Below, piece by piece: positions 1 to 64,000 of a stretch of 64,000 nucleotides of DNA. Numbering within the stretch: position 1 is the stretch's first letter; every line of letters starts with the position of its first letter. Position numbers and translations under genes: made by a program. The notes below the pieces were generated by a model. That model was not told the origin of the DNA, did no database searches, and saw only the letters and a program-made list of their open reading frames with translations. The DNA is from Oscillibacter sp. (lineage in GTDB: Bacteria > Bacillota > Clostridia > Oscillospirales > Oscillospiraceae). The stretch lies in assembly GCF_028693505.1 (NCBI RefSeq), contig NZ_JAQUVF010000009.1:1-64000 (forward strand). Reading direction: 5' to 3'.

Positions 1-249
1 CTGCCCAATCCCGGCGAGGGCGGTCCCGTCGGCGGCAACGGCAGTGGCACTCCCGTCATTCCCCTGCCCAATCCCGGCGAGGGCGGTCCCGTCGGCGGCA
101 ACGGCAGCGGCACTCCCGTCATTCCCCTGCCCAATCCCGGCGAGGGCGGTCCCGTCTACGAAGGCGGCAGCGGCACCCCTGTCATTCCTCTGCCCAATCC
201 CGGTGAGGGCGGTCCCGTCTACGGAGGCGGCGGCATCCCCGTCATTCCC
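1..249 (+). repeat. 63-nt (21-aa) coding tandem repeat, about 4 units plus a degenerate fifth
   Basis: Units at 1-63, 64-126, 127-189 and 190-249 (60 nt) encode LPNPGEGGPV(GGNGSG/YEGGSG/YGGGG)(T)PVIP; a degenerate unit follows. Confidence 0.9.
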
Positions 250-954
250 CTGCCCGGTCCCGGTCAGGGCGGTCCCGTCTACGGCGGCGGAGCCATCATC
301 CCCTTTTGGCCCCGCTCCGCGCAGATCCGTTTTCTGAACGCGGCCTTTGGCTATCAGACCTTCCGCGTCCTTGTCAATAACTTCCGCGCCGTAAATTGGC
401 TCAGCTACGCCGCGCTTTCCGCCTATGGGCGGGTAAACAGCGGTTACCAGACGATTACCGTCACCGGCACGGACGGCTATATTTACATTCAGAAAACGTT
501 ACCCTTCCAGGCAGGCACACTCACCACCGTTGCGATCATCAACACGCCAAGCGGTCTGGACCTTTTGCAGATTCAGGACAATTGCTGCCCGCCCACCGGC
601 GGCTTTGCCAATTTCCGCGTCAGCAATCTGGCCCTCAACAGCACCCCGCTGGATGTTTTGCTGGGAGACGGCCGGGTGGTCTACACCGACGTGCGCTATA
701 AGGAAACCACCAGCTTCAAGCGGTTGCGTCCGGGCCAATATCAGTTCTATTTTGCCGAGACCAATCTGACCTCCATGCCCGCATGGATGGACATCGAAAC
801 GCTGGATAGCGCGTTTATCGGCATGGCGCCCCCCATGGAGACTGTGGCCTCTTTGTACCTCAACGCGTTCAGCGGCGTCAATTACTCCGTCTTTTTGCTC
901 AGCAGCGGCACCGCGGTCAACGCCGTGCAGGCAATTGTCTCGGGAGATCGCTAA
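1..954 (+). CDS. DUF4397-like protein with N-terminal Gly/Pro-rich tandem repeats (5' truncated by window edge)
   Basis: Frame 1 is open from base 1 to TAA at 952-954. It reads (LPNPGEGGPVGGNGSGTPVIP)n, then IRFLNAAFGYQTFRVLVNNF...SGYQTITVTGTDGYIYIQKTLPFQAG, a DUF4397-like pattern. Confidence 0.75.
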   Translation: MPNPGEGGPVGGNGSGTPVIPLPNPGEGGPVGGNGSGTPVIPLPNPGEGGPVYEGGSGTPVIPLPNPGEGGPVYGGGGIPVIPLPGPGQGGPVYGGGAIIPFWPRSAQIRFLNAAFGYQTFRVLVNNFRAVNWLSYAALSAYGRVNSGYQTITVTGTDGYIYIQKTLPFQAGTLTTVAIINTPSGLDLLQIQDNCCPPTGGFANFRVSNLALNSTPLDVLLGDGRVVYTDVRYKETTSFKRLRPGQYQFYFAETNLTSMPAWMDIETLDSAFIGMAPPMETVASLYLNAFSGVNYSVFLLSSGTAVNAVQAIVSGDR

Positions 955-959
955 ACGGT

Positions 960-1229
960 ATGGATAAAACCTTCTTCGGCGGAAATACTGGCGAGGAAGG
1001 GGTGAGGACATTGGCACATCTCAGCACCTATTTTTCTCTGGAGGATGCCGCGGGACGGCATGATACCGCGCTTTTAAAGCGGGAACTGGACGCACTGCCC
1101 GGCGTGACGAGTGTCAGCGTGGGCAACAGCGGATGTCTGGCGGTGGATTACGACTCCACCGGCGTCCGGCAGGAGCAGATTCGGCAAAAAATTCAGGAGC
1201 TTGGCTTTCAGCTGCGTTCCGGAGAATAA
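960..1229 (+). CDS. Small HMA-fold-like protein lacking a CxxC metal motif
   Basis: The segment LLKRELDALPGVTSVSVGNSGCLAVDYDSTGVRQEQIRQKIQELGF matches the HMA beta-alpha-beta pattern. It is followed by a terminator at about 1235. Start codon uncertain. Confidence 0.6.
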   Translation: MDKTFFGGNTGEEGVRTLAHLSTYFSLEDAAGRHDTALLKRELDALPGVTSVSVGNSGCLAVDYDSTGVRQEQIRQKIQELGFQLRSGE

Positions 1230-1233
1230 AGGA

Positions 1234-1270
1234 AGCGGTGCGCCGAAAATTCGGCGCACCGCTTCTTTTC
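1234..1270. terminator. Intrinsic terminator hairpin between convergent genes
   Basis: GAAGCGGTGCGCCGAAaaTTCGGCGCACCGCTTC followed by TTTT. Confidence 0.8.
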
Positions 1271-1273
1271 GAT

Positions 1274-1906
1274 TCAGCGCTCCCGCGGCCCCGGGAGAAA
1301 CTCCTCCCCCGCCGAGCACATCGAAAGTCCCCCGGCGGACAGCTCCGTCAGGCGGCGGGAAAATTCTTTCTCCCCGCCCTCTGGAAACGCTGCCCGGACG
1401 GTGATCTCCGCGCCGTATTCCACCGCGCGCACCGCGCCGCCGCAGGCGGATATCTCCAGCTTCAGCCGCTCGAAAAGCGGATAAGTACAGGGGATGTCCC
1501 ACAAGGTCCAAAGGCTCATCCGGGCAACGCCCACAAGGTCCAGCACTTCCTTGGCCCCCCGGGCGTAAGCCCGTGTCAAGCCCCCGGCCCCCAGCAAGAT
1601 CCCGCCAAAATAGCGGGTCACCACGCAGCACACATTCACGATCTCCTCCCGCTGAAACACGTTCAGCATCGGCTGACCGGCAGTGCCCTGGGGCTCTCCG
1701 TCGTCGGAGTAGCGGACCGCGCCGCCCTCCTTTAAAAGATAGCACCAGCAGTGGTGGCGGGCGTCGTAGTATTTCTTTTTCGTCTCTTCAATGCGCTGGC
1801 GGGCTTCCGCCTCATTTTCCACCCGCCAGAGACAGCTGATGAAGCGGGAGCGCTTTTCCACGAACTCGCTCTCTCCGTCCTCAAAGGGTACCCGATACGC
1901 CCTCAC
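1274..1906 (-). CDS. YigZ/IMPACT family protein
   Basis: EKRSRFISCLWRVENEAEA...HHCWCYLL...YSDDGEPQGTAGQPML...VTRYFGGILLGAGGLTRAY is typical of the family. Confidence 0.92.
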   Translation of the reverse strand: MRAYRVPFEDGESEFVEKRSRFISCLWRVENEAEARQRIEETKKKYYDARHHCWCYLLKEGGAVRYSDDGEPQGTAGQPMLNVFQREEIVNVCCVVTRYFGGILLGAGGLTRAYARGAKEVLDLVGVARMSLWTLWDIPCTYPLFERLKLEISACGGAVRAVEYGAEITVRAAFPEGGEKEFSRRLTELSAGGLSMCSAGEEFLPGPRER

Positions 1907-2432
1907 GCCATGCCTCCTTCGTCAGCAGATAGAAATAGCTTTGCCGGTATTCTCCCATGGTTGCCACCCAGTCCGTCCGGGCAAACTGATAGCGAAACCC
2001 GCACTTTTCCATACAGCGGCGAAAGCGCCAATTTCCGGCATAGTGGCCGCACCAGATGCGCTGCAAGCAAAGCACTGTAAAGCCATACCGCAGTACAGCA
2101 CTCACCGCCTCGCCCGTTAGTCCCCGCCCCCAATAGGCAGGGCTGAGCGCATAGCCGATCTCGTCGTCGGGGCAGTCCGGGTATTCCCCGGCGGGGTGAT
2201 TTCCAACGAAGCCAACGGAACCCACCACCCGGCCCGTGGTTTTCTCCACCATGGCAAATACGCCGGGAGAAGCGAAAACCGTACGGATGACCGCAAGGCT
2301 TTCGGCCACGGTCGCATGGCTGGGCCAGAGCGCAATGGGACCCACCCGGGGATCGCGGGCGTAAGCGTATACGTCCGGCGCATCCCCGTCCCGGAAGGGG
2401 CGCAGCAAAAGGCGCGGTGTTTCTAAAATCAT
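1881..2432 (-). CDS. GNAT family N-acetyltransferase (RimJ/RimL-like)
   Basis: MILETPRLLLRPFRDGDAPDVYAYARDP...GYALSPAYWGRGLTGEAVSAVLRYGF. Confidence 0.92.
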   Translation of the reverse strand: MILETPRLLLRPFRDGDAPDVYAYARDPRVGPIALWPSHATVAESLAVIRTVFASPGVFAMVEKTTGRVVGSVGFVGNHPAGEYPDCPDDEIGYALSPAYWGRGLTGEAVSAVLRYGFTVLCLQRIWCGHYAGNWRFRRCMEKCGFRYQFARTDWVATMGEYRQSYFYLLTKEAWREGVSGTL

Positions 2433-2496
2433 ATGGGAGCCTCTTTTCTTCGCAATGGGGTTTCCCTTTTTCAGTTGCGCACGCAGGTCCTGCGCT

Positions 2497-3768
2497 TCAC
2501 GGCTGGATAAACGGCTCCACCTGACCCAGAACCCGGGGATTGCACACCGCCGTTACGTCGATGGTCTCCCCATACTCCACGTTTTCTACCTTCGCCTCCC
2601 GGTACAGCATGTCCAAAAGGCCGCCCTGCTCATAGGGGAGGTGAATGCTCACCCGCCGGGTTCCCTTGTCCAGCCGCCGGTCGATCATTTGCAGCAGGGC
2701 GTCCACGCCCTCGCCGGTGGCGGCGGAAATGGAGCAGATATCCTCCCCGTGGGGCATGATCTCCCCCGCGTCCACCAGATCGGATTTGTTGAACACGTCG
2801 ATGCGGGGCAGCTCGCTGGCCCCCAGCTCCGTAATGAGCGATTCCACCACCTGCGATTGCTGCTCCCAGTCGGGGCTGGACACGTCGATGACGTGCAGCA
2901 GCAAATCGGCGTACTCCAGCTCCTCCAGCGTGGCCTTGAATGCCTCCACCAGCTGGTGGGGGAGCTTGCGGATAAAGCCAACGGTATCGGATACCACCAC
3001 CTCCAGTGTGTCGCTGACCGTCAGGAGACGGCTGGTGGTGTCCAGCGTGTCGAAGAGACGGTTGTTGGCGGGGATTCCCGCATCCGTCAGCCGGTTGAGC
3101 AGCGTGGATTTTCCGGCGTTGGTATAGCCCACGATGGCAACCACCGGGACCTCGTTCTTCCGCCGCTGCTGGCGCTGGGTGCCCCGCACCCGGCGCACAT
3201 CCTCCAAATCGGCGCGCAGCTTGTCGATCTTGCGGTGGATGTGGCGGCGGTCCGTTTCCAGCTGGGTCTCGCCGGGACCCTTGGAGCCGATGGGGCCTTT
3301 TCCGCTGGTGCCTGCCTGCCGTTCCAGATGGGTCCACATTCCCGTCAGGCGGGGCAGCAGATACTGGTACTGCGCCAGCTCCACCTGAAGGCGGCCCTCC
3401 TTGGTCTTGGCTCTCTGGGCAAAAATGTCCAGGATCAGTCCGCAGCGGTCCAGCACCTGCACACCCAGCGTCTGCGTCAAAACCCGCAGCTGAGACGGGG
3501 AGAGATCGTTATCGAAAATGACCATGGTGGCCCCGTTGTTTTCGCAAAACGTCCGGACCTCCTCCACCTTGCCCTCCCCGATAAAGCTGCGGGGGTCCGG
3601 CGAGGGGCGGTTTTGCAGCACGATCCCCACTGTCGCGCCGCCGGCGGTCTCCACCAGAGAGGAAAGCTCCTCCATGGTGCCCTCGTCGGCGTTTTCTCCT
3701 TCTTTCAGCACCGGGGAGTTTAGCCCCACCAGCACCACTTTGTCACGTACTTCTTCTGTTTCCTGCAT
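2497..3768 (-). CDS. hflX: GTPase HflX
   Basis: GPGETQLETDRRHI, GYTNAGKSTLLNRLT, DTVGFIRKLPHQLVEAFKATLEE and FNKSD motifs. Confidence 0.95.
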   Translation of the reverse strand: MQETEEVRDKVVLVGLNSPVLKEGENADEGTMEELSSLVETAGGATVGIVLQNRPSPDPRSFIGEGKVEEVRTFCENNGATMVIFDNDLSPSQLRVLTQTLGVQVLDRCGLILDIFAQRAKTKEGRLQVELAQYQYLLPRLTGMWTHLERQAGTSGKGPIGSKGPGETQLETDRRHIHRKIDKLRADLEDVRRVRGTQRQQRRKNEVPVVAIVGYTNAGKSTLLNRLTDAGIPANNRLFDTLDTTSRLLTVSDTLEVVVSDTVGFIRKLPHQLVEAFKATLEELEYADLLLHVIDVSSPDWEQQSQVVESLITELGASELPRIDVFNKSDLVDAGEIMPHGEDICSISAATGEGVDALLQMIDRRLDKGTRRVSIHLPYEQGGLLDMLYREAKVENVEYGETIDVTAVCNPRVLGQVEPFIQP

Positions 3769-3777
3769 AGATTCTCC

Positions 3778-4287
3778 TTATTTTATTATATAGGCTTCCA
3801 AAACTTCACCGGTATAGCCGCGACGCCAGCCGCCCATGGCGCCGTAAGAGCGGAAGATGCGCTCGTCCTTCACGCATTCCGGCGCGAGGTCCTGCACGTA
3901 CAGCTTTTTGCACACCAGCACCAGCTCCGATTCCTCAATAAAGGGCGCGTCTCCGGCACCGTAGCAGACGGTCAGTCCGCAGGTTTTGATCTTATCTGTA
4001 TCCCGTCCGCTCTGCGTACCGCAAATGCGCAGGGTCTCCTTTTCCGAAGCGGGCAGCACGGACACGGTGAAGTAGTCCTTGGACTCCATAAATTGATAGG
4101 TATAGCGCTCCGGCCGCACGTAGACCGTGCACACCGGCAGATTCCACAGCGTTCCCAGCTGACACCAGCCAATCGTCATGGTGTTGCAGCCCTCCCGGTC
4201 CCCGGCAGTCAGCAGCGCGTTTTGGGTTTTAAACAGCTGAAAGATTTCCGGCGTCAGGGTTTTCGGGTCCGCGGAATGCATTCTCAT
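3778..4287 (-). CDS. Flavin reductase family protein
   Basis: NTMTIGWCQLGTLWNLPVCTVYVRPERYTYQFMESKDYFTVSVLP pattern. Confidence 0.85.
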   Translation of the reverse strand: MRMHSADPKTLTPEIFQLFKTQNALLTAGDREGCNTMTIGWCQLGTLWNLPVCTVYVRPERYTYQFMESKDYFTVSVLPASEKETLRICGTQSGRDTDKIKTCGLTVCYGAGDAPFIEESELVLVCKKLYVQDLAPECVKDERIFRSYGAMGGWRRGYTGEVLEAYIIK

Positions 4288-4362
4288 GGCAAAACGCCCC
4301 TTTCCAAAAATGAGCCTCGATACTGCTTAGTATATGCGGTTTGGTGAAAAATGTAAACAAAA

Positions 4363-4391
4363 AAAGGCCTGCCAATCGGCAGACCTTTTTG
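4363..4391. terminator. Intrinsic terminator downstream of rpmE
   Basis: AAAAAGGcCTGCCaatcGGCAGaCCTTTTT hairpin with flanking A/T tracts. Confidence 0.7.
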
Positions 4392-4405
4392 TGATCGTGT
4401 CAGAC

Positions 4406-4609
4406 TTATTTGTCCAAACCGAACTTCTTGTTGAATCTGGCAACGCGTCCGCCGGTATCCACCAGCTTCTGCTTACCTGTGAAGAAGGGGTGACACTTAG
4501 AGCAGACTTCCACCTTGATTTCTTTCTTGGTAGAACCTGTCTCAATCACATTACCGCAGGCGCAAGTAATCGTAGTCTGCTGATAATTGGGATGGATTCC
4601 TTCTTTCAT
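4406..4609 (-). CDS. rpmE: 50S ribosomal protein L31 (zinc-binding form)
   Basis: [64 protein letters not shown]. Confidence 0.97.
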
Positions 4610-4732
4610 TGCTCTCGTTCACCTCTTTCTTAGCAAGGCTACCTTTCACAAAGGCTATGCTAGTGTAACACACGTATTTTTAAAATGCAAGCGTTTTTCT
4701 GAGATTTCCAAGTTTTTTTTGGTAAAAACAAG

Positions 4733-7700
4733 TTATACGTCCACACACGCGCCGGCAGCGAGAAAATACAGCGCCCGCCGCTTCACCGGCCGCTCCAAAA
4801 CCCGCTCCAGCGCCATGGAATAGGCCTCCAGCTGGGCGCGGTAATGCGCGGCTCTCCGGGCGACCTCCTCCTCCGTGCGCACCTGATCGGTCTTGAAATC
4901 CACCACCGTCACGCCCTCCGGCGTTTCAAAGCAGCAATCCACCACGCCTTGGAGCAAGATGGCGTCCTCCCCCGCCGCTTCCGGGTCGTAGAGCCGGTCG
5001 TCCATCAACAGCGTAAACCGATACTCCCGCAGAAGATGGCTCCCCCGGCGGATCTCCTCCGCCAGAGGCGAGGCGAGAAAACGCTCCAGCGCCCCCACAT
5101 CCACTGCCGAGGCCTGCCGGGGCGTAAGCAGGTCCCGCGCTTGCAGACGCTCTACCTGACCGGCCACGTTGCCCTCGTCAAAGTCCAGGTATTGCAGCAC
5201 CAGATGGGTCGCCGTGCCCCGCTCCGCCGGGGTGAGACCGTAGTGCTCCTGCCGGAATTTCGGCTGGGACAGCGGGCGGACATAGGGTGTGCGGGCGGCA
5301 TTTTCCGCAATTTCCTCGTCCAGCGTCCGGCCCTTGAGCTGGGTGGCGGTCACCTTGGCGGGAAGCAGCGTCTCCCGTTGATAGGGGTAGACGAAGGAGA
5401 GGAGTTCTTCATCGAAGGAGACCTCTCCCTCCGCTTCCGGAGACAGAATTTTCGCGCAGGCGGGTCGCTCACGATAGTCCTCGCTGTCATGGGTAAACAC
5501 TTGCCACGCGCTGGTATCCAACGTCTGCGCCGTTTCAACCGGCAGGTCTGCCAGCGTTCGCAGCGGCAGGGCCTCCGGGCGACAGAGCAGGGGCAGCAGC
5601 AGCCAGTCCCCAAACGTCTTTCCCGCCGCCACCGTTTCCGGCTCCACGGGGCACGCCGCCACCGCAGCCAGCTTTTGCAGCCGGCCCTCCGCGTGGTACA
5701 TGGCATCCACCAAAATCAGCTTTTCCTTGGGGCGCGTCATCGCCACGTACAAAATGCGCTGTTCCTCCGAAAGGTTTTCCCGGCGCAGTTTTTCCTCGAT
5801 TGCCAGCCGCGCCAGCGTGGGATACTGGATTTTTCGCTCCAAATCCACCCGGCGGGGGCCAAGCCCCATCTCCGGATGGACCAGCACCGGCGTGTCAAAA
5901 TCCTGCCGGGAAAAGGCATGGTCCAAATCCGCCAGAATCACAATGGGAAACTCCAGTCCCTTGGACTTGTGAATACTCATCAGCCGAACGCCGTTCACCG
6001 CCGCCGCAGCCTTGGTAGACGGTGCCTGATCGGCATCCAGCAGACGGCGCAGCTGCGTCACGAAGGCGAAAAGCCCCCGGTAGCCGCCACTTTCAAATTT
6101 TTCGGCGTGACGGCTGAAGGCGATCAGATTTTCCCGCCGCTCCGCTCCGGCGTCCATAGCGCCGAAAATACCCAGCACGTTCAGCGTGTTGTAGAGGTGC
6201 CACACCAGACGGTGGACATTCATGTCCCGTGCCGATGCGCGCAAAGCGGACAGCGTCTCCAAAAAGGCGGCGCAGTCCGCTCCCCCGTCGGCGCTTACCG
6301 CGTCAAAATAGTCCCCGCCGGGGGCCTTGGCGCGAATCTCCGCCAGCCGATCCGGCGAGAAGCCGAACAGAGGCGAGCGCAGCACGCTGATCAGCGGCAC
6401 ATCCTGCCGGGGATTGTCCAGCAGCTCCAGCAGCGCCAGCATCACGGAAATCTCCATGGTGTGGAAGAAATCGCCGCTTTCTTCAAAGGAGCAGGGGATG
6501 TCCCGCTCCGCCAGCGCCTGGGCGTAAGCCGCCGTCCGGCTGCCGGGGGAACGCATCAAAATCACCACGTCCTCCGGCCGACAGGGCCGCAGCTGCCCGT
6601 CGCCGTCGGTGACGCCATAGCCCTCGTCCAGCAGCTGCCGGATGCGCTTTGCCACAAACCGGGCTTCCGCCGTCAGCTTTTTGACGGGCTGATCGTTTTC
6701 CGCGCTCTTTTGCCGCGCGGCGATCAGGTGGAATTCCGTGGCGCAGTCATCTCGCGGGGGATAGTAGGCCGCGCCAAAGTGCAGCGCCTCTTCCTCCCCG
6801 TAGGTCATCTCCCCCATTTCCGGGGAGAGGATATTGGTGAAGATAAAGTTGGCGGCGTCCAAAACCTCCTGCCGGGAGCGGAAGTTTTTGGAGAGCAGGA
6901 TTTTCCGCTCCTCCCCCGGCTGTACCTCCTCCCAGGATTTGAAGCGGTTGTATTTCCCCAGAAAGATGGTGGGGTCCGCCAGCCGGAAACGGTAGATGCT
7001 CTGCTTCACGTCGCCCACGGTGAATAGATTTTGCTCCCGCTTGGAAACCGCCCGGAAGATGGCGTTTTGTACCTCGTTGGTATCCTGATACTCGTCCACC
7101 AGAATTTCCTGATATCGGGCGGCCACCTGCTCGCCCAGCTCTGTGGGCGCGCCATCCTCCGCCACCAGCAGCCGCAGCGCCAGATGCTCCTGATCGGAAA
7201 AATCCAGCGCGTTCATCCGCAGCTTTTCCACGCGGTAGCTCTCGGAAAACGTCACTGTCAATTCCAGCAGCGCCTCCATGGCCGGAGCCACCGCCCGCAG
7301 GTCCTCCATGGCCTCCTCCCCGCTGACGTCCAGCAGGCGGTCCAGCTTCTTTTTCTCCGCCTTGCAGGCTTCCCACACCTGCTTCGCCGCCGCGACGCAC
7401 GGGTCGTCCTTCCTGCCCCGGGGCGTATTCAAGCGGGGGAAGTCCACCATCTGCCCGCACCGGCGGGCCGTCTCCCAGTCCCCGCTTTGGGAGAGGGTTT
7501 GAAACCCGCCCGCCGCAATTTGAAATTTTTCTCCATACCCTGCCGCAAGCGCGGCGTCCTCCGCCATCCCTTCGGCGGTCTTTTCCAAAAGCGCCGCCCA
7601 GTAGTCCGCCTTTCGGCGGATGGATCGCAGCAGCTCCGCAGCGTAGGGCGTATCCTCAAAGGAACCGTCCAGACCGCTCCACGCGCTCCGGCTTTCCGCC

Positions 7701-8293
7701 AGCCAGCGGTCCGGGTAGGCGTGGCTCTGGAGCTTTTCGTACACTTCCAGCACCAGCTCCTCCAGTGCGCTGTCGTCCCTTCCGGCGCCAAGGGTGTCCG
7801 CCAGCTGCTCCCGGAGGGCGTCCAGCGCGTCGTAAAACGACTCCAGCGCCCGTCCCAGCACCCGGACGCGGACCAAGCGAGCCTCGCTGTCGTCCAGCAC
7901 CTTGAAGTCCGGCGTCAGGGCGCAGCGGTCCTCCTCCCGAGCCAGAAGGTGGGTGTTTTCCCGCAACAGCGCGGTGCAGAAGGCGTCCACCGTCTTGATG
8001 TCCGCCTGATACACCCGCAGCAGCTGACGCTTGAGATGCTGGTCCCCCGGCGTCTCGCCCATCCGGCGGGAAAGTTCCGCGGCGATCTTGCCCCGCAGCT
8101 CGGCGGCAGCCGCCTTGGTGTAGGTGATGATGAGGAAATCGTCCACGTTGCAGTGTTCTTCCGTCACAAAGCGGAACAGCCGCTCCACCAGCACCTTTGT
8201 CTTGCCGGACCCTGCGGCGGCGGATACCAGCAGGCTGCCGCCCCGGTTTTCCACCACTTCCCGCTGTTGGGGGGTCAATGTGGGTTTTTCCAT
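4733..8293 (-). CDS. addA: Helicase-exonuclease AddAB subunit AddA
   Basis: UvrD/REP motifs (SAAAGSGKTKVLVERLFRF, VDEYQDTNEVQN, VGDVKQSIYRFR, LMSIHKSKGLEFPIV) plus a C-terminal nuclease motif (VVDFKTDQV); directly downstream of addB. Confidence 0.96.
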   Translation of the reverse strand: MEKPTLTPQQREVVENRGGSLLVSAAAGSGKTKVLVERLFRFVTEEHCNVDDFLIITYTKAAAAELRGKIAAELSRRMGETPGDQHLKRQLLRVYQADIKTVDAFCTALLRENTHLLAREEDRCALTPDFKVLDDSEARLVRVRVLGRALESFYDALDALREQLADTLGAGRDDSALEELVLEVYEKLQSHAYPDRWLAESRSAWSGLDGSFEDTPYAAELLRSIRRKADYWAALLEKTAEGMAEDAALAAGYGEKFQIAAGGFQTLSQSGDWETARRCGQMVDFPRLNTPRGRKDDPCVAAAKQVWEACKAEKKKLDRLLDVSGEEAMEDLRAVAPAMEALLELTVTFSESYRVEKLRMNALDFSDQEHLALRLLVAEDGAPTELGEQVAARYQEILVDEYQDTNEVQNAIFRAVSKREQNLFTVGDVKQSIYRFRLADPTIFLGKYNRFKSWEEVQPGEERKILLSKNFRSRQEVLDAANFIFTNILSPEMGEMTYGEEEALHFGAAYYPPRDDCATEFHLIAARQKSAENDQPVKKLTAEARFVAKRIRQLLDEGYGVTDGDGQLRPCRPEDVVILMRSPGSRTAAYAQALAERDIPCSFEESGDFFHTMEISVMLALLELLDNPRQDVPLISVLRSPLFGFSPDRLAEIRAKAPGGDYFDAVSADGGADCAAFLETLSALRASARDMNVHRLVWHLYNTLNVLGIFGAMDAGAERRENLIAFSRHAEKFESGGYRGLFAFVTQLRRLLDADQAPSTKAAAAVNGVRLMSIHKSKGLEFPIVILADLDHAFSRQDFDTPVLVHPEMGLGPRRVDLERKIQYPTLARLAIEEKLRRENLSEEQRILYVAMTRPKEKLILVDAMYHAEGRLQKLAAVAACPVEPETVAAGKTFGDWLLLPLLCRPEALPLRTLADLPVETAQTLDTSAWQVFTHDSEDYRERPACAKILSPEAEGEVSFDEELLSFVYPYQRETLLPAKVTATQLKGRTLDEEIAENAARTPYVRPLSQPKFRQEHYGLTPAERGTATHLVLQYLDFDEGNVAGQVERLQARDLLTPRQASAVDVGALERFLASPLAEEIRRGSHLLREYRFTLLMDDRLYDPEAAGEDAILLQGVVDCCFETPEGVTVVDFKTDQVRTEEEVARRAAHYRAQLEAYSMALERVLERPVKRRALYFLAAGACVDV

Positions 8294-8294
8294 G

Positions 8295-11200
8295 TCAATC
8301 GCCCTCCTTTTCCAGCATGGCCCAAAAATCCTCCGCCTTCACCGGCAGAATGTAATGCAGATGGTCCCCGTCCCGGCCATCCTGAAAATGGCAGGCATCC
8401 GCCCAGTCGCAGTACTGGCAGAAGCTATCGTCCGAACTGTGGCAGCAGGGGTCCGCGTCGATGTTGCCCTGGCGGACCTCCCGGGAAATCTCATGCAACA
8501 GTTCGTCCACATACCGCCCCAGCTTCCCCAGCTGCGCCGCCGAGGCAATGCTGCCGGAAAGATCGCCATCCCGGTTTACCCGAAGCGGCAGGTAGTGGGG
8601 CTTTCGCAGGGACTCGTGCTCCATGGCCTCCAGCACCGCAGGCTCCGCAAGCAGCAATCCGCTGCGGCGCAGCTGCTTCTCCCGTTCGCTTTCCAGCCTT
8701 TCCGGGGAAATGTTTCGCTCCGCCGTCAAAATTTCGTCCCGGGCAGGCAGATACAAAACGCCCGCCGGTTCCACGTCCCTCTGGAAATAGGCCCCGCCCT
8801 CTTTTTGCAGGGTGAAGAGGTAGAGCAGCATCTGGATATCCAGTCCCATCTTCACCGCTGAGAGATCGAAGGCCTTCCGCCCGGACTTATAGTCCACCAC
8901 CCGGAGATACAGCTTCTCGTCCTTCACCCAGCCGTCCACCCGGTCCACCTTGCCGCCAATGCGCAGCTCCCCGTCCGGCTCCGAGATCACCACCCCCGGA
9001 AGCGCGCCGTGGTCCCCGAAGGACAGCTCGAATTCCAGTGGGATGAAGTCCGAGCAGCGCAGCTCCTCCGCCACCTGATCCACCACGGCGTAGGCCGTGT
9101 TCCGCAAGCGGGCGAAGAGATAGCGGAAGCGGGCGTTCCGGTCCTGAAAGTTGTGCAGCTCCAGTTGGGCGTATTGCTCAATATACTTCCGCACCAGCGC
9201 GTGGAGCGCATCCTCCTCCACCGCCGCAAAGCCGCCTCGGCTGAGCACCTCCCGGGTGACGTTTTCCAACAGGTAGTGCAGAAAGGTCCCGATCTGGGGC
9301 GCGTCAAAGGCCGCCGGCGCACGGGGCTTGGCCCGCAGACCGTATTCCATGAAGTAGGCGAAGTGGCAGCTGCGCAGCCGCTCCAGCCGGGAGGCGGACA
9401 TGGAGATGCGCTCGCCGTACAGCGTCCGCACCGCCGCCCGGGAGAGTGCGCCGCGCCTCAGCGACGCCGCCTGTTCCATCCGGGCGAGGGCATCCTGAAA
9501 TTCCGGACGCTTGCTGAAAAAGCGCCGCAAATCCCCCTTTTCCGTCTGCCCCGCCATCTCCAGCGCAGGCAAAACCGCTGTTAAGCGATATTCCTTGTCA
9601 TTTCCCTCTTTTTCGACTTTCAGTGCCGGAAACAGCGTCCGCAGCCGGTCCACCACAAAGGCGGGCCGCAGCTCTGCCCCGGAAACGTCGCTGACCGGAT
9701 AGCTGACGGTCAGTGCGCAAACCGGCTGCGCCAGCGCGGCATAGAGATTTTGCAGCTCGATGCTCATGCGCTCCATACCCGTGGGCGCCAGTTCGATCCC
9801 CCGCTGGCTGAGAGCATCCCGGTCGTCATCGTTCAAAATGCCGCCGCTTTGCCCCGGGTCCGGCAGCACGTGGTCGTTGGTCCCCAGCAAAAAGAGCACC
9901 TTGGCCGTGTGCCGGTCATTGCGGGTGATCTCGCTGACGGAGACCTGATCCAGCGACACGGGAATGGTGCCCACGCTGTACTGCGTCAGCACCTGCCGGA
10001 AAAGGCGGAAAAATTTGTCCAGCCCCATGGGCTCCTCACCCAAAATCTCCACGAACTGGTCCAGCACCCCGCAGAGGATGTCCCACAGCTGGGCCGTCTC
10101 CTCCGCGTCCTGCGCTCTGCCCGAGCGTGCCTGCGCCTGGCGCTGCTGTTCCAAGGTGTCCTGCAAGCGCAGCTCTTCCATAAAGCTGTAAAGTGAATCC
10201 ACTTTCTCGCCCGCTGTTTTTCCGGATTTCAGCCCGTCTGACAGGCGGAAAAGAGGCCCGCGCACCCGCTGGCGCAAACCGTTGACCCGCGCCAGCAGCG
10301 CCGTCCGCTCCTGCGTCCACGGTGCGCCGTAGCCGTCGGGATTCTCCGTCCAATCCACGTCCCGCAGCCACATGCCGCCGTGGATTTCCCACTTGAGCGC
10401 GTAGTTTTCCAGCAGGTCGCATTCCTCCGCCGTCACGCCCGCAAGGCCGGTTTTCAGCCACCGGAACATCTCGTCATACTCGTATCCGTTTGCGATGGCG
10501 GAGAGGACGCCCACAAGCAGGCTGATAACCGGCTTTTCCAGAATGTCGCTGCGGCGGCTGAGGTAGGCGGGGATGCCATAGCGCTCAAACACCGTCTCGA
10601 TGACGCCGGCATAGTCTCCCATGTTCCGGGCCGCCACGGTGATGTCCCGACAGCGGTACTTGCCGCCCGCCAGCAGCCGCCGGATATCCGCGGCGGTCTG
10701 CTCCACTTCGGAAAAGACCGAGTCCGCCTCCCGGATGCAGATGTTGCTGCACGGCCCGGAAAACGGCTCGTTTCCCCCGAAGAACTGCCGCTCCAGATGG
10801 CCCAGTGCCGAGGGGTCCTCCCCCCGCAGCGTCTTTGTCTCAACGGCGCAGCCCGCCTGCTCCGCCAAACGGCGGAGCCTTCCCAGGGTGCGGAGGGAGG
10901 GCTCGAAAGTCTCTTCCCGGCTGTCCTCCTCCCCCAGCAGCGTCACCGTGACGGATCTCGCCTGCCGCAGTAAAATTTCCAGCACGCGCCGCTCCTGCGC
11001 GTTGAAATACGTAAACCCATCAATGAAAACGTCCTTGCCCACCACGTAGCCGGAGTCCTCCAGATGGTCGCACAGGCGGGTCATCCGGTCCCGGGCGTCC
11101 AACCCGGGCCGCTTTAAGCGGGCTTCGTAGGCCCCGTACAAAAGGCTGAGGTCCCGGAGCTTTTCGTGGGTCGACCCTTCGATCTCTTCCGCCTTCTCGT

Positions 11201-11606
11201 AGAGAATTTCCGGTGTGACCTCGTAACAGCGCAGCTCATCAAAAAGGTCCAGCAGCTGCTGCAAAAAGGCGGATTTCTGAGAGGGGCGGCGATACACGCT
11301 CAGCTCCGGCGCCACTTCCCCCAGCGCTTTTTGCAGTGTCAGCAGCTTTCCGCCCGCGTCCAGCGCCACCTGTGAGATGCCTCCGGTGAGCGTGAGCACC
11401 CGGTCGCACAGGCGGCGAAAGCTCAGCACCTCCGCATGGCGGCTGACTGTCGGGCCGCAGGCCCTGCAAAGATCCACCTCCGCCTGGTGGGAGGCGTGCT
11501 CCGGCACCAGCAATATCTGCTGGCCCCGATCTCCCAGCGCGGCGATTTGCCGCAGCACCGTGTCCGATTTTCCCGTTTTGGCCCGTCCCATCAAGACCGT
11601 CAGCAT
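8295..11606 (-). CDS. addB: Helicase-exonuclease AddAB subunit AddB
   Basis: N-terminal GRAKTGKSDTVL, C-terminal VVDYKSGRKAFDL nuclease motif, and Fe-S type cysteines (CxxCDWADAC); 1 bp from addA. Confidence 0.95.
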   Translation of the reverse strand: MLTVLMGRAKTGKSDTVLRQIAALGDRGQQILLVPEHASHQAEVDLCRACGPTVSRHAEVLSFRRLCDRVLTLTGGISQVALDAGGKLLTLQKALGEVAPELSVYRRPSQKSAFLQQLLDLFDELRCYEVTPEILYEKAEEIEGSTHEKLRDLSLLYGAYEARLKRPGLDARDRMTRLCDHLEDSGYVVGKDVFIDGFTYFNAQERRVLEILLRQARSVTVTLLGEEDSREETFEPSLRTLGRLRRLAEQAGCAVETKTLRGEDPSALGHLERQFFGGNEPFSGPCSNICIREADSVFSEVEQTAADIRRLLAGGKYRCRDITVAARNMGDYAGVIETVFERYGIPAYLSRRSDILEKPVISLLVGVLSAIANGYEYDEMFRWLKTGLAGVTAEECDLLENYALKWEIHGGMWLRDVDWTENPDGYGAPWTQERTALLARVNGLRQRVRGPLFRLSDGLKSGKTAGEKVDSLYSFMEELRLQDTLEQQRQAQARSGRAQDAEETAQLWDILCGVLDQFVEILGEEPMGLDKFFRLFRQVLTQYSVGTIPVSLDQVSVSEITRNDRHTAKVLFLLGTNDHVLPDPGQSGGILNDDDRDALSQRGIELAPTGMERMSIELQNLYAALAQPVCALTVSYPVSDVSGAELRPAFVVDRLRTLFPALKVEKEGNDKEYRLTAVLPALEMAGQTEKGDLRRFFSKRPEFQDALARMEQAASLRRGALSRAAVRTLYGERISMSASRLERLRSCHFAYFMEYGLRAKPRAPAAFDAPQIGTFLHYLLENVTREVLSRGGFAAVEEDALHALVRKYIEQYAQLELHNFQDRNARFRYLFARLRNTAYAVVDQVAEELRCSDFIPLEFELSFGDHGALPGVVISEPDGELRIGGKVDRVDGWVKDEKLYLRVVDYKSGRKAFDLSAVKMGLDIQMLLYLFTLQKEGGAYFQRDVEPAGVLYLPARDEILTAERNISPERLESEREKQLRRSGLLLAEPAVLEAMEHESLRKPHYLPLRVNRDGDLSGSIASAAQLGKLGRYVDELLHEISREVRQGNIDADPCCHSSDDSFCQYCDWADACHFQDGRDGDHLHYILPVKAEDFWAMLEKEGD

Positions 11607-11670
11607 ACGCGTCCCTCCGCCGTCCGTTTTCGGTTATGATACCACATTTCCCCCGCCGTGAACAGCCCCG

Positions 11671-11699
11671 TTGCCTTTTGAGACCGGCTGTGTTATCCT
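11671..11699 (+). promoter_or_regulatory. Putative sigma-A promoter for the DUF1643 gene
   Basis: TTGCCT-17 bp-TATCCT upstream of ATG 11726 with GGAGG. Confidence 0.5.
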
Positions 11700-11725
11700 G
11701 TAAAAAAACTTTGGAGGACCGTACC

Positions 11726-12340
11726 ATGCACATTCCCCAGGGAACCACCGCAACACTTGCGCTGGAGCCTTTCTCCCCCGCGCTGGAGACCGCTCTTCGC
11801 CCCTGTCCCGCTTACGACGCAGACCGCTGGCTCTACGTGCCAAACACTTATTCGGAATACCGGTACATTCTGGGCACCCGGGGAACGCATCCCCTCATCT
11901 GCATCGGCATCAACCCCTCCACCGCCGCCCCGGATGCGCTGGACCCCACCTTGCAGTCTGTGGAGCGGATCGCCCGCGCCAACGGCTACGACAGCTTTCT
12001 CATGTTCAACGTCTACGCTCAGCGGGCCACCCGTCCGGATGACATGGAGACAGTGTGCAACGCCGCGCTCCACGATGAAAATCGGAAGGCCTTCCGGTAT
12101 CTGCTCTCCCTCTCAGCCCAGCCCGCCGTCTGGGCGGCTTGGGGCAACATTATCGAAAAGCGAAGCTATCTGACGGATTGTATGCGGGACTTCGCCGCAG
12201 ACGGAGAGTCTGTAAATGCAAAATGGTTTACAGCAGGTCCCCTGCTGAAATCTGGGAATCCCCACCACCCCCTGTACCTCAGGCGGGACACCCAGCTGTT
12301 GGAGTTTGACATTGGGGCTTATCTTTCCGCGAAAAAATAA
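11726..12340 (+). CDS. DUF1643 domain-containing protein
   Basis: CIGINPSTAAPDALDPTLQSVERIARANGYDSFLMFNVYAQRATRPDDM; RBS TTGGAGGACC before ATG 11726. Confidence 0.88.
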   Translation: MHIPQGTTATLALEPFSPALETALRPCPAYDADRWLYVPNTYSEYRYILGTRGTHPLICIGINPSTAAPDALDPTLQSVERIARANGYDSFLMFNVYAQRATRPDDMETVCNAALHDENRKAFRYLLSLSAQPAVWAAWGNIIEKRSYLTDCMRDFAADGESVNAKWFTAGPLLKSGNPHHPLYLRRDTQLLEFDIGAYLSAKK

Positions 12341-12380
12341 AGGAACTGGAAGAACCAGCTTCCACATCCATCAATAGGAA

Positions 12381-12412
12381 AAGCCCGGCTTACAGCCGGG
12401 CTTTTTGCGTGC
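12381..12412. terminator. Bidirectional terminator hairpin
   Basis: AAAAGCCCGGCTtacAGCCGGGCTTTTT. Confidence 0.8.
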
Positions 12413-12424
12413 AGGCGGTATTTT

Positions 12425-12718
12425 CTAGTATCCCAGCCAGAGCTTCACCGTCAAAACGGCGCAGGCGACCAGCAAAATGGTCAGCGCCCCCTGCCCCCAC
12501 AAAAGGCTGTATGTGACCGGCTTGGAGGAATCCCCCGAGAGCGAGAGCATGGAGCAAAACACATAGACCGCCAGAAGGCCGAAGGCGATGGCGAGGATGC
12601 CCGCCGCCGTATCCCATGCCAGCGCAGACGCCGCAAGATACAGCAAAAATCCGACGCCGGAAACCACCGCCCCCAGCCGCATCTGCCCCATGGTGCGCAG
12701 CCAAAATCCCTTTTTCAT
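12425..12718 (-). CDS. Small multi-TM membrane protein, uncharacterised
   Basis: 97 aa with three hydrophobic stretches; RBS AGGAGAACGTGT before ATG. Confidence 0.65.
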   Translation of the reverse strand: MKKGFWLRTMGQMRLGAVVSGVGFLLYLAASALAWDTAAGILAIAFGLLAVYVFCSMLSLSGDSSKPVTYSLLWGQGALTILLVACAVLTVKLWLGY

Positions 12719-12731
12719 ACACGTTCTCCTT

Positions 12732-14099
12732 TTAGTATCCGTTCACGATGGCGCCCAGCACCCGGCCTGCCACGGTACCCGCCACGGAGCTTCCGCCGCC
12801 GCCGTTTTCCACCATCACCACGAAGGCGTAGGGCGCATCCTCATTGCGCAAAAAGCCCGCAAACCAGGCGTGGGGCGTCTTTCCATCCCCCACCTCGGCG
12901 GTTCCGGACTTGGCGCACAGGTCCATATTGGGAAAGCGGTCGCTTCCGTAGGTTTTTTTCACGGTTTCGGCCATCATGTCCGCCATTTTTTTCGCGGTAG
13001 CTCCGGAGATCAGCGTCTCCGTCTTGCGCGTGATATGGGGAAGCGACGGGATGCCCAGCGCGCTGACGCTTTTTTCAATGAGGTACGGCTCCGCCGCCTT
13101 GCCGCCGTTTGCGATGGCCCCCATATAGCACAGCAGCGCGCAGGGATTCACCTGATCCTTGTACTGGCCCACACCGGCCCAGCCCAGCTCTCCGTCGGTG
13201 ATGCCATCCCAAGAAAAGGTGCCCTTCGCCGTGGGCAGTCCGCTGACGGAGTAGCTCCGGGTAAGCCCCGCCTTTTCCGTGTAGGCCTTCAGCGTGTCCG
13301 CGCCCAGCTCCTGGGCAATTTCGGCAAACGCCACGTTGCAGGAGTTCGCCAGCGCGTCCCCAATGTGCTGCTCACCGTGGACACCGGAGCAGACGATGGT
13401 CTCCTCCCCGATCTGGACGCTGCCGGTGCATTCCCAGGTGCGCTCCTCCAAATCCGGAATTTTCTCCAGCGCCGCTGCCAGCGTCACCGTTTTATAGACG
13501 GAGCCGGGGGTGAAGGTGGAGGAGAGAAAGCGGTTCAGATACGCGCCCTTATAGCGCTCGTTGGTCTCAATATCTCCCGGCACGTTCAGCGGATCGTAGC
13601 TGGGGGCGGACACCATGCACAAAATCTCTCCGGTTTTATAGTTGTACACCGCCACAGTGCCCGCATGGCCATTTAAGGCCCGATAGGCCTCGTAGTGATA
13701 CCGGGCGTCCACGGTGAGATACAGCTCCGCGCCCTGATCGGCGCCGAAGGCGCCGTTGAGCAGATTGTACCCCGTGAGCTTATCGGCAAAGGCATTCAAG
13801 GCGCCGGTGCCGATGCTGCCCTGCAAATCACCCACGGCATGGAGCGTGGCCTTGCGCACTGTCTCATTGTCGTAATAGGTCCGTTTGCCGTCCTTGACGG
13901 TGGAGAGGACGTCTCCGTCCCGGTCCAGCACCGTGCCAACCGCCAGCTGCCCGGCGGAGTTATACAGGTGGCGGTTGAAAGCCGAGGACGCCCAGCTGCC
14001 TCCGTGGAGCAAATACTTGCCGAGAAAGACGCCAAGCCCCACCGCCAGCACCAGCGCCAGAATGCGGCAGACCACCGCTCTTTGCTCAATTCTTTTCAT
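12732..14099 (-). CDS. Penicillin-binding transpeptidase (class B, PbpA/PBP2-like)
   Basis: STFTPGSVYKTVTLAAAL (SxxK), ANSCNVAFAEIAQELG (SxN), KSGTAEVGDGKTPHAWFAGF (KSGT). Start MKRIEQ; overlaps the 3' end of the SEDS gene. Confidence 0.92.
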   Translation of the reverse strand: MKRIEQRAVVCRILALVLAVGLGVFLGKYLLHGGSWASSAFNRHLYNSAGQLAVGTVLDRDGDVLSTVKDGKRTYYDNETVRKATLHAVGDLQGSIGTGALNAFADKLTGYNLLNGAFGADQGAELYLTVDARYHYEAYRALNGHAGTVAVYNYKTGEILCMVSAPSYDPLNVPGDIETNERYKGAYLNRFLSSTFTPGSVYKTVTLAAALEKIPDLEERTWECTGSVQIGEETIVCSGVHGEQHIGDALANSCNVAFAEIAQELGADTLKAYTEKAGLTRSYSVSGLPTAKGTFSWDGITDGELGWAGVGQYKDQVNPCALLCYMGAIANGGKAAEPYLIEKSVSALGIPSLPHITRKTETLISGATAKKMADMMAETVKKTYGSDRFPNMDLCAKSGTAEVGDGKTPHAWFAGFLRNEDAPYAFVVMVENGGGGSSVAGTVAGRVLGAIVNGY

Positions 14100-15903
14100 T
14101 TGCCGCCTCCCCGGTTCCAAAGGGGTCTCCCACCGTATCCACTCGCTTCCGGGCCTCCTCCGTCAAACGCTTTTGCCCTCGCCGCCGAATGGCAAAGCTG
14201 GCGTTTTCCCGAGTGTCGGTGGCCTTCAGAAAGGCCAGCAGACCCCACGCGGACATCATGGCGGAGCCGCCGTTGGAGACGAAGGGGAAGGTGACGCCGG
14301 TGAGAGGCAGCAGGTCCACGGAGCCAAACACGTTTAAGCAGGTCTGGAACACCAGTAAGGACCCCGCCGCGCAGGCGGCGATGGTATAAAAACTGGAGCG
14401 TCCCACCCGGACAGCCCGGGCAGCGAAGAAGGCCAGCACGATGATGGACGCCGCCGCCAGCAGCGCAATGAGCAATCCCCATTCCTCGCACAGCATCCCG
14501 AACACCAGATCGGTGTCCGCCGCGGCGATCTTATGGAGCCAGCCGTTGCCGCTCCCCATGCCCAAAAGGCCGCCGGAGGCCGCCGCAGACATGGTCCGCG
14601 TCTGCTGATAGCCGGTGGTGGACGCGGCCTCCCACGCATGGCCCCAAGAGGCGAAGCGATTGAGGATGTAAGGCTTGAACTTTAAAATGATGCCCGCGCC
14701 AAACACCGCCGCGCCGCAGATGAGGGAGAGCGTCGCCCAATCGCCGGAGCGAAGATAGGCGATGACAAGAAACGTCACGAAAAAGATGGCCGCCGTGCCG
14801 AAATCGCTCATGAGGCCCAAAAGGCCGATGCAAACGCCGGTCAGCACGATGAACAGCGTCAGGTTTCGCCGGTGGAACAGCCGCTCCAGCGTGGCGGAGC
14901 CGGCAAAAATATAGCAGATCTTGGCAATTTCAGAGGGCTGAAAGGAAAGTCCGCCCAGAGAGATCCAGTTCACGGCGCCATACTTGGCGTGGCCCAGGAC
15001 CAGCGTGATCCCCAAAAGGCCGATGGCCCCGGCCGCCATGAGCCAGCGGTTTTTCTGCACCCGGCTCAAATCCCGCAGAAACAGCCCCAACACCAAAAAG
15101 AGGATCAAACCCAGAAAAATGGCAAGCAGCTGTTTAAAAAGGCTTTCCGGCGCACTGGAAGCCGTCACCGAAAGGGAGAGCGTGGAGAGGAAGAAGGCGA
15201 TGGTCTCCAGCTCAAAGCCCACGCAGCGGCTGCACCGCAGCACCGCATAGTAAGCCCACATGACCGCGCTCAAGCTGAAAAACGCCAGCGGCACCGCCGC
15301 CGTGGACCTTTCCCCCATGGACACGATCAGCTGCAAACAGGTCAGCACCTGAAACAGCGTCAGCCACAAAAAGGACGGCCAGATCGATGCAGGACGCTCC
15401 GAGCGCCGCTTTTCCTCCAGCTCCTCCCGCTCCGCCACGGTCTGGGGCAGAAACACCAGCGGCACGCCGCCCAGCGCAATGGTATCCCCCAGCTTCACGG
15501 GAACCGACGTGGCAACCGGCTCTCCGTTCACGGCGGTGCCGCCCTTGGAGCCCAGATCATAGAGCGTCCAGTTTTCATTCTCTCCCCTGCACAGCGCCGC
15601 GTGCTGGCGGGAAATGCTGGGATAGTTCAAATAGACGTCGGCGTTCTTTCCCCGGCCGATGATGTTTTCCCAGTGGGTCAGCTGGAGGGGCGTGCCGTTG
15701 GGCAGGCTCAGCTGCCCCCAAATCTCCGGCGTGTGCGGAATCCGCAGCAGCGACCGCACCGCCCGGAACAGGATCAAAACCGCCAGCACCGGAAAGAGAA
15801 AGCGGACGAATGCCATATACCACTCTCCGATCAGCGGATAGGCCGTCAGCAGGGCGGAAATACGATCCAGCAAGGCTTGCAGCGGCGCCATCAATGCTTC
15901 CAT
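14086..15903 (-). CDS. FHA domain fused to a FtsW/RodA/SpoVE (SEDS) family protein
   Basis: N-terminal FHA (NIIGRGKNADVYLNYPSISRQHAAL...DLGSKGGTAVNG), then a multi-TM SEDS core (SLGGLSFQPSEIAKICYIF, LVFGMLCEEWGLL, TGVTFPFVSNGGSAMMSAWGLLAFL). RBS GAAAGGGGGC before ATG 15903. Confidence 0.92.
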   Translation of the reverse strand: MEALMAPLQALLDRISALLTAYPLIGEWYMAFVRFLFPVLAVLILFRAVRSLLRIPHTPEIWGQLSLPNGTPLQLTHWENIIGRGKNADVYLNYPSISRQHAALCRGENENWTLYDLGSKGGTAVNGEPVATSVPVKLGDTIALGGVPLVFLPQTVAEREELEEKRRSERPASIWPSFLWLTLFQVLTCLQLIVSMGERSTAAVPLAFFSLSAVMWAYYAVLRCSRCVGFELETIAFFLSTLSLSVTASSAPESLFKQLLAIFLGLILFLVLGLFLRDLSRVQKNRWLMAAGAIGLLGITLVLGHAKYGAVNWISLGGLSFQPSEIAKICYIFAGSATLERLFHRRNLTLFIVLTGVCIGLLGLMSDFGTAAIFFVTFLVIAYLRSGDWATLSLICGAAVFGAGIILKFKPYILNRFASWGHAWEAASTTGYQQTRTMSAAASGGLLGMGSGNGWLHKIAAADTDLVFGMLCEEWGLLIALLAAASIIVLAFFAARAVRVGRSSFYTIAACAAGSLLVFQTCLNVFGSVDLLPLTGVTFPFVSNGGSAMMSAWGLLAFLKATDTRENASFAIRRRGQKRLTEEARKRVDTVGDPFGTGEAANEKN

Positions 15904-16084
15904 GGCGGTTTGCCCCCTTTCAGCATGGTCATGCAATAGAATGGCATTCAGTATACCACTTTTTTTTACCCGTGTACAGACTTGCTCCCCCGCTTTTTCG
16001 ACAGGCGGAGGCGACAAAAACCATGGTATTTCCATTTTTTTACGCCAATACAGAAAAATAGCGGCTCCACTTTGGTATTTTCTC

Positions 16085-16113
16085 TTGACCTTCTGCTAAA
16101 AATCCATTAGAAT
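16085..16113 (+). promoter_or_regulatory. Putative sigma-A promoter upstream of the radical SAM gene
   Basis: TTGACC-17 bp-TAGAAT. Confidence 0.6.
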
Positions 16114-16197
16114 ATTTTACTGTGCATGATTATGTAGCGGCATCTGCGTCCTTTTACGCAGCTGCCCCATCCACTTAACGAAAGGCCGATCGACAAC

Positions 16198-17079
16198 ATG
16201 AAACATCCCTATAAGACGCGGGAAGGCGGTGCAACGGTAACGGTTTTCGTTCCCTACGACTGTAAAAACCATTGCCCCTTCTGCATCAATAAAGGTGAAT
16301 ATGCGGACCTGACTGGTTTTTCCGCAGATAAGATTTGCCAAAGCATCCGCCGGATGGATGCCATTACTCCCGCCTGCGATTTCGTTTTCACCGGTGGCGA
16401 GCCGCTGTCTGATCTGGACGCGCTCCAGACCATGCTTGATGCGATTCCCACCACCCACAAGGTCTATATCAACACCACGCTTCCGGTATCCGAGCATCAG
16501 TCGGAGGCCGACATTTTGTCCTTTGCCGAGCGGAACAAGCACAAGATCACCTGCATCAACGTCTCCCGCCATATGCAAAAGTATGTTGTGGAGTCCAACG
16601 ACGATTTGCTTTGCCGTCTGCCGGTGCCCTTCCGGGTAAATTGCGTGCTGTATCAGAATTACCCCGCAGACCAGCTGGTCCCCTATCTGGACCGGTTCCA
16701 CAAAATCCCCGGCGCGTCCATTCAGTTCCGCTTCGACTATACCGCCACCACCCCCGAAAACCTCTACGATGAGGACGGGGACAAGATTCTGCGGGACCTG
16801 AAGCAAATCGCCCGCTACACCGGGCTGGACGGCTGCCGGATGCGCTGCGGCTTCCACTTTGACTATCAGGGTATGGAGCTGACCTACCACAAAACCCTGC
16901 CCTACTCCACCATTGTGGAGACAGAAAACGGCGTCACCTATGACATTCTCTACGATATTCTTATCAAGCAAAATGGCGACATCCACTCGGATTGGGACGG
17001 CACGGTGCTGGATGTGGACGCTTACGAAAAAGTCGTCTACGAGCCCTACGATCTCAAATGGCTGACCACAAAGGCTTAA
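16198..17079 (+). CDS. Radical SAM protein
   Basis: CX3CX2C cluster motif (VPYDCKNHCPFCINKGEY) followed by DFVFTGGEPLSDLDALQTML (GGE motif). Confidence 0.9.
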   Translation: MKHPYKTREGGATVTVFVPYDCKNHCPFCINKGEYADLTGFSADKICQSIRRMDAITPACDFVFTGGEPLSDLDALQTMLDAIPTTHKVYINTTLPVSEHQSEADILSFAERNKHKITCINVSRHMQKYVVESNDDLLCRLPVPFRVNCVLYQNYPADQLVPYLDRFHKIPGASIQFRFDYTATTPENLYDEDGDKILRDLKQIARYTGLDGCRMRCGFHFDYQGMELTYHKTLPYSTIVETENGVTYDILYDILIKQNGDIHSDWDGTVLDVDAYEKVVYEPYDLKWLTTKA

Positions 17080-17092
17080 ATTCATCAAAGCG

Positions 17093-17116
17093 GCGGAGCT
17101 TCCGCCGCTTTTTTTA
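17093..17116 (+). terminator. Intrinsic terminator
   Basis: AAGCGGCGGAgcTTCCGCCGCTTTTTTT. Confidence 0.75.
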
Positions 17117-17128
17117 CGGAGGAACCTT

Positions 17129-18058
17129 ATGAACGACATCAAAACCGTGGGCATCGTGGGGCTGGGCGCCCTTGGCACCATGTATGCAGCGCTCCTGACA
17201 AAAGCACTGGGCAAGGAACGCGTCCTGGTGCTGGCGGACAGCGCCCGGACCCGGCGATACCGCGAAGAAGGCGTCTGGTACAACGGCGAACGCTGTGATT
17301 TGAACTACACCGACGCCACCGCCGTGACCGCACCGGTGGATTTTCTGATGTTCACCGTCAAGTACACCGGTCTTGCGGATGCCATTGAGACCTGCCGCCA
17401 TCTGGTGGGACCTGACACCACCCTCATCTCCATTCTCAACGGCATTTCCAGCGAGGAAATGCTGATCGACGCCTTCGGCGCGGACAAGGTGGTCTGGTGC
17501 GTGGTGGGCAAGGTAGCCGCCCAGAAGGAGGGCAACCATGTGACCATGTTCCCTGTGGTCCCCCCTGCCGGCGAAATGGACCTTGGCGTTCCCGCCGGGC
17601 AGGACACGACCCATCTGCGCCGCCTCACCGCCTTTTTCGACTCCATCGGCTTTCGCTATCTCCTGCCCGAGGACATTCGGCTGAAGATGTGGAGCAAGCT
17701 TTTGTGCAACGTGGGCTGCAATCAGGCTGCCACCGTTTACCAGTGCAATTACAGCGTCTTGCAGTCCCCCGGTCCCGCCCGGGACACCATGATCGCCGCC
17801 ATGCGGGAGGTTGTCACCATTGCCAACGCCGAGGGGATTTCCCTCTCGGAGGGTGATGTGGAAGAATGGACCGCCGTGATCGACGGCGTCACCCCCACTA
17901 ACGAACCCTCCATGCGCCAGGATGGCAAGGCCCATCGCAAGAGTGAGGTGGAGCTGTTTTCCGGCACGGTGCGGCGCATCGCCGCAAAGCATCACATTCC
18001 AGTGCCGGTGAACGAGTGGCTCTATCAGCAGGTGCAGGAGCTGGAACGTTCCTACTGA
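17129..18058 (+). CDS. Ketopantoate reductase family (ApbA/PanE-like) dehydrogenase
   Basis: GIVGLGALGTMYAALLTKALG Rossmann motif; LISILNGISSEEMLIDAFGADKVVWCVV; KMWSKLLCNVGCNQAATVYQ. Confidence 0.9.
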   Translation: MNDIKTVGIVGLGALGTMYAALLTKALGKERVLVLADSARTRRYREEGVWYNGERCDLNYTDATAVTAPVDFLMFTVKYTGLADAIETCRHLVGPDTTLISILNGISSEEMLIDAFGADKVVWCVVGKVAAQKEGNHVTMFPVVPPAGEMDLGVPAGQDTTHLRRLTAFFDSIGFRYLLPEDIRLKMWSKLLCNVGCNQAATVYQCNYSVLQSPGPARDTMIAAMREVVTIANAEGISLSEGDVEEWTAVIDGVTPTNEPSMRQDGKAHRKSEVELFSGTVRRIAAKHHIPVPVNEWLYQQVQELERSY

Positions 18059-18157
18059 GTTCCAAAAAGCCCGCACCCGCCGATTTGCCTCGGACGCGCG
18101 TGGGATGCCGCATACGTGTCAAACGACTTTCCAAAAGCGCCGCAGATATAAAAAAGA

Positions 18158-18187
18158 AGCACTCCCACCGGGAGTGCTTCTTTTTTC
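18158..18187. terminator. Intrinsic terminator
   Basis: AAGAAGCACTCCCaccGGGAGTGCTTCTTTTTT. Confidence 0.8.
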
Positions 18188-18210
18188 TTTGCAGCAGCCC
18201 TGCAAGCGCT

Positions 18211-20835
18211 TTATGCGCCGGGGCTTTGCCAGAGGTCGTTCCACCAGTCTCCGCTTTGCCAGCCGGAGGCCCCGCCGCCCTCTGTTGGTTCCTGGGGTTC
18301 CGTGGGCGTGGTGGGAGTTCCTCCGCCGCCGGAGGTCCCGCCGCCTTCAGCGGGCGGTGCAGGCGGCTGATAGTTGGGGTCGCTGGGGTCCAACTCGGGC
18401 GTCCCGCTCTCGCCGCCCGGATTCTCCAGGTCCACCACCGTGCCGGTGGTATGGACGGTACAGCCGCTCTCTTCCAGCACCTTTTCCACGACAGGAATCA
18501 GGTAGGCGTTATCCTCCGCCACAATATTGGGTCCGTAGTTCTCACGGGTGTAGTCCAAAAAGCCTTTTTGCACCACAGACTCCGCCGGACAGAAGGGGCT
18601 GGCAAGGCATTTTCCTTCCGTGCAATAGTCCCGGAAGGCGTGCATGGTGCACGTCTCTGTCGGGGCGGTCCCCGACGCCACAGTCACCGCAATCGCCCGA
18701 TCTCCCCGCACATCCGCATGGCAGGCGTCGGAGCAGAGCAGGCCGCTGTCACGGCATACCTTCACCGATTCCAGACCGCTGGCGGGCTTGGAGAAGGATT
18801 TGTCCGGAAGGTTTTCGTGGATTTTCTGCATGACCTTTTTCCACATGGTAATGGCGGGGTTTCCGCTGTAACTGATTTTCTCATTATTGTCGTAACCGGT
18901 CCAAACCGCGGCGGCATAATAGGGCGTGTAGCCCACGAAGTAACGGTCGTAGTTGTCGCTGGTGGTACCCGTCTTACCGGCGATGGTCATTCCGCCAAAT
19001 TTGGCGGACGCACCGGTGCCGCTGGTAACAACGCTTTGGAGCATCTGGTTCATCAGATACGCCGTGGTCTCCTTCATGGCGGCATGGCTGTCCCCGTCGT
19101 TTTTCAAAACGGTGTTCCCGTTGGCGTCCTTGACCTCCACATACATTTTGGGAGAATTGTAAACGCCTTCATTTGCAAAGGAAGCATAGGCCGCCGCCAT
19201 CTCCATGGTATTGAGGCCATAGGTGAGGCCGCCAAGTCCCAGTGAGGAGAGGTTCATGTCGTTGGCCGTCAGAGAAAGGTTCAGCTTCTCCGTGGCGAAG
19301 GCAAAGGACTCCGTGACCCCCAGCTTTTCCAGCACCTGCACGGCGATGGTGTTGATGGAGTTGCGAACGCCGTCCCCCAGCATGGTCCAGCCGGTAAACT
19401 TATTGGGAGAGTTCTTCGGCCACGGATTGCCGTTGAGCAGCCGGACCGGATAGTTGTCGAACGTGGAAGCCGGCGTCACCGCGCCCGCGTCCAGTGCCGG
19501 GGCGTAGACCGTCAGCGGCTTGATGGAAGAACCAACCTGCCGCCGGCCCACCGCGTAGTTCCACACGAGATTACCCTCTTTGGGACCAACCTTGCCCACC
19601 ATTGCCACCACATTTCCGTTGGTGGGATCAACGATGGTAATGCCGGACTGGAGCTGCTGGCCCTTGCGGGAGGTGACGTCCAGGTTGCTGCGGTCCTCAT
19701 AAACAGCTTCCGCAATCTCCTGGATCTCCGGGTCCAGCGTCGTGTAGATGTGATAGCCGCCGTTATAAAGCAGCGTCCGTGCAGCGTCGGCGGAGATGTT
19801 CATGGTATCCGCCAGATCGTTGGTCACATCCTTAAATACCTGCTCCACGAACCAGGAATTCACCCGATTTTCCCCGCCGCTGGCCTCTGCCGCAGCCGCT
19901 GCGGCCAGGTCCTCCGCAGAGGTGGAGCCGTCCGTAAAGTGCAGCTCCTCATTGACGGCAGCCTGATACTCCTCCTCTGTTTTGATGTAGCCCTGTTCCT
20001 TCATCTTCCAGAGGATGTCCTCCTGCCGCTTTTTATTCAGTTCCCGGGCGGTCTTTTTTGCGCCGGTCTCCGGATTGGTCACCACCACCGTGGACATCGG
20101 CCCGTACAGCGACGGATTGTTGGTAATGGCGATCAGGCTGGCGCACTCCGCGGTGGAGAGCTCCGAGACGTCCTTGCCAAAATAGTATTCCGCCGCCGTC
20201 TGCACGCCGTAGCACCCCTTGCCCAGCGCGATGGTGTTGAGATACAGCTCCAAAATTTCCGTTTTGGTGTAATTCTTCTCAAATTCCATGGCCCGGAAAA
20301 TTTCCCGCACCTTGCGGTTGATGGTGCCCTTGTTGTCGCCGGTCATGTTCTTGAGAAGCTGTTGGGTGATGGTGGAGCCACCGTACATCTCCTGCGCGCC
20401 GGTGAGCATCTTCACCGTTGCGCCAGCCGTCCGCTTCCAGTCCACGCCGTGGTGGTCAAAAAACCGCTGGTCCTCAATGGATACGGCGGCCTGCCACAAC
20501 GCGTCCGGCATCTGGGCAAAGTCCGCCCAGATGCGGTTTTCCACGCCGTAGATGTTCTGATATTCCATCCACTCTCCGGAGGTCTTGTCCTGATAGTAAA
20601 TGACGGAGCTCAGCTTCATCGTATACTCCTCCGCCCGGACCTGCAGGGTGGGAGTGAGCGTGGTGTTCACGTATTTCAGGAAAATGCCGGTAATCATTGC
20701 AGCGGTGCACGCGCCGATGAGCAGCAGCGTCCCGATGACAAAAAGGATCTGTCCGGCAATCCCCCCGGAGTGCTTTCTGGTTTTTCGATGTTGGGATGCC
20801 TGCTCCGTCGGTCTGCGGTCTTTTTCGTGATCCAA
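18211..20835 (-). CDS. Class A PBP (PBP1A family: GT51 plus transpeptidase) with low-complexity Pro/Gly/Thr C-terminal tail
   Basis: SIEDQRFFDHHGVDWKRTAGATVKMLTG, GGSTITQQLLKN, RQVGSSIKPLTVYAPAL, KTGTTSDNYDRYFVGYTP. Confidence 0.95.
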   Translation of the reverse strand: MDHEKDRRPTEQASQHRKTRKHSGGIAGQILFVIGTLLLIGACTAAMITGIFLKYVNTTLTPTLQVRAEEYTMKLSSVIYYQDKTSGEWMEYQNIYGVENRIWADFAQMPDALWQAAVSIEDQRFFDHHGVDWKRTAGATVKMLTGAQEMYGGSTITQQLLKNMTGDNKGTINRKVREIFRAMEFEKNYTKTEILELYLNTIALGKGCYGVQTAAEYYFGKDVSELSTAECASLIAITNNPSLYGPMSTVVVTNPETGAKKTARELNKKRQEDILWKMKEQGYIKTEEEYQAAVNEELHFTDGSTSAEDLAAAAAAEASGGENRVNSWFVEQVFKDVTNDLADTMNISADAARTLLYNGGYHIYTTLDPEIQEIAEAVYEDRSNLDVTSRKGQQLQSGITIVDPTNGNVVAMVGKVGPKEGNLVWNYAVGRRQVGSSIKPLTVYAPALDAGAVTPASTFDNYPVRLLNGNPWPKNSPNKFTGWTMLGDGVRNSINTIAVQVLEKLGVTESFAFATEKLNLSLTANDMNLSSLGLGGLTYGLNTMEMAAAYASFANEGVYNSPKMYVEVKDANGNTVLKNDGDSHAAMKETTAYLMNQMLQSVVTSGTGASAKFGGMTIAGKTGTTSDNYDRYFVGYTPYYAAAVWTGYDNNEKISYSGNPAITMWKKVMQKIHENLPDKSFSKPASGLESVKVCRDSGLLCSDACHADVRGDRAIAVTVASGTAPTETCTMHAFRDYCTEGKCLASPFCPAESVVQKGFLDYTRENYGPNIVAEDNAYLIPVVEKVLEESGCTVHTTGTVVDLENPGGESGTPELDPSDPNYQPPAPPAEGGGTSGGGGTPTTPTEPQEPTEGGGASGWQSGDWWNDLWQSPGA

Positions 20836-21067
20836 TACGGTGGCACCTCCTCTTTCAAAGATTTGGCCAGACTTCCGCAGGTGCTTGTCCGCACTTACAG
20901 AAACTCAAAGTACGCCATAATACTTACTATTATACCATCCTCTGTCAACACTGAAAAAGTCGTATTTACCCGAAAAAAAGTTCCGCTTTTACATGAAATT
21001 CTTTTTTCGGGGTAGGATACTTCCCATCCAGACGACGCTCTTTGCGTCTTTTCCACCTCTTTTTCTC

Positions 21068-21096
21068 TTGCAATCGCTCTGAATTTCGGGTACAAT
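21068..21096 (+). promoter_or_regulatory. Putative sigma-A promoter of the DUF1292 gene
   Basis: TTGCAA-17 bp-TACAAT. Confidence 0.65.
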
Positions 21097-21127
21097 GATG
21101 CCACACATCAGGAAGGAGGACCCTTTC

Positions 21128-21424
21128 ATGAGCGAAGATTTCGGCCCCACCTTTATTACCGTCACCGACGAGGACGGCAACGAGATCGTTCTGGAGTTTG
21201 TAGACGCCCTGGAGTACAACGGGCAAATGTATCAGGCCTTTTTCCCCGCCGAGACGGAGGACGAAGAGGACAGCGACGATGAAGATACCGGTCTGGTGAT
21301 TTTGAAGGTCATCCACGAGGACGGTGAGGATCTGCTCTCCACTCTGGATTCCGACGAAGAGTTGGACGCAGTATACGACCTTTTCATAGAGTCGCTTTTC
21401 AGCGACGAGGAGGAAGACGAGTAA
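21128..21424 (+). CDS. DUF1292 domain-containing protein (YrzB-like)
   Basis: TVTDEDGNEIVLEFVDALEYNGQMYQAFFPAE...GLVILKVIHEDGEDLLSTLDSDEELDAVYDLF; RBS AGGAAGGAGG. Confidence 0.92.
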   Translation: MSEDFGPTFITVTDEDGNEIVLEFVDALEYNGQMYQAFFPAETEDEEDSDDEDTGLVILKVIHEDGEDLLSTLDSDEELDAVYDLFIESLFSDEEEDE

Positions 21425-21598
21425 GTCCACTATTCTTTCGTATAACATTATACCCTGCGGGGTGCGTGATAGATCTTTTTTTAACCCACATTTCGTTATA
21501 CGGGACGCCGGATCAGTCCGTGGTTCGCAGGCCTCCCGACTGCTGTTTGCGGTTGGAAGTTGGAAGCGATGAAGCGGGGTGTAGGCAACCCACCTGTC

Positions 21599-21647
21599 CG
21601 TAAAGGTGCAGGTTATAACGGGGTCTACACGGCCTTCGCGGGGGTAC
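21599..21647 (+). repeat. 49-bp direct repeat, copy 1
   Basis: CGTAAAGGTGCAGGTTATAACGGGGTCTACACGGCCTTCGCGGGGGTAC; copy 2 differs at one base. Confidence 0.95.
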
Positions 21648-21652
21648 CCCGC

Positions 21653-21679
21653 GCCCCTGCCGCAAGGCAGGGGCTTTTT
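21653..21679 (+). terminator. Intrinsic terminator after 49-bp repeat copy 1
   Basis: GCCCCTGCC-gcaa-GGCAGGGGC-TTTTT. Confidence 0.85.
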
Positions 21680-21856
21680 GCCGTCCCGCCGCAGCGACAC
21701 CCGCCGCAGCGACGCCACAGGGACGCACATACTTCCCCAAAAGGCCGCCCACAGGGCGGCCTTTCCTGCGGCCCTGTGGCGGGAGAAACGGCGGCGCCTT
21801 GGCGGGCTGGGGGGACCCACGGGGCGCGGAGCACCACTCCGCATGGACGCGCCCAT

Positions 21857-21898
21857 GTCAAGGGCGAAGCCGCCGCAGCGGGCCGCAGGCCCCTTGAC
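21857..21898. repeat. 42-bp repeat with short inverted ends (GTCAAGGG...CCCTTGAC), copy 1
   Basis: GTCAAGGGCGAAGCCGCCGCAGCGGGCCGCAGGCCCCTTGAC, identical to 22612-22653. Confidence 0.95.
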
Positions 21899-22235
21899 GT
21901 GGACGGGGCCATGTGGTATTTCCCGTGGGGGGCTGCCCGCAACCGCCGTTTCGGGCCCGCAGCAACCGCCCCACCGGGGCGATTGCGATAAAAATTTTGG
22001 ACCGGAACGGGCCAAAATGCGGGCACACCTTTTTCTTTTTGACGCGGCAACGCGGCAAAATGAATGGAACGGGTGCCGCCCTCGCGGCGGCGGGTCCCGG
22101 CCCATCGCTTCTTTCATCGTCGCAGCAGCGGCGGTAGACCAACCTCTTCCGGCGTCGCTGTTCCATCCCGTTTGCTGCGCGGCGGGAGCCGCAGTCGGCG
22201 GAGCGAAGCGGAGCCATGGGAAAAGGGCCGCAGCC

Positions 22236-22559
22236 CTATTCCACCAACACCTCCATGGCTTCCTCCCACGGATTCCAGAGCTTCCCCTCGTCTGCGTAGT
22301 AGTCCGCGAGGTATTCTACGCACGCTTGGCACACGTCCGCAGGCTCCATGGGGTATCCCGGCATCTGCGTCCCATGGGCCACGGCGTGACACTTCCAGCA
22401 CAGGCAAATGAGGTTGTGGGGGAAATCCGTCCCCCCTTGGGACCGGAGCACCGCATGGTGGATTTGCAGTCCGTGGGTATCGTCGCACAGGGCACAGCGG
22501 TACCCGTCCCGCTTGTACACGGCCTTCCTTGTCTCCTTGCTGATGTTCGCTCCAATCAT
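22236..22559 (-). CDS. HNH endonuclease
   Basis: KETRKAVYKRDGYRCALCDDTHGLQIHHAVLRSQGGTDFPHNLICLCWKCHAVAHG, a canonical HNH fold with two CxxC pairs. Start MIGANISK at 22559. Confidence 0.9.
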   Translation of the reverse strand: MIGANISKETRKAVYKRDGYRCALCDDTHGLQIHHAVLRSQGGTDFPHNLICLCWKCHAVAHGTQMPGYPMEPADVCQACVEYLADYYADEGKLWNPWEEAMEVLVE

Positions 22560-22611
22560 CTTCAACGCCTTCCTTTCTGCCCCTCTGGGCGCTTTCGTTG
22601 CGCCGCACGAA

Positions 22612-22653
22612 GTCAAGGGCGAAGCCGCCGCAGCGGGCCGCAGGCCCCTTGAC
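22612..22653. repeat. 42-bp repeat with short inverted ends, copy 2
   Basis: Identical to 21857-21898; located between the RHH-like gene and the HNH gene. Confidence 0.95.
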
Positions 22654-22690
22654 CGTGTGGTACAATGGAAGCGTTCGGAGGGGCAGCGGT

Positions 22691-22930
22691 TTAGCCTTCC
22701 GCGCAGAGCTTTTCCACCAGCGCTACGATATCCTGCTTGGTGTCTGTTTGCGGCATCCACTCCCGGATGAGCCGTTGCAGCAGGGCATACGGGCTTACCC
22801 CCGCCGCGCTGCAAGCTCTCCTGAATGCCAGCTGTTCCCACAGCGGTAACTTGGTGGCGACGGTGCGCAGGTTATGCGCGTCCCATCGCGCCTGTCTCTT
22901 ACGGTCCACGGTTTCACCCCCTCTCATCAT
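22691..22930 (-). CDS. Small RHH-like or phage-type DNA-binding protein
   Basis: 79 aa: VDRKRQARWDAHNLRTVATKLPLWEQLAFRRACSAAGVSPYALLQRLIREWM, resembling a ribbon-helix-helix layout. Exact start uncertain. Confidence 0.65.
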   Translation of the reverse strand: MMRGGETVDRKRQARWDAHNLRTVATKLPLWEQLAFRRACSAAGVSPYALLQRLIREWMPQTDTKQDIVALVEKLCAEG

Positions 22931-23093
22931 TGTACTGGAAACCCCAAGAGTTTTCCACAGGATTTTCCACAGCTCACAAGTTTACTGTGTTTTACCTAGA
23001 GAAGTCACAAGCTTCTTGTGAGTAGGACCCGTGTCTTGCCCATCCCGGGCACCACCCGTAGTAGCCTACGCCGCAGGCGTATACCACATATAG

Positions 23094-23142
23094 CGTAAAG
23101 GTGCAGGTTATAACGGGGTCTACACGGCCATCGCGGGGGTAC
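23094..23142 (+). repeat. 49-bp direct repeat, copy 2
   Basis: CGTAAAGGTGCAGGTTATAACGGGGTCTACACGGCCATCGCGGGGGTAC; 48/49 identical to 21599-21647. Confidence 0.95.
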
Positions 23143-23152
23143 TTGAGGTAAG

Positions 23153-23184
23153 GCAGGGGAAGCTTCCCCTGCTCTTTCTTTTTT
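23153..23184 (+). terminator. Intrinsic terminator after 49-bp repeat copy 2
   Basis: Perfect palindrome GCAGGGGAAGCTTCCCCTGC followed by TCTTTCTTTTTT. Confidence 0.85.
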
Positions 23185-23247
23185 CCGCCGCAGCATCTTT
23201 CAGGTTTCTTTCAGGTTTCCCGTTTATTATGGGTTTAGATTTTCTGC

Positions 23248-23276
23248 TTGCACAAAGGGCCTGCATCCAGTATAAT
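23248..23276 (+). promoter_or_regulatory. Putative sigma-A promoter of the PpiC-like gene
   Basis: TTGCAC-17 bp-TATAAT. Confidence 0.65.
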
Positions 23277-23351
23277 AAGCGAGTGCGTAAAATTTGGTCG
23301 GCAGACCATGGCACTTTCCCGCATCTGATTATTTGAGAGGACTGAACACAA

Positions 23352-24914
23352 ATGAGCGCATCTAACGAAAACCAAAACCCTCAGAATCTGTCCGGCGCCG
23401 GTTGGGCAGACCCCAAGACCGCCCGTGAGGCGCAGCAGCGCAAGTCGGAAAAGCGCAGCAACCTTCTCTACGGTGTCATTGGCGTCGCTTTCTTGGTTGT
23501 TGCCATCGCCGCTATCGTCTGGCGTTCCAACATCATCCCCAGAACCGCTACCGCCGTTACCATTGGTGACGAGAAGTACAACACCGCCGAGGTGACCTTC
23601 TTCTATCAGAACGTCTATCAAACCTTCCTCAACAACAACTCCTATCTCATCAGCTATCTGGGCCTGAATACCAACGCCTCCCTCAAGAGCCAGAAGATTG
23701 ATGAATCCACCGCCTCCATGATGGGAATTGACGCCGGGCTCACCTGGCACGACTATTTTCTGGATCAGGCCCTGAAGCAGATGGCTCTTCTTCAGGCCGC
23801 GCTGGACTCCGCCAAGGAAGAAGGCTATGTCTACCCGGACAGCATCCAGTCCCAGTATGAAGATTCCGTGGCCTCTTTGCAGGCGGCCGCCAAGGCCAGC
23901 GGTCTTTCCGTGAACAAGTATCTGCAATCCAAGCTTGGCGCTGTCATGACGGAAAAGGTCTATGACGCCCAACTCCTTCGGATGCTTCAGTACGGCGCCT
24001 ATTCCGGTGCCTACCAAGATACGCTCTCCTACACCGACGCACAGCTGAACGAGGTCTACGCCAAGGACCCCAACTCCTACGACCTGGCCTCTTACGAGGT
24101 CATCACCGTCAACGGTGCCGCCACAGGCACCACGGACGCCGACGGCAAGACCGTGGAGCCTACCGAGGAAGAAACCGCTGCCGCCAAGGCAGCCGCCAAG
24201 ACCGCGGCGGACGAAATGCTTTCTGCCTACAAGTCCGGCAAGAGCCTGAGCACGCTGGCTGACGGCAATGACAACGCCACCTATACCCTCAAAGAGGGCG
24301 GTGCCTACATGGGCGACACCGTGACCGAGTGGCTGTTTGACAGTGCCCGGAAAGCCGGGGACAGCGCAGTTTTGGAAAGCGGCAGCAACTACGTTGTAAC
24401 CGTGTTCCACAACCGTTACCGGGAGGAGTACAACACCGTCGACATCCGTCACATCCTCTGCCCTCTGGGTACGGCCACCAAGTCTGAAGGCGACGAAGGC
24501 TATGAAGAAGAGCAGGCTCAGCTCAAGGCAGACGCCAAGGCAAAGGCCGAGGAGCTGCTCTCCCAGTGGCAGTCCGGCGAAGCCACCGAGGATTCTTTCG
24601 CCACTCTGGCCACGGAGACCTCCAGCGACGGCTCCAAGTATGATGGCGGTCTGTACAAAGAGGTCTATCAAAACCAGATGGTCGACACGTTTAACGACTG
24701 GTGCTTCGACACCGCCCGGAAGAGTGGCGACACCGGCATTGTGGAAACCACTTACGGCGCCCACGTGATGTACTTTGTGGGGACGGACATGCCCCGTTGG
24801 CAGTCTCAGGCTGCTTCCACGCTGAAAAATGACGATTTTGCCAACTGGATTCAGGAATTTTCTAAAAAATACACCGCAGAGCAGCATAGCTTCGGCATGA
24901 AGTTTGTCGGCTGA
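23352..24914 (+). CDS. Membrane-anchored peptidylprolyl isomerase/foldase (PpiC/SurA-like)
   Basis: N-terminal TM segment (LLYGVIGVAFLVVAIAAIVW). Parvulin-like EEYNTVDIRHILCPLGTA...AKAKAEELLSQWQSGEATEDSFATLATETSSDGSKYDGGLYKEVYQNQMVDTFNDWCFD. Confidence 0.85.
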   Translation: MSASNENQNPQNLSGAGWADPKTAREAQQRKSEKRSNLLYGVIGVAFLVVAIAAIVWRSNIIPRTATAVTIGDEKYNTAEVTFFYQNVYQTFLNNNSYLISYLGLNTNASLKSQKIDESTASMMGIDAGLTWHDYFLDQALKQMALLQAALDSAKEEGYVYPDSIQSQYEDSVASLQAAAKASGLSVNKYLQSKLGAVMTEKVYDAQLLRMLQYGAYSGAYQDTLSYTDAQLNEVYAKDPNSYDLASYEVITVNGAATGTTDADGKTVEPTEEETAAAKAAAKTAADEMLSAYKSGKSLSTLADGNDNATYTLKEGGAYMGDTVTEWLFDSARKAGDSAVLESGSNYVVTVFHNRYREEYNTVDIRHILCPLGTATKSEGDEGYEEEQAQLKADAKAKAEELLSQWQSGEATEDSFATLATETSSDGSKYDGGLYKEVYQNQMVDTFNDWCFDTARKSGDTGIVETTYGAHVMYFVGTDMPRWQSQAASTLKNDDFANWIQEFSKKYTAEQHSFGMKFVG

Positions 24915-24941
24915 TTTCCCGGCATATACACCAAGAAAGGC

Positions 24942-24973
24942 CGGCTTTGATTGTCAAAGCCGGCCTTCTTTTA
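24942..24973 (+). terminator. Intrinsic terminator
   Basis: AAGGCCGGCTTTGattgTCAAAGCCGGCCTTCTTTT. Confidence 0.8.
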
Positions 24974-24993
24974 CGGATCATGGAGGCACCTTT

Positions 24994-25728
24994 ATGGACG
25001 AGCGCTTTTTACGCAATGAAATGCTGTGGGGGCCGGAGGCGCAGCGGCGTCTTGCGGCATCTCACGTTCTCCTTTTCGGACTGGGCGGTGTGGGCAGCTA
25101 TGTTGCCGAGTGTCTGGCCCGCTCCGGCGTGGGAGAACTGACTTTAGTGGATCAGGATACCGTCTCCGTCTCCAATCTCAATCGCCAGCTGGAGGCATTG
25201 TGCTCCACTGTCGGGCAGCCGAAGGCGCAGGCGGTTGCCGGGCGCATACGGGACATCAACGCCGACGCGGTGCTCCACCCCTTGCAGGCCACCTATGATG
25301 CCGACCACCGGGAGCGCTTCTTCCCCGCTGGCTGCCAATACGACTATATCGTGGACGCCATCGATCTTGTCAGCTGCAAGCTGGATCTGGCGGAAACCGC
25401 CCGGCGGCTTGGAATTCCTCTTATTATGGCGCTGGGCACCGGCAACAAGCTGGACCCCTCTCTTCTTCGCCTTGCGGACATTTCCGAAACTTACGGGTGC
25501 CCGCTGGCCCGCGTCATGCGAAAGGAGCTGCGCAGCCGCGGCATCGTTCACCAGCGGGTGGTATTCAGTCCGGAAGAACCGGTTTCCTCCGCCCAGCTGG
25601 AAGCGCCGCCACCTGGCAGGCGCAGCGTCCCGGCCAGCAATCCATGGGTCCCCGCCACTGCCGGACTGCTGCTGGGCAGCGCGGTGGTTCGCGATCTCAT
25701 TGGGAAAGGACGTAAAGCATCATGCTGA
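24994..25728 (+). CDS. ThiF-superfamily tRNA threonylcarbamoyladenosine dehydratase (TcdA-like)
   Basis: HVLLFGLGGVGSYVAECLARSGVGELTLVDQDTVSVSNLNRQLEAL...YDYIVDAIDLVSCKLDL. Confidence 0.88.
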   Translation: MDERFLRNEMLWGPEAQRRLAASHVLLFGLGGVGSYVAECLARSGVGELTLVDQDTVSVSNLNRQLEALCSTVGQPKAQAVAGRIRDINADAVLHPLQATYDADHRERFFPAGCQYDYIVDAIDLVSCKLDLAETARRLGIPLIMALGTGNKLDPSLLRLADISETYGCPLARVMRKELRSRGIVHQRVVFSPEEPVSSAQLEAPPPGRRSVPASNPWVPATAGLLLGSAVVRDLIGKGRKASC

Positions 25729-26456
25729 CAGGAACCATCGTCAACGCGCTGGCCATTTTGGCAGGCGCCATGGCCGGGATGCTGCTCACCCGGCTTGCCC
25801 AGCGGTTTTCCGCCATCCTTCCCGCCGGCAGCACCGCTTTGGGACAGCGGCTGCAAACCATCATCATGCAGGGCGTTGCCCTGTGCGTGATGTACCTTGG
25901 CATCAGCGGATGCTTAAAGGGCAGCAACTCCCTGCTTGCCATTTTATCCATGGTGCTGGGCGCACTGGTGGGCGAGCTGCTGGATTTGGACACCCGGATG
26001 CGCTCTCTTGGCGATTGGGTACAGAAAAAAACGGAACACCTCTTAACAGGCGGCGGACAAGCCTCTATTTCCGAAGGCTTCGTGACGGCAAGTCTCCTCT
26101 TCTGCGTGGGCGCCATGGCCATTGTGGGGGCCTTGCAAGATGGACTTACCGGCGATCACTCCACCCTGTTCGCCAAATCCCTGCTGGACGGCATCAGCTC
26201 CATTGTCTTTGGCGCCTCTCTGGGCCTTGGCGTGGCCTTTTCCGCCATCGCCGTCTTTTTGTATCAAGGCTCCATCGCCCTGCTGGCGTCCTTTCTCCAG
26301 CCCTATCTGGGGGACGCCGTTATCGCGGAGATGACCTGCGTGGGCTCGTTGCTCATCGTCGCCCTGTCGCTGAATATGCTGGGCGTTACAAAAATCAAGG
26401 TGATGAATCTGGTGCCCGCCATTTTTCTGCCCATATTGCTGAGTCTTGTGATGTGA
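25722..26456 (+). CDS. DUF554 family membrane protein
   Basis: MLTGTIVNALAILAGAMAGMLL...FVTASLLFCVGAMAIVGALQDGLTGDHSTLFAKSLLDGISSIVFGASLGLGVAFSA. Confidence 0.92.
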   Translation: MLTGTIVNALAILAGAMAGMLLTRLAQRFSAILPAGSTALGQRLQTIIMQGVALCVMYLGISGCLKGSNSLLAILSMVLGALVGELLDLDTRMRSLGDWVQKKTEHLLTGGGQASISEGFVTASLLFCVGAMAIVGALQDGLTGDHSTLFAKSLLDGISSIVFGASLGLGVAFSAIAVFLYQGSIALLASFLQPYLGDAVIAEMTCVGSLLIVALSLNMLGVTKIKVMNLVPAIFLPILLSLVM

Positions 26457-26472
26457 ACACCTTTAAATAAAA

Positions 26473-26500
26473 GGAAGAGACGACTTTCGTTGTCTCTTCC
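26473..26500. terminator. Terminator-like hairpin, copy 1 of a duplicated pair
   Basis: GGAAGAGACGACtttcGTTGTCTCTTCC. Confidence 0.8.
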
Positions 26501-26668
26501 TTTGGCTTTTCAAAAAAGTCTCACAGAGTTTGCCGCCGGGGCGGCAAAAAAATGAAAATCCGTTTTCGACCGCGGCCTGTACGTGGACGAAAACACTTTG
26601 CGCGAAACGAGCGTCGAATTGTCCGCCGAAAGCGGACATATGAGGCGCAGAGCGCAGCGAAACCTTTT

Positions 26669-26696
26669 GTCGAAAAAGCCTATTGGCTTTTTCGAC
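26669..26696. repeat. Hairpin GTCGAAAAAGCC-tatt-GGCTTTTTCGAC
   Basis: Perfect 12-bp inverted repeat followed by AGTCTCA; related to the hairpin at 57807-57840. Confidence 0.85.
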
Positions 26697-26704
26697 AGTC
26701 TCAT

Positions 26705-26732
26705 GAAAGAGACGACTTTCGTCGTCTCTTCC
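26705..26732. terminator. Terminator-like hairpin, copy 2 of a duplicated pair
   Basis: GAAAGAGACGACtttcGTCGTCTCTTCC; 26/28 identical to 26473-26500. Confidence 0.8.
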
Positions 26733-26738
26733 TTTTTG

Positions 26739-29700
26739 TCAGTGGATCAGCTCGGATAGCGTGGCGAACATTTTCTCCGGCTCGATGGGTTTGGAAAGGT
26801 GCGCGTTCAAACCGGCCTCCAGCGACCGCCTGCGATCCTCGTCAAAGGCATTGGCGGTCATGGCGATAATCGGAATCCGCTGTGCGTCCGGGCGCAGCAT
26901 GGACCGGATGGTCTTTGCAGCCGTCAAGCCGTCCATGTTCGGCATTCGGACATCCATGAGAATTGCGGCAAAGGTCTCCGGCGGATTGGCGCCAAACAGC
27001 TCCACCGCCTTTTGCCCATCCTCTGCCAGTGTGACAATCATCCCCTGCTTTTCCAGAAGCTTTGTGGCGATGGTCGCATTCAGCGGATGGTCCTCTGCCA
27101 GAAGGATATGCCTGCCGGTCAGACGCTTCCCCTCCCCCGCCGCCTTGGGTTTTTCGGAATTTCCCCGATACAGAGAGATGCGGCGGAATTGAAACGGGAG
27201 ACGGATGGTAAAGACAGACCCCTTTCCAAGCTCGCTGGAAACCGTGATATCGCCGCCCATTTGCCGGGCGATGCTCCGGGACAGCGCCAGCCCCAGTCCC
27301 GTTCCCTGCACGGCGCTGCTATATTGGTTTCGTTCCTGTTCAAAGGGCGTAAAAATGCGCTTTAAAAACTCCTCGCTCATTCCGCAGCCGGTGTCCTGAA
27401 TCACAACTTCCTCCGTCACCGTGGCGGAATCCACATCCGCCCAGGTATTGCGGATGGTCATGCAGACCTGACCGCCCGCGCCGGTAAACTTGCAGGCGTT
27501 ATTCAGAATATTCATCAGCATCTGCTGGGTTTTCTGCACGTCCAGATAGCACTCAAAGTGGGCTATCCGGATTATTTTTTCATCATACAGGAAAGAGATG
27601 TTTTTCTCCCGCATCAGCGGCGCAATCATGTCCACTACCGGCGCGAGAACAGTGCCCGGCAGGCTCCATTCTTTGTTCAGGATGATTTTTCCGCTGTCGA
27701 TCCGGCTCATTTCAAGAATATCGTTGATGACGCCCAGCAGATACTGACTGGACTCGGTGATCTGCTTTAGGTAGCCCCACGCCGTGGGATTGTCCCGCAC
27801 CTCGTCAGACGCCAGCTTTGTCATACCGATGATTGCGTTCATCGGGGTGCGGATTTCGTGGCTCATGTTGGCGAGAAAGCTGGACTTTGCCTGATTGGCT
27901 TTTCGCTCCACTTCCAGCGCGGTATTCAGTTCGTGCATTTTCTTCTCTTCGGTGATATCCGTGTAGCTGATATACGCGAGAATGGAACCGTCAGTCTGCG
28001 CAACGCTGCAGGCGCTTGCGGAAAGCCAAAGCGTTTGCCCCGTCCTCCGGTTGAGGGTGCGATACTCATACAATGCCTTGCTGCCCGCCATTTGCAAGGT
28101 CTCCACGGCTTTCCTGACAATGGGCCGATCCTCCGGAAAGACCAGCTGCATAACGTCCTCGTTTCTAACGCCGATGGCCTTGTCGCGGTCAATCCCCATC
28201 ATTCTGCACACGGCGGAATTGGCGATGATGAGACTGATGTCGCCGCCCTTCAATTCAAACACCAGAACGCCGGCAGAAATGTTATTCAGCGTATCAGCAA
28301 GGGACGCCCGCTCTTTTTTCAAGACCTCCTCCGCCTGCCGCTGGGGCGTGACATCCATGGCGGTGCAGGCAATTTTGATGCGCTTCCCATTTTCACCGTA
28401 GATTGCCGTAAATCCATACAAAAACCAGTGGCAATCGCCGCCAATGTAGTTTCTCGCCTCGCAGCTCACCCGGTCGCATCCCCCGCCGGCATCCGCAAAT
28501 GCCTTTTTCAAAATGGGGACATCCTCAGGATGCGTGGCGCCCAGACGGAACCAGCTGTCCGGATAATCCGGCATGACCTGGGGGGCACGGAAGCACTCTC
28601 GCCCATTAAATTGCAGCGCCATGTTTTTTTCCGGGTAGTATTCAAAATACATCACATTGGCGCTGTTGATGGCGGCCTCCATGGAGGTTTGGACCTCCTG
28701 CAAATGCCGCTGCGTTTCCAGGGACTTTTGCAGATACTCCGCGTTCTTTTCCAGAAGCTTCAGCCGCTCCTGCTGCTCCACCCACTCCTGATTCACGTCC
28801 CGCAAAACAGCCACGGTTTTGGTGCGCTCTCCACGGTTCCCATAGCTGAAAAAGCCCATCATCTCCGTCCAGCGGTAAGACCCGTCCGTCATCTTCAGCC
28901 GAAGCGTGGCCGCCGCCCGGGGCAGGTGCTGTTCCGCCATCTGAAAGAAATGCTCCAAAATCGGAAGATCCTCCGGATGGACGGTATCCTTTGGACCGGT
29001 GTTGTGCAAAATGGTGCAGAAGTCGCTCTGACTGATGGCATAGCGTTTGTATTTTTCGGAGGCATAGAACCCGTGCTCCGGCACCCACTCAAAATACGCC
29101 ACATCCAGATCGTTCAAAATCGCGTGGTAGCGCTCCTGCTCCAGCTTGATCTGCTTTTCCTCCGAGGATATTTTGGTATGCACCGCATACAGCACGGCAA
29201 GATCCTCCCCGCCGATTTTGGCGTCGGAGGCAATATTTGCGTGCAGGCGAATATGCAGTTTTTTCCTGCTTTTAGTATAAATGCCATAGGACACGGAAAT
29301 CGGCGCATGGTTTTCAAGCCCCTCCGCCACCGCCTGCATCACCTTATCCACATTCTCCGCCACCAGATTGACCCTAGCGTCATGGCGCAGATAGGCAAGA
29401 AACTCCTCCGCAGAGTATCCGCACATTTCCGCAAGGCCGGCGGAAACATACTCCGTTTCCACTCTGCCGTCTTTTTTCAGCCGATAGACCGCCACTCCGC
29501 CGGGAATGCTGTTGAGTAAAATCTGCTGCTGAGATTGCACCCGGCTTAGCTCCCTCGTTAAAACGGCCCGCTCCGCCTCCGCGCTGGGCACGGAGAGATC
29601 TACGTCGCACACAAGCCAGCCGCCGTCCGTCCTCACGCAGCAGGCGGATGCGCAAATGGGCAGTGCTGGCGACGAATCCCCCGGGACGAACTGCTTGCCC

Positions 29701-29966
29701 TGTATCGCAAACAGGGCGAGGTCCGGGCCCCGGTCATGGCGGTGGAAGTGTTCAATTTCAAGGGAAACTCTCTCCGGACACTGCCTGCAATCCCGCTCCA
29801 GCAGGGCGCGCAGCGCCTGATGGCCGCTGGCGGCGCAAGACTGGTCCGCGCCGATCCATTCAATTGTTTCCGTGACGCACGCCAAGGTCTTTTCAACGTC
29901 GCGTTCTTCATAATAGGCATGGAGCAGGGCACGCAAAGCGTCCTCAGCTACCTTCCAGGTTGTCAC
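26739..29966 (-). CDS. Hybrid sensor histidine kinase: N-terminal NTF2-like domain, multiple PAS domains, HisKA, HATPase and receiver
   Basis: FLANMSHEIRTPMNAIIGMTKLA (H box), QGTGLGLALSRSIARQMGGDITVSSELGKGSVFTIRLPF (G boxes), LLAEDHPLNATIATKLLEKQG...AILMDVRMPNMDGLTAAKTIR (REC), and repeated PAS/PAC signatures. Confidence 0.93.
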   Translation of the reverse strand: MTTWKVAEDALRALLHAYYEERDVEKTLACVTETIEWIGADQSCAASGHQALRALLERDCRQCPERVSLEIEHFHRHDRGPDLALFAIQGKQFVPGDSSPALPICASACCVRTDGGWLVCDVDLSVPSAEAERAVLTRELSRVQSQQQILLNSIPGGVAVYRLKKDGRVETEYVSAGLAEMCGYSAEEFLAYLRHDARVNLVAENVDKVMQAVAEGLENHAPISVSYGIYTKSRKKLHIRLHANIASDAKIGGEDLAVLYAVHTKISSEEKQIKLEQERYHAILNDLDVAYFEWVPEHGFYASEKYKRYAISQSDFCTILHNTGPKDTVHPEDLPILEHFFQMAEQHLPRAAATLRLKMTDGSYRWTEMMGFFSYGNRGERTKTVAVLRDVNQEWVEQQERLKLLEKNAEYLQKSLETQRHLQEVQTSMEAAINSANVMYFEYYPEKNMALQFNGRECFRAPQVMPDYPDSWFRLGATHPEDVPILKKAFADAGGGCDRVSCEARNYIGGDCHWFLYGFTAIYGENGKRIKIACTAMDVTPQRQAEEVLKKERASLADTLNNISAGVLVFELKGGDISLIIANSAVCRMMGIDRDKAIGVRNEDVMQLVFPEDRPIVRKAVETLQMAGSKALYEYRTLNRRTGQTLWLSASACSVAQTDGSILAYISYTDITEEKKMHELNTALEVERKANQAKSSFLANMSHEIRTPMNAIIGMTKLASDEVRDNPTAWGYLKQITESSQYLLGVINDILEMSRIDSGKIILNKEWSLPGTVLAPVVDMIAPLMREKNISFLYDEKIIRIAHFECYLDVQKTQQMLMNILNNACKFTGAGGQVCMTIRNTWADVDSATVTEEVVIQDTGCGMSEEFLKRIFTPFEQERNQYSSAVQGTGLGLALSRSIARQMGGDITVSSELGKGSVFTIRLPFQFRRISLYRGNSEKPKAAGEGKRLTGRHILLAEDHPLNATIATKLLEKQGMIVTLAEDGQKAVELFGANPPETFAAILMDVRMPNMDGLTAAKTIRSMLRPDAQRIPIIAMTANAFDEDRRRSLEAGLNAHLSKPIEPEKMFATLSELIH

Positions 29967-30301
29967 AGACAGTCCCTCCTATGCTGTTTCTCTTTGAGCG
30001 TGGCGTCCAAAAAGCGGTGTACCCTTCCATGCCCCAGTCTCATCGCTTTTGAGATGCTGCCGGGACGGAAATACTGTTTTTGGAAAATTTTTGTATTTTA
30101 TAATTTTATCACTGATTACCAGAAATTACAACGGCAGAGTTTGTTATAATTGTACAATCCGGTAAAGTTTTTCGCCGCGTATGGAATGAATCTGCGGAAA
30201 ATCCAAGAATACCGCCAGAAACGCAAACGTGCCTCCGCCCGCTCCCTGCTAGTCTGAATTCCGGCAGTTTCCAATAGAATGCCGTGAAGGGGGGTGGGCG
30301 C

Positions 30302-30715
30302 ATGGCAATCGTATTCGCATTGCTGGCAGGGATTTTTACCGCGGCGGAATCCGCGATCAACTCCCAGCTGGGCAAACAAATCACGCCCAGCATTGCCACA
30401 CTCCACTCTCTGGCAACGGGTGCGGCCTTCATGCTGGCGGTCAGTTTCCTGCGAGGCTCCTACACGCGCTATCCCAAAATTTTTTCTCTTAGCCCCGTCT
30501 GGCTGATCGGTGGGATATTGGGAGCGCTGATCATCTATCTTTCCTCCAAGGCAATTCCCGTTCTGGGCGTGTCCCGTGCCCTGACGCTCATCCTCGCCGC
30601 CCAAATTCTGACGGGACTGGTGATCGACGCCGTGTATCACGGCTCCGGCATCAATGTCTATCAGGTATTCGGCGTACTGTTTTTTCTGCTTGGAGCGAAT
30701 CTGATCATCCGGTGA
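30302..30715 (+). CDS. DMT-type (YdcZ/DUF606-like) transporter
   Basis: MAIVFALLAGIFTAAESAINSQLGKQI...GALIIYLSSKAIPVLGVSRALTLILAAQILTGLVIDAV. Confidence 0.8.
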   Translation: MAIVFALLAGIFTAAESAINSQLGKQITPSIATLHSLATGAAFMLAVSFLRGSYTRYPKIFSLSPVWLIGGILGALIIYLSSKAIPVLGVSRALTLILAAQILTGLVIDAVYHGSGINVYQVFGVLFFLLGANLIIR

Positions 30716-30779
30716 AGCCGCGCCGCCGCCCTTGCGCAGCAGCAGGCACGGCCGGAGAAAGTTCTCCGGCCATGCTTTT

Positions 30780-31601
30780 TCAGCTTTCAAAGACTCCGTA
30801 TGCCCCCTGCCGCCGGTCTGCCACCGGCAGGGCAATTTGCGTGATGTAGTCTGCGGCGTTTGTGCCCCGGTTGGCCGGTCCCTCCAGATAGACGGACTGG
30901 AAACCTCCCTCGGTGCGGATGCCGTTTTCCTTCACATAGCGCGCCAACACCCCGCAGGCGTCGGCAATGCCCTCATACGGTCCGCGGTAATAGACGCACA
31001 CCACCTGCGTCTCCGGAAACTCCATGCGCTCCTCGCCGTCAAAGCCCTCCTCCATGGGAATGCAGCACAAAAGGTCCAGCGCCGTGGGGCTTTGTCCCAT
31101 GCGCTGGGTGAACATCCGCTCGCCGCTGGAGAGCCGATAGCCGGAGTGGGCGGCGGCGATGTACGTCTCCCGCAGGCGCACCGCGGCCTCCGCCACATCC
31201 CCACACACATAGCGGCGGGCAAAGCACACCCGCCGCGGCAGCGTTGCCCAGCGGATGGGCAGCTGGCCGGGCCTGGCGGCGCGAATCTGCAAAAGCTGGA
31301 TGTTGCGGTCCAGCGTGGCGCGCAGATCGGTGAGCCGCTTGAGCTGCGCGTCAATATTGGCGGTATCGTAGTAGTATTCCCGCACCTCCCGCAGTGTCAG
31401 CCCCAGACTTTGCAGCGCCCGGATGGCCCGCACCTGCGTGATATTATCGGCGGAGTAGTAACGGTAGCCGCTCTCTTCGTCCTGATAGGCAGGAGTCAGC
31501 AGGCCCTGTGCCTCGAAGTTTAAGAGCATTTTGCGGGTGACGCCCACAAATTTGGCCACCTCGCCAATTTGAAACAGACTTGATTCTCTGTTTTTCATCA
31601 A
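30780..31601 (-). CDS. MerR family transcriptional regulator with GyrI-like effector-binding domain
   Basis: LFQIGEVAKFVGVTRKMLLNFEAQGLLTPAYQDEESGYRYYSADNITQVRAIRALQSLGLTLREV; C-terminal FPETQVVCVYYRGPYEGI. Confidence 0.92.
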   Translation of the reverse strand: MMKNRESSLFQIGEVAKFVGVTRKMLLNFEAQGLLTPAYQDEESGYRYYSADNITQVRAIRALQSLGLTLREVREYYYDTANIDAQLKRLTDLRATLDRNIQLLQIRAARPGQLPIRWATLPRRVCFARRYVCGDVAEAAVRLRETYIAAAHSGYRLSSGERMFTQRMGQSPTALDLLCCIPMEEGFDGEERMEFPETQVVCVYYRGPYEGIADACGVLARYVKENGIRTEGGFQSVYLEGPANRGTNAADYITQIALPVADRRQGAYGVFES

Positions 31602-31628
31602 AATTCCCTCTTTTTCCCCAAAAAACGC

Positions 31629-31659
31629 TTGACTCGTCCATCGATGGACGGTGTAAGCT
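31629..31659 (+). promoter_or_regulatory. MerR-type operator/promoter with 19-bp spacer and central palindrome
   Basis: TTGACT-CGTCCATCGATGGACGGTG-TAAGCT; CGTCCATCGATGGACG is a perfect palindrome between -35 and -10, divergent from the MerR gene. Confidence 0.78.
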
Positions 31660-31694
31660 GATTATACCAAAAGGAAAAACCAAACACAAGGACG

Positions 31695-31961
31695 GTGACG
31701 TGCTTGAGCTTGAAAAGCTACTGCGAGGCCAGTGGAAAGCAATCCCTTTTGACGCAGTGGGACGCGGAAAAGAATCTGCCCCTTACGCCGGAGACCGTGG
31801 GTCACGCCAGCGGCAAACCGGTGTGGTGGCGTTGCGAGCAGGGGCATTCGTGGCAGACGCAAGTGCACAGCCGCGCCGCCGGGGCCACCGGCTGTCCCGT
31901 GTGCAATGCCCTGCGCCTGGCGCAGCGGCGCAACCGAAAGCTGGAGGTGAGGAATTCATGA
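31695..31961 (+). CDS. Zinc-ribbon domain protein (DUF4379-like), GTG start
   Basis: SLLTQWDAEKNLPLTPETVGHASGKPVWWRCEQGHSWQTQVHSRAAGATGCPVCNALRL. Confidence 0.85.
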   Translation: MTCLSLKSYCEASGKQSLLTQWDAEKNLPLTPETVGHASGKPVWWRCEQGHSWQTQVHSRAAGATGCPVCNALRLAQRRNRKLEVRNS

Positions 31962-32131
31962 CCTATGCCTGCGGGCAGTGCGGCTTCATCTTTACCCGCA
32001 CCGGACCGGTGGAGTGCTGCCCCGCCTGTGAGCGGGACTGTCTGCGCCGCGCCACGGCGGCAGAGCAGTCGCAGCTTACCCTGCTGCTGCGCCGGGAGCA
32101 GCCCAAGCAAACCGGCAGCATGAAGCGGTAA
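31958..32131 (+). CDS. Small zinc-ribbon protein (57 aa), translationally coupled to the upstream gene
   Basis: MTYACGQCGFIFTRTGPVECCPACERDCLRRATAAEQSQLTLLLRREQPKQTGSMKR, CxxC...CxxC; start overlaps the previous stop (ATGA). Confidence 0.72.
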   Translation: MTYACGQCGFIFTRTGPVECCPACERDCLRRATAAEQSQLTLLLRREQPKQTGSMKR

Positions 32132-32264
32132 GAACGTCTGTAAGAAAAGAATTTTGGGTATGTTTCTCCGCCTGCAATGGGATCTGGCGCTGCGATAACG
32201 CGGCAGCATCATGAAAGCTCCGGCTTTCCTCTTGCGCAGGAAGGAACCCGGCAATCAAAAAAAA

Positions 32265-32308
32265 CGTGAGCCTCCCCTTGACGGGGAGGCTCACGTTTTT
32301 TTGCGGTG
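32265..32308. terminator. Strong terminator hairpin
   Basis: AACGTGAGCCTCCCCttgaCGGGGAGGCTCACGTTTTTTT. Confidence 0.85.
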
Positions 32309-32332
32309 GCCATACGGCCTTGAAAATTTCCT

Positions 32333-33736
32333 TCAGCTATGGGGCTTCCTTCCCAGCGCAATGACCAGATTGCCGTCCTGCCAGGAAACGAGCGGCGTTT
32401 GCCTGCCGGCAAAGCTTATCGGCTTTTTTCCGTTCATCATCGGCAGCTGTTCCCCACGGAATACAGAAAGCGCCAAACCGATTAAGGCCAAATCCAAAAC
32501 CAAGTGCAGGTTTCCGATCAGCAGCGGAAAGTGTACAGAGGTCAACACAAACCCCAGATTGAGCAGTATGCTCAAAACCGCCTGTATGCCAAGACTCCAT
32601 ACGACGGACAGCGCAATCATCTTTCCCAACTGATTTTTCTGTTCCATGCACTTGCGAACCATCCAAACCATCACCAGCGCAAAGCAAATCATCACAGCCG
32701 CAAAGGGCAGCCAACCCATTCCATGAATGATAGTCGTTAAAAAGCAGTCGCTTTGCGATTCCGGAACCAACTGATAAAAGGCAAGGCCGTCCGATGCAAA
32801 CGGAGCATCTTTCATACTTCCCTCGCCCAGAAGCGCCGCGCCATGCAAAGCGGCGCGGATTACCGACGCCCAGTAGCCCCCGCCAAGCGGGTCCTGTTCC
32901 GGATGAAGCAGCAGTGCGATACGGGATCTTCCCCAGCCCCGCGCAAATAGATATGCAAAAAAGCCAAGGGCGATCCCGCCCAGCGCGGCAACCGCTCCAA
33001 CGGACTTCCCCCTGCCGATTCCAAACCAGTCCTGTCCCGCGGCCACACTCAGCAGCACGAACCCCACCGCCATAAGCAGGAGGAGCCCCGTCATATACGG
33101 GATATACATCTCCAACATTGCCAACGGCACAAACCCCAAAACCGCCCAAAGCATTCCGCGCCAGCCCCGCATTCTGCACGAATACAGCCAGCACGCATAG
33201 ACCGTGGGAAACAGGCTTCCCGCATAGCGGGCGTAGTAAGACACATGGTTTATGACCGGGGAGACCGCGCAGAGAACGACGGTCAGCCCAATTGCCCCGG
33301 CATAAATCTGCTTTGCATAGGCTCCCAGCGCGGAAAAGTCCAGCAAATAGCACGCACTCAGCGCGGCGAATCCGACAAGCAGCGCCACCGCCGTACTGAC
33401 CGGAGATAGTTGCTCGCTCCCCCAACCGGCTGTCAGCCATACCCGCAAAGAAGCGCCAAGGACGGCGATTCCGCCCGTCAGAAGCAGCAGCCCCCGCTGG
33501 GGCTTCGGGCGATGCACCCGGTCCAGCTCCGACCCCACCGTCACCGGGTCCCCCATCTGGCGCAAGGCCTCCGTTTCCGCCGCGTCGTCGTCCATTCCAT
33601 CCGCTGCGTACGCATCTTTCTGGTCCAGCAGATGGGTGCGCAGCTCCGCCATCAGCGCAGGCTGCGCACGTTTCCAACGAATCTGCTGACACGCCGTTTC
33701 AATATACGCCGAAATATTGTCAGGCAAAAAAGGCAC
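32333..33736 (-). CDS. SEDS (FtsW/RodA-like) membrane protein with N-terminal HAAS/permease-prefix-type domain
   Basis: N-term YIETACQQIRWKRAQPALMAELRTHLLDQKDAYAADGMDDDAAETEALRQMGDPVTVG, then about 10 TM segments ending in a SEDS-like C-terminal half (FLTTIIHGMGWLPFAAVMICF...SIQAVLSILLNLGFVLTSVHFPLL). Confidence 0.75.
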   Translation of the reverse strand: MPFLPDNISAYIETACQQIRWKRAQPALMAELRTHLLDQKDAYAADGMDDDAAETEALRQMGDPVTVGSELDRVHRPKPQRGLLLLTGGIAVLGASLRVWLTAGWGSEQLSPVSTAVALLVGFAALSACYLLDFSALGAYAKQIYAGAIGLTVVLCAVSPVINHVSYYARYAGSLFPTVYACWLYSCRMRGWRGMLWAVLGFVPLAMLEMYIPYMTGLLLLMAVGFVLLSVAAGQDWFGIGRGKSVGAVAALGGIALGFFAYLFARGWGRSRIALLLHPEQDPLGGGYWASVIRAALHGAALLGEGSMKDAPFASDGLAFYQLVPESQSDCFLTTIIHGMGWLPFAAVMICFALVMVWMVRKCMEQKNQLGKMIALSVVWSLGIQAVLSILLNLGFVLTSVHFPLLIGNLHLVLDLALIGLALSVFRGEQLPMMNGKKPISFAGRQTPLVSWQDGNLVIALGRKPHS

Positions 33737-34061
33737 CCCCTCGGAGTACGCGATTAACCGCGCCGGTATATGCTTCCCATTCTTCCTTCTTTGCCAGAAG
33801 CTGCTCTTTCCCCGATGCGCTCAGGTGATAGTACTTTCTGGGGCGATTGCTGTCCGTTTCCTCCACCCACGATGTGATAAAGCCCTTCTCCTCCAGCGCA
33901 TGAAGCAGCGGATACAGTGTCCCGGCCTTGAGGTCGAAGGTGTGGTCGGACCGGCGGCGCAGCTGCTCGATCATCTGATAGCCGTACATGTCCTTTTCCT
34001 CCAGCAGCTTTAAAAGCAGCATTCCGATACTGCCGGTTATGAGACTCTTGTCAATGCTCAT
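33720..34061 (-). CDS. PadR family transcriptional regulator
   Basis: MLLLKLLEEKDMYGYQMIEQLRRRSDHTFDLKAGTLYPLLHALEEKGFITSWVEETDSNRPRKYYHLSASGKEQL. Confidence 0.95.
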   Translation of the reverse strand: MSIDKSLITGSIGMLLLKLLEEKDMYGYQMIEQLRRRSDHTFDLKAGTLYPLLHALEEKGFITSWVEETDSNRPRKYYHLSASGKEQLLAKKEEWEAYTGAVNRVLRGGAFFA

Positions 34062-34294
34062 AGATAGGCCCCCTATATATAGGATGCCTATATATTAATC
34101 CTTAACGACAACCGTGTCAATGCCAAATCCAAATAATCCTCTGCCGCATGCGAACCTCCTTCTTGCAGTATTGGCCTGTATGGCAGTTGAAGATAAAAAA
34201 GATACGCCGCAAAACCGAATCCCCGCCCCACTTCGGTGGGGCAGTTTCCTTCTTTTGGCATATCCTGTATTATAGACGTTAGGAGGTGCCAAGC

Positions 34295-34660
34295 ATGATC
34301 ATGCAGGCCATCGTAATAGAAGTACAGTGGGAGCGTCTGCTTGTACTGGATCTCGACACCCGGCAGCAAGTCCTTGTCATTACACCGGACGCCGTCCGAT
34401 TCCGCCCCGGCGATTTCGTGCGCATCTGGTACAACGGCGTGATGACGCGCAGCATTCCGCCGCAAATCTACGCGCTGCGCATTGCGGCCGGTCCATGGGA
34501 GAATTTCCCGCCCGTGCGTCCCTCTCCGCCGGTCATTTCCCCGCCTGTGGTGTTCCCGCCCGTTTTCCGACCGCCGTTTTTTCCCCGTCCGCCCCACGAC
34601 CATCCGGGAAACAGACCGCCCCACGATCATCCGGGAAACAGGCCGCCCCACCGCAGGTGA
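34295..34660 (+). CDS. Uncharacterised small protein with Pro/His-rich C-terminal tail
   Basis: AGGAGGTG RBS; MIMQAIVIEVQWERLLVLDLDTRQQVLVITPDAVRFRPGDFVRIWYNG...(PPHDHPGNR)2. Confidence 0.75.
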   Translation: MIMQAIVIEVQWERLLVLDLDTRQQVLVITPDAVRFRPGDFVRIWYNGVMTRSIPPQIYALRIAAGPWENFPPVRPSPPVISPPVVFPPVFRPPFFPRPPHDHPGNRPPHDHPGNRPPHRR

Positions 34661-34665
34661 TTTCT

Positions 34666-34698
34666 GCCGCCCCCCCATGGGGGCGGTTTTCTTTTACC
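34666..34698 (+). terminator. Terminator after small ORF 1
   Basis: CTGCCGCCCCCCcatGGGGGCGGttttctttt. Confidence 0.7.
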
Positions 34699-34816
34699 GT
34701 CCCGCTCCTCCGGCTTGCGGCGGCAGAGAGGCACTCCCTCATTCGTTATGTTTTTTCTTTCAAATTTCTACATAATCTGCGTGGCGATGCGCAAGCTATC
34801 CCGGAGGTGATTTTTC

Positions 34817-34969
34817 ATGAATAACCGTATTGAGATCGAAAGCCCGCGCAAAAAGCCCCACAAAGAAGATGAGAAGCCCATCTCAAAGGTTTATCCGGCA
34901 ATTGACAACGATCTTGCCCGGGATAATCTCGAAAATAATATCCCTGCCGCCGATCTGGAGGACCTGTGA
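34817..34969 (+). CDS. 50-aa small protein (below the ORF-track cutoff)
   Basis: CGGAGGTGATTTTTCATG start; MNNRIEIESPRKKPHKEDEKPISKVYPAIDNDLARDNLENNIPAADLEDL. Confidence 0.68.
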   Translation: MNNRIEIESPRKKPHKEDEKPISKVYPAIDNDLARDNLENNIPAADLEDL

Positions 34970-35001
34970 CCCGCCGCCCCTTAACGGGGCGGTTTTCTTT
35001 T
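34970..35001 (+). terminator. Terminator after small ORF 2
   Basis: CCGCCCCttaaCGGGGCGGttttctttt. Confidence 0.75.
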
Positions 35002-35060
35002 CCGCTCGCCCCTCTGAATAGTTGCCGGGAATCTGCGCACGCTATCCTCGAGGTGGTCGT

Positions 35061-35216
35061 ATGTCGTATGTAAATCCCAAATTGGAATCCCGATTCGAGT
35101 CCCTGTCCATTGACCTGAAAAACGAAATTCTATCCCGCGACGTTCAAATCAACAATTTATATGATCTCATCGCAGTTCTTCAACAGATCATCGACGACGG
35201 AGAGTCCGCCACTTAA
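35061..35216 (+). CDS. 51-aa small protein
   Basis: GAGGTGGTCGTATG start; MSYVNPKLESRFESLSIDLKNEILSRDVQINNLYDLIAVLQQIIDDGESAT. Confidence 0.7.
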   Translation: MSYVNPKLESRFESLSIDLKNEILSRDVQINNLYDLIAVLQQIIDDGESAT

Positions 35217-35236
35217 TTGTGGCGGACTTCTTTTCC
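35205..35236 (+). terminator. Terminator after small ORF 3 (stem begins in the coding end)
   Basis: GTCCGCCACttaattGTGGCGGACttctttt. Confidence 0.75.
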
Positions 35237-35328
35237 CGGCGCCCCGTTTGGAGCGGTCATGCCCCTCCTCCTTTTTTATCCACGTATTTTTGATCATTTA
35301 TTTCAAACCATACTGTGGAGGTGATAGT

Positions 35329-35499
35329 ATGGGATTAACGTATACAGACCAATACGCAAACATTGGCCCAACGCCTGAGGCAGCCGCCTTTTTTAACGAT
35401 CTTCCGGATTTTATAAAGGCGCAAATACTTGCGCAGGGAGCGCCAAGCTCGTTGGACGCTCTCAAAAAAATGGCTGATGAAGCAGACTATATCTTCTAA
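35329..35499 (+). CDS. 56-aa small protein
   Basis: GTGGAGGTGATAGTATG start; MGLTYTDQYANIGPTPEAAAFFNDLPDFIKAQILAQGAPSSLDALKKMADEADYIF. Confidence 0.7.
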   Translation: MGLTYTDQYANIGPTPEAAAFFNDLPDFIKAQILAQGAPSSLDALKKMADEADYIF

Positions 35500-35502
35500 T
35501 TT

Positions 35503-35528
35503 CGCCGCCCGATCAGGGCGGCTTTTTA
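35503..35528 (+). terminator. Terminator after small ORF 4
   Basis: GCCGCCCgatcaGGGCGGCtttttaa. Confidence 0.65.
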
Positions 35529-35822
35529 AATGAACCGTTGTTTAAAAAGGTTCTGCGGGGCCAACAGCATCCCCCCTATTTCACTTTACGAGCTCCGGCA
35601 CACCTTCCAAATCGCAGTAGAGTTTCTCTCAGGCCAGTAACATCTTTTCTGATTTGGTAAAAGCAAAACCGCTTCCCACCTGTTCTACTAAGCAAATCAG
35701 GCGGGATGCGGTTTTGTCTCAAAACTTTTAATTTTTTAAATCATCTCTACATTATAAGCCGGCAGGCTCTCTAATGGCTCTTGCCGTACCCTGTGAGAAC
35801 GACCGTTCTCCTCAGGTTTTCC

Positions 35823-37163
35823 TTATGTGGTCTTGATCACGCTCTCCGCCATGTGGAGTAGAGTTTCCTCGTCAAACGCTCCTCGGATGCTGAATGACAC
35901 ACCATCGCTGTTTGTCCATATTATTGTGGCTATCTGACCGCCGCTGACCACATGGCAAATTTCTGTACTGCCATCGTCGAAAGTAACGGTTTCCGTTCCG
36001 CCATAAGTGGCGTCACGCTCCTTTTTCGCCTCCCAATAAGTTCCCGTACAGCCATCAATGCATACTTTTTTTGTATTGATTCCCTGTGTGTACAAGCTTC
36101 CTGCATCATTGGAGGCGTACGTAAAGCAGAAATACCAGTTATCTCCATCCACAAACTCTTCCCATGTTGCTCCCGGTACGTCGTGCCGTTCAACGGAGCG
36201 GCTCCCTACCGGCGTCCAGTTTAAAACGTATTTTGATATCACGTCCAACTTTTGTACGCTCTCCGCCATTTTAATCAAAGCTTCTTTGCTGGGGCTGATA
36301 TAAGGACCGCTTTCCAATGAATAGAAGCAATCATTGCTCTCCCACAAGAGATAGGTGTATCCGCCGTTCTCATAATAATCCGCACCGGCACCGCTGACAG
36401 AGACACGTTGGCAGTCATTTTCTGTAAGTCCCGCAATTATGCGAGTGGATTTTGATGCCTGTGAACAAGTATATGTCAGCATTCCGGAACCGCTTTGATA
36501 AAGCCAATCGCAAGCGCCATTGTCATCGCCGGTTGACTGTATTTTCTTGATTCCCCAGCCGTCCGGCACCCAGGTTGGAGCCCATGCCGGTGCAGTGTCA
36601 AAGCAGTCCGGATTACTTTGTACAGGTATGTCAACGTAGGCGTTTTCATCTTCTCCGAGGTAGACGCGAACCGTTGTGTCGACACCTTGCGACGAATTTA
36701 CGGTGGAAGCATCTTCTTGAGCAGACTGAATTATTTCAGCAAACGAGGAAGGCGCCTCTACCGTAGACGTTTCTGTGCTTTTGCCCTCCCCGCTGTCTAA
36801 TATTTCAGGAGGAATTGGTCGCGGTGCTTCCACGCCTCGATAAATCACAGCATACTCGATAAACTCCCGCAGCCAATTCAGAACTGCCGCCCGTACCGTG
36901 GGACTTGCCGCCATCAGAGTGCCAAGCGTCAGGGACACCGCCAGCAGCAGACATGCAACGCTTTGCAGCATCTTCTTCCAGACCGGCTTCCGTTTATTTT
37001 TATACCATTGGTCGGGGCCTGACAGCATCTTTCTCCGACTTCTGCGATAGGACAGCGTCCATTCCGGCTCTTCCTCAGGGGCGGAGAGTGCTTCCGCAAA
37101 ATCCACGATGGCCGCACGCAGCAGAGCGTCTTTGAGCTTTGCGTCAAATACCGCTTCATTCAT
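35823..37163 (-). CDS. Membrane-anchored anti-sigma-type protein with DUF4367-like domain(s)
   Basis: Cytosolic N-terminus, TM (SVACLLLAVSLTLGTLMAA), WVPDGWGIKKIQSTGDDNGACDWLYQSGSGMLTYTCSQASKSTRI..., and a C-terminal VSFSIRGAFDEETLLHMAESV ending. Overlaps the sigma-factor gene. Confidence 0.8.
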   Translation of the reverse strand: MNEAVFDAKLKDALLRAAIVDFAEALSAPEEEPEWTLSYRRSRRKMLSGPDQWYKNKRKPVWKKMLQSVACLLLAVSLTLGTLMAASPTVRAAVLNWLREFIEYAVIYRGVEAPRPIPPEILDSGEGKSTETSTVEAPSSFAEIIQSAQEDASTVNSSQGVDTTVRVYLGEDENAYVDIPVQSNPDCFDTAPAWAPTWVPDGWGIKKIQSTGDDNGACDWLYQSGSGMLTYTCSQASKSTRIIAGLTENDCQRVSVSGAGADYYENGGYTYLLWESNDCFYSLESGPYISPSKEALIKMAESVQKLDVISKYVLNWTPVGSRSVERHDVPGATWEEFVDGDNWYFCFTYASNDAGSLYTQGINTKKVCIDGCTGTYWEAKKERDATYGGTETVTFDDGSTEICHVVSGGQIATIIWTNSDGVSFSIRGAFDEETLLHMAESVIKTT

Positions 37164-37695
37164 GGCAGTAGCCCTCCTGATTCAGTTTTTTGATGAGAAG
37201 CTGCCGCCCTCTGGAGATCAGCGTGGACACGGTGGAAGGATTCATGCGGGTGCGCCGGACAATCTCCTGATAGCTGTACTCCAGCGCAAACCGCAGTTCC
37301 AGCACCTCACGGTATTTTTTCGGCATGGAGCGAATCAGCGCAATGAGCCGCGTCGTCTCGTCCAGGGGAGGTGCTTCCGGTGCGGGTGCGTCCCAGTCCT
37401 CCGGAAGCGGGTCGGTGCGGCGCTCCTTCTTCAGCATCGTCAGCGAGACGTTTTTCGCCACCACGACCACATACCCCTCGATGCCGTCCCACGGAATTTT
37501 TTTAATTTCCTCAAAATGCTGGATGATTTGCAGCCAGCTCTGCTGCACGGCGTCCTCCGCCAGCGTCTGGGAACGCAGAATTTGCAGGGCAATCCGATAG
37601 AGCTTCTTTTCGTATGCACTATGTAATTTCAAAAATTTGCGTTGGTCTTCCTCGTCCTCCAGCATTGCAAGTAACATGGGAAGCATGGGTACCAC
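37156..37695 (-). CDS. ECF-type RNA polymerase sigma factor
   Basis: HSAYEKKLYRIALQILRSQTLAEDAVQQSWLQIIQHFEEIKKI (sigma2); MPKKYREVLELRFALEYSYQEIVRRTRMNPSTVSTLISRGRQLLIKKL (sigma4). Confidence 0.93.
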   Translation of the reverse strand: MVPMLPMLLAMLEDEEDQRKFLKLHSAYEKKLYRIALQILRSQTLAEDAVQQSWLQIIQHFEEIKKIPWDGIEGYVVVVAKNVSLTMLKKERRTDPLPEDWDAPAPEAPPLDETTRLIALIRSMPKKYREVLELRFALEYSYQEIVRRTRMNPSTVSTLISRGRQLLIKKLNQEGYCHE

Positions 37696-37768
37696 CTCTG
37701 TCTCTTCGTATTTCTTTACTGTACCATAATTCCGGAAAAAGTTCCCTTCATAACGAAAGGAGTTTTAC

Positions 37769-38008
37769 TTATTGGGGGCGATAGCCTCGCTCCGACAGTT
37801 CCTGTAAAAAACACAAGAGGTGATCGTGATAGCAAAAGATTTGATCATGAAATCCTTCGACTGAATGAAAAGAAGCGATCTTTTTATTATCTAAAATCCA
37901 GACCTGCCAGATTTCCTGCCTCATAGTTGTTCCTCCATCCATCAAATAAGTCTCTTTTCCGTCTACATAAGGAATACAAGCTTGCTGTCCTTTTTGTCTC
38001 AAAAGCAA
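37769..38008 (-). CDS. Small hypothetical protein, possibly truncated
   Basis: IPYVDGKETYLMDGGTTMRQEIWQVWILDNKKIASFHSVEGFHDQIFCYHDHLLCFLQELSERGYRPQ. The open frame continues upstream of the ATG without a clear start. Confidence 0.4.
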   Translation of the reverse strand: MLLRQKGQQACIPYVDGKETYLMDGGTTMRQEIWQVWILDNKKIASFHSVEGFHDQIFCYHDHLLCFLQELSERGYRPQ

Positions 38009-38089
38009 AAAATGTTTTTTGTTTTTGAGTAAAAACCTGAACTAGCGTACCTATCCTTATACAGTGAAAAAGAGAGAAAAGCTCATTGC

Positions 38090-38545
38090 TGACGAGGACA
38101 CTGTCCGCAAACTGCTTGTACATCTGGCCGAGGATATCGCACACGCGGACAGCCTCCCTGGCAGCGGTCTCCCACATTTCCTGCAGGTCGGTAATCGTCA
38201 GGTTGTAGTCGCCCTCACTGGAGGTGATCACCTTCGCTGTTCGTTCCGCCGCTTCTACCTCAGATAGGATACCGCGCTTCATGCCGATCAGCGTCTCGCA
38301 GTTCCGGAGATACGCCGTTTTACGGGCCAAGAAGGACTGCTCCCGGAACGCGGGCGAGAAGATGGTGAGTCCGATATCGTCCGGGGATTCATCAACCGCT
38401 GTAAACACATGATCTTTCAGTTTGTTTCGCTTACCATCAGGTCCGACCACCATCATGTCATTGCTACAAATGATACGAGATTCACCACGCTCAAACTCCC
38501 CGTTGATCTGTGCCTCGTTTACATTGATCGCGTGGATCGGACCTA
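38090..38545 (-). pseudogene. Phage portal-type structural protein remnant
   Basis: INVNEAQINGEFERGESRIICSNDMMVVGPDGKRNKLKDHVFTAVDESPDDIGLTIFSPAFREQSFLARKTAYLRNCETLIGMKRGILSEVEAAERTAKVITSSEGDYNLTITDLQEMWETAAREAVRV, resembling the C-terminal half of phage portal proteins. Boundaries approximate. Confidence 0.6.
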
Positions 38546-38733
38546 CCGCAGGAGCATATGTCAGCGTTAACAAGGAAATGCCCGAGGGCCTGAAAAAGAT
38601 GGTCGTAGGCCATTCAAAGGACATGGACACTGAGGGAACCTACGGGCACCAGCTGACGGGAGACATGAAAAAAGCAGCGGATTATTCGGCGCTGGCTTTT
38701 GATAAAATTCTGAACAAAAACGGCTCAAAATAA
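38545..38733 (+). pseudogene. C-terminal fragment of a tyrosine recombinase (integrase)
   Basis: MPEGLKKMVVGHSKDMDTEGTYGHQLTGDMKKAADYSALAFDKILNKNGSK, with GHS...TYGH catalytic tail; lacks the N-terminal and most catalytic sequence; abuts a tRNA gene. Confidence 0.7.
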
Positions 38734-38771
38734 GGCAGTGTGTACTTCGGTGTGTACCTGAGCAAAAAGCA

Positions 38772-38803
38772 AAACCCCTGAGGCTTAGAGCCTCAGGGGT
38801 TTC
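38772..38803. terminator. Terminator hairpin between integrase fragment and tRNA-Arg
   Basis: AAACCCCTGAGGCttagaGCCTCAGGGGTTT. Confidence 0.8.
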
Positions 38804-38807
38804 ATGC

Positions 38808-38884
38808 TGGTACGCCCGGCTGGATTCGAACCAGTGGCCTTTAGAGTCGGAGTCTAACGCTCTATCCAACTGAGCTACGGGCGC
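38808..38884 (-). tRNA. tRNA-Arg (CCG), CCA encoded
   Basis: Reverse strand GCGCCCGTAGCTCAGTTGGATAGAGCGTTAGACTCCGACTCTAAAGGCCACTGGTTCGAATCCAGCCGGGCGTACCA; cloverleaf with loop CTCCGAC, anticodon CCG. Confidence 0.95.
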
Positions 38885-39005
38885 ATCTACACAAGACATA
38901 TCTCTCACATGTCTTGTGTAGTATAGCAGTCTTTTTAGTTTCTGTAAAGTCTTTCTTTAGAATTTTTTAAAAAATTGCAGGGTGCGCGCACACCCTGCAA
39001 CCGTA

Positions 39006-39377
39006 TCAGCATTCATTCTGCTCCACAAATTTCCGGATCTTTACAAAGGTTTCATCGCTGACATCGTGCTCCACCTTGCAGGCATCTTCCGCCGCCGTTT
39101 CAGCCCCGACGCCAAGCATGGTAAACAGTCTTGTCAGCGTCTTATGCCGGCCGTAGATCCGGGTGGCGACCTCCATGCCGCTGTTGTTCAGCGTAATCGT
39201 TCCGTCTGTCGCCATGGAAATATACCCGCTCTCCCGCAGCTTTTTCATGGCAATGCTGACGCTGGGCTTTGAATACCCCAGCTCATTCACAATATCAATG
39301 GAACGCACGGAGCCGCATCGTTCCTGCAAAATCAAGATGGATTCCAGATAATCTTCCGCAGACTCATGAATCACCAA
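39006..39377 (-). CDS. DtxR/MntR-family metal-dependent transcriptional regulator
   Basis: SAEDYLESILILQERCGSVRSIDIVNELGYSKPSVSIAMKKLRESGYISMATDGTITLNNSGMEVATRIYGRHKTLTRLF...DACKVEHDVSDET. Confidence 0.92.
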   Translation of the reverse strand: MVIHESAEDYLESILILQERCGSVRSIDIVNELGYSKPSVSIAMKKLRESGYISMATDGTITLNNSGMEVATRIYGRHKTLTRLFTMLGVGAETAAEDACKVEHDVSDETFVKIRKFVEQNEC

Positions 39378-39514
39378 AACGATTCCCCCTTTGTTGCCGC
39401 AGTGCTATGATTTCATGTTAACAAGTTTATTGCCCGATTGCAAGGCTTTTCCAGTTGATACGCAAGATTTTTCTCTTGCTTTTTGGCGATTTTTATGATA
39501 TAAGTATAAGCTGT

Positions 39515-39748
39515 TATCAGCAATGAACGGGAAAATAACTGTGAAACGCCGCCAAGAGAGATCTGGTCATCGGCTGTAAGCCGGATCGCGGACGCCCGGT
39601 TTGGTTCGCCCGGGAGCTGCCGTGGAGACACGGCGGACGCCCCTCCGTTACCGGGGTGCAAGTGCGCGCGGCAGTCCGCGCGAATTTGGGTGGTACCGCG
39701 GAAGGCAGGCCTTTCGTCCCAATTTGGGGCGGAGGGTCTTTTATTTTG
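39515..39748 (+). promoter_or_regulatory. T-box leader upstream of the frame-disrupted ORF and pheST
   Basis: AGAGAG stem I motif, antiterminator core GGGTGGTACCGCG, CGTCCC motif and a terminator-like CCCAATTTGGGG; 5' boundary approximate. Confidence 0.85.
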
Positions 39749-39765
39749 TCCGGAGGAGGTGCGTC

Positions 39766-40298
39766 ATGCGGGTCCGCTTTTATGACCCCGCGCAGGGAGA
39801 GTGCTTTCAAGGGGAGCTGTACGGTCTTTTTAATACCGGCATCTTTGAGCGCTGTGTGGTTTTGCAAACCGGCGCGTGGACTCCCGCCTGCCGGGATGGC
39901 ACTATGTCACCACCCAGGCGGAGGCGGAAGCCCTTCTGGAGCAAGCGGAGGATTTTCACGATTCCGTGCTGGCGGAGCTGCACTATGTCAGCGGCTCCCG
40001 GTTGAATGCGGACCGCAGCCTAACGGTGTGCAACACTGTCCGTCAGGTAAGCATGGAATTTCACAGCCAATGGTGCCCGCCGCTGGAGCTGGTATTTGAA
40101 GGCGTGAAGGGGCTGGATCTGCGTCCCGGCGGGAACAACGACTGCTCCGCCCTGATGACGGCCACCCTTCGCGTCCGGGACGCCGCAATCTTTTTCTGCG
40201 ACGGCTTCTGCGAGGACGAGACCGCCTATTCCGGCACCAAGATTTTATCCTATTCCCTGCGGTGGCGTAATTTGAAATCATCAACTACATCCATATAA
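39766..40298 (+). pseudogene. Uncharacterised gene between T-box and pheS, apparently split by a frameshift near 39875
   Basis: Good RBS (CGGAGGAGG) and ATG at 39766 (MRVRFYDPAQGECFQGELYGLFNTGIFERCVVLQTG...). Protein-like sequence then continues in another frame (WHYVTTQAEAEALLEQAEDFHDSVLAELHYVSGSRLN...YSLRWR) to 40298. Confidence 0.55.
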
Positions 40299-40311
40299 AG
40301 GAGTATGCATT

Positions 40312-41337
40312 ATGAAAGAACAACTGCAAGCGATTCGCCAGCAGGCGCTGAGCGCCGTGACCGGCACCCAGAGCACCGCCGACCTGGAAACCGTCCGCGT
40401 CCAATATCTGGGCAAGAAGGGCGAACTCACCTCCCTTCTCAAGCAGATGGGAAAGCTTACCCCGGAGGAGCGGCCCGTCATGGGTCAGCTGGCCAACGAA
40501 GTCCGCGCCGAAGTGGAATCCGCCATTGAGGCCCAGTCCGCCGTTTTGGCCGGGAAGGCTCTCACGGAAAAGCTGGAGGCGGAAACGCTGGACGTAAGCA
40601 TCCCCGGAAAGGTGCTGCATGTGGGCCACAAGCACCCCATGTACACCGTGCTGGATGAGATCAAGGAAATTTTCATCAACATGGGCTTTGAGATCATGGA
40701 CGGGCCTGAAATCGAGCAGGAGGCCTATAACTTCACCAAGCTGAACACGCCTGCCGACCACCCCGCAAGAGAGTGGTCCGATACCTTCTATCTGGACAGC
40801 GAGTCCAAAACGCTGCTGCGCACCCAGACCTCTCCCATGCAGATTCGGGCCATGGAGACTTACGGCGTGCCCATCCGCATGATCTCCCCCGGCCGGGTAT
40901 ACCGCAAGGACGAGGTGGACGCCACCCACTCCCCCATGTTCCACCAGATCGAAGGCCTTGTGGTGGACAAGGGCATCACCATGGCGGATTTGAAGGGCAC
41001 GCTGAACGCCGTCATTCGGGAAATTTACGGTCTCGGCACCGTCACCCGTTTCCGGCCCCACCACTTCCCCTTCACCGAGCCCAGCTGCGAAATGGACATT
41101 CAGTGTCACAAGTGCGGCGGCGTGGGCTGCCCCACCTGCAAGGGCGAGGGCTGGATCGAGGTGCTGGGCGCGGGCATGGTGCACCCGAAGGTGCTGCGCA
41201 ACTGCGGCGTGGACCCGGATGTGTATTCCGGCTTCGCCTTTGGCTTCGGACTGGAGCGTCTGGCCATGGGCCAGTTCAAAATCAGCGACCTGCGGCTGAT
41301 CTTTGAAAACGACATCCGGTTCCTGGAACAGTTCTGA
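40312..41337 (+). CDS. pheS: Phenylalanine-tRNA ligase alpha subunit
   Basis: HPMYTVLDEIKEIFINMGFEIMDGPEIEQEAYNFTKLNTPADHPAREWSDTFYL...RTQTSPMQIRAM...FGFGLERLAMGQFKISDLR. Confidence 0.98.
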   Translation: MKEQLQAIRQQALSAVTGTQSTADLETVRVQYLGKKGELTSLLKQMGKLTPEERPVMGQLANEVRAEVESAIEAQSAVLAGKALTEKLEAETLDVSIPGKVLHVGHKHPMYTVLDEIKEIFINMGFEIMDGPEIEQEAYNFTKLNTPADHPAREWSDTFYLDSESKTLLRTQTSPMQIRAMETYGVPIRMISPGRVYRKDEVDATHSPMFHQIEGLVVDKGITMADLKGTLNAVIREIYGLGTVTRFRPHHFPFTEPSCEMDIQCHKCGGVGCPTCKGEGWIEVLGAGMVHPKVLRNCGVDPDVYSGFAFGFGLERLAMGQFKISDLRLIFENDIRFLEQF

Positions 41338-41353
41338 GAGGAGGAGAAACACA

Positions 41354-44047
41354 ATGAAATTATCCAGAAAATGGCTGCATGAATTTGTAGAGATCGGCTC
41401 CGTGAGCGACCGCGACTTCGCGGAGTCCATGACGCTTTCCGGCTCCAAGGTGGAAATCACCGAGGTTTTGAACGACTCCCTGAAAAACGTGGTGGTGGGC
41501 CGCATCGCCAAGATGGAGCGCCACCCCGACTCCGACCATATGTGGGTCTGCCAGCTGGACGTGGGCGAAGCAGAGCCTACCCAGATCGTCACCGGCGCGT
41601 GGAACATCCACGTGGGGGACCTGGTCCCCGTGGCCCGGCACAAGTCCCTGCTGCCCGGCGGCGTAAAAATTGAAAAGGGCAAGCTGCGGGGCGTAGTCTC
41701 GTGTGGGATGCTGTGCTCCTTGAAAGAACTGAATCTCACGGCGGAGCACGACTACCCGTACGCCGTCATCACCCCTGCCGCTCTGCTGAACGACTATAAG
41801 CCGCTGGACAAGGAAAAGCCCTCCATTCCGGCGGACGTGGCCCCCGGCTGCAAGATTTTCGGCAAGGTTGTTGCCGCCAAAGTGCTCTCCGTGGAAAGCG
41901 CCGGATACGGCCGCTACACCGTGGAGTGCGACAGCGGCGAGCAGCACCTCACCCTCACCACCCCCTGCTCCAACGTCCACAGCGGCGACATGGTGGCGCT
42001 CAACACCGCCACGGAGCAGCTGTGCACCCTTGCTGATCTCCACGCCCAGCAAGCGGAGTTCCCCCACTGCATCCCCGACGGCATCTTCCTTTTGCAGGAG
42101 GACTGCAAGCCCGGCGACGACATTGCCGCGGTCATCGGCGCGGACGACCACGTGGTGGAATTTGAGATCACCCCCAACCGCCCGGACTGCCTGAGCGTTA
42201 TCGGCCTTGCCCGGGAGGCCAGCGCCACCTTCGGCGCGCCCTTGCGTCTCCACACGCCGGAGATCCACGGCTGCGGCGGCTCCATCGCGGACCACGTGGA
42301 CATTGAAATCGAGGACGGGGACCTTTGCCCCCGGTATACCGCGCGGCTGGTGCGGAACGTGAAAATCGCCCCCTCCCCCGCCTGGATGCGGGAGCGGCTG
42401 CGCAATTCCGGCGTCCGCCCCATCAACAACATCGTGGACATCACCAACTACGTCATGCTGGAATACGGTCAGCCCATGCACGCGTTTGACTTTTCCTGCG
42501 TGGACGGCGGAAAGATCGTGGTTCGCACCGCCCGGGAGGACGAGACGATCCAGACGCTGGACGGCAACACCCGGGCGCTGACGACCTCCATGCTGTGCAT
42601 CTGTGACGAAGAAAAACCCGTGTGCGTGGCGGGCGTCATGGGCGGCGCCAACAGCGAGATCATCGGCGATACGGCTATGGTGCTCTTTGAATCCGCCAAC
42701 TTCAACGGCGCTTCCGTCCGGCGCACCGCTACCGCCCTGAACATGCGCACGGAGGCCTCCGCCCGGTACGAAAAGGGTCTGGACCCCATGAACACCATGA
42801 AAGCGGTGCAGCGGGCCTGCGAGCTGGTGGAGCTGCTGGGCGCGGGCGAAGTGGTGGACGGCGTGATGGACGTCATCGCCAGGGACAGCGCTCCCGTCAC
42901 CGTGAAGCTGGAGCCGGAGAAGGTCAACGCCCTGTTGGGCACCGACGTTCCGGAAAGTGAGATGCGCCGCATCCTCCTCTCTCTGGGCTTTGCGCTGGAG
43001 GGCGACGTCATCTCCGTCCCCTCCTGGCGCAGCGACGTGGAGCACAACTCCGACATTGCCGAGGAGGTGGCCCGGTTCTACGGGTATAACAAGATTCCCG
43101 ATACGCTCTCCTCCGGCCTCAACCAGCGCCGGGGCTACTCCGCCGTGCAGAAGGTGGAAAACAGTGTGGGCGCTTTGTGCCGCACCGCCGGATTCGACGA
43201 GATCATCACCTATTCCTTCATCAGCCCCACCTACTACGACAAGATCGATCTGCCCGCCGACTCCCCCCTGCGCACTTCCATGAAAATTCTCAATCCGCTG
43301 GGCGAGGACACCTCCATCATGCGCACCACCACGCTGCCCTCCATGCTGGAAATTCTCTCCCGCAACCATCATTTCCGCAACCCGTCCGCGCGGCTCTATG
43401 AGCTGGGCCGGACCTATTTTGCCAGAAACGACGGCTCCGGCACCGCAGACGAGCCCAAGGTTTTGTCCCTGGGCGCATACGGGCCGGACGAAGATTTCTT
43501 CTCCCTCAAGGGCGCCGTGGAGGACGTGCTGGAGGGCCTTCGGATTTCCGGCGTGCGCTATGTGGCGCAGCGGAAAAACCCCTCCTACCATCCGGGCCGC
43601 TGCGCCAGTGTGTACTGCGGCGAGACGCTGCTGGGCGTGCTGGGTCAGGTCCATCCCCACGTGGCGGACCACTACGGCGTGGACTGCGAGCTGTACGCCG
43701 CCGAGCTTTCCTTCGAGGCCATGTATGCCGCCATGGGCAAAAAGCCGGTCTACCAGCCGCTGCCCAAGTTCCCCGCCGTCACCCGGGACATTGCCGTGGT
43801 CTGCGAGAGGACCATCCCCGTCGGGGATTTGGAGGATTGCATCCGCCGGGGCGCCAAGGGCCTTTTGAAGGACGTCGCCCTCTTTGATATTTACACCGGT
43901 CCCGGCGTCGCAGCGGACAAAAAGAGCGTCGCCTTCTCCCTGACGCTTCGCGCCGACGACCGCAGCCTCACCGCGCAGGAGGCCGACGAGGACGTCAATG
44001 GCATTTTGGAGCTGCTCTCCAGCGAGCAAAACGCCGTTTTGCGCTGA
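41354..44047 (+). CDS. pheT: Phenylalanine-tRNA ligase beta subunit
   Basis: MKLSRKWLHEFVEI..., tRNA-binding domain, B3/B4 and B5 domains (NNIVDITNYVMLEYGQPMHAFD), C-terminal anticodon-binding domain. Confidence 0.98.
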   Translation: MKLSRKWLHEFVEIGSVSDRDFAESMTLSGSKVEITEVLNDSLKNVVVGRIAKMERHPDSDHMWVCQLDVGEAEPTQIVTGAWNIHVGDLVPVARHKSLLPGGVKIEKGKLRGVVSCGMLCSLKELNLTAEHDYPYAVITPAALLNDYKPLDKEKPSIPADVAPGCKIFGKVVAAKVLSVESAGYGRYTVECDSGEQHLTLTTPCSNVHSGDMVALNTATEQLCTLADLHAQQAEFPHCIPDGIFLLQEDCKPGDDIAAVIGADDHVVEFEITPNRPDCLSVIGLAREASATFGAPLRLHTPEIHGCGGSIADHVDIEIEDGDLCPRYTARLVRNVKIAPSPAWMRERLRNSGVRPINNIVDITNYVMLEYGQPMHAFDFSCVDGGKIVVRTAREDETIQTLDGNTRALTTSMLCICDEEKPVCVAGVMGGANSEIIGDTAMVLFESANFNGASVRRTATALNMRTEASARYEKGLDPMNTMKAVQRACELVELLGAGEVVDGVMDVIARDSAPVTVKLEPEKVNALLGTDVPESEMRRILLSLGFALEGDVISVPSWRSDVEHNSDIAEEVARFYGYNKIPDTLSSGLNQRRGYSAVQKVENSVGALCRTAGFDEIITYSFISPTYYDKIDLPADSPLRTSMKILNPLGEDTSIMRTTTLPSMLEILSRNHHFRNPSARLYELGRTYFARNDGSGTADEPKVLSLGAYGPDEDFFSLKGAVEDVLEGLRISGVRYVAQRKNPSYHPGRCASVYCGETLLGVLGQVHPHVADHYGVDCELYAAELSFEAMYAAMGKKPVYQPLPKFPAVTRDIAVVCERTIPVGDLEDCIRRGAKGLLKDVALFDIYTGPGVAADKKSVAFSLTLRADDRSLTAQEADEDVNGILELLSSEQNAVLR

Positions 44048-44120
44048 GGGTGTCTTTTTGAGGGTTTTGGACGGTTCTTCCCCGCAGTAAAAATCTTTCT
44101 GGATTTTCACAGAGAAATGC

Positions 44121-44149
44121 TTTACACTTTTTCGAAAAGCGAGTATACT
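44121..44149 (+). promoter_or_regulatory. Putative sigma-A promoter of the IreB-like gene
   Basis: TTTACA-17 bp-TATACT. Confidence 0.65.
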
Positions 44150-44194
44150 AATCCCATATTCGAAAACGTCCGAAGCGTGAAGGGTGGTGTCTGT

Positions 44195-44440
44195 ATGGAC
44201 GATTTTACTCGAAAATTCAATATTGCAGTGGAAAAAGACGCTGAGATCCACCAGATTCTCTCCACCGTCTATCAGGCATTGGAGGAAAAGGGTTACAACC
44301 CCATCAACCAGATTGTTGGGTATATTCTCTCCGAGGACCCCACTTATATCACGAACCACAATAACGCCCGGACCCTGATCCGCAAGATCGACCGGGATGA
44401 GCTTCTTCAGGTGCTGGTCCGCAAGTATCTCGGCCAGTAA
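44195..44440 (+). CDS. IreB family regulatory phosphoprotein (DUF965)
   Basis: [72 protein letters not shown]. Confidence 0.95.
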
Positions 44441-44597
44441 CAAAAGTTACAGTTTGATTCTTTTTCCAGAACCCTGTCCCGCAGAATGCAAGCCGTTTGC
44501 CGTTGCAAATTTGCTTGATTCTGCGGGATTTTTTTCTTTTTTGTGAGATGTACCGAATCGCGTCGAATATTTCAGTCAAAATCCCTTTTCCCTTTCA

Positions 44598-44626
44598 TTG
44601 ACAAAGCGGATAAAATCTGTTACAAT
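44598..44626 (+). promoter_or_regulatory. Putative sigma-A promoter
   Basis: TTGACA-17 bp-TACAAT upstream of ATG 44658. Confidence 0.68.
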
Positions 44627-44657
44627 TTGGTTACAATTTTTTCAAAGGAGTGTTTTC

Positions 44658-44966
44658 ATGGCAGAAAGCAATTGCGCAAACACAGAGGGCCTGATTTATA
44701 AGGGCCACCCCCTCCGTCGGGTAGACAATCTGGTCTACTACGGAACGATGGCTGAAAAATATATCATTATGGTGCAGATTCTGGACAGCAAAAAGGATCA
44801 GGATCTGGACGTTGCCACAAAGGTTTCCGTTCAGCTGCAGCTGACCGATCCCACCCTGAAATCCCGGGACCGCATTTTGAAGAAGAGCGAAAAGGACAGC
44901 CTTTACGCCGCAATGGACGTCGCCTCCATCTGGCTGGACCGGGCTTTGGCCGGAAAAGAGAAGTAA
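44658..44966 (+). CDS. Uncharacterised 102-aa protein
   Basis: AAAGGAG RBS; MAESNCANTEGLIYKGHPLRRVDNLVYYGTMAEKYIIMVQILDSKKDQDLDVATKVSVQLQLTDPTLKSRDRILKKSEKDSLY. Confidence 0.75.
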   Translation: MAESNCANTEGLIYKGHPLRRVDNLVYYGTMAEKYIIMVQILDSKKDQDLDVATKVSVQLQLTDPTLKSRDRILKKSEKDSLYAAMDVASIWLDRALAGKEK

Positions 44967-45008
44967 TTCTCTTTCCTCTACAAAAGATCAGACGAAAGGA
45001 AGCGTATC

Positions 45009-45911
45009 ATGATGAATCACTTCGCAGGAAAGGCAGCAAAGTTCCTTTTCCTTTCCGCCCTGACAACCATGCTGCTGGCTCTTTCCGCCTTGGCCGCCGA
45101 TGAGACGCAGGCGATCGCCGTAGGCGCTACCACCGGCTCCTCCCTTCGGATTCGCGCAGTAGCCTCCACTTCCTCCCCCGTCGTCACCACACTGGACAAG
45201 AGCGTCGCTGTTGCCGTGCTGGATGACTCCGTCGCTGGTTGGTACGAGATTCGCTACGCCGGAAATAGCGGCTTCGTCTCCTCCGACTATTTGGTCATCG
45301 ACCAGGACAACATCTTCGAATCTTACGGACAAGTCAATTCCGACGGTGTGAACGTCCGTTCCAGCGCCTCCACAGAGAGCGCCTCCGTGGCTTCTTTGGA
45401 CGCCGGCGCCACCGTCACCGTGAACGCCTTTACGGACGGCTGGTACGCCGTCACCTGCCAGTACGGCACCGAGGGCTATATCCGCAGCGATTTTCTGGAG
45501 CTGGTCAGCAGTGATGCTTCCTCCTCCGGCAGCAGCATCGTCGATTCCGCCCGGCAGCATCTTGGCACCCGGTATCTGTACGGCGGTGCCTCTCCCAGCG
45601 GGTTCGACTGCTCCGGTTTTACTATGTACATCTATCAGCAGTTCGGCTATTCCCTGCCCCATACCGCCACCGGTCAATGGCAAAGCGGCGTCGGCACGCA
45701 GGTTTGGAGCATCGCGGCCCTTCAGCCCGGCGATCTGGTGTTTTTCTGTGACCCCAGCCGCTCTCTCGGAAAGGCCTGCTCCCACGCCGGAATTTACGTT
45801 GGCGACGGGCAGTTCATCCATTCCTCCTCTTCCCGGAGCAACGGCGTGATCATCAGCGATTTGACCAGCGGATACTACAACACCTATTTTGTTGGCGGGA
45901 TCCACGTGTAA
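45009..45911 (+). CDS. Secreted SH3b-SH3b-NlpC/P60 cell wall hydrolase
   Basis: Signal peptide, two SH3b repeats (SLRIRAVASTSSPVVTTL..., GVNVRSSASTESASVASL...), and NlpC/P60 (RYLYGGASPSGFDCSGFTMYIYQ...HAGIYVGDGQFIHSSSSRSNGV). Confidence 0.95.
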   Translation: MMNHFAGKAAKFLFLSALTTMLLALSALAADETQAIAVGATTGSSLRIRAVASTSSPVVTTLDKSVAVAVLDDSVAGWYEIRYAGNSGFVSSDYLVIDQDNIFESYGQVNSDGVNVRSSASTESASVASLDAGATVTVNAFTDGWYAVTCQYGTEGYIRSDFLELVSSDASSSGSSIVDSARQHLGTRYLYGGASPSGFDCSGFTMYIYQQFGYSLPHTATGQWQSGVGTQVWSIAALQPGDLVFFCDPSRSLGKACSHAGIYVGDGQFIHSSSSRSNGVIISDLTSGYYNTYFVGGIHV

Positions 45912-45939
45912 TCTGTTTTTACATAAAAGGGCCGGTGCA

Positions 45940-45964
45940 CTGAACTGCACCGGCCCTTTTTTAT
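45940..45964 (+). terminator. Intrinsic terminator
   Basis: GGGCCGGTGCAcTGAACTGCACCGGCCCTTTTTT (stem near 45930-45958). Confidence 0.75.
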
Positions 45965-45971
45965 GATAGGC

Positions 45972-46000
45972 TTGTCAACCGCTTTACGGACTGCTATAAT
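45972..46000 (+). promoter_or_regulatory. Putative sigma-A promoter
   Basis: TTGTCA-17 bp-TATAAT upstream of 46040. Confidence 0.68.
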
Positions 46001-46039
46001 AAAAAATTAGTGTAAAACTACCGAAAACGAGGAAATACC

Positions 46040-47326
46040 ATGGAAATTGAAGCGATGTACCAGCAATTGGGCGTCTCACCCGCCGTCTATGCATATGGCG
46101 AAAGCGTCCTGCGCCAGCTGCGCAGCCGGTTTGACGCCATTGACGCCACAGCGGAATACAATCAGGGCAAGGTCCTTGCCGCCATGCAGAAAAACCGGGT
46201 AAACGCCACGCACTTCGCCGCCACCACCGGGTACGGCTATGACGACGAGGGCCGGGACAATCTGGAGCGGGTCTATGCCGACGTGTTCCACACCGAGGCC
46301 GCCCTGGTCCGCCCCCAAATCACCTGCGGCACCCACGCCCTGACCGTGGCGCTCTCCGCCAATCTCCTGCCGGGGGACGAGCTGCTCTCCCCCGTGGGCG
46401 CGCCCTACGACACGCTGGAAGAGGTCATCGGAATCCGGGAGAGCAAATGCTCTTTGCGGGAATACGGCGTGACGTATGCGCAGGCGGACCTGCGGAGCGA
46501 TGGCTCCTTCGATTACGACGCCATCCGCTCTGCCATCAACCATCGCACCAAGCTCATCACCATCCAGCGCTCCAAGGGCTACGCCACCCGCCCCTCCTTT
46601 TCCGTGGCGCAGATCGGAGAGCTGATCGCTTTCTGCAAGTCCGTGAAGCCGGACGTCAAGATCATGGTGGACAACTGTTACGGAGAGTTTGTGGAGCGGC
46701 TGGAGCCCTCCGACCTGGGCGCGGACATGGTGGTCGGCAGTCTCATTAAAAACCCCGGCGGCGGGCTTGCTCCCATCGGCGGCTATATCTGCGGCACCCG
46801 GGAATGCGTGGAGCGGTGCGCCTACCGGCTCTCGGCCCCCGGTCTCGGGCAGGAGGTGGGCGCAAACCTCGGGCTGATGCCCGCCTTTTATCAGGGACTG
46901 TTCCTCTCCCCCACCGTGGTGTCCGGCGCGCTGAAGGGGGCCGTCTTTGCCGCAAATGTCTATGAAGGTCTGGGCTTTTCCTGCGTTCCGGGCGCTGCGG
47001 AGGAGCGGCACGACATCATTCAGGCGGTGACTCTTGGCAGCCGGGAGGCCATGATGGCCTTTTGCAAGGGGATTCAAGCCGCCGCTCCCGTGGACAGCTA
47101 CGTGACGCCGGAGCCTTGGGCCATGCCGGGCTACGACTCGGAAGTCATCATGGCGGCGGGCGCCTTCATTCAGGGCAGCTCCATCGAGCTTTCCGCTGAC
47201 GGCCCCATCCGCCCGCCCTATGCGGTCTACTTTCAGGGAGGACTTACTTGGTATCACGCAAAGCTGGGCATTTTGATGAGCCTGCAAAAGCTGGTTGAAG
47301 CGGGCGAAGTGACGCTGAGCGCGTAA
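46040..47326 (+). CDS. Methionine gamma-lyase-like PLP enzyme (aluminum resistance protein family)
   Basis: NRVNATHFAATTGYGYDDEGRDNLERVYADVFHTEAALVRPQITCGTHALTVALSANLLPGDELLSPVGAPYDTLEEVIG; PLP Lys in GSLIKNPGGGLAPIGGYI. Confidence 0.92.
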   Translation: MEIEAMYQQLGVSPAVYAYGESVLRQLRSRFDAIDATAEYNQGKVLAAMQKNRVNATHFAATTGYGYDDEGRDNLERVYADVFHTEAALVRPQITCGTHALTVALSANLLPGDELLSPVGAPYDTLEEVIGIRESKCSLREYGVTYAQADLRSDGSFDYDAIRSAINHRTKLITIQRSKGYATRPSFSVAQIGELIAFCKSVKPDVKIMVDNCYGEFVERLEPSDLGADMVVGSLIKNPGGGLAPIGGYICGTRECVERCAYRLSAPGLGQEVGANLGLMPAFYQGLFLSPTVVSGALKGAVFAANVYEGLGFSCVPGAAEERHDIIQAVTLGSREAMMAFCKGIQAAAPVDSYVTPEPWAMPGYDSEVIMAAGAFIQGSSIELSADGPIRPPYAVYFQGGLTWYHAKLGILMSLQKLVEAGEVTLSA

Positions 47327-47332
47327 ATAAAA

Positions 47333-47366
47333 AAGACGGGAGCGCAAGCGCTCCCGTCTTTTTTAT
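47333..47366. terminator. Bidirectional terminator between convergent genes
   Basis: AAAGACGGGAGCGcaagCGCTCCCGTCTTTTTT. Confidence 0.85.
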
Positions 47367-48211
47367 GCCCGGTTTTCTCCGATACGCCGATCCAGTCGTG
47401 CCAGAAAAAACGCCAGAGCAAACCCACAGCCGCAGCAAAGCGCGGAGAGCAAAATTTCTCCCCCGCCGGTATAGGACAGCGGCACGATGACCAGCGTGGA
47501 AGCGAGTACGATTCCAAGAATCCCGTGAAACGCCACGGCGTAGTGGCGGCGCAAAAACCACGACATGAATCGCGCCAGCAGCGCCACCGCCAGCACCATG
47601 CCCGGAATACATGCCGCAAGCACCACAAGGTCCAATCTGGCCAGTCCCTCCAGCATGGGCTGATACAGCCCCAGCGCCATCATGACGGAGGAGGAGGTCA
47701 TTCCCGGGATAACAACGCTCATTCCCCACAGTGCCCCGCAGAAATTATACCACCAGAAATTCGGCTCCACCTGCGCGTGCACAATGCGGCTCACGTAAAA
47801 GAGGGAGGCAAACATCACCAGCGCACACAAAAAAAAGCTCAGCCAGGAGGCTGCCGACCGCCCCTCCCTGCCGGCCTCCCGAAAAAGGGAGGGCACCGTG
47901 CCCACGATTAATCCGATGAAAAGCCAGATCGTCACCGTGGCGGACTGGTCAAGGCACGCCGCAATTCCCTTGGCAAAGCCGAGAAAGCCGACGCACCAAC
48001 CCAGCGCAATGGGAAAAAACCAGATCCAATATTTAGGAACGGCGCTCCGGGGATGGGTCAGCACCTCCATAAAAGGACGGTAAATGTCAAACACCACGGC
48101 CAGTACCCCGCCGGAAACCCCCGGCAAAATGGCGCCCGCACCGATCAGAACGCCGCAGAGCAGATCGCGCAGCCAGCGCATCAGAAAATCTTGATTTTGC
48201 GGCCTTCTCAT
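47363..48211 (-). CDS. DUF368 domain membrane protein
   Basis: LRDLLCGVLIGAGAILPGVSGGVLAVVFDIYRPFMEVL...GALWGMSVVIPGMTSSSVMMALGLYQPMLEGL. Confidence 0.92.
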   Translation of the reverse strand: MRRPQNQDFLMRWLRDLLCGVLIGAGAILPGVSGGVLAVVFDIYRPFMEVLTHPRSAVPKYWIWFFPIALGWCVGFLGFAKGIAACLDQSATVTIWLFIGLIVGTVPSLFREAGREGRSAASWLSFFLCALVMFASLFYVSRIVHAQVEPNFWWYNFCGALWGMSVVIPGMTSSSVMMALGLYQPMLEGLARLDLVVLAACIPGMVLAVALLARFMSWFLRRHYAVAFHGILGIVLASTLVIVPLSYTGGGEILLSALCCGCGFALAFFLARLDRRIGENRA

Positions 48212-48439
48212 CCACACGTCCCCTTCTTGTTTTCTTTCACATATGATAGCAGTTTTGCCCGGCGCTTGCAATCCAATACCACACGTTTCCCCAAAAAGCG
48301 CGCCACATTTTATGGTTTTTTTACTGTTTTTGTATTTTTTGCACAATTTTTTCCGTTGCTTTTTTCTCTATATAATTATTTTTCCAGTTGACAAAAACCG
48401 CAATTCCGTGTAAACTGCAAACCAGATCATAAAATTGAA

Positions 48440-48716
48440 TGATTAAAAAGACGATGAAGAGAAGAGTACGCAGACAGATACGGCAAAGAGAGCCCCGATT
48501 GGTGGAAAGGGGTACGGAAGGGTCTGGGGAACATGGTCTCGGAGTTGCGTGGCCGACTGTTTTTGCATAGGTCACGACGTGATGCGCACGTCACAGCGCA
48601 GGAGTGTGTTGGCACTCTCAAAGGCCGTCTCCGCGAGGGGATGTGCGAACCAAGGTGGTACCACGGTGCAGACTTGCACTCGTCCTTGAAGCGATTTGCT
48701 TCAAGGGCTTTTTTGT
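48440..48716 (+). promoter_or_regulatory. T-box leader of metNIQ, probable Met specifier (ATG)
   Basis: GATGAAGAGAAGAGTA, AAAGAGAG, candidate specifier GGGAACATGGTCTC, antiterminator AAGGTGGTACCACGG, CTCGTCCTT, terminator CCTTGAAGCgatttGCTTCAAGGgcTTTTTT. Confidence 0.92.
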
Positions 48717-48759
48717 TTTCTTTTGTATTCCCCAAAATCCGAAAAGGAGTTTTGATATC

Positions 48760-49776
48760 GTGAATGAACACATCATTCAAATTCAGCATCTGAATAAAAC
48801 CTTCGGCAGCGGCGACGGCGCCGTCCACGCACTGGAGGAAATCAATCTGGATATCCGGCAGGGCGAGATCTTCGGCATCATCGGACTCTCCGGCGCCGGA
48901 AAAAGCACCCTCGTGCGCTGCATGAACCTGCTGGAGCGCCCCACCGCCGGAAAGGTGATCGTGGACGGGCAGGACATGACCGCCCTCTCTGAGAAGGAAC
49001 TTCGTCTGGCCCGGCGTAACATCACCATGATCTTCCAAAGCTTCAACCTGCTGATGCAGCGCACCTGTTTGAAAAACGTGTGCTTTCCCATGGAGCTTTG
49101 CGGTGTGCCCGCTGACAAAGCCAGGCGGCGGGCGGCGGAGTTGATGGAGCTGGTGGGCCTTGGCGACAAGGCGGACGCCTACCCCGCCCAGCTCTCCGGC
49201 GGGCAAAAGCAGCGCGTTGCCATCGCCCGGGCGCTGGCAACAGACCCCAAGGTGCTTCTTTGCGACGAGGCCACCTCCGCTTTGGACCCCACCACCACCG
49301 CTTCCATTCTGGAGCTTTTAAAGGACCTGAACCGGAAGCTTGGCGTCACCGTGGTGGTCATCACCCACCAAATGAGCGTCATTGAAGAAATTTGCTCCCG
49401 GGTCGCCATTCTGGATGGCGGCGTGGTGGCGGAGCAGGGCACCGTGGAGGACATCTTCTCCCACCCCAGCACCGACGCGGCCCGGCGTCTTGTCTATCCC
49501 GGCGGGGCCAGCGTGCAGCAGTATGGCGCGGCCACCCACGCTGTGCGGGTGGCGTTCAACGGCGGCTCGGCCTATCAGCCGCTTATCGCCTCTCTTGCCA
49601 TTGAGTGCGGTGTGAAGGTAAACATTTTGGGAGCCGACACCCGCAACATCGACGGCAAGGCCTTCGGGACCATGCTGCTGGGCCTGCCGGACGATCCAAA
49701 CGACGCCGCCAAGGCCCTCAGTTATATCCGTTCCCAACCGGACGTTGCCGCAGAGGAGGTGGAATACCATGCTTGA
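48760..49776 (+). CDS. metN: Methionine ABC transporter ATP-binding protein, GTG start
   Basis: GLSGAGKSTLVRCMNLLERP, LSGGQKQRVAIARALATDPKVLLCDEATSALDP, C-terminal NIL-type domain; after a T-box leader. Confidence 0.93.
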   Translation: MNEHIIQIQHLNKTFGSGDGAVHALEEINLDIRQGEIFGIIGLSGAGKSTLVRCMNLLERPTAGKVIVDGQDMTALSEKELRLARRNITMIFQSFNLLMQRTCLKNVCFPMELCGVPADKARRRAAELMELVGLGDKADAYPAQLSGGQKQRVAIARALATDPKVLLCDEATSALDPTTTASILELLKDLNRKLGVTVVVITHQMSVIEEICSRVAILDGGVVAEQGTVEDIFSHPSTDAARRLVYPGGASVQQYGAATHAVRVAFNGGSAYQPLIASLAIECGVKVNILGADTRNIDGKAFGTMLLGLPDDPNDAAKALSYIRSQPDVAAEEVEYHA

Positions 49777-50452
49777 GATTTTTACCGCAGGCTTCTGGAG
49801 CCAATACGGCGCCCTTTTGGCAGCCGGTACCCGCGACACCCTGATCATGACGTTGGTCGCCACGGTGTTCGCCTATGTGCTGGGCCTTCCGCTGGGCGTT
49901 GCGCTGATTCTGACGCAGCCCCACGGCATCCGCCCCTGCGCCCTGCTCTACCGGGTGCTGGGCTGGATCATCAACGTCGGGCGCTCTCTCCCCTTCATCA
50001 TTTTGATGGTGGCCATCATGGACTTCACCAAGCTGATCGTGGGCACGAAGATCGGCGTTCTGGGCGCAATCCCGCCACTGGTGATCTCCGCCGCGCCGTT
50101 CATCGCCCGGATGGTGGAAACCTCTCTGGCGGAGGTGGACGCAGGCGTCGTGGAAGCGGCGCAGTCCATGGGCGCGTCCACGCTCCAGATCGTCTGGAAG
50201 GTCTACCTGCCGGAGGCGAAGCCCTCCCTGATTCTGGGCGGCTCCATTTCCATCATCACCATTCTGGCCTATACCGCCATCGCCGGTGCCATTGGCGCGG
50301 GCGGGCTGGGCGACCTGGCCATTCGTTACGGCTACCAGCGCCGGGTCGATTCCATGATGCTGGTGACCGTCATTTTCCTGATCGCTTTGGTGCAGATCAT
50401 TCAATCCATTTTCAGTCGAGTGTCGACGCGGATCGACAAGCGTTTGAAATAA
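49769..50452 (+). CDS. metI: Methionine ABC transporter permease
   Basis: GTRDTLIMTLVATVFAYVLGLPLGVALILTQ...VEAAQSMGASTLQIVWKVYLPEAKPSLILGGSISIITILAYTAIAGAIGAGGLGDLAIRYGYQR. Confidence 0.95.
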   Translation: MLEIFTAGFWSQYGALLAAGTRDTLIMTLVATVFAYVLGLPLGVALILTQPHGIRPCALLYRVLGWIINVGRSLPFIILMVAIMDFTKLIVGTKIGVLGAIPPLVISAAPFIARMVETSLAEVDAGVVEAAQSMGASTLQIVWKVYLPEAKPSLILGGSISIITILAYTAIAGAIGAGGLGDLAIRYGYQRRVDSMMLVTVIFLIALVQIIQSIFSRVSTRIDKRLK

Positions 50453-50481
50453 AATACCACGAATATTGGAGGAAAAGAAAC

Positions 50482-51327
50482 ATGAATAAAAAACTGCTGA
50501 CTTTGGCACTGGCTTTGGCGCTGTGCCTGTCCCTCGCCGCATGCGGCGGCAAAAAAGAAGAGGCCGAAACACCCGCCGAGACGCCCAGTGAGACGCCCGC
50601 GGAAACCGTCACGCTGAACGTGGCTGCCTCCCCCACTCCTCACGCCGAGATCCTCAATCAGGTCAAGGATATTCTGGCAGAGCAGGGCATCGACCTGCAG
50701 GTCCATGAGTACGGCGACTACGTGGTGCCCAACACCGCCGTGGAAGAGGGCGAAGAGGACGCCAACTATTTTCAGCACATTCCCTACATGGAGAACTTCA
50801 ACGCGGAAAACGGCACCCACATCGTCTCCGTGGCGAAAATCCACTACGAGCCCATGGGCATCTACGCCGGTAAGTGCACGAAGCTGGAGGACCTGAGCGA
50901 CGGCGCCGTCATCGCCATCCCCAACGACGCCACCAACGAAGCCCGCGCACTGCTGCTGCTGGAGGCGCAGGGTCTCATCAAGCTTGATCCCGACGCAGGC
51001 CTTGCCGCCACCCCCAACGATATCACCGAGAATCCCAAGAACCTCTCCTTCAAGGAGCTGGAAGCCGCCATGCTGCCCAACACCATTACGGAAGTGGACC
51101 TCTCCGTGATCAACTCCAACTATGCGCTGCAGGCCGGTTTTAACCCGACGAAGGATGCTCTTGCCATCGAATCCGCCGACGGCACGCCCTATCCCAACGT
51201 GCTGTGCGTGAAGGAAGGCCGGGAGAACGACCCCGCCATTCAGGCATTGGTGAAGGCCCTGCAGTCCGACGCTGTCCGGGATTACATCAACGAGACCTAC
51301 GGCGGCGCCGTGGTGCCCCTGTTCTAA
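50482..51327 (+). CDS. metQ: MetQ/NlpA family substrate-binding lipoprotein
   Basis: Lipobox LSLAACGG; VAASPTPHAEILNQVKDILAEQGIDLQVHEYGDYVVPNTAVEEGEEDANYFQHIPYMENFN. Confidence 0.96.
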   Translation: MNKKLLTLALALALCLSLAACGGKKEEAETPAETPSETPAETVTLNVAASPTPHAEILNQVKDILAEQGIDLQVHEYGDYVVPNTAVEEGEEDANYFQHIPYMENFNAENGTHIVSVAKIHYEPMGIYAGKCTKLEDLSDGAVIAIPNDATNEARALLLLEAQGLIKLDPDAGLAATPNDITENPKNLSFKELEAAMLPNTITEVDLSVINSNYALQAGFNPTKDALAIESADGTPYPNVLCVKEGRENDPAIQALVKALQSDAVRDYINETYGGAVVPLF

Positions 51328-51344
51328 ATCTCATAAAAAGCGAC

Positions 51345-51378
51345 CCGGAGAAGCGAATGCTTCTCCGGGCCTTTTTAT
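51345..51378 (+). terminator. Intrinsic terminator
   Basis: CCCGGAGAAGCgaatGCTTCTCCGGGcCTTTTT. Confidence 0.85.
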
Positions 51379-51495
51379 CATGGCGTTCCTGTAAAATATT
51401 TGTCGTATTGGGTTCCTTTTCCGCAAAGAGCGTGTTAAAATGGGAACGCTGCCCGCCAAGCGGACAAATTCAGGTCCGATGGAGGGCTTACTGTC

Positions 51496-52866
51496 ATGCC
51501 GAACCCCCGGGAAACCACTTATGAAATTGATATGTGCAATGGGCGCATTTTACCAAAGCTGCTGCAATTTACCGTCCCCTTGATCTGCTCCAGTATTTTG
51601 CAGCTGCTCTTCAACGCGGCGGATATCGTTGTGGTGGGCCGGTTTGCGGGGGACACTTCGCTCGCTGCCGTTGGCTCCAACACGTCGATCATCGGGCTTC
51701 TGACCAACCTCTTCATCGGTCTCTCCGTGGGCGCCAACATTTTAGCCGCCCGGTTTTACGGCGCCGACGAAAAGGAAAATCTGCGCCAGACCATCCACAC
51801 CTCCATCCTGCTCAGTCTCCTCAGCGGCATTTTTCTGGCGGTTCTGGGCGTGTGCGGCGCAAAAACCATTCTCGTTTGGATGCAGGCCCCGCCGCAGGTT
51901 TTGAATCTGGCGGTTTTGTACCTGCGCATTTACTTTTTGGGCATGCCCGCCATGATGCTCTACAACTTCGGCGCGGCGCTGCTGCGGGCCGTGGGCGACA
52001 CGCGGCGGCCGCTCTACTTCCTTTTCGGCGCGGGCGTTGTGAATGTGGTGCTGAACCTGTTTTTTGTCATTGTCTGGAAGATGGACGTTGCCGGCGTTGC
52101 GCTGGCCACGGTGATCTCCCAATGCATTTCCGCCGCGCTGATTCTTCTTTGCATGATGCGAGAGCCTGGCGCGGTCCATTTGGATCTACGGCAGCTTCAC
52201 ATCTTTCCGGCGCGCTTGAAGCAGATTTTGCAAACGGGCCTTCCGGCAGGGCTGCAAGGCATTTTATTTGCGCTTTCCAACATCGTCATTCAATCCACCA
52301 TCAACTCCTTCGGTGAAACGGTCATGGCGGGAAACGCCGCCGCAGCCAATCTGGAGAATTTCGTCTATGTCTCCACAAACGCCTTTTATCAGGCCAATAT
52401 CTCCTTCACCAGCCAAAATCTCGGGGCCGGACAAATTCGGAGAATCCCCCAGATTCTTCTGCGTGCCCTGCTCTGCGCGGCAGTGCTTGGAACCGCCTTC
52501 GGCGGCCTTGTGACGCTGTTCGGCCCCCAGCTGCTTGGGATCTACTCCAACAGCCCGGAGGTCGTCTCTGCCGGGATGCGCCGCCTGCTCATCGTCTGCA
52601 CCACTTACGGGCTTTGCGGCCTGATGGACGTCACCGTCGGCTCTCTGCGGGGCATCGGCTATTCGGTGCTGCCGATGCTGGTGACCTTGGTGGGCGCCTG
52701 CGGCCTGCGTCTTTTGACGGTGGCCACCATCTTCCAGATTCCCCGCTTCCACACCATCCAAACGGTTTACTGGTCCTACCCCGCCTCGTGGACGCTCACG
52801 TTTTTGGTGCACATCCTCTGCTATTTCTGGGCCATCCGGCAGGTGAAGCGCCGCCTCTCGGCGTAG
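51496..52866 (+). CDS. MATE family efflux transporter
   Basis: LLQFTVPLICSSILQLLFNAADIVVVGRFAGDTSLAAVGSNTSIIGLLTNLFIGLSVGANILAARFYGA. Confidence 0.95.
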   Translation: MPNPRETTYEIDMCNGRILPKLLQFTVPLICSSILQLLFNAADIVVVGRFAGDTSLAAVGSNTSIIGLLTNLFIGLSVGANILAARFYGADEKENLRQTIHTSILLSLLSGIFLAVLGVCGAKTILVWMQAPPQVLNLAVLYLRIYFLGMPAMMLYNFGAALLRAVGDTRRPLYFLFGAGVVNVVLNLFFVIVWKMDVAGVALATVISQCISAALILLCMMREPGAVHLDLRQLHIFPARLKQILQTGLPAGLQGILFALSNIVIQSTINSFGETVMAGNAAAANLENFVYVSTNAFYQANISFTSQNLGAGQIRRIPQILLRALLCAAVLGTAFGGLVTLFGPQLLGIYSNSPEVVSAGMRRLLIVCTTYGLCGLMDVTVGSLRGIGYSVLPMLVTLVGACGLRLLTVATIFQIPRFHTIQTVYWSYPASWTLTFLVHILCYFWAIRQVKRRLSA

Positions 52867-52948
52867 CGGCAGCCGCAGTCAGCGGAGCTTTACCAGGGGG
52901 CTTTCCTGTCTCTTCCGCTTCAAGCATATAGAAAAGCAGTTTGCGTTT

Positions 52949-52972
52949 GATGCGCAAACTGCTTTTTTATGT
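52949..52972. terminator. Terminator hairpin
   Basis: AAAAGCAGTTTGCGtttgatGCGCAAACTGCTTTTTT (stem spans about 52932-52969). Confidence 0.75.
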
Positions 52973-52999
52973 GGCAATGCCGCAAACCATGGCGGCGTC

Positions 53000-53473
53000 T
53001 CACTTCTTTTTCAGTTGTTCCCGGACAAATTCCACGCTCACATCCATCCGCCGGGCAATGCCCTCCTCGTTCAATCCGCCGTCCCGAAAGCGGCGGCACA
53101 CCTGCGAGAGTGGTTCCGCCACCTCTATGACATGATGATCGGGGTCGTACAGCCGCACCGCCCGCTGCCCCCAGCGGTGCTCCATGGGCGGTCGCACCAG
53201 CTCCAGATCGGCTCTGCCGTCCAGCGCCTTGAGCACGCTGTCATACTCCTCGCTGGTAAAGTACAGCTCCGCGTCGGCCCCGCCAAAGCGGATGTCCGAT
53301 GGGTTCTTCCCCAGAAAGGACGCCCAGCTCTCCAACGTTTGCAGGGAGAGTCCCCCGGTAAGCACCACGTTGGCGCCGAAATCGCTCACGACCTCCAGTC
53401 CCAATACCTGCATATAAAAATCCAGAGACCGCTTCAGATCTCGTACCGCCAGCAGCGGCGTTCCCATTTCCAC
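53000..53473 (-). CDS. VOC (glyoxalase) family protein with C-terminal helical extension
   Basis: LLAVRDLKRSLDFYMQVLGLEVVSDFGANVVLTGGLSLQT...AVRLYDPDHHVIEVAEPLSQVCRRF. Confidence 0.9.
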   Translation of the reverse strand: MEMGTPLLAVRDLKRSLDFYMQVLGLEVVSDFGANVVLTGGLSLQTLESWASFLGKNPSDIRFGGADAELYFTSEEYDSVLKALDGRADLELVRPPMEHRWGQRAVRLYDPDHHVIEVAEPLSQVCRRFRDGGLNEEGIARRMDVSVEFVREQLKKK

Positions 53474-53482
53474 GTGCCCACC

Positions 53483-54118
53483 TCAGTCCTTCCAGTTTTG
53501 TCTCAGTTTCTCCCAAAGCTCCACCGTCTTGAATTTCAGGGCGTAGCCTTGATTCTCCTCCGTAATCAGTCCCACCTCTTCCTCGGAAAGCCCTGCCGCC
53601 AGCGCGGATGCGGGCACGTCGGCCGCAGCGCTGGTGCAAAGCGGCGGGAACACCACGCACCACCAGTTATGACCACCGCCAGCGCCGATAACGATGCGCA
53701 GAGCCAGATATTCCCCGGCGGGCAGCGTGAAGCCGTCATACTCCTTGGTGGGGAACTCCGTGTCCGTCAGCTCCGCCGTGACCGGGTAATCATACCCGGC
53801 CGCCGCGATCTCCTCCGCCGCGATGCGCTCCATCTCCAGAAGGTCCCCCCGCAGCAGACCCTCCGCCTCGCCCCGGTCCTTCGAGCGCTCCAGCAGGTCC
53901 GTGGCCCGCTCCAGAATTTTATCCCGGACCCGCAGCTTCAAGGCCTGATCCTCCTCCGAATCGGAGTTCGCCAAAACATGGAGCCGCACCACCTTATCCG
54001 CCAACTGGCTTTGCGTCCGCAGCGCCAGAGCGCCGGAGGTCAAAAACACTGCCAGAGCGATCAGGAGCACGATCTCCACAATATGCAGTTTTTTAGAGAC
54101 TTTTGTTGCTGTTTTCAT
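53483..54118 (-). CDS. spoIIR: Stage II sporulation protein R
   Basis: VVRLHVLANSDSEEDQALKLRVRDKIL...GHNWWCVVFPPLC. Confidence 0.95.
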   Translation of the reverse strand: MKTATKVSKKLHIVEIVLLIALAVFLTSGALALRTQSQLADKVVRLHVLANSDSEEDQALKLRVRDKILERATDLLERSKDRGEAEGLLRGDLLEMERIAAEEIAAAGYDYPVTAELTDTEFPTKEYDGFTLPAGEYLALRIVIGAGGGHNWWCVVFPPLCTSAAADVPASALAAGLSEEEVGLITEENQGYALKFKTVELWEKLRQNWKD

Positions 54119-54201
54119 GATTTCCGTTCCTTTCTATGTAGGTCGTTGTGACCATCATGGACAGGAATCGGAAATTCTATACTCCCATGGGAAATTTTTC
54201 T

Positions 54202-55062
54202 TTATGGCGTCATTCGTTGGACCGGCTGGGCGACAAACGTCTGGGAGTAGGTCTCCCGCAGCGCCGCCGCCGCCATGCTCGCTGCATCTTCGGTCTTAAA
54301 AACACCAAATACCGTGGGACCGGAGCCGCTCATGGCGGCATTCAGCGCCCCCAGCTCCCGGAGACGGTCCCGAATGGTAAATACCTCCCGGTACTCCGGC
54401 GGCAGCACCTCCTCAAACACATTGCAAAGGCGCTTTGCAACGCCCTCAAGATTCTCTTCTTCCAGCGCCGCCGTCATTCCGGCAATATCCGGACAGCCCC
54501 TATGCGCCTGCTCATCCGCCAGGGCAAACAGGGCGGGCGTGGGGATTCCGAAATCGGGCTTGCAGAGGACAAACCAGCACGCAGGCAGCGCAGGCAGGTC
54601 CGTCAAACGCTCTCCCCTGCCCTCTGCCAGCGCCGTGCCGCCCCGCACGCAAAACGGCATGTCGCTGCCGACGGAAAAACCGATGCGCTCCAGCGCCTCC
54701 CCCGAGAGCCTTGGCGCGTAAGTATCCCGCAGCATGTGCAGCAGCGCGGCCACATCCGCGCTGCCGCCGCCCAGTCCCGCATAGGCGGGCGTCCGCTTCT
54801 CCAGCGCCACGCAAAGGCCGGGCATCGGCTGTCCGATCCACGCAAAAAACGCCTCCGCCGCCCGCTGCTCCAGCGTTTTCCGCCCCGCGGGCACGAAGTC
54901 TCCGCTGGTAGAAAATCGAAAGCCGTCTGCCGCCTCCGTCATTCGCACGGTGTCGCACAGGGAAACCGTCTGCATCACCATGCGCAGCTCGTGGTAGCCG
55001 TCCGCCCGTCGGCCCAGAATATCCAGCGCCAGATTCACCTTGCAAGGGGCCATCCGCTCCAT
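54202..55062 (-). CDS. ispE: 4-diphosphocytidyl-2-C-methyl-D-erythritol kinase
   Basis: CKVNLALDILGRRADGYHELRMVMQTVSLCDTV...PAYAGLGGGSADVAALLHML...MSGSGPTVFGVF. Confidence 0.96.
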   Translation of the reverse strand: MERMAPCKVNLALDILGRRADGYHELRMVMQTVSLCDTVRMTEAADGFRFSTSGDFVPAGRKTLEQRAAEAFFAWIGQPMPGLCVALEKRTPAYAGLGGGSADVAALLHMLRDTYAPRLSGEALERIGFSVGSDMPFCVRGGTALAEGRGERLTDLPALPACWFVLCKPDFGIPTPALFALADEQAHRGCPDIAGMTAALEEENLEGVAKRLCNVFEEVLPPEYREVFTIRDRLRELGALNAAMSGSGPTVFGVFKTEDAASMAAAALRETYSQTFVAQPVQRMTP

Positions 55063-55172
55063 ATCGTACCTCCCGCCGCTTTTCTGCTTGATGGAACTGA
55101 TTTTACCACAATCTTCGGCAAAAAAAAAGCCGGGACCGTGGATTTCCACAGTCCCGGACCATTCAGTGCTCC

Positions 55173-55328
55173 TCAAAACGACCCGTGCCCTCTGCGAAAG
55201 CGCCAGATCGTCTCCATTACGATATAAGCAACGCTGATGGACAGCAGGAACAAAATCGGCAGGAGCAGCAATCCAAAAAACAGCAGGCTCCCGCTCATAT
55301 ACAGAATGTTCTGGAAAAATTCTATCAT
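55173..55328 (-). CDS. Small single-TM membrane protein (51 aa)
   Basis: RBS AAGGGAG; MIEFFQNILYMSGSLLFFGLLLLPILFLLSISVAYIVMETIWRFRRGHGSF. Confidence 0.6.
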   Translation of the reverse strand: MIEFFQNILYMSGSLLFFGLLLLPILFLLSISVAYIVMETIWRFRRGHGSF

Positions 55329-55470
55329 TCTCTGCTCCCTTCTCCGCCATTGTTCACTTTTGCTAATATCCGTTTGCATCTCTCCTTTTTCTTTAGTTAA
55401 ATCATACCACATTCTTTTGGAAATGGAAAGACCCCAACTGAATTTTTTTTCAGCTGGGGCTTTCAGGCGT

Positions 55471-56751
55471 TTATTTAATTTTTCGGGCCTCCACATAATA
55501 TCGCTTATCCTGCGCGTGACCCATGGAAAAGGTCTTGCGGGGCAGAACGCCGTCTGCCATGACGGTCTTGAAGAGCTGTTCTTTTTCCATGGCAGGCAGG
55601 CGGAAGCCCAGATTGCCGGGCGCGGCCCCCAGCTTGTCCACCACATCGTCCCCGTGGATGTAATCCACCTCTCCCGGATTGGTTTTCAGATAGTCGTCCA
55701 GGAACGCTTGCAGCGTCCCCACCGCCAGCTGGACGCGAGGCTGCGGCACGGTCAGGCAGCCGGTGTGACCGGCATAGACGTAAGCGATGGTATGCCCCTC
55801 GCCGATACCCTCGTGGGCATCCGGGTAAAAGGCCCGAAACGCCTTTAGCACTCGCTCCGGCTCCACATGGAAGAGCACGCGGTGGATCGGTTCAAAGCGC
55901 AGGGCGTCATCGTGGTTGTTCACCACCTCCACCAGCGCATACCGGGCGGGCAGCGCGGCCCATTCGCTCTCCGGCGTGCCCTTTTTCAAATCCTCATAGC
56001 TTCTCTTCGCCGTGGCCAGGGAGTGATTGCCGTCACCCACGGCGAAGAGGAGCGGCGCGGCATCCTGCATGCCGTACTTGCTCTCCATGGCGTCCGCGCT
56101 CCGTAGCGCGCCAAGCGCGGACGCCACCGCGTCCATTTGCGCCTCCGTCAATTTCCAGCCCGTCAGGTGTCCGCCGCCCTGCTGGAGATCAAAGTCGTAC
56201 AGCCGCTCCATGTCGCTGCGGCGGTCTGAAAGCGGCTCGATGACCGTTCTTTCCGGATCGTCGATCAGCAGCATCACATGGGGCAACTCGATGGACGCGT
56301 CCCGGCGCACCTTCACCCGGGGCGGAATACGGGAGAGCACAGTGCCCTCCGTGGCTCGGATCAGCGCGCCGCTGCCGGGGGTAAAATCGTACTGCTCCAA
56401 ATCCACCATGCCGATGAGCCCCCGGCGCACCTTCCCGTCGGACTGGGTACGCTCGATATAAAAAAGCGCGTTTGGAACCGTCCGAAATACGCCGCCGTCC
56501 AGATACGCCTGCATGGATTCGTTGATTTTTTGAATGTGACGCTCCACCTTGGCGTCGCCCAGCCGCGCCTCGGGCAAAACCAGCCGCAGCGTGGAGGGAG
56601 CCTGCCCCACGGTCTCCTCCACCCCACGCCAGTATTCCGGCTGAGAGGTAAACTGGTCGCAGGCCACCACCGCCCATTTTGTCATATCCGCTTCCTGCGG
56701 CAGCAGAATATCCGCCGGGAAAAAGCCAAGCGGTTCAAAATTTTTGTTCAT
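55471..56751 (-). CDS. DUF1015 family protein
   Basis: FFPADILLPQEADMTKWAVVACDQFTSQPEYW...PLLFAVGDGNHSLATAKRSYEDLKK. Confidence 0.9.
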   Translation of the reverse strand: MNKNFEPLGFFPADILLPQEADMTKWAVVACDQFTSQPEYWRGVEETVGQAPSTLRLVLPEARLGDAKVERHIQKINESMQAYLDGGVFRTVPNALFYIERTQSDGKVRRGLIGMVDLEQYDFTPGSGALIRATEGTVLSRIPPRVKVRRDASIELPHVMLLIDDPERTVIEPLSDRRSDMERLYDFDLQQGGGHLTGWKLTEAQMDAVASALGALRSADAMESKYGMQDAAPLLFAVGDGNHSLATAKRSYEDLKKGTPESEWAALPARYALVEVVNNHDDALRFEPIHRVLFHVEPERVLKAFRAFYPDAHEGIGEGHTIAYVYAGHTGCLTVPQPRVQLAVGTLQAFLDDYLKTNPGEVDYIHGDDVVDKLGAAPGNLGFRLPAMEKEQLFKTVMADGVLPRKTFSMGHAQDKRYYVEARKIK

Positions 56752-56777
56752 CCGGGTATTCTCCTCCATCCCCGCGT

Positions 56778-57377
56778 TCACAGCGCGGCCTTGATGGCGC
56801 TTAGCAGCTCGTCAAAGGTCTCATAGGCCGGGATGCGCGGGTAGTCCGCCTTGATCTTCTCCGTGCTTTTAAAGAGGAAGCCCGCCTTGCTTGCCTGAAT
56901 CATGCCAAGGTCATTGAAGCTGTCTCCGCTGGCGATGGTCTCGTAGCCAATGGATTGCAGCGCCTGCACCGTGGTCAGCTTGGATTTTTCGCAGCGCATC
57001 CGAAACCCGGTGATCTCGCCATTGTCCGCCACCTCCAGCGAATTGCAGAAAATGGTGGGCCAGCCCAGCTTTTTCATCAGAGGCTTGGCAAATTCCTCGA
57101 AGGTATCGCTGAGAATCAGCACCTGTGTCATGGACCGCAGCGCATCCAAAAAGTCCTTGGCTCCCGGCAGCGGGTCAATTTTTGCAATGGTCTGCTGGAT
57201 TTCCCCCAGGCCCAGACCGTGCTCCTTTAAGATGCCCAGACGCCAGTTCATCAATTTATCGTAATCAGGCTCGTCCCGCGTCGTCCGCTTCAGTTCCGGA
57301 ATCCCGCTGGCCTCGGCAAATGCGATCCAGATCTCCGGCACCAGGACGCCCTCCATATCCAAACATACAATATTCAT
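56778..57377 (-). CDS. thrH: Phosphoserine phosphatase/phosphotransferase (ThrH-like HAD)
   Basis: IVCLDMEGVLVPEIWIAFAEASGIPELKRTTRDEPDYDKLMNWRLGIL...VLILSDTFEEFAKPLMKKLGWPTIFCN...IASGDSFNDLGMI. Confidence 0.92.
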   Translation of the reverse strand: MNIVCLDMEGVLVPEIWIAFAEASGIPELKRTTRDEPDYDKLMNWRLGILKEHGLGLGEIQQTIAKIDPLPGAKDFLDALRSMTQVLILSDTFEEFAKPLMKKLGWPTIFCNSLEVADNGEITGFRMRCEKSKLTTVQALQSIGYETIASGDSFNDLGMIQASKAGFLFKSTEKIKADYPRIPAYETFDELLSAIKAAL

Positions 57378-57541
57378 CTGCGTTCTCCCCTCGCGATATT
57401 TTGCTTATTGTATCAAACCGCTCCGCTCTTTTCAATCCTCTTTCCATTTTTCAATGTTCCACGTTTTTTTCGGATTTTTTGTATATTTCCGCTTTCAGCC
57501 GGAAAAACTATCCGCAAACCTATGATTGGAGGTTTCGCAAA

Positions 57542-57763
57542 ATGATTATCGACAAAATCGCGCTGCTCCTGGCCATCGTCGGCGCCCTGAACTGGGGTGG
57601 TATCGGCCTGTTTGGCTTTGATACGGTGGCTTTTCTCTGCGGCGGGCAGATGTCCATTCTGTCCCGGGTAATCTACGCACTGGTGGGTCTTGCCGGATTG
57701 TGGTGCGTAACGCTTCTGTTCCGGACGGACGAAGAGACCGGCCACGCGCCTCATACTGCCTGA
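57542..57763 (+). CDS. DUF378 family small membrane protein
   Basis: MIIDKIALLLAIVGALNWGGIGLFGFDTVAFLCGGQMSILSRVIYALVGLAGLW. Confidence 0.95.
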   Translation: MIIDKIALLLAIVGALNWGGIGLFGFDTVAFLCGGQMSILSRVIYALVGLAGLWCVTLLFRTDEETGHAPHTA

Positions 57764-57771
57764 GATCCACG

Positions 57772-57806
57772 CGACGGGGCCGCGGCGCAAGTTTGCGCCG
57801 CGGCCC
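57772..57806. terminator. GC-rich hairpin, copy 1 of a duplicated pair
   Basis: CGACGGGGCCGCGGCGCAagtTTGCGCCGCGGCCC. Confidence 0.8.
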
Positions 57807-57840
57807 GCAGACTGTCGAAAAAGTCTTTTCGACAGTCTGC
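57807..57840. repeat. Perfect inverted repeat GCAGACTGTCGAAAAAG...CTTTTCGACAGTCTGC
   Basis: GCAGACTGTCGAAAAagtcTTTTCGACAGTCTGC; shares GTCGAAAAAG and TTTTCGACAGTCT with 26669-26701. Confidence 0.9.
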
Positions 57841-57965
57841 GCAAGTTTTTGAAACACCGCGAAAAGTTTCAAAAACTTCTGATTAAAAACGAAAAAAACC
57901 CTTCCTGGGTTTCTTTCGTAACTATCTTCCTTCCCGTTTTCGGGGTCTTTCCGGAATCCTTAAAA

Positions 57966-58000
57966 CGACGGGGCCGCGACGCAAGTTTGCGCCGCGGCCC
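57966..58000. terminator. GC-rich hairpin, copy 2 of a duplicated pair
   Basis: CGACGGGGCCGCGACGCAAGTTTGCGCCGCGGCCC; 34/35 identical to 57772-57806. Confidence 0.8.
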
Positions 58001-58017
58001 TTTCCGCTCTATTTTTT

Positions 58018-59328
58018 CTATTTTTCCGCTTTTTCAGGCGCCTGCTCCTTGTTTTCCATCAGATCATGGTCCTGCTGCAACAGCTCTTGCGATACGATAT
58101 CCAGCTGCTGGACCTTTTCATAGCGGTCCGTCAGGTTGCCGGCAGCCATCTCGTTTTTCTCCTGTCCGCGGAAGGCCAGCTTCAGCAAAATGGGCGTCAG
58201 GATCGTGCCGCCAACCACGGTTATGATCACAGGGGTCATCAACTCCTGACTTAGAACCCCCATGGACAGTCCCCGGTTGGCCACGATCAGCGCCACCTCG
58301 CCGCGGCACACCATGCCAACGCCCACTTGCAGGCTCTCTTTATTGCCAAACTTGCAAAGCTTGGCGCCCAAGCCGCAGCCCAGTACTTTGGAAATCACGG
58401 AGATCACCAAAAGCAGCACGGAGAACGCCACCATGCCCCGGCTCATGGCGGTCATCTGCACGTTGATACCGATGCCTGCAAAAAAGATCGGCGTCAGCAG
58501 CAGATACCCCAGCGGTTCATACTTGGACTGGATATAGGTGGCTTTGGGCGTGCAGGAGATCACAAGTCCCGCAGCGTAGGCGCCGGTAATGTCCGCCACG
58601 CTGAAAAACTCTTCGGCACAATAGGCCATCACGAGGCACAGCACAAATGCCAATACCGGGTAGCGGCGATAGTTTTCTCCGTGCCGCCGCTCGATGATCT
58701 TGCAAAACACGCGGTAAGCGCCATATCCCCCCACCCCGGCGAACAGGAAGAACAAAACGATCTTCAACAGCACCAGCAAAATGCTCTCTTTTCCGCCGGC
58801 GACGCCGCTGACAATGGTCAGCGCGATCAGCCCCAGCACGTCGTCGATGAGGGCGGCGGCAAGGATGGTGTTTCCCACCTTGGTATCCAGCTTTTCCATT
58901 TCCTTGAGCGTTTCCACTGTAATGCTGACGGAGGTGGCTGTGAGAATGGTGCCCACGAACACAGCTTCCAAAAAGCTGCCGCCGGTCAGCACGCCCAGAT
59001 GAATGGCCCCCCACGCCAGCGCGGTACCCATGACCAGCGGGACCAGCACGCCCAGCAGAGCGACAAGGAACCCGGCCTTCCCACTGTTGCGCAGCTCATG
59101 GATGTCGGTCCCCATCCCCGCGGAAAACATCAGCACGATCACGCCGATCTCGCTGAGCTGTGAGAGAAACGCCGTCTCCTTCAAAATATTCAATCCCGCC
59201 GGACCAAGAAGCAATCCCGCCAGCAGCGCCCCAACCACCTGCGGCATTTGAAACCGCTGTGTCACAAGGCCCAGCACCTTCGTACTCAAAATAATCAATG
59301 CCAAATCCAGCAAAAAATGATAGGACAT
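58018..59328 (-). CDS. Cation:proton antiporter (KefB/NapA-like)
   Basis: LALIILSTKVLGLVTQRFQMPQVVGALLAGLLLGPAGLNIL...AGMGTDIHEL...AALIDDVLGLIALTIVSGV; RBS GGAGAGGGGA before ATG 59328. Confidence 0.93.
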   Translation of the reverse strand: MSYHFLLDLALIILSTKVLGLVTQRFQMPQVVGALLAGLLLGPAGLNILKETAFLSQLSEIGVIVLMFSAGMGTDIHELRNSGKAGFLVALLGVLVPLVMGTALAWGAIHLGVLTGGSFLEAVFVGTILTATSVSITVETLKEMEKLDTKVGNTILAAALIDDVLGLIALTIVSGVAGGKESILLVLLKIVLFFLFAGVGGYGAYRVFCKIIERRHGENYRRYPVLAFVLCLVMAYCAEEFFSVADITGAYAAGLVISCTPKATYIQSKYEPLGYLLLTPIFFAGIGINVQMTAMSRGMVAFSVLLLVISVISKVLGCGLGAKLCKFGNKESLQVGVGMVCRGEVALIVANRGLSMGVLSQELMTPVIITVVGGTILTPILLKLAFRGQEKNEMAAGNLTDRYEKVQQLDIVSQELLQQDHDLMENKEQAPEKAEK

Positions 59329-59499
59329 ACAATCCCCTCTCCTTGAAAGCGGTTTCTGAAGCACCGCCGGCTTTCATTTCAATGCAATTTACATAACGAA
59401 CCTTCATTGTAAACCTTTTTCCTTCTTTTGCAATGGTTATTTTGCACAAACCAGCGTTTCGTTTTTGTTAATAATCTTTTTGCGTATAAAGAAGGCCAC

Positions 59500-59526
59500 C
59501 GCCAATATCGGCGGTGGCTTTCTTTC
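59500..59526. terminator. Intrinsic terminator
   Basis: GCCACCGCCaatatcGGCGGTGGCtttcttt. Confidence 0.75.
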
Positions 59527-59551
59527 GTGCGCGCTTTTTAGGTTCTTCCCT

Positions 59552-61303
59552 CTATTTCACGGAAAGGCGCTTCACCAGCGCCCCGTCCGGCAGGACGTTC
59601 ACTGTCCGGCAGGTGGAATACGTCACCATACCGGGTCTGCCCCCGGCGGGTTTTTTTACATTTTTCACCTGTGTATAGTCTACCGGCACATTGCCGCTTT
59701 CCCGGGCCTGAGAGTACCATGCGGCCAGCTTTGCCGCCTCCACAATGGTATCATCGTCGACCTCTTTGCCCCCGGTACACAAAATGACATGAGAGCCGTG
59801 GATCTTCTGGGTGTGGAACCAGAGGTCCCGCCGGTCCGAATCCTTCATGGTGAGCTTGTCGTTTTGCCGATTGTTGCGGCCCACCAGCACCCGCAAGCCG
59901 CTGGAAGTACGAAACTCCCGGGGTTTGCTTGCCCGCTTTTGTTCCTTCTTCCCGCCGCTCTGCCTGCGCAGAAAACCACTCTCTCGCAGCTCGCCGCGAA
60001 TATCGGAAAAATCCTGTTCACTCTCCGCCTCGGCGATCTCTTCCAGCACGCTTTCCAGATAGGTAAGGTCCCTGCGGGCAAGCTCCATCTGCTCTCGCAA
60101 ATACTTCTCCGCAGTCTTTGCCTTGGTGTAGCGCTTATAATATTTTGCCGCATTTTGCTGCGGCGTCAGCAGTGGGTCCAGCGAAACGTTGACGGGCGGG
60201 CAATTCTCCTCATAGAAATTCTCGCAGCGCAGCTGGCTTTGCCCCCGCTCCATCCGATAGAGGTTCGCCGTAATCAGCTCCCCGCTCACGCGCAGCTGAT
60301 CCCGGTTTTGGGTCGCGGCATAGTCCGCCTCCTGCAGCGCCAGCTTTCGCCGCAGCCGCTCTCTGGCCGAGGTGGCGGTGCGGATCAGATCCGCCCCCCG
60401 CTGCTTGGTGCGCTCCAGCCGTTCCACCGCTTCATAGTAGTCATCCAGCAGCTCGGAAAAGCTTGGATAGACTGCCAATTCCATGGCGCTGCCGTATTGG
60501 GCGATGGGCAGGCAGGAAAATCCCGCCGGACGTCCCTCCTGCTTCAGGCAAATTGCTGTAAATTTATTTTCCTTTACAGACCTTGTTAAATCTTCAATTT
60601 CCTTCCAAAGACGGTCCACGCCCGCCCCATCCAGCTCCATCAGGCGGGCATCTGTTTGCCCCGCTGTCCGGAAGGCCAGTTCCCTCGCCATCAGCGGAGA
60701 AAGACCGAAATAGCCGTCCAGCAAAAAGGCGTCCACCTGCCGCTCCGGATTGGCGGCGGCCAGTTTTTCCCGAAATCCTTCCTCCGTCTCCTCCGTCACC
60801 GGCAAACGGCCCACAGCGGCGGGCGGCTCATAGAAAAGGCCAGGCAGCACCTGACGGTTTGCGGACATCTCCGCGTCCACCCGGCGCATGCACTCGATGA
60901 TTCTCCCCTCTTCATCCAGCAAAATCAAGTTGGAGCGGCGGCCCATGGCCTCCAGCACCAGCGTCCGCTTGCCGGGGCGGCCGAATTCGTCGGTTATATC
61001 CAGTTCCAGCCGCACCAGACGCTCCAGCGCGGGCTGGGTGATCTCAGCCACCCGTGCGCCCACCAGATGCTTGCGCAGCAGCATACAGAACATGGGGGGC
61101 TCGGCTGGGTTGTCTCGGGAAAGGGACGTGAAGTGCATGCGGGGCGCGTTTGCCCCGGCGCTGAGCAGCAGCCGCCGATTTCCCCGCAGCAGCAAAATCA
61201 CCTGATCCCGGACAGGCTGCTGGACCTTATCGATGCGCAGACCCAGCAGCTGGGGCCGTATTTCAGCGACGATTGCCTGCAGGCAGATTGCATCCAGAGC
61301 CAT
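59552..61303 (-). CDS. rqcH: NFACT family RqcH (fibronectin-binding-like)
   Basis: GLRIDKVQQPVRDQVILLLRG...LDPLLTPQQNAAKYYKRYTKAKTAEKYL...LRVLVGRNNRQNDKLTMKDSDRRDLWFHTQKIHGSHVIL. Confidence 0.95.
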   Translation of the reverse strand: MALDAICLQAIVAEIRPQLLGLRIDKVQQPVRDQVILLLRGNRRLLLSAGANAPRMHFTSLSRDNPAEPPMFCMLLRKHLVGARVAEITQPALERLVRLELDITDEFGRPGKRTLVLEAMGRRSNLILLDEEGRIIECMRRVDAEMSANRQVLPGLFYEPPAAVGRLPVTEETEEGFREKLAAANPERQVDAFLLDGYFGLSPLMARELAFRTAGQTDARLMELDGAGVDRLWKEIEDLTRSVKENKFTAICLKQEGRPAGFSCLPIAQYGSAMELAVYPSFSELLDDYYEAVERLERTKQRGADLIRTATSARERLRRKLALQEADYAATQNRDQLRVSGELITANLYRMERGQSQLRCENFYEENCPPVNVSLDPLLTPQQNAAKYYKRYTKAKTAEKYLREQMELARRDLTYLESVLEEIAEAESEQDFSDIRGELRESGFLRRQSGGKKEQKRASKPREFRTSSGLRVLVGRNNRQNDKLTMKDSDRRDLWFHTQKIHGSHVILCTGGKEVDDDTIVEAAKLAAWYSQARESGNVPVDYTQVKNVKKPAGGRPGMVTYSTCRTVNVLPDGALVKRLSVK

Positions 61304-61306
61304 GCG

Positions 61307-61720
61307 TCATTCCTCCATCATTGCGCAGAACAATTCATTGATCCGGTCCTTCCGGCCCTTGAGATACAGCCATCCCAAAAGGGCTTCCAGCGCGGTGGCT
61401 TCCCCGTACTGAGCGCGGCTGGCATGACCGGGAACGGTGCGCACCTGCGCGTTGCGTCCCCGCCGAAATGCCGCCGCCTCTTCTTCCGAAAAAAGTGCAA
61501 GCACCCGCTCTGCCCTTTGCGCCTGACTCTCCGCGCACACCAGACGAATCGTGGCCTGATGCAGTCCCTTGCCTGTGGCCTTCCCGTGGGTGCACAGCCA
61601 GGTGCGGACCAAAATCTCAAACACCGCGTCACCCATGTGCGCCAGTGCGATGGAGCTGAGTGCGCTCAGCTGGTCGTCCGTCATAACCGCTTCAAAATAG
61701 TTTTCCATTGTGTTGCCCAT
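61307..61720 (-). CDS. mrnC: Mini-ribonuclease III
   Basis: SSIALAHMGDAVFEILVRTWL...LHQATIRLVCAESQAQ...RGRNAQVRTVPGHASRAQYGEATALEALLGWLYL. Confidence 0.93.
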   Translation of the reverse strand: MGNTMENYFEAVMTDDQLSALSSIALAHMGDAVFEILVRTWLCTHGKATGKGLHQATIRLVCAESQAQRAERVLALFSEEEAAAFRRGRNAQVRTVPGHASRAQYGEATALEALLGWLYLKGRKDRINELFCAMMEE

Positions 61721-61919
61721 CCATTCTCCCGTTTAAACAAGCCGTCTTTACGTGAGCGGCCTTTTCTCTGCATACCATTCCGGCCGTCTTGCGGCACGGG
61801 CGGCATTTTCCAAGGCGCTTTGGCGCAGCGCGCGCAAGCCCTGCCACTGTAATTGCAATGGTAACATCATACCACAACCGCGCTTTGTTGTCATCACTTT
61901 CTGCCCGGCAAACAGCTGT

Positions 61920-61949
61920 ATGCCCCGGGTCCAATGGACCCGGGGCATA
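61920..61949. terminator. Hairpin downstream of the Cys-rich microprotein
   Basis: ATGCCCCGGGTCCAatGGACCCGGGGCAT. Confidence 0.7.
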
Positions 61950-61966
61950 CGGTCGCTTATGAAAGA

Positions 61967-62134
61967 TCAGCAGCAGGGAGTAGAGTTGCAGCCGCAGCCG
62001 CCGTTGCAGCCGCAGTTGTTGCCGCAGTTGTTGCCGCAGCCACCCCAGCCGCTATTACCGCAGCAGCACCAAATGATAATCAACAGGATGATGATCCAGC
62101 AGCAGTTGCCGCCGCCAAAGCCGTTATTGCACAT
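61967..62134 (-). CDS. 55-aa Cys/Gly/Asn-rich microprotein with hydrophobic segment (below the ORF-track cutoff)
   Basis: RBS AGGAGGTCCCAAT before ATG 62134; MCNNGFGGGNCCWIIILLIIIWCCCGNSGWGGCGNNCGNNCGCNGGCGCNSTPCC, TGA at 61967-61969. Confidence 0.78.
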   Translation of the reverse strand: MCNNGFGGGNCCWIIILLIIIWCCCGNSGWGGCGNNCGNNCGCNGGCGCNSTPCC

Positions 62135-62218
62135 ATTGGGACCTCCTATGAAATGTAGACCGACCGGAGCGGTCTCACTCCATAGTATGCCGTGTTGTGC
62201 CGAGTGTGCGGGAAAGAG

Positions 62219-63304
62219 TTATTCTCTTTCTCCGCTCACAAGATTGCGGGCGCTCTTCCATTCCTCCCCGGTAAAGACGCCCTTCGCTTCCAGCGCTTCC
62301 CCCAGCGTGCCGCCGTCCGGCAGCGCCGTATCCAAGGCGTAGTACGATATGTACACCAGCTCCGCCCGGAGGAAACGGTCCCGTTGGAGCATGGCAGCCT
62401 CGCCGGAAGTCAGCAATCCGCACGCCTGTCCCCGCTCCAGCGTATCGGCCAGATTCGTGTTGGCAGAGGAGCTGTATCCCATGGCCCGCAAAATAAACTC
62501 CGTATACTGATACGCATTCACCGCGCCAGCCGGCTTGAAGAGCGTCGCGCTGTATCCGTTGGTATAGCCGCGGCTGTACGCATACCCCACATACTTTTCC
62601 GCCTGAGAGCCCTTTGCAAGGTCGGTAAAGGGCAATTCCCCGGTCCACTGGAGCGCCTGCTGCTCCTCGCCCAGCACACGGATGAACATGATCAGTGCCT
62701 GCAAGCGGGTAGGCGCGGCCTCCAGATCAAAGCCCTGCCCGTACCCGGTAAAGCTGCCCTGAAACAGGTGCAGCGTTTTGAGGGCGGACGCCATGGCGTT
62801 ATAGTCCGTCTCGTCAGAGTATTGGAAGGCGTTGGGGCCTTGATACTCCACCACCGCCGTCTTACCCGTCACCACAAAAAAAGCGGAGGCATCCTCGGCT
62901 GCCATATAGCGGTGCCCCACCGTCAGTGTGCTGCCGCTGGGAAGGGTCGTGCCGGCGGAGACATCCACCACCGTGCCGGCGGTACAGGTGGCCTGCACGC
63001 TGCCGGAGAGCACCAGCACGTTTGTCCCGGTGCTACCAAGCAGGGTATCCCCCGCTTTCAGCCGTTTTTCCGTCCACGTTGCCGCCACGTCGCCGCCATT
63101 GCCGCCGCTGCCGGTATTTTTCACCAACGCGGCATCCGAAGCATCCAGCCGCGCCTCGATCTTTTCATCCACGGTATTGCTGAACGTGCCCGCCAGATAA
63201 GAAAGGGAAGCCAATGGGTCTCCGGCGTCCCCGGCGGCCAGCGCCGCAGCAGCCAGCGCCCCACATAAAAACAGCACAAGCGCTGTCTTTTTCATCATAC
63301 GCAC
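62219..63304 (-). CDS. Secreted S-layer homology (SLH)-type protein
   Basis: Signal peptide MMKKTALVLFLCGALAAAALA; C-terminal SLH-like units (ALQWTGELPFTDLAKGSQAEKYVGYAYSRGYTNGYSATLFKPAGAVNAYQYTEFILRAMGYS). Confidence 0.82.
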   Translation of the reverse strand: MRMMKKTALVLFLCGALAAAALAAGDAGDPLASLSYLAGTFSNTVDEKIEARLDASDAALVKNTGSGGNGGDVAATWTEKRLKAGDTLLGSTGTNVLVLSGSVQATCTAGTVVDVSAGTTLPSGSTLTVGHRYMAAEDASAFFVVTGKTAVVEYQGPNAFQYSDETDYNAMASALKTLHLFQGSFTGYGQGFDLEAAPTRLQALIMFIRVLGEEQQALQWTGELPFTDLAKGSQAEKYVGYAYSRGYTNGYSATLFKPAGAVNAYQYTEFILRAMGYSSSANTNLADTLERGQACGLLTSGEAAMLQRDRFLRAELVYISYYALDTALPDGGTLGEALEAKGVFTGEEWKSARNLVSGERE

Positions 63305-63348
63305 TCTGTTTTCCTTTCGTCAGCCCGGCATCCTGCGCCAAGGCGGCG

Positions 63349-63987
63349 TTATCGGTTGGCGATTCGATAGCTGAGCGTCAGCAAACTGTCCGCAAAATGG
63401 ATATTCTCAAATTTTACATCCGGATTGCTGCTGGAAAGCTCCATGTTGGTAAAATTCCAAAAACCGCGCACGCCCAGACCAATGATGCGATTGGCCGTAT
63501 CCTGCGCCACGGACTGGGGGATGGTCAGCACCACCACGTCCACGCTGTGCTCCCGCACATAATCGTCCAGCGTATCCATGGAGTAGATCGGCACGCCATT
63601 GATCGTGGTGCCTACCACAGAGGACGCGACGTCGAAAGCCGCGTCCACAGAAAAGCCGCTTTGCGAAAAGTGAAAGTTTTGCAGCAGTGCGCGGCCCAGA
63701 TTGCCCACGCCGATCATCACCAGATGGTGGTTGTTGTCCACCCCCAAAATGTGACCGATTTCCGCCCGCAATTCTTCCACGTTATAGCCATAGCCCTGCT
63801 GTCCGAATTCTCCGAAGCAGCTGAAATCCTGCCGAATTTGTGAGGCGGTAATATTCATTTCCTGCCCCAGGGAATGGGACGAAATGCGCACAACGCCGCG
63901 TGCACACAATTCCGTCAGCTGGCGGTAGTATCTGGGCAGGCGCCGAACAACAGCGTCCGAAATATTTTCTTTTTTCAATGCACTCAC
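63349..63987 (-). CDS. rex: Redox-sensing transcriptional repressor Rex
   Basis: AVVRRLPRYYRQLTELCARGVVRISSHSLGQEMNITASQIRQDFSCFGEFGQQGYGYNVEEL...MIGVGNLGRALLQN. Confidence 0.97.
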   Translation of the reverse strand: MSALKKENISDAVVRRLPRYYRQLTELCARGVVRISSHSLGQEMNITASQIRQDFSCFGEFGQQGYGYNVEELRAEIGHILGVDNNHHLVMIGVGNLGRALLQNFHFSQSGFSVDAAFDVASSVVGTTINGVPIYSMDTLDDYVREHSVDVVVLTIPQSVAQDTANRIIGLGVRGFWNFTNMELSSSNPDVKFENIHFADSLLTLSYRIANR

Positions 63988-64000
63988 TCCCGACTCAGGT

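Follow-up and report, generated by a model that had tools for sequence, protein, structure and literature searches.

To our knowledge, the prokaryotic mobile elements with which the present locus is compared move by a DDE, HUH, tyrosine, serine, DEDD, or Cas1-type enzyme, or by a reverse transcriptase. IS200/IS605 elements have their target base or bases immediately 5′ of the left end, and we know of none with long duplications. Target-primed reverse transcription yields one precise end, one ragged end, and duplications of variable length. Long and variable direct repeats, from 8 to 514 bp, arise at insertion of IS1549 and IS1634, and no mechanistic model accounts for them (PMC2266710). IscB/HEARO systems contain an HNH nuclease part and, besides it, a RuvC part and a guide RNA (PMC9755519).

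Here we analyze a window of 64,000 nt, the forward strand of positions 1–64,000 of contig NZ_JAQUVF010000009.1 (assembly GCF_028693505.1) from Oscillibacter sp., a gut bacterium. Within it, a small cassette encoding an HNH protein lies between long direct repeats, and related cassettes occur at many other sites. These elements resemble IS1549/IS1634 (IS4-related) in their long, variable duplications, but a DDE transposase and terminal inverted repeats, both features of IS1549/IS1634, were not found in the family; its elements have an HNH protein and unlike hairpin ends instead. They resemble IscB/HEARO, the ISC group of IS200/IS605, in that the nearest match of their HNH protein is the HNH part of IscB and a hairpin stands near the left end, and they share with IS200/IS605 elements the position of the target base. 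The family protein, however, has only about 100 aa and consists of HNH alone, with no RuvC, PLMP domain, or TnpA, and HEARO RNA (RF02033) has no match at E≤1 in the window or at E≤5 in six relatives.

Results

The 6S RNA locus and its unoccupied counterparts

An earlier sequence-only reading had reported 49-bp direct repeats around two minus-strand genes, RHH-like and HNH, and two 42-bp repeats. Direct sequence comparison bears this out: positions 21599–21647 and 23094–23142 are identical at 48 of 49 bases with a spacing of 1495 bp, and the 42-bp copies are identical at 42 of 42 and have complementary ends. The 49-mer core has only these two occurrences across the 2.06-Mb assembly, and a scan for flanking repeats (≥36 bp) at 56 points of the window returned this pair alone, so the pair is not due to chance. 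The 42-bp repeats are not genome-wide REP elements, as the host genome has only the two within the element; a sequence resembling them precedes the HNH gene at one related locus (L070). Both 49-bp copies are followed by a hairpin and a T-run, read from the sequence. The features of the locus, as we interpret them, are:

21449–21648, plus strand: complete 6S RNA (SsrS), its last 49 bases being the left repeat; Rfam RF00013, 65.1 bits, model positions 1–187.
21599–21647, plus strand: target-site duplication copy 1, the 3′ end of the intact 6S RNA; 48/49 to copy 2; single copy in relatives.
21648–23093, minus strand: mobile element, 1446 bp, left end 23093 and right end 21648 in HNH orientation; from the duplication borders, ends matching the family, and the 6S RNA of relatives that lack it.
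21653–21679, plus strand: right-end (RE) hairpin GCCCCTGCC-GCAA-GGCAGGGGC, then TTTTT, in terminator position behind the 6S RNA; similar GC hairpins end family members.
21857–21898, no strand assigned: 42-bp internal repeat copy 1, in the element's 3′ noncoding part; 42/42, complementary ends.
22236–22559, minus strand: HNH nuclease, 107 aa, zinc and catalytic residues intact; PF01844 at E 1.2e-5, 33-member alignment, predicted HNH fold (pLDDT 92).
22612–22653, no strand assigned: 42-bp internal repeat copy 2, between the RHH-like and HNH genes; 42/42.
22691–22930, minus strand: small RHH-like protein, 79 aa; family alignment, one family member matching Pfam RHH_9, low-confidence model.
23067–23081, minus strand: left-end (LE) hairpin TACGCC-TGC-GGCGTA, beginning 12 nt inside the left tip (23093); a feature common to the family.
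23094–23142, plus strand: target-site duplication copy 2, a 49-bp 6S remnant, with 23094 as the conserved G before the left end (minus-strand reading); 48/49 to copy 1.
23153–23185, plus strand: probable original host 6S terminator, moved away by the insertion; similar hairpin and T-run after 6S RNA in a relative (L006).

The Rfam match identifies the left 49-bp repeat as the 3′ end of a full-length 6S RNA, an identity that the first reading did not contain. The right copy has no 6S sequence upstream; nothing else in the window is 6S-like at E≤1, and Rfam and tRNA scans found no RNA at the right copy and no structured RNA within the element. Among 86 same-genus genomes, 79 have a recognizable 6S RNA, and the 29 loci examined share the order PBP-DUF1292-6S, with PpiC nearly always following within the stretch. 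None of the 29 has an HNH gene at this place, and relatives carry a single copy of the 49-bp segment, which is the outcome that the first reading had predicted in close relatives for an insertion. Where the downstream sequence was inspected, an ordinary terminator and promoter sequence follow the 6S RNA. In L006 the hairpin behind 6S RNA resembles that at 23153–23185. For this reason we take the right-hand of the two hairpins to be the terminator of the host and assign the one at 21653–21679 to the insert. The first reading had placed a terminator behind each repeat; both hairpins with their T-runs are present, but only the right one appears to be the 6S terminator, the left being the element's own end hairpin. 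The genome that carries the closest homologous element (G030, 72% HNH identity) has an unoccupied 6S locus and its element elsewhere. In three further genomes (G037, G072, and G075), the 6S RNA is divided across contig ends, which may reflect assembly breaks or further insertions at the locus.

At the level of genome comparison, these data establish the insertion of an element in the 3′ end of 6S RNA with duplication of 49 bp of target. By the same comparison, the 6S sequence has been kept whole, while its natural terminator now lies 1.5 kb away and the RE hairpin with TTTTT has taken its place. The first reading had also entertained two paralogous noncoding RNAs sharing a 3′ module, with unrelated genes between them. 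This would explain two 49-bp copies that each have a terminator-like hairpin behind them; a 6S RNA at the left copy only, the right one being a 49-bp remnant, together with single copies in relatives and cassette homologues that carry other repeats elsewhere, leaves it with practically no probability.

Related elements and their target duplications

At least eight further genomes of the same genus contain HNH homologues (51–72% identity), and so do 43 GTDB loci, two sets that overlap in part; nearly all of the latter are in Oscillospirales, and host genera include Oscillibacter, Dysosmobacter, Flavonifractor, Pseudoflavonifractor, Yanshouia, Evtepia, and others. Elements of the family measure roughly 1–2.2 kb and are present in one to three copies per genome. 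We searched for a direct repeat with at least 36 matching bases around the HNH gene at those GTDB loci that have at least 1 kb on both sides (n=24), and 23 of the 24, one of them doubtful (L109), are bracketed in this way; the remaining locus, L096, has ample flank and yet no repeat. The same test was positive at 3 of 75 distant HNH loci and at 1 of 56 window positions, that one being the 49-bp finding itself. The repeats are 39–162 bp long (median 55), mostly free of mismatches, and nearly all distinct from each other. They consist of the local target: 6S RNA in the window, the 3′ end of tRNA-Leu (L103), and the C-terminal codons of rplL (L075 and L077), ackA (L076), and etfA (L099), gene names being read from translations. 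At all of these sites one complete gene end remains after the duplication. The longest matches between an element and its own target are no longer than those between it and the targets of other elements, and a guide-RNA model was rejected.

In two genomes, elements form tandem arrays of the form repeat-element-repeat-element-repeat: Oscillibacter sp. MSJ-31 (L098/L213, 5956–9100) and Yanshouia hominis (L216, 333–2538), in which the second copy has an internal deletion running through the HNH gene. At L072 (4552–7867; the same as L058), a further insertion of a different kind, 1.5 kb long and with a 3-bp overlap, appears to interrupt the second copy of a duplication of about 120 bp. A distant HNH gene in Eubacteriales MB2.83 (L126, 2023–4702) is flanked by a 122-bp direct repeat (119/122) with a spacing of 2.56 kb, and this locus possibly represents a further family of the same kind. 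Neither fragments nor solo copies of the element were found in the 86 same-genus genomes, only HNH-bearing elements, and phages, plasmids, and viral contigs contained only distant HNHs and no family member.

A unit that is found at different sites, with unoccupied sites in relatives and duplications that match each target locally, is a transposable element in the broad sense, and comparative genomics thus shows 21648–23093 to be one copy of a mobile family of Oscillospirales with long, variable target-site duplications. The idea of a small HNH element at the 3′ end of a structured RNA, one of the two that the first reading had offered, holds up in its main part: the RNA is 6S, empty sites exist, and homologues have other duplications elsewhere. 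Its comparison with elements at tRNA and tmRNA genes does not. Like this family (6S here; tRNA-Leu in L103), such integrative elements enter structural RNA genes at the 3′ end with a repeat that keeps the gene whole, but they bring along a fixed att segment on which an integrase acts. In the present family no integrase is recognized, and the repeat is copied from the target rather than brought by the element. Since the sequence duplicated around each element is that of its own local target, we call the repeats long target-site duplications and not att sites. A decayed prophage or integrative element, whose lost integrase left the 49-bp repeats as attL and attR, would likewise repeat the last part of a structural RNA gene and leave that gene whole; since almost every site has a repeat of its own, one and the same pair of genes and ends is met again at many places, and no member occurs in phage or plasmid records, we judge this origin very improbable.

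L075 and L077 come from two species and have related elements at the same rplL position, with repeats that are identical within each genome and different between them. Independent insertion, homing, or gene conversion are possible explanations, and the shared site means that some repeats may be ancient, with gene conversion having preserved the identity of their copies. The family may be compared with free-standing HNH homing genes (I-HmuI-like nickases, T4 mob genes), in which a small HNH protein, likely a nickase, is also the sole universal protein. If the HNH gene were a homing endonuclease that is normally copied by recombination to the same site in relatives, insertions at new sites with long duplications would be rare repair accidents. 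The resemblance of the small HNH protein to the type found in phage homing genes, the shared rplL site, and the low copy number fit such a scheme. We nevertheless consider it improbable, since nearly all elements occupy different, unrelated sites, L075 and L077 being the one pair at a common site, and show a single left-end and repeat structure throughout, and since homing needs no conserved hairpin ends. Family elements differ from homing genes in having such defined ends, many unrelated targets, long duplications, and usually an RHH-like partner.

Gene content

The HNH gene is the only gene common to all elements, and in some of the smallest it is the sole recognizable one (L082, 952 bp; L084, 1019 bp). 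The zinc cysteines and residues H34, H35, N49, and H58 are invariant in an alignment of 33 HNH proteins. The modeled structure (pLDDT 92) shows an HNH fold, with McrA-type enzymes, IscB, and other HNH enzymes as its nearest neighbors; PDB profile matches include 9k2z (IscB) and 6me0 (a group II intron maturase), and the score against the NCBIfam IscB model NF040563 is 55 bits, below the IscB cut-off of 175. Of 27 elements, about 21 have an RHH-like gene that can be recognized, partly by eye; it may lie to either side of the HNH gene, and is missing or unrecognizable in about a quarter. The RHH-like ORF of the window has no significant Pfam match, one family member matches RHH_9 (E 9.5e-4), and the monomer model, of low confidence, places two helices after the expected strand; the small partner protein may have an RHH fold, for which the evidence is modest.

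No transposase, integrase, or reverse transcriptase was recognized in the elements by Pfam, NCBIfam, and PHROGs for the window and by ORF inventory for the others (short ORFs only, by eye). Among 21 element-bearing genomes, a reverse transcriptase match (RVT_1) is present in 9 and absent from 12, and a Y1 transposase is present in 10 and absent from 11, absences that are partly due to incomplete assemblies; neither enzyme is a constant companion of the element. Among the carriers that lack RVT_1 are G030 (94% complete), whose duplication of 51 bp is perfect, and the isolate G127, whose duplication, likewise perfect, measures 93 bp. The window's own genome contains two RVT_1 genes (G000:C23:42425-43081 and G000:C34:1991-2524).

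Element ends

Read in the direction of the HNH gene, the left end is joined directly after the repeat. In 25 of 27 elements the repeat ends in G (P about 1e-11 at 30% G); at its first base there is no preference. The left-end hairpin, of 5–6 bp, lies at a distance of 12 nt from the tip in 12 of the 27; counting starts at 11–13 nt, 13 of 27 have such a stem, against 1.2% of shuffled sequences, and the stems vary in sequence with pairing kept. Among the elements L070–L111, the hairpin starts 9, 12, 15, 21, 24, or 27 nt from the G junction, all multiples of three, and L078 and L103 fit this spacing once their borders are shifted by 2 and 1 nt. On the right there is typically a strong GC hairpin, behind which come 0–20 variable nt. 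Similar copies in Yanshouia hominis and strain D5 end with the same right hairpin except for L217, which stops inside the hairpin at a 9-bp match (microhomology) with the target. The G junction and hairpin on the left, and the variable border and L217 microhomology on the right, indicate that one end is exact and sequence-specific and the other ragged. The two ends are unlike, each with its own hairpin, and there are no terminal inverted repeats.

One specific and one ragged junction, variable duplications, and a start by an endonuclease are also found in LINE-type retroelements and group II introns. A retroposon-like element could have its RNA, from LE to RE hairpin, copied into the nicked target by a reverse transcriptase acting in trans, from a group II intron or similar, with the HNH protein as target endonuclease. 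The asymmetric ends, the variable repeat length, the microhomology at the RE junction of L217, and the two reverse transcriptases in the window's own genome would all be in keeping with this, and group II intron maturases contain HNH endonuclease domains, one of them (6me0) being among the profile matches. Yet no element encodes a reverse transcriptase, which sets the family apart from LINEs and group II introns, and RVT_1 is missing from 12 of 21 hosts, including G030 and G127. Nor were 5′-truncated copies found in the 86 genomes, in a search of limited sensitivity, and the sequence-specific side is the LE rather than the RNA 3′ end. We regard retroposition as unlikely, though deserving some weight.

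A candidate copy-in mechanism

We propose that the HNH protein would nick one strand of the target after a G, probably helped by the RHH protein binding the element ends. The exposed 3′ end would then be joined to the left end of the element, or would prime its copying from there. Some 40–160 bp away, at a point set by no sequence preference and in some cases at microhomology, the other strand would be broken or re-entered, and filling of the gap would produce the long duplication. Since the duplication is long, insertions near the end of a gene would regenerate the gene and be tolerated. We know of no HNH protein that joins DNA; much of the reaction must therefore fall to host enzymes. The 6S identity, the empty sites, the homologous elements at other sites with 23 of 24 duplications, the G in 25 of 27 elements, the LE stems, the L217 microhomology, the invariant HNH residues and confident HNH fold, and the tandem arrays speak for this model, as do the HNH-only elements and the absence of RVT_1 from 12 and of Y1 from 11 of 21 host genomes. 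We put the chance that an HNH nick after G starts a copy-in reaction finished by host functions at about even. Homing overlaps with the copy-in model, and the difference is whether insertion at new sites is the main route.

Against the copy-in model, the family could be non-autonomous and driven in trans; the low copy number (1–3), the element without a repeat (L096), the RHH-like gene that is missing or not recognizable in about a quarter of elements, and the possibly old rplL repeats also count against it, and incomplete assemblies account for part of the RVT_1 and Y1 absences. One version of movement in trans would have an unseen long-duplication transposase, for example an IS1634/IS1549-like DDE enzyme, move a non-autonomous DNA element in which the HNH protein is a passenger or regulator. 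The repeats of IS1549/IS1634 are a precedent for such duplications, equally long, variable, and without a model. A passenger or regulator would sit poorly with HNH being the one constant gene and with its strictly conserved catalytic residues; furthermore, LE differs from RE without terminal inverted repeats, and the 86 same-genus genomes contain no related copies that lack HNH. On this evidence such a transposase seems quite unlikely.

Discussion

Each of the classes of element compared here failed on at least one tested defining feature, and we therefore call the element type new, leaving its mechanism aside. From its sequence features, the family looks like an undescribed class of mobile element. 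In the open literature, limited to open-access text in which absence is no proof, we found no account of integration at 6S RNA and none of an HNH element that has long duplications. The copy-in model, stated in full, would describe an autonomous class of bacterial transposable element whose sole dedicated enzyme is an HNH nickase of about 100 aa, which nicks after G and whose hairpin left end is copied or joined by host replication and repair enzymes, with 40–160-bp duplications rebuilding the gene end; this wider claim is plausible but, in our estimate, falls somewhat short of an even chance.

If it is true, a two-gene element that has an HNH nuclease as its only such enzyme and long, variable target duplications would add a new way of moving DNA, possibly among the smallest. 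The long duplications of IS1549/IS1634, still without an explanation, could be studied in the family as a natural test case. The likeness of its HNH protein to IscB raises the question of whether it has a common ancestor with RNA-guided nucleases, living in mobile elements. For the bacteria that carry it, the long duplication suggests how an element may enter important genes, such as those for 6S RNA, tRNA, and rplL, without destroying them.
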